NCBI GenBank assembly: GCA_023807065.1
Contig: JAJJLU010000861.1
Location: forward strand, 1-16,069
Source of the DNA: Isotricha intestinalis
Lineage: Eukaryota; Ciliophora; Litostomatea; Vestibuliferida; Isotrichidae
Reading direction: 5' to 3'
DNA length: 16,069 nucleotides
Below the pieces are notes generated by a model that saw nothing but the letters and a program-made list of their open reading frames with translations, was not told where the DNA came from and did not search any database. This document shows, piece by piece, positions 1-16,069 of this stretch. A program made the position numbers and the translations under genes. Each line of letters starts with the position of its first letter. Position 1 is the first letter of the stretch.

Positions 1-35
1 CCCAATCCCCAATCCCCAATCCCCATCCCCAATCA
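1..35. repeat. Telomere, (CCCCAAT)n C-rich strand
   Basis: The window opens with five C-rich units, four of them CCCAAT or CCCCAAT and one a shortened CCCCAT, then changes abruptly to unique A/T sequence. The G-rich strand would be ATTGGGG. A C-strand reading inward from position 1 is what a left chromosome end should look like. The seven-base unit differs from the classic CCCCAA (Tetrahymena), CCCCAAAA (hypotrichs and Euplotes) and CCCTAACA (heterotrichs) repeats, so it could help identify the lineage. Confidence 0.93.
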
Positions 36-463
36 ATTAATAAATTATGTTAATTTATTTTTATTATTTTCTTAAATATAATAAAAAATAATAAAATAAA
101 AAAATTAAATAGAGAATTTGATTCAATTTTTAGCCGGATATCTAAGAAAGAGATATTTTATTCCTGAATATGAATTTAGAGAATAAGGTATTTAGAAAAT
201 ATTTTATTATTTTTTTATTAACATACACACGATATAAAAATAAAAGATATATAAATATTTTTATTATTAAAGAAAGAAGTTGTAATACACAATAATTATA
301 TTTTAATAAAACTTTTAATTTTTTAAAATAATATTATTAAATATTATTATATAATAAAAATTTTTATAAATAATAATTTATTCAATAATCTTTTAAATAG
401 ATTTATATAAAAGATTTATAAATTAAAATATAAAAATAAGAATAACTTTATTATAAAATATTT
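36..463. other. Subtelomeric A/T stretch with one GC-richer island
   Basis: Most of this is A/T with no recognisable gene. The exception is about 100-190, which is richer in G and C. On the plus strand it reads openly for about 25 codons up to a TAA at 173-175, including LAGYLRKRYFIPEYEF. On the minus strand it also reads openly for about 22 codons, ending at a TGA near 124. It could be a terminal exon, a gene remnant or an RNA, and I cannot tell which. The rest is presumably the 3' flank of the minus-strand gene that ends at 464. Confidence 0.4.
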
Positions 464-1752
464 TTATTTTTCTAATTTATGTTTTTCTTTCTAAGAGTTT
501 GTAATTAATTAACTTTTTACTATCATATTATTTTATTTTATTACTCCCTATATTTATTTATTATTTACTCCCTATTATTTTATTTCAATTTATTTTACAC
601 ACTAATTTATTATATTTATTATAACAATCTAATATTAATTTTAATAAATAGGCTAATTTTAATAAATAAAATACACACTAATATTAATTAAATCATATAC
701 AATCTATATTTTAATAAATATAAATTATATCCTAATATTAAATCAAATTTTACATCCTACAAATATTTATTTATATAATACATCCTAAAAATAAATATAA
801 AAAATATATACTAAATTAAAAAATAATTACAAGCTAAAAATTAAATATTATTAACAATCAAAATAAAATAAAATAATTATTTTACAGGCTATAATTATTT
901 AATATCATTATTTAACTCCCTATAATTATTTAATATTATTATTATTTTACATACTATAATTATTTAATATTAAAATATAACAGGCTATATTTATTTATTA
1001 TTATTATTTTACTTCCTATAATAATTTAATATTATTATTTTACTATCTAGAATTATTTAACATTTTTATTTTACTCCTTATAATTATTTAATATTATCAT
1101 TTTACATTCTATAATTATTTAATATTATTATTTTACATTCTATAATTTTTTAATTTTATTATTTTATTCTCTAATATTATTTAATGTTATTATTTTATTC
1201 TCTATAATTAATTATTTAATATTATTATTTTACAGGCTATAATTATTTAATATTATTATTTTACTTTCTAAAATTATTTAATATTATTATTTTACCCACT
1301 ATAATTATTTAATATTATTATTTTACAGGCTAATTTTATTTTTATTTTACTTCCTAAAATATAATTTTTTATTCTTATTAACTATATTTTTATTTTAATT
1401 TTACATCCTTTATTTTAATTTTTTTCTACTCCCTATTTATTTATATTATTTATTTCACTTTCTTATTTTTATATATCATATACCCACTAACTTTTATTAT
1501 TATTTTACAAACTATTTTTATTATTATTCTTACTTCCTTTATTTTTTATTTTTATATTTTACATACTATATTAATATATTCTTACATGCTATTTTTAATT
1601 CAATTTATTACACACTAATTTAATTTTATATCTTACTTTCTTAATTTATTATAAATATATAAACAGTTATATATTTTAAATTTATTATATAAGCAATTAT
1701 ATATAATTTACCTTATTTCCCATTTATTAATTGGATTATCTATCATTTTCAT
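464..1752 (-). CDS. Small protein encoded by one-codon exons (43 single-codon exons)
   Basis: No homologue recognised. Seen on the minus strand: exon 1 (1752-1717) starts with ATG and reads MKMIDNPINKWE. It is followed by 43 isolated triplets, for example at 1691-1693, 1661-1663, 1637-1639 and 1612-1614, on to 569-571, 545-547 and 521-523. The last exon (490-464) reads KEKHKLEK and ends in TAA. The 44 spacers are 20-32 nt and nearly pure A/T; 35 start with GT (9 with AT) and 39 end with AG. In phase 0 no triplet is a stop, and every third base is A or T except in two TGG. G+C counts by codon position over the first 42 triplets are 20, 17 and 2. Triplets 1612-1296 read CHYEFWKGDLEPW and 808-545 read YDDDICPICGG, a possible metal-binding CPIC. 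The product is 63 residues. Inference: tiny spliceosomal introns or DNA-level excised segments. An alternative donor at 1711 (AAG|GT) would give a start MGNK, also in phase 0. Confidence 0.72.
886..1329 (-). repeat. Homogenised 31-bp array: near-identical 28-nt spacers around variable triplets
   Basis: In this part of the one-codon-exon array, twelve successive triplet-to-triplet distances are exactly 31 bp (the other two are 34 and 35). On the minus strand the 28-nt spacer begins GTAAAATAATAATATTA and ends AATTATAG, with one to a few changes per copy. The triplets between copies are CCT, TGG, AAA, CCT, AGA, AGA, AAT, AAT, GGA, ATA, GAA, CCT, TAT, GGA and CCT. Spacers are therefore conserved and triplets vary, the opposite of what simple tandem duplication followed by drift would give. 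This fits repeated insertion of one element, or homogenisation of the introns only. Confidence 0.85.
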
Positions 1753-1849
1753 TTTTTGTTGATAATTTGATGTTATTTATATTTATTTATTTATTTAGAT
1801 ATCATTAATTAAATAAATATTTTATTATTAATTTTAAAAATATTTATTA

Positions 1850-2740
1850 AAAAAATTGAAGATAATGAATTAAAAGAAAATGATAATAAAAATAATGAAG
1901 AAGAAAAAAAAATAAAGATATTATTGATAATAATAATAAAAATAATGATATAAATGAATATGATAATAAGAATATAAAGAAAATGATAATAAAAATATTG
2001 ATGAAGAAAATAAAATTAAGGATATTAATGATAAAAATATTGAAGATATTAATGTTAAAGAAAATGATAATCAAAATATTGAAGATAATCAAATTAAAGA
2101 AAATGATAATCAAAATATAGGAAAAAAAGAAATTAAAGAAAATGATAACCAAAATATTGAAGATTATCAAATTAAAGAAAATGATAATCAAAACATTGAA
2201 AATAAAGAAATTAAAGAAAATGATAATCAAAATATTGAAAATAAAGAAATTAAAGAAAATGATAATCAAAATATTGAAAATAATGAAATTAAAGAAAATG
2301 AAAATCAAAAATATGATGATATTAATATTAAAGAAAATGATAATGTTTATATTGAAGAAGAAAATAAAAATAAAGATATTAAGAAGAAAATAATAAAGAT
2401 ATTAATGAAAAAAGTGTTGAAAAATTAATCTTAAAAAAAATGATAATGAAAATATTGAAAATAATAAAGAAAATGATAATAAGATTGATGAAAAAAATAA
2501 AGAAAATAATTTAATTGATAAAAATAACGACAATAATGAATTAAAAGAATATAATAGAAAAAATATTGAAGATAATTATAATGATGATTTAAATGATAAA
2601 AAAAGATAGAAGAAAAAAGTAAAGATAATGAAATAAAAGAAAAAGATAATAAAAATATTGAAGATAATGAAATTAAAGAACAAGATAATAAAAATGAAAT
2701 AAATGAAATAAAAGATAAAAATATTGAAGATATTTCGATT
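1850..2740. repeat. 39-bp tandem repeat tract, purine-rich on the plus strand
   Basis: Copies of a 39-bp unit starting AAAGAAAATGATAA lie in perfect register at 2057, 2096, 2135, 2174, 2213, 2252, 2291 and 2330, with degenerate copies on both sides. Read on the plus strand the unit gives the 13-residue pattern KENDNQNIEDNQI, typical of low-complexity protist protein tails. Read on the minus strand it gives an implausible Phe/Ile/Asn run. No ATG or convincing plus-strand gene start exists, and the plus frame breaks at A runs, for example near 1910. It may be a repeat-encoding tail that lost its gene, a minisatellite, or a misjoin, since it abuts the broken end of the minus-strand cNBD gene. 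Confidence 0.85.
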
Positions 2741-3727
2741 TGTAAATACTTCAAAATCACCATCAATAATAAAATAAATACAATCATTTTCTTTATTTTG
2801 TTCAATTAAATCAACACCTTTTTCTAATTTTCTTAAATTAAATAATTTATAATATTTTTTATCTAATGCATAAGGAGTTACTTTTTGAAAAATATTATAA
2901 TTATTAATTACAGAAAAAAATTTTTTTTTTGCTTTTTCAATTGCATTTTTTAGTAAATTATTATAATCATTTCTATAAATAATTGCAAAATCAGTTGGTT
3001 CATTTGTTATTACACTTGCTTGTCTTCTCCCTGAATTTTGTTCTAATGCCAATTCACCAAAAGTTTCTCCTTTATTACTTTTACCAATTATAATATAATT
3101 TGATATTTTTACACTATTTTTTTTTCTTCTTCTTCACTAATTATAATTTTGTAAATTTGTTGATTTACATTATTTCTTTCTATATATTCTTCTATTGGAA
3201 TATTTGTTATTTTTTTTTATTTTGATTTATTTTATAAATTCATATAATTCTTTTGCTTCATTTAATATTGTTTTATTTTGTTTATTTTCATGATTAAAAT
3301 ATATATTTTTTAAATATAAATCAAAATTTTCTCCTATTGAATAAGTTAAACCATTTAATTGAATACATTGTCTTAAAAATTCATTTGAATTATTTTTTCT
3401 TAATTTAAATAAGTGAAGTAAATATTGTTCAAATGTCATTTCATAATTTGTTGGTCTACTTACTAAAAATGATACAGAACCTTTTAATAATAAAAAAAAA
3501 GAATCTCCCTTTTCACCTTCTTCTACTATTATATCATTTTTTTCTCTTTGACTATATTTTATTATTTTTGCACATTCATTTAAATAATAATTATAATCTT
3601 CATTTGTATCACGTAATATATTCATAAAACCTTTTAATTGTCTTATACATTTAACTATTATTGGAATATTTTTTTCTGATTGTGGTTTTTTTAATTCAAT
3701 TATACATTTTTCTAAATCATTTTGCAT
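2738..3727 (-). CDS. Cyclic-nucleotide-binding-domain protein, 3' part lost in the repeat
   Basis: ATG at 3727 (MQNDLEKC). The first cNBD is visible as IIVEEGEKGDSFFLLLKGSV, then a long insertion, then FGELALEQ and RRQASVIT, the phosphate-binding cassette with its conserved Glu and Arg. A second cNBD begins with LEKGVDLIEQNKENDCIYFI and IDGDFEVFTN, then runs straight into the 39-bp repeat, so its phosphate-binding half is missing. An in-frame TAA lies at 3229-3227. The frame shifts at an A9 run near 3210 and again at an A9 run at 3125-3117. Between the shifts the third frame reads NIPIEEYIERNNVNQQIYKI, so the domain is whole if the runs are miscounted. Such multi-cNBD proteins are common in ciliates; the ligand and partner are unknown. 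The neighbouring IFT81 gene is divergent. Confidence 0.78.
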
Positions 3728-4580
3728 TTTTTTTTATATTAATTTTAATTATTTAATATAAAACTCAAAATAACTCAGCTTATATTCCATATGCTTGTAA
3801 ATTATTATTTTAGGAATTACTTGCTATGCATATTACTCCAAAGATGATATTGTCTTCTACAAAAATTGACAAAGCTTAATTTAATTGGGAAAATATATAT
3901 TTAATGATATTTTTTAATTAAATACACTAAATTATTAAATTAATATAAATATATATATTTTTTTTCTTTTAAATTTATTATAAAGTAACTCATTTAAAGA
4001 AAATATAAAAGTATTTTTTTTCTTTATGAATTGATTAATATCAATTATAAATATTTCATTTGTTGATTTATTTAAATGTTTGAATTTTTGGTTCTAATTG
4101 CATATACTAAAAAATAATTGTGAAAAATTTATTTTATATGATGAGGGAATTTGAATTTCATATTAAAATTAAAAAATGAATATCATTCCTCCTTTTACTT
4201 TTGAGAAATTTTATTTTGTTTTATATATTTAAATATTAAATCAAAATAATACATGAGGTAATTAAATTTATTAATTTTTATCTCCTTTTTCTCATTTTTT
4301 ATAAAATAATTTTTTATTTGAATAAAAATATCAAATAAGAAACAAATTTAAATTAATAGAAATGAACATGAAAATAAATTATAAAAAATAATATACCCAT
4401 ATTCATATTTTTTTTGTTTAGAAAATTACATTATTTTTATATATAAATTATATTATTATTCAAAAAAAATATTATAAATTAAAAATAAAAATTTAATTAT
4501 ATATTAATTAGTAACTAATTGATATTTTGGAAAAAAAAAATCAATAAAAATAAATATATAAAATTAAAAAACAGATTAAA
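3728..4580. promoter_or_regulatory. Divergent intergenic region between the cNBD gene and IFT81
   Basis: This 850-bp A/T-rich gap separates two start codons that point away from each other, so it should hold both promoters. A slightly less A/T-rich patch at about 3770-3880 is the only compositional feature. I see no RNA gene, no one-codon-exon pattern and no recognisable promoter motif. Both start codons are preceded by A-rich leader sequence. Confidence 0.4.
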
Positions 4581-6581
4581 ATGAGTAAAAGAGCAATTCA
4601 AAATCCACAAATTAATTCAACAACAATGGTACAAGAAATCGTGGGAGTATTACGTCGTCCACCATTTAACGAGACATTAACATTAATGTCATTTGAAGAA
4701 AAGAGAGAATATGAATTATTAGAATTAATTGTGAAAGTAATGGGAATGATAGATAAAAAATTAAAACTAGACACAAACAACACAGAAGAATGTTTAAGAG
4801 CAACATTTGATTTTTTAAAAATACTAAAATTTAATTATCCAAGTGATAGACAATTACAAGAAGATTTAGCAAGAGGAGATAAAAGATTATTAATTCAAAT
4901 ACTTCATTTTCTCTTAACAAATTTAAAAGCATTAACAAAAACATATTATGTAAATAAATATATAACACCAGTTCAAATAAGTGATGAATATCAAGGTGAT
5001 GAAGAAATAATTGATTTATTAACACAATATAAAGATTTACAAGCTGAATTTTATACTACTTATAATATGTTAGAAGAAAAAAGACAAAATGCACCTCAAA
5101 TTAAAGAATTAAAAGAAGATATTGCAAAAAATCAAAGTGATAAATTACAATTAACTTCCACTATTGCAAGATTTAAAAAAGAATATGCAAATAAACCTGA
5201 TTTTCAAGCTTTATTAGAAATTACTTCTAAATTAAGAAAAGAACAAGAACAAGATTCAAATTTAGAAAAAAAATAATGAGACAACAATATGATATTAAAG
5301 ATGCTGAAGAAAGATTAATGATAGCTCAACAGAGATTAATGGAAAATCAAAAAAATATAAATGAAAATGTAAGTGCATTTCAATTACTTGAAATTGCAAA
5401 AAATCAAAGAAATAATAATAGAGATACTTATGAAAATATAATAAAATATGAATTAATTGATAGAAGAAATAGATTAAAAACTTTAGAACAAATTTTACAA
5501 ATGCCTGAAATTACTATGAATGATTTAGCTACTTTAAAAAATCAAAGAATGAGTTTAATTAATGATATTGATAAATTAGAAAATAAATTAAAAAATTCTC
5601 CAATTCAATCTTCAGAATTACAAATTTATAAACAAAATGCAATGCAAGCTATAACAGCAAAAGAGAATTCTGCTAAATTATTAGAAAAATTATAAAAAGA
5701 AAAAAATTTATTAGAAATAAAATTTAATGAAATGAATAAGAAATTTGAAGCATCAAAAGGATATCGTTTTGTAAGAAAAGATGATTTATTACAACAAGCA
5801 GAAAATTTAAAAAAGAAAAAAGAAACATATCAAAAATACCAAAAAGCAATTGATAGAATAAAAGGAGAAGCATTAATTTTAGATAGAACTATTAATATTT
5901 TAAAAGAAAAGACACCAGATGGTGAAGAAATTTTAAAAAAATTTAAAGAAAAAAATGGAAAAGTATTAAATCAAGTAAAAAGAGAATTGGAAATTTTAGC
6001 AACTAGAAAACAAGAAATTGATGAAAGTAAAGCATTAACTTTAGAAGAATATGCAAAATTAATTAATCAAATTAAAAAAAAAATACAAGATCAAGATTAA
6101 AAAAAATGTTATTGCACCTTTAACAGAAGAAAGAGATAAATTAAAAAGAGAATATGAACAAATTATGCCAACTTATGAAAAGAAAAAAAATACTTTTCAA
6201 GTTGCAACTTCTTCTATTCAAAAAGATTATGATATTGTTAAAGAAGAATATAATAAACAAGAAAAAGTTTTTAGAGAATGTCAAGATAAATATCATCAAT
6301 TGAATTTATCTATGAAAATTAATGCAGAAATGATGAAAAGATGTGAAAATGAAGGTCAATTTATGAGTAAACCTGATAAAAAATATAAAGATAATTTTAA
6401 AACTTATCAAGATTATTATAAAGAAATTATTAGTCAAGAAAATGAATTGATTAAAGATTTAAGGGAAAAACAATTAAAAACTAAAGAAGCTTATGAAGAT
6501 AATGATAGACAGTTGAAATTGTATGCTGATTTAAAAAAATTGCTTACTATGAAGTTTGATAGTTTAAAAGGGAAAAAGTAA
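4581..6581 (+). CDS. IFT81: Intraflagellar transport protein 81 (IFT81)
   Basis: IFT81 is a core IFT-B subunit; with IFT74 it carries tubulin along cilia. The N-terminal region (residues 15-135) matches the family's calponin-homology-like tubulin-binding domain, with LRRPPFNETLTLMSFEE and LIQILHFLLTNLKAL. The rest is coiled coil, and the total of about 665 residues fits the family. Three breaks occur. At 5266-5276 an A8 run precedes TAATGA, and one extra A would restore the frame. At 5693-5695 an in-frame TAA lies between LLEKL and KEKN in a poorly conserved coiled-coil position. Near 6074-6106 the frame moves by one base, in either the A10 or the A8 run; using the A10 run avoids the TAA at 6098. 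The protein ends at the usual family length at TAA 6579-6581. The next in-frame TGA is almost 700 bp away, so TAA appears to terminate here. Confidence 0.92.
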
Positions 6582-7473
6582 TTTTTTTTAAATTTAATTA
6601 AAAAGAAGATTAGTTTAAACTAAATTATAATTTTTTTGATATTTTATTACATATTTTTCAATTTATTAATTGAATTAATTAATTCAATGTATTTTGATAA
6701 TTTCATTAAGATTATTAATTAAGAATTTTTTCATAGAAAAATAAAAAACAATTTTTTCATTTTTAACAATTCTTTTACAGATTTTTTGACTTTATTTTTA
6801 AAATATTTTATTTTCCATTAACTTCATTTTGTTTTTATTTTCTTCATTTCTTCTTCATCTTCTTTTCTATTCAAAATTTTAATTTTTGTATTTTTATTAT
6901 TATTATTTCCATTTTATAAAAAAGGTCTTATATTAATTTTTCATTCAATTATTATAATTTTTTATTTAAATGATTTTTTTAAAAAATCTAATACTGTTTT
7001 TAAATTGTATAAAAAAAGACTTAATATATATATGAATCTATTTTATCCTTTCTTTAAAAAATAATAACTTAATTTAATCATATTAATTGTAATTGTTTCA
7101 ATAAATTTTTCGACAAAAGAACATATTGAACACCGAACATATCAGATAAAGTAATTATATATATATTATTTTCATCATTTTTTTACATTATTAATTAAGA
7201 GAATAGAATATATTAATCTATTTTTAAAAAGGAATGAAATATACATTTCACAATATAATGTGAAAGTGTAATGATATTTTGATTTACAAAAAAATTACAT
7301 TACTCACTTAATAATTTTATAAAATTTAATTATTTTTTTAAAATGTTTTCTAATTTTTTCAAATTATTTTAAAACTAGGAAATATATTTTATTTATTTAT
7401 TTTTCCTTTTAAACATATTAAATAAATAATTATAATAATTCAAGTTGGAAATTAAAGCTACAAATTATTTATA
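6582..7473. other. Intergenic stretch with coding-like scraps
   Basis: No complete gene is visible. On the minus strand about 6700-7060 reads as a loosely coding-like sequence (for example LYNLKTVLDFLKKSFK, then an acidic NRKEDEEEMKK), but it is broken by TAA, TAG and several TGA codons. A second scrap at about 7087-7180 on the minus strand reads IYIITLSDMFGVQYVLLSKN and ends at a TGA; its region is richer in G and C than its surroundings, and the DMFGVQY core recalls the C-terminus of PhnB-type VOC proteins. Both may be decayed genes or chance. IFT81 and the second cNBD gene converge on this gap. Confidence 0.3.
7246..7265. repeat. Inverted repeat (hairpin)
   Basis: TTTCACA (7246-7252) and TGTGAAA (7259-7265) are perfect reverse complements around a six-base ATATAA loop. 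It lies in the gap between two convergent genes, about 200 bp past the end of the second cNBD gene. A transcript-end or protein-binding role is possible but unsupported, and a 7-bp stem can arise by chance in such DNA. Confidence 0.5.
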
Positions 7474-9597
7474 TTAATTGAATATTAAAAAAGGGAGATC
7501 ATATTTCCCTGATTTAAAATATTTTACACCAGGTTTATCTGAATAATTTGAATAAAAAGAACTTATTTCTTTTAATATTGAATTTTCAATACTTTTATTG
7601 CTTTTATTTCTAGATATTAAATTATTATTTTTAAATTTTTTTATTCTTTGATTATATTGATTTTTTCCAAAGTTTTAGAATTTTTATTATTTTCATTATT
7701 TTGTGATTCAATATTAACTTCATTTTTAAATATTTTTGTTTTAATTGATGTTCTGAATTTATTTGCTCTAATATTAAAAGAAGATTGTCTTGGATTAGAT
7801 GTGAGAAAAAAATTATCCATATTATTATATTCTTTAATACTTTCATTTAAAATAGTTTTATAATTATTAGGATGAGTAATAATAGGAAGATTAGATGAAT
7901 AATCTAAAGACATTAAAGATTTTTTCTTTAAAGGTCTCTTTTGATTCAATTTATGATTAATATTTTTTAAATTGACAGAAATTTGATAAGATTTTAAAGT
8001 TGAACTTGCAGGTCTTAAAATTTCTTTATGTAATTCTTCATTTAATTTTTTTTGTTTTTCTTTAAAAATTATATTCTTCAAAGAATTCTTTAATTTTTAT
8101 ACATTTGTAACATAAAATTAACTTCAAACTTATAAATAACAGTCATTGTACTAGTAACAACTAAACAAAATTTATATTTCATTCCTTTAATACAAGATTC
8201 TAAATCACCAATTCCTCCTGGATTTAATCTACTTATCATTTGCATTTTTTCAATATTAATACTTTCTTTTTCTTTAATATTTCCTATTGGTTTATAAAAA
8301 GCACATTCTCCTTTATAAACAATATAAATTATTTCATCATTATCAAAAGGAGTATAAATAATATCTCCTCTTTCACAAAAAAGAGGAAGAATTTTTATTA
8401 ACATTTTTCCCATTTTATAATCTTTTTTCAAAGCTGGAATTCTTGCTAAAATAAATTTAATTTTTTTCATATCACTTTCAGTAAATTTTTTTGATAGAAT
8501 TTTTTCAAAATATTTTTTATTTAAATAAAATAAATGTGTATCTGTATTACAATAAATTGAAGTTGTTCTTGGAATATTATATAATATTCCCTATTCACCA
8601 AAACACATTCCTTCTGATAATTGTGCTCTTTCAATTTCAAAATCAAGAATAAATTTCGATAATTCTTCACTTGACATATTATTATCGGGAGCTTGATGAT
8701 TTTTAATTGCTTTTACTATTTTAATTTCTTTTTTTATATTTATTTTTATATTTGAATCTTTGAATTCATGTTTAATTTTATTTCTACTTTTTTTTCTTAA
8801 TAATTGTAATGTTTCATTATTAATTGATCAATCAATTATTGAATCTAAATAATCTTCTGTTGATAATCTTCCTTTATTTATTTTTCTATTATCACCATTA
8901 TCCTTATCGTTAATTTCTAATCTTTTACTAATCTGATCTTTTAAAATATGACTTTTTTCATCAATAGAATCATCTTCTTCAATTTCAATTGAATATTCAT
9001 ATTCATCAGAATATTCATTTTCTTCTTCTAAATCAGACATAAAATATTCTTCAGGTATATTTTGTAAACTTTCTTCATTATCAAAATCTCCTTTACTAAT
9101 TAAAGAATGAAATTTTTTTGTATATTCAATTGGAGAAACTAATCTAATTCCAACTTTTCCTGTAATTACACCATACATTGCATCACTTCTATCAAATTGT
9201 CTAAAAAGATATTGTCCTTTTGTCATATATTTATGTTTTATAAAACATGAAATTTTTCTTATATCATCATTTAATAAATCTTGGAAATTCATATATTTAA
9301 TTAATCCATTGAATTTAAGTAAAGTTAAATATATTAAATTTACATTTCTTTCATTTGAGTTATTACAAGAAAAAAGCATTATTTCACTTTGTTTTTTGTT
9401 TACTAATGATTCAAATGTTAATTTATGTTATATATTGGTTTCGATGATTCTCTTATTAAAACTTCATTGTAATGGTAATCTCCTAATAAAAATTTTTTTT
9501 GTAATTCTACTTCTTCATATTCTCTTAATTTAGAGAGAAAAAAAATTGCAAATAATTTTACTCCTTTTTTCTTTTTCCATTCATGATTATTTGACAT
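7474..9597 (-). CDS. Second multi-cNBD protein, interrupted frame
   Basis: ATG chosen at 9597 (MSNNHEWKKKKG). The first cNBD starts at YMTKGQYLFRQFDRSDAMYG, then has a long acidic insertion (EEENEYSDEYEYSIEIEEDD) and resumes at GMCFGE and NIPRTTSIYC, the phosphate-binding cassette. A second domain follows (CERGDIIYTPFDNDEIIYIV, GGIGDLES). The C-terminus is Lys/Asn-rich and ends at TAA 7476-7474. Interruptions: a frame change near 9425 without a long homopolymer; TGA at 8830-8828 inside the insertion, with the frame open on both sides; TAG at 8593-8591 directly after FGE, where Trp, Leu or Gln would be usual; frame changes near 8095 and 8060 at A5 and T5 runs and near 7665 at an A6 run. The two halves of one domain lie either side of the TGA, so these are not separate genes. 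About 710 codons. The ligand is unknown. Confidence 0.8.
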
Positions 9598-9951
9598 TAA
9601 AAATGATTTAAATGCTAAATAAATCAATTAGAATGATATTAAATATTTAAAAAAATGAAGTAAATAAATGCATAATTTTTGTAAATTACACTTAAATTAA
9701 AAAGTAAAAGTAAAAATATTCAATCAATTTTAATTTTCAAAAATATATTATATATATAACTATGATATCAATATTTTTCTATTATGTTTTTCTTGCTTTA
9801 TTTTTTATCATATTAATAAATAAATGATTTAATATATTTTATATTATCAAAATATATATAATAAACTATATAAAGATATTTAACTTAACTCAATGAAATA
9901 TCTATAGTTACAAACAAATAAAAAATAAAAATAATTTTTTTTCAAAATACA
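9598..9951. other. Intergenic A/T sequence
   Basis: This lies between the start of the second cNBD gene and the end of the next minus-strand gene, so it should hold the cNBD promoter. I see only A/T-rich sequence with TATATA runs near 9750 and 9860, and no gene or motif I can support. Confidence 0.4.
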
Positions 9952-9975
9952 TCATAAAACACAAAAATTAATTAA

Positions 9976-10434
9976 TTAGAATTTTTTTTTTATAAATTTT
10001 CCATGAAATCTAGGTTTTTGAGAAGCAATTTTAGATCTTCCACAACATTTAGTAATAATAGGTTTTTTTCTTTGATGAATAATATTTTTTAATTTTTATA
10101 TTTTATAATTTTCATTGCTTTAATTTTCCAATGATATTTCCCAATATTTTTTTTTATACATATCTTTAAAATAATCTAATAAATAAATTTTTTCTTCAAA
10201 TTCCGAATTTAAAGAATATATATTTGATGTATCTTTTGTATTTAAATTTGAATTTGGATTTATTATTTTTTTTTGTAATTTAATTACCATTTTTTCAGAT
10301 TGTATTAATATTGAGTTAATTACTTCAAAAGTTTCCATTAAGTATCTTGATAATAATTGAATTTGTAATTTAGAAAAGTAATTGATTTCTTGTGGAGAAA
10401 AATTATTATAAATTATATCTCTTCCAACCATCAT
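9976..10434 (-). CDS. Small protein with C-terminal CCT-like motif
   Basis: ATG at 10434 (MMVGRDIIYNNF); a TAA lies seven codons upstream. The first 104 codons are helical with no recognised domain. The frame then continues through two TAA codons (10122-10120 and 10098-10096) into HQRKKPIITKCCGRSKIASQ followed by KPRFHGKFIKKK. That basic segment resembles the end of the CCT motif (CONSTANS, CO-like, TOC1), with RSKIA for RKxxA, PRFHGKF for RxRxxGRF and a lysine tail. CCT-like motifs occur in ciliate proteins, usually as nuclear or DNA-associated segments. The frame ends at TAA 9978-9976, or eight codons later at TGA 9954-9952. The conserved motif beyond two TAA codons is among the better signs here that TAA is read as an amino acid. 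If TAA is a stop, the gene would be the first 104 codons only. Confidence 0.6.
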
Positions 10435-10950
10435 TTTTTCTTGTTTATATCGATTTTATAAATGGATATTTATATTATTATGATTTTTAAAATTGAAATA
10501 TGCTTATTTTAAGATATAATATCTTTATTATTAAGGTGAATATTTATTTGTTTTTTTTTCCTTTGTTGATTAAAAAATAAGTGTATAATGTTTTAAGAAA
10601 AACTCATAATATTCTTCTATAGAAATTGTGTTTGTGATTTGTTATTGAATTAAATAATTATTTAATCAAAAAAACTAATTCCAAAACCAAAAGATTATTA
10701 ACGAATACTTGTGGTTTTGAAAAATATTTTATGTGGTGGAATTTTTTTTAGTAAAAAAAGACTTTTTTTAAAAAGATTATACATATATATTTTCTTTCTA
10801 ATTTATTTTTTTGAGTATCATTTTGTTTATTTTAATAATAAATTTTAAGAATTTAAAATGAAATAAATAAAGCACATAAATTGTTTATTAATTAATTTAT
10901 TATTATTAAAATTAATTAAAAAAAAATAATTATTTTTTATGAGTATTTAA
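10435..10950. other. Intergenic A/T sequence
   Basis: About 500 bp with no supported gene on either strand. It separates two minus-strand genes and should contain the promoter of the CCT-like gene. A less A/T-rich stretch at 10590-10740 has no clear reading frame, RNA fold or repeat that I can identify. Confidence 0.4.
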
Positions 10951-11882
10951 TTACAAATAAATGTTTTTCATTTTTTCAAATAAATTAATAAAAAAAGAAA
11001 AATATTTTTTTGAAATTAACTGATTTTTTACAATACTGTTTAATAAGTAAATTTCATTAGGTTTTTTTTCTATTTTTATTTTTCTTTTAATTAATTTTTC
11101 AAAAGGTAAAATGAATAATATAGTAAATATATAATTAAAAATATATGAAAGAATAAATAATCCAACAGATAAATAAAATATATTGAGATATGTAAATAAA
11201 TGATTCATTCTTAATAAGGTATGACTAAAATTGATAAAAAGTTCTATAGTACAATAAAAAGGTAATTTAATTCTTTCAAAAGTTCCAATTAATTCAAAAT
11301 TAAGGAAATATGAATTTTCTGTTATAATTTTTAGTAAAATCAATAATATAGAAAAGATTATTGCAAAAACACTTTTTTCATATATATCAATATATTTTAA
11401 AGTTTTAATTATTTTTTTATCTTCCTTTTCAATTTTTAATCCAAATTTATTATTATAAATATATACTGGTAAGGCTAAAATAAAAATTAAAACAATTAAA
11501 ATTATCAACAAAATATTTTTAAATAAGGATTGAATTTCATTTAATTTATTCATTATATATTTTGTATAAGAAAATGGAATAAAATCATAATATTCTTTTC
11601 CAAAATTATCATTTGAAAATGAATCATGATAATGGAAAAAAATGAATCCTTTTATAAAACTTAAGGAAAACTGCTGATAAATAAATGAAAATAATGTTCT
11701 GTAAATTTTTATCCAAGAAAAATATTAATATAATATTTATCATAATTATCAAATCCTCTATTATAAAAAAATGATATTGTAAATAAGTTTACCAAAATTA
11801 AAAAGGTAATTATTAAATCAAAAATTTTTGATTGAATTATTAAAGAAAAATGTAATATAAAAATTAATTTATAATTATAATA
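10951..11882 (-). CDS. Multi-pass membrane protein, possibly acyltransferase-3/NRF-6-like
   Basis: The frame ends at TAA 10953-10951. The 3' 200 codons are uninterrupted and contain several membrane segments, including ILLIILIVLIFILALPVYIY, VFAIIFSILLILLKII and FYLSVGLFILSYIFNYIFTI, followed by PFEKLIKRK. A hydrophobic ladder ending in a 'PFEKLI' motif, preceded by a LPFYCTIELFINF segment, resembles the C-terminal half of acyltransferase-3 (NRF-6 type) proteins. The frame extends upstream in phase through SNDNFGKEYYDFIPFSYTKY to about 11730. There it changes frame and continues as LIITFLILVNLFTISFFYNR and GFDNYDKYYIN to a TGA at 11885-11883. No start codon or extracellular N-terminal domain is visible, so the gene is 5'-truncated, broken or badly sequenced. 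The family assignment is tentative; a generic membrane protein is the alternative. Confidence 0.5.
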
Positions 11883-12309
11883 TCATTTAATAACAATATA
11901 TTTCATATATTAAATTAAATAATATGTAATTATAAATAACAAAAATTCATTTATTTCTTGATATTTTGATTAATAATAATAATTTTTTGATCAACAAATT
12001 AAATATATATTCCTGAATTATTCCATCTTTATGTTTAAATAAAGAACTTTTATTAAATGTATTTTACTGCTTTTAACAAAATATAAAGAATATTAAATTT
12101 TTTATCTTCTATTAAAGATATTTAGATTATATATCTCATATTTTTAATATGAAATATAATTAAAAAACTAAATTCAAATTTTAAATTTTTGAATGTTTTT
12201 ATTTTACAATTAAAACAATTATTATATATTTTAGCTTTAATATAATATTTAAATAACTAATTTAGAATATTCATAAAAAATATTTTTTTTTTATTTTTTA
12301 TTAGAAATT
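11883..12309. other. Intergenic A/T sequence
   Basis: This follows the Lys/Asn-rich gene and precedes the membrane-protein fragment on the minus strand. I see no gene, no periodic triplet array and no RNA gene. An in-frame TGA at 12273-12271 would end the upstream gene if TAA were always sense. Confidence 0.4.
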
Positions 12310-13967
12310 TTATTTATATATTTTTTGATGCATATTAATTTTTAATTTATCAATATTATTTATATTTGAAAAACTTTTATTTTTTGAATGGAAATTACAA
12401 ATTTGAATATCATCATTATTTTTTTTTACATTATATTTTTTATTTTCATTTTTTAAAAAATCTTTTAAATTACAATATTTATTAGATATTTTTAATTTTT
12501 TAATTGGAGTTTGATTTTTTTTATAATTAATATTATTATTTTCTAATTCAATATTATTATTAAATGAAATATTACTAAATTTTTTATTTGATATTTTTTT
12601 ATATTGTTCTAAATTTTCTTTCATTTTTATTCCATTTAATGACGTTTTTATTTTTTTAAAATTACTTTTTTCAAAAGATAAAGCTGAATTGTGCTATGAA
12701 ACTGAGAAACTAGAATTATTTGAATTTTTTCTTGTTGATGATTTTAATGATAAATTATTTGAATTTTGATTCAATAATTTTTTTGTATTTTTTTTCTTTT
12801 TTGTAATATTATTTTTACTATTTGTTCTGATATTTAAATTAGTACTTTTATTCTTGTGTAAAGTTGAGAACTTCTATTATTTTTTTTTTGTTTATTAATT
12901 GATTTACTATTTCCATTTATTTTTTGACCACTTTTAAAAAGTCTTTCAGATACTAAATAAGGATTAACATTTTGATTTGTTAACAAATAATTTGGTTTAC
13001 TTACACTTTCTAAATAAAGTTCTTTTTATTCTTCTTTTTTTAAATTCATTATTTTTCCTTTCTCTAATAATCTATCTTCTATTTTTTTGCTTGTGTGATC
13101 AGGTTTTCTTTCATTTAAAATATTTTGACTTTTTTTATTTGTTTTTACAAAACGTTCTTCATTTAATATTAAATTTAGTTTATTTATTTTTTCATTTTTT
13201 TTTGTATCAATCGATTTTTTCCATTGATATAAATCTTGAATATTTCTTTTTATTTTTTTACTATTTTCATTAATTTCTGGAGATTTATTTTTATTATTTC
13301 TTTCAGCAATTTTTTTAATTTCTTCATTATGTTTATGCTTTAATTTTTCACTATTTAATCTTTCAAATACATTATCTTTATTATTTTTTTTGCAATTTCT
13401 ATACTTTTTTTTATTAATTGAAGGATGATCTTTACATTCATTCATTTTTTTTTCATATAATTGATTTTTAATTTCATTAATTTTATTTTGAGTTTCAATT
13501 CCTCTTCTTTTCCAATAAGGATCAATAGAAGAATAATTAGTTAATTGTGGTTTAATACTTAAAGAAGTAAAATTTGAATTATTATTTTGTTTTGGTATTT
13601 TTTTTTTTTAAAATTATAATCTTTTATATTTTCTTCATTATTTACTATTGGAATATATGAAAAATGATATGATGATTTTGGTGAAATTATTTTATCTGTA
13701 AAATTTATATTTGATTGTCTTTCTGATTTTACTTTTTCATCTCCTATTCTTCTTTTTAATAAAATTTTTGAATTTTCTATATTTTGGATTTTGATATTTT
13801 GGTCTTGTAGAATAGTTTTCTCTTTCTATATATTGATTTATGTAATATGGTGTAAAAATATTTTGAGTTATTTCTTTATTTTGATTTGTATAACTATATC
13901 TCTCTGTTAACTTTTGATGTTTTGAATTATTATAGTTTGATGGATAATTTTGAAATTGATTATACAT
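12310..13967 (-). CDS. Lys/Asn-rich protein with protist 'P-x-I-N' signature
   Basis: ATG at 13967 (MYNQFQNYPSNYNNSKHQ), preceded by an A-rich leader. The central region is recognisable: DPYWKRRGIETQNKINEI, CKDHPSINKKKYR, VFERLNSEKLK, SPEINENSKKIKR and LYQWKKSIDTKK. This spacing of 'hP-x-IN', 'F-x-RL' and 'x-PEIN-x-x-S' is found in many uncharacterised ciliate and other protist proteins, some linked to cilia or the cortex; no specific function is known to me. The tail is low complexity (Asn, Lys, Ser). Frame changes occur near 13770 and at a T9 run near 13607 and again near 12860. TAA at 13028-13026 and TAG at 12696-12694 lie in frame with coding-like sequence on both sides. The end is TAA 12312-12310, or TGA 12273-12271 in the same frame. 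About 550 codons. Confidence 0.65.
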
Positions 13968-14152
13968 TTTTTTTTGTTATTAATTTTATTTTTATTTATA
14001 ATAAATTGAAATTTTCAACAAGTATTTTTATTTATATAGTGATAAATTTTAACTTTTAATAATTATATTATTTATTATTATAAAATAAATTTAAGATTTG
14101 ATTTGGTTTATATAATATATTATTAAAATAATAATAGAATAAATCAATTCAC

Positions 14153-14557
14153 TTATGAAAAATACAGTTTACAATCAGAGGAAATATTATAAGTCAAATC
14201 TTTTAAATGTAATGGTAAATATAAAATTTCTAAATTATTTAATCCACTAAACATTCCACTCATAGATATAACATTTAATCTATTAAAATCAGAAATATCT
14301 AAATTTTTTAAATTAGTTATTCCTTCAAACATTCCACTCATATATTCAACATTAGATGTATTAAAATTAGAAATATCTAAATATTTTAAATTAGTTAATC
14401 CATCAAACATATAACTCATATCTTTAACATTAGATGTATTAAAATTAGAAACATTAAAATTATTTAAATTAGTTAATCAACTAAACATTCCACTCATATC
14501 TCTAACATTAGATGTATTTATAATATGAGTAGACGTAATTTTTTGAATTAAGATATT
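14153..14557 (-). pseudogene. BspA-like leucine-rich-repeat fragment (DUF285 type)
   Basis: Four successive repeats carry the BspA/DUF285 pattern, for example FNTSNVKDMSYMFDGLTNLK, then YLDISNFNTSNVEYMSGMF. This family is common in bacterial surface proteins and in anaerobic or parasitic protists, where lateral transfer is often suspected. In the first repeat the conserved Gly of 'MFxG' (GGA in the other repeats) is a TGA at 14479-14477, so one substitution probably broke this copy. The frame is open from 14557 and ends at TAA 14155-14153, with a TGA three codons later. There is no start methionine, signal peptide or anchor. At about 130 residues it is far shorter than most family members. 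It is likely a gene fragment, but could be a short gene if TGA is read as an amino acid. Confidence 0.72.
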
Positions 14558-14777
14558 TTAGGATAAGAGATTAGATTTTAAGGATTACAAGTTTAATTTT
14601 AGATTGTTTATTTCATAAAAAGATTAAGGTTAAGAGTATGAAATAGAATTTAAACATATTATGAAATATATTAATATTTCTTAAATTTATTCATTAAATG
14701 AAAAAAACAAATTTTTTATATTTAATTACTTTATTTTTTTAAATAATTTATTAAAAATAGTAATAAAAGACTTTATA

Positions 14778-16068
14778 TTAATATTTCTTTAAATTTTCAT
14801 ACAATTGTTCAAATTATTCTTTTTCTATTTTATTTACAAATTCTCTTGATTTATATATCATACTAATTTTTTTTGTTGCATATTCTATAATTTTTCCTAA
14901 TGGTTCATAAAAATAATAAATAAATGCTTTTTCTTCATCATTTAATTTTTTCTTAAATTTATTTAAGTTTTTTTGAATAGTTTCTTTTCTTTTAAAATAA
15001 GTAATAATTGAATCTCCGATTGATATTAAATTCAAAATAATTCCAGCACTTAAATTAATACTAAAAGTTAAGAAGTCTAAGGAATAATCTTCTTTTGCTA
15101 TTTACTTTCATTTAATTCAAATTCTTCTTTTTCAGATTCTTCGACAATTAATTTTACAAATTCAACAAAAATTGTTTATTTCTAAATCAATTCCTTTTTT
15201 TAGTTCATGAAATTGATTATAATATGTATCTTTTTAATTATTTATATCTGTTTCTATTTTTGATAAGTTAACATCTTCTTTCTCTAAATTGTTATAATCT
15301 ATTTCTGTAAAAATATTGGAAAAAGTTATCACTTAATTTTATTATTTCATTTATTACTTCTTTATATTCTTCATTTATCAATTCTAACTTTTCATTCATA
15401 TTTTTTTTATATTTTAATATATCAACTATTTTATTTTTTGAGTGTCTTATATGAATTAATTTAAATGCTTCAGATAAATCTTTAACTTGTTCTTTTGATT
15501 TTTGATTGAATTGATTATTTATCATTTGATTTCCAATTTGAAATTTTTTTCTAAAATTTGAGATAAATATTTTCCATTTGAAGAAATAAAATTTTTATTA
15601 TAACTTAAATTATTTAAAATATAAGAATAATTTTTAATAATATCTTCAAAATAACTTTTTATTTTTTTCAATTTCATTTTGACTTATATTATTTTGTATC
15701 AATATTTGTGTTAATTCATTTTTATATTTTTCAATTCCTTCAAATTTTTTATTTTTATTTTCTAAGTAATTATTTATTGTATAATTATATAATGATTCTG
15801 ATAATTCTTTTATCAAATTATCAACTTTTATATATTGTACTTGTGCTTCTCTAATAATTTCATTAATTTGATTTTGTATAAAATCTTTAAAATTTTTTTC
15901 TTTTATATTTTCTAAATATTGTTTAAAATATTTACTTGAAAATTTTGTTAATTTTGTTTATTATGAAATTGTTTAAAAAATTATTGTTAATTTTCCTTTT
16001 TTAAATTCACCAAATAATATATCTTCTATTTGTTCTTTTATTTTATTTAGATTAATATTTTCTTCCAT
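14778..16068 (-). CDS. Unrecognised coiled-coil protein, interrupted frame
   Basis: A possible ATG at 16068 starts MEENINLNKIKEQIEDILFG. The product is mainly charged helix, for example NINEKL-like segments around MNEKLELINEEYKEVINEII and EAFKLIHIRHSKNKIVDILK, with one hydrophobic stretch LSAGIILNLISIGDSIITYF near 15050. The C-terminus is NKIEKE, then TAA (14816-14814), then FEQLYENLKKY and a final TAA at 14780-14778; the sequence before and after the first TAA forms one helix. The frame changes many times, near 16010, 15660, 15550, 15320, 15175 and 15105, mostly at A or T runs but not always. I do not recognise the family. It is either a real gene in poor sequence or a decaying one. Confidence 0.5.
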
Positions 16069-16069
16069 T

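Follow-up and report, generated by a model that had tools for sequence, protein, structure and literature searches.

A putative ciliate gene family assembled very probably from dozens of one-codon exons

Exon definition and the footprint of the splicing complex are thought to limit how small neighbouring exons can get, and ciliates with ultra-short introns have exons of ordinary size. Such introns measure ~25 bp in Paramecium and Nyctotherus (PMC5014332) and 15–16 nt in Stentor (PMC9505925). The array genes described below resemble them in intron size class, GT-AG ends and A/T-richness, but differ in that most of their exons would be one codon long. Single tiny exons of 1 and 3 nt are reported for Arabidopsis APC11 (PMC4674806) and Drosophila homothorax (PMC7392893); as in our genes, the spliceosome can evidently include exons of these sizes, but there they are isolated and do not form arrays of nearly nothing else. 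Schistosoma micro-exon genes (MEG) carry 10–20 short exons, mostly of 15 bp, separated by introns of 0.1–5 kbp (PMC10526429). The genes reported here likewise form families whose products vary and whose exons are numerous, tiny and mostly in frame, but their predicted 3-nt exons come in runs of as many as 86, and their introns measure ~27 nt, many being copies of one another; their layout is convergent with that of the schistosome genes, and they are not members of that group. The bicycle and megacycle genes of aphids encode fast-evolving products in numerous micro-exons that share a phase (more than 100 in megacycle; PMC9168663). Both traits recur in our genes; however, a megacycle protein of ~2000 residues from more than 100 micro-exons amounts to ~20 codons per exon, with no codon-sized unit. 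Searches of the open-licence PMC literature, at the level of titles and abstract openings, revealed no gene in which one-codon exons follow one another. The component features, namely ultra-short introns in ciliates, micro-exon genes and single exons of 1 or 3 nt, are already known; we regard the predicted organization, with tens of successive exons of a single codon each, as a new and extreme form of split gene.

The window, by which we mean the whole stretch of 16,069 nucleotides analyzed, carries close to one end an array of triplets that a sequence-only reading had interpreted as a gene of 43 one-codon exons. Between positions 464 and 1752, AG-NNN-GT occurs 33 times on the minus strand and once on the plus strand, and an order-1 Markov null produced a mean of 2.7 and a maximum of 10 occurrences in 2000 runs, so the minus-strand pattern underlying that reading is real. 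Comparison with the paralogs gives the following features.

1..34, no strand assigned: telomere repeat (CCCCAAT)n, read from the sequence; the contig start is a chromosome end.
1712..1752, minus strand: exon 1, MKMIDNPINKWEI plus the split codon AG, homologous to the paralog exon M-KIR-IENPIDKWEL(AG).
1640..1711, minus strand: intron 1, 72 nt, its inner AG absent by comparison with paralog junctions.
1405..1639, minus strand: ten one-codon exons K C H Y E F W K G D, the knuckle motif (family C..C.Y.FWKGE), with GT-AG introns of 20–26 nt.
886..1381, minus strand: sixteen one-codon exons L E P W K P R R N N I E P Y G P, the variable loop, with mostly near-identical introns of 28 nt; AT donors follow TTA 1379-1381, AGA 1199-1201 and AGA 1168-1170, and GGA 1075-1077 is a further loop triplet whose acceptor is AA.
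545..858, minus strand: ATT 856-858 (mutated acceptor) and twelve one-codon exons L Y D D D I C P I C G G, the second zinc knuckle (family ICPNCGK); AT donors follow TAT 808-810, GAT 729-731 and CCT 650-652.
464..490, minus strand: last exon KEKHKLEK plus TAA (counterpart in locus L009, KEAHELGK*).

With the paralogs as guide, 38 triplets are preceded by AG and then followed by GT (32) or AT (6), and three more (1075-1077, 856-858 and 521-523) lack an AG acceptor, bringing the total to 41. The array of single codons and its flanking dinucleotides therefore stand, at lower counts than had been claimed (43 exons, with AG at 39 of 44 spacers and GT in 35 or AT in 9). The codon-like G+C gradient reported earlier (20, 17 and 2 of 42) is reproduced by the re-placed triplets, at 18, 16 and 2 of 38 for positions 1, 2 and 3. 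Thirty-five of the 37 spacers are 20–32 nt long; the other two, of 59 and 52 nt, each enclose one extra triplet with a mutated acceptor. Spacer lengths modulo 3 (0/1/2) are distributed 5/22/10, which bears out the observation that they are often not multiples of three. Relative to the family, the window array retains the loop and, on either side of it, the codon runs K C H Y E F W K G D and D D D I C P I C G G, together with the last exon, which had been recognized correctly as eight codons plus TAA (490-464). It has neither the 1-nt exon nor a first Cys unit that could be used: in the region of intron 1, that exon and the next units, which form the first Cys knuckle, are lost or without splice sites, and the direct pattern for the 1-nt exon found none in the window. 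Exon 1 had been read as 12 codons, but the paralogs extend it to WEL-A(G/A), with the 1-nt exon completing an Arg or Lys codon; a decoder limited to GT-AG introns starts at the inner ATG (1723). With the first zinc knuckle and the 1-nt exon both lost and AT at 6 of its 38 donors, the window copy is unlikely to yield the 63-residue product proposed for this locus and is probably a decaying member of a one-codon-exon gene family.

A DNA search with positions 1-1500 of the window against its own genome (57 Mb) returned 136 matches, self included. To the window we added 48 loci, of which 38 were chosen for resembling it in sequence and 10 from matches to a codon-spacing pattern. Strict chains, in which at least six AG-NNN-GT units lie 18–45 apart, are present in 44 of the 49 loci including the window, on 42 contigs (L033, L036, L039, L040 and L046 have none); the loci were picked for array-like sequence, so this share is not informative on the genome at large. 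Genome-wide, the codon-spacing pattern has 507 matches, compared to 2 for the reversed control, and 375 matches of a similar expression fall within the loci analyzed. The 97 chains lie less than 3 kb from a contig end in 52 cases, more than 5 kb in 23 and more than 10 kb in 6, and the nearby contig ends are mostly non-telomeric.

When the triplets alone are joined, each of the 97 strict chains (1346 triplets) has at least one stop-free frame. The chains of at least 14 triplets are open in 30 of 30 cases, compared to a mean of 15.4 and a maximum of 21 after column shuffling, and the closed frames of these 30 chains contain 150 stops. Nine of the long chains are open in a shifted frame only and not as single triplets; in L028, 48 triplets taken singly hold 17 stops and the shifted frames none. 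Loci of this type, with stops singly and open frames when shifted, indicate that the joined sequence codes and not the single triplets, and open shifted frames are what would be expected of 3-nt exons with introns in another phase. G+C at the three codon positions of the long chains is 0.40, 0.29 and 0.115. Among chains of 6–13 triplets, shuffled versions are mostly open as well (mean 61 of 67), and with control triplets taken within introns 68–83 of the 97 chains stay open, with 21–43 stops in the best frames. Since intron-internal controls are often open too, short chains prove little alone.

The array might instead be a non-coding AT-rich minisatellite in which an AG-NNN-GT core mimics splice sites and codons. 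Tandem repeats are present, with a 31-bp period in the window (14.6 copies, 79% match) and repetitive sequence in several other loci, and short chains are often stop-free by chance. We regard this explanation as very improbable indeed, since long chains are always open, a protein motif and an excess of synonymous differences are common to several loci, and the array frames run on from ordinary coding exons; moreover, in L041, L050, L052 and L053 neighbouring introns are no more alike than introns from different arrays. The sequence-only reading had named an origin by chance in A/T-rich repeats as part of what would refute it; for long chains, the shuffles, the resampling and the conservation between loci lead us to reject such an origin.

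Exon length was counted with a strict decoder, because a relaxed version adds doubtful exons of 4–13 nt. Under a 20-nt exon prior, internal exons in models of at least six exons were exactly 3 nt in 1087 of 1162 and 390 of 421 cases, or 1477 of 1583 (93%) for both sets combined; because strict chains served as its training data, these figures speak for the decoder's stability and not for independence. Under a 100-nt prior, 1312 of 1425 internal exons in 48 loci were 3 nt, compared to 0 internal exons in one resampling of the same loci. The longest run of consecutive 3-nt exons is 86, in L041. Single-base differences at motif codons were synonymous in 81 of 254 cases among 13 loci (12% expected) and in 106 of 213 among 18 loci (15% expected), counts in which pairs are not independent and three rows (L024; L034, L050) come from the second of the two tail types described below. 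Three paralog pairs speak against simple conservation, with differences at 15 of 121 sites in the short exons and at 40 of 797 in the introns; a fourth pair, outside that sum, differs at 10 of 43 and 20 of 243 sites, respectively. The higher divergence of the short exons could reflect diversifying selection or misaligned repeat units.

The arrays carry on the reading frame of ordinary upstream exons. Exon 1 of L010 matches Trypsin_2 above cut-off (E 1.8e-8); matches below cut-off link L032 to trypsin, L011 to B-box and L041 to ART, and the zinc-ribbon Pfam matches of the joined tails are likewise below cut-off. Once joined, the codons would encode paralogous CxxC zinc-ribbon tails behind ordinary exons. 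Type A tails read KWELRC-x2-C-x-Y-x-F-W-K-G-E, a variable loop, C-P-x-C-G and KEAH, and type B tails read EQF-EN-CFKC, a loop and C-x2-C-x-Y-x-F. The type A loop spans 33–115 residues in the eight loci with both motifs (relaxed decode). The L029 product has 67–68 residues with three CxxC pairs and comes from 66–67 exons, of which 65–66 are 3 nt. In L041, a gene at 1478-6043 on the plus strand with a weak ADP-ribosyltransferase match ends in ~38 one-codon exons, and directly behind it lies the run of 86, whose product is charged and coiled-coil-like; the two may be one gene or two.

An exon end of the form TGG-G(A/G)A-(T/A)T- is carried by 16 loci. In 14 of them, by direct pattern, it is followed by an intron of 22–28 nt, a lone base, an intron of 21–29 nt and then TGT or TGC. 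The lone base, A in 12 loci and G in 2, completes the Arg/Lys codon. The base is also present in L015, just 13 nt before TGT, and in L046 the 1-nt exon fits by decoder only; a pattern match in L027 was rejected as chance. Seven related database ORFs of type B, known here from proteins alone and covering exon 1 only, all end in KW or FW, as expected from read-through of a TG|GTAA donor to TGG TAA. Four of them are 54–74% identical to the query, which suggests that this donor is probably old.

Chain introns have a median length of 27 nt (n=1249) and are mostly 20–36 nt long; in a phase-0 view, retaining an intron breaks the frame in 1209 of the 1249 cases. Strict introns (n=896; GT and AG required) have A at +3 in 822 and at +4 in 765, and many intron ends carry TA one base inside. 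A search for a branch-point motif found none beyond A/T-rich words in the introns. Donors in the relaxed decode, from which all donor and intron-identity counts are taken, are GT in 1717, AT in 155 and GC in 8. In double-length gaps, AT follows AG-NNN more often than any other dinucleotide does (55, next 24), it comes after the family Pro codon in 4 of 9 loci, and one AT-AG intron exists in six identical copies across five arrays; for these reasons AT is probably a true donor in these arrays. Among putative introns decoded between exons of at least 60 nt in the loci analyzed, 8 of 12 are 21–33 nt long, and one, in an open actin frame, is doubtful. Of the top 18 actin-family matches, 17 span nearly the whole family stop-free, so that these ordinary genes look intron-free and use the standard code. 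The telomere repeat of the window is also reported for the litostomes Muniziella, along with the standard genetic code (PMC11316547), and Balantidium (PMC10978948). CCCCAAT telomeres and the standard code likely point to a litostome ciliate. The genome contains U6 at two places (108 bits) and U1 at one (72.6 bits), both above cut-off. In L061 (C831:209-368) the U1 RNA starts UCACUUACCUG; the usual start is AUACUUACCUG.

The sequence-only reading had left open whether the tiny segments are removed as introns or as DNA. The paralogs, through their frames, codon conservation, conserved junction and gene context, support one-codon exons set apart by tiny removable segments as a kind of gene, and RNA introns are favoured over DNA excision by the splice-type ends, the telomere-capped contig and the presence of U1 and U6. 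Ciliates excise DNA elements, some of only 26–30 bp, and the spacers could on that precedent be internally eliminated sequences removed as DNA, the window being germline or incompletely processed. This appears very unlikely. A telomere caps the contig 430 bp from the window array, and telomere repeats also terminate six of the other 48 loci, including four with strict chains (L032, L034, L038 and L042); the spacers end in GT/AT...AG, although TA, which along with pointer repeats typifies the ends of eliminated sequences, lies one base inside many of them; and Paramecium excision leaves one TA behind, which here would by our reasoning put GTAG between codons and create stops. Skipping of the spacers by the ribosome deserves hardly any credence. 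Some yeast mitochondria bypass elements of a few tens of nucleotides in translation, but each protein would require 40 to 87 hops here, and the spacers, which have a donor and acceptor consensus, belong to a nuclear genome that also encodes U1 and U6. Spliced RNA introns remain our reading of the spacers.

Introns and codons of the arrays are not coupled. Letter-for-letter recurrence involves 82 intron sequences in 313 of 1610 units (relaxed decode). Where identical introns lie in the same array, the preceding codon is shared in 77 of 425 pairs (chance 8%), and where they lie in different arrays in 75 of 949 (chance 5%). Among neighbouring units whose introns are close (202 pairs), divergence is 3.2% of sites in the introns and 55% in the codons, and the codon is the same in 31 pairs; we therefore reject a simple history of tandem duplication followed by neutral drift. 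The introns of the loop clearly resemble each other more than those of the motif do in L011 (0.97 vs 0.82) and L012 (0.93 vs 0.81); among the other type A loci of the seven compared, the effect is slight in L017 and L020 and absent in L049, L051 and L053. L022, L027, L029, L030 and L035 share intron sequences and have products dissimilar by eye, the arrays of L027, L030 and L035 being truncated by contig ends. Removal of two codon-plus-intron units (72 bp) from L025 yields L044 with 0 mismatches in 947 positions; the two could be copies, alleles or assembly variants. In the L011 loop, DSWVKDLGDEE occurs twice through duplication of a block of about ten codon-plus-intron units. These comparisons suggest that arrays probably gain and lose complete units in frame, and that their introns are probably homogenized, or inserted, independently of codons.

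Introners are mobile intron families, and our arrays are like them in having near-identical intron copies at many sites of one genome, here even across genes with dissimilar products. Copies of one intron might accordingly have been inserted serially, in introner-like fashion, into an uninterrupted frame at 3-nt steps, with no duplication of units. Such insertion would account for letter-identical introns that separate different codons, and for the introns shared by L022, L027, L029 and L030. We consider it possible but unlikely. The L025/L044 difference and the L011 block repeat are changes at the level of whole units, and the greater diversity of motif introns than of loop introns in 4 of 7 loci fits homogenization of the loop. 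To our knowledge, no process has a 3-nt ruler, and we know of no introner with a spacing of exactly one codon. Nor was an uninterrupted homologue found in searches that were weak: the L053 and L029 tails returned no contiguous homologue from their own genome, and the L053 tail none from proteins. L034 matched itself and had four weak partial matches in its own genome and five matches to proteins, covering exon 1 only, and two proteins matched with the L024 tail as query likewise proved to lack it. A weak match of the L055 product at C761 failed on reading the sequence. A viral_contigs search revealed no relative of P0003, and a search of solved structures gave weak matches only (best E 0.063).

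Returning to splicing and change by whole units, we propose with considerable confidence that these loci are a gene family whose zinc-ribbon tails are encoded by dozens of one-codon exons, separated by introns of mostly 20–36 nt that are likely spliced by the ordinary spliceosome. Supporting this are the long one-phase runs of 3-nt exons, a reading frame that is open only on joining, the conserved knuckle codons, the conserved 1-nt exon, the in-frame upstream exons and copies that differ by whole units. Each tiny intron would be recognized as a unit (intron definition). Two splicing complexes cannot fit on a 3-nt exon, so the introns would be removed one after another, probably 5' to 3'. In the resulting protein, two CxxC knuckles would flank a variable loop. 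Recombination between near-identical introns could add or drop whole codons without shifting the frame, and selection would keep or diversify those codons. More tentatively, at somewhat less than even confidence, one intron per codon may itself be a working architecture: near-identical introns would make codons interchangeable cassettes, and intron recombination would add, drop or swap residues in frame, building hypervariable loops between fixed knuckles, which would amount to exon shuffling with single codons as the unit. If the splicing proposal is true, the spliceosome handles dozens of consecutive 3-nt exons and, under intron definition, has almost no lower exon limit, and the arrays offer a natural test of splicing order. 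Identical introns between different codons raise the question of how introns multiply or are homogenized. Ordinary gene finders likely miss such genes, and related genomes may hide further families.

The rest of the window contains other coding sequence. Adjoining the array, a low-complexity open frame rich in Asn, Lys and Glu, with 39-bp repeats, occupies 1970-2428 on the plus strand. Four frames at 2579-3733 and 8093-9427 on the minus strand match cyclic-nucleotide-binding domains, 2 of the 4 above cut-off, and probably belong to two genes whose frames are interrupted. The segment 14153-14518 on the minus strand encodes DUF285 / BspA-like leucine-rich repeats (E 2.1e-18), and its DNA has a period of 78 bp. 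On the plus strand, 4554-6581 is an IFT81 gene (IFT81_CH, E 1.5e-16) with its frame broken at 5266-5273 and 6099-6106; these are two runs of eight A, and the breaks are likely homopolymer assembly errors and not introns.
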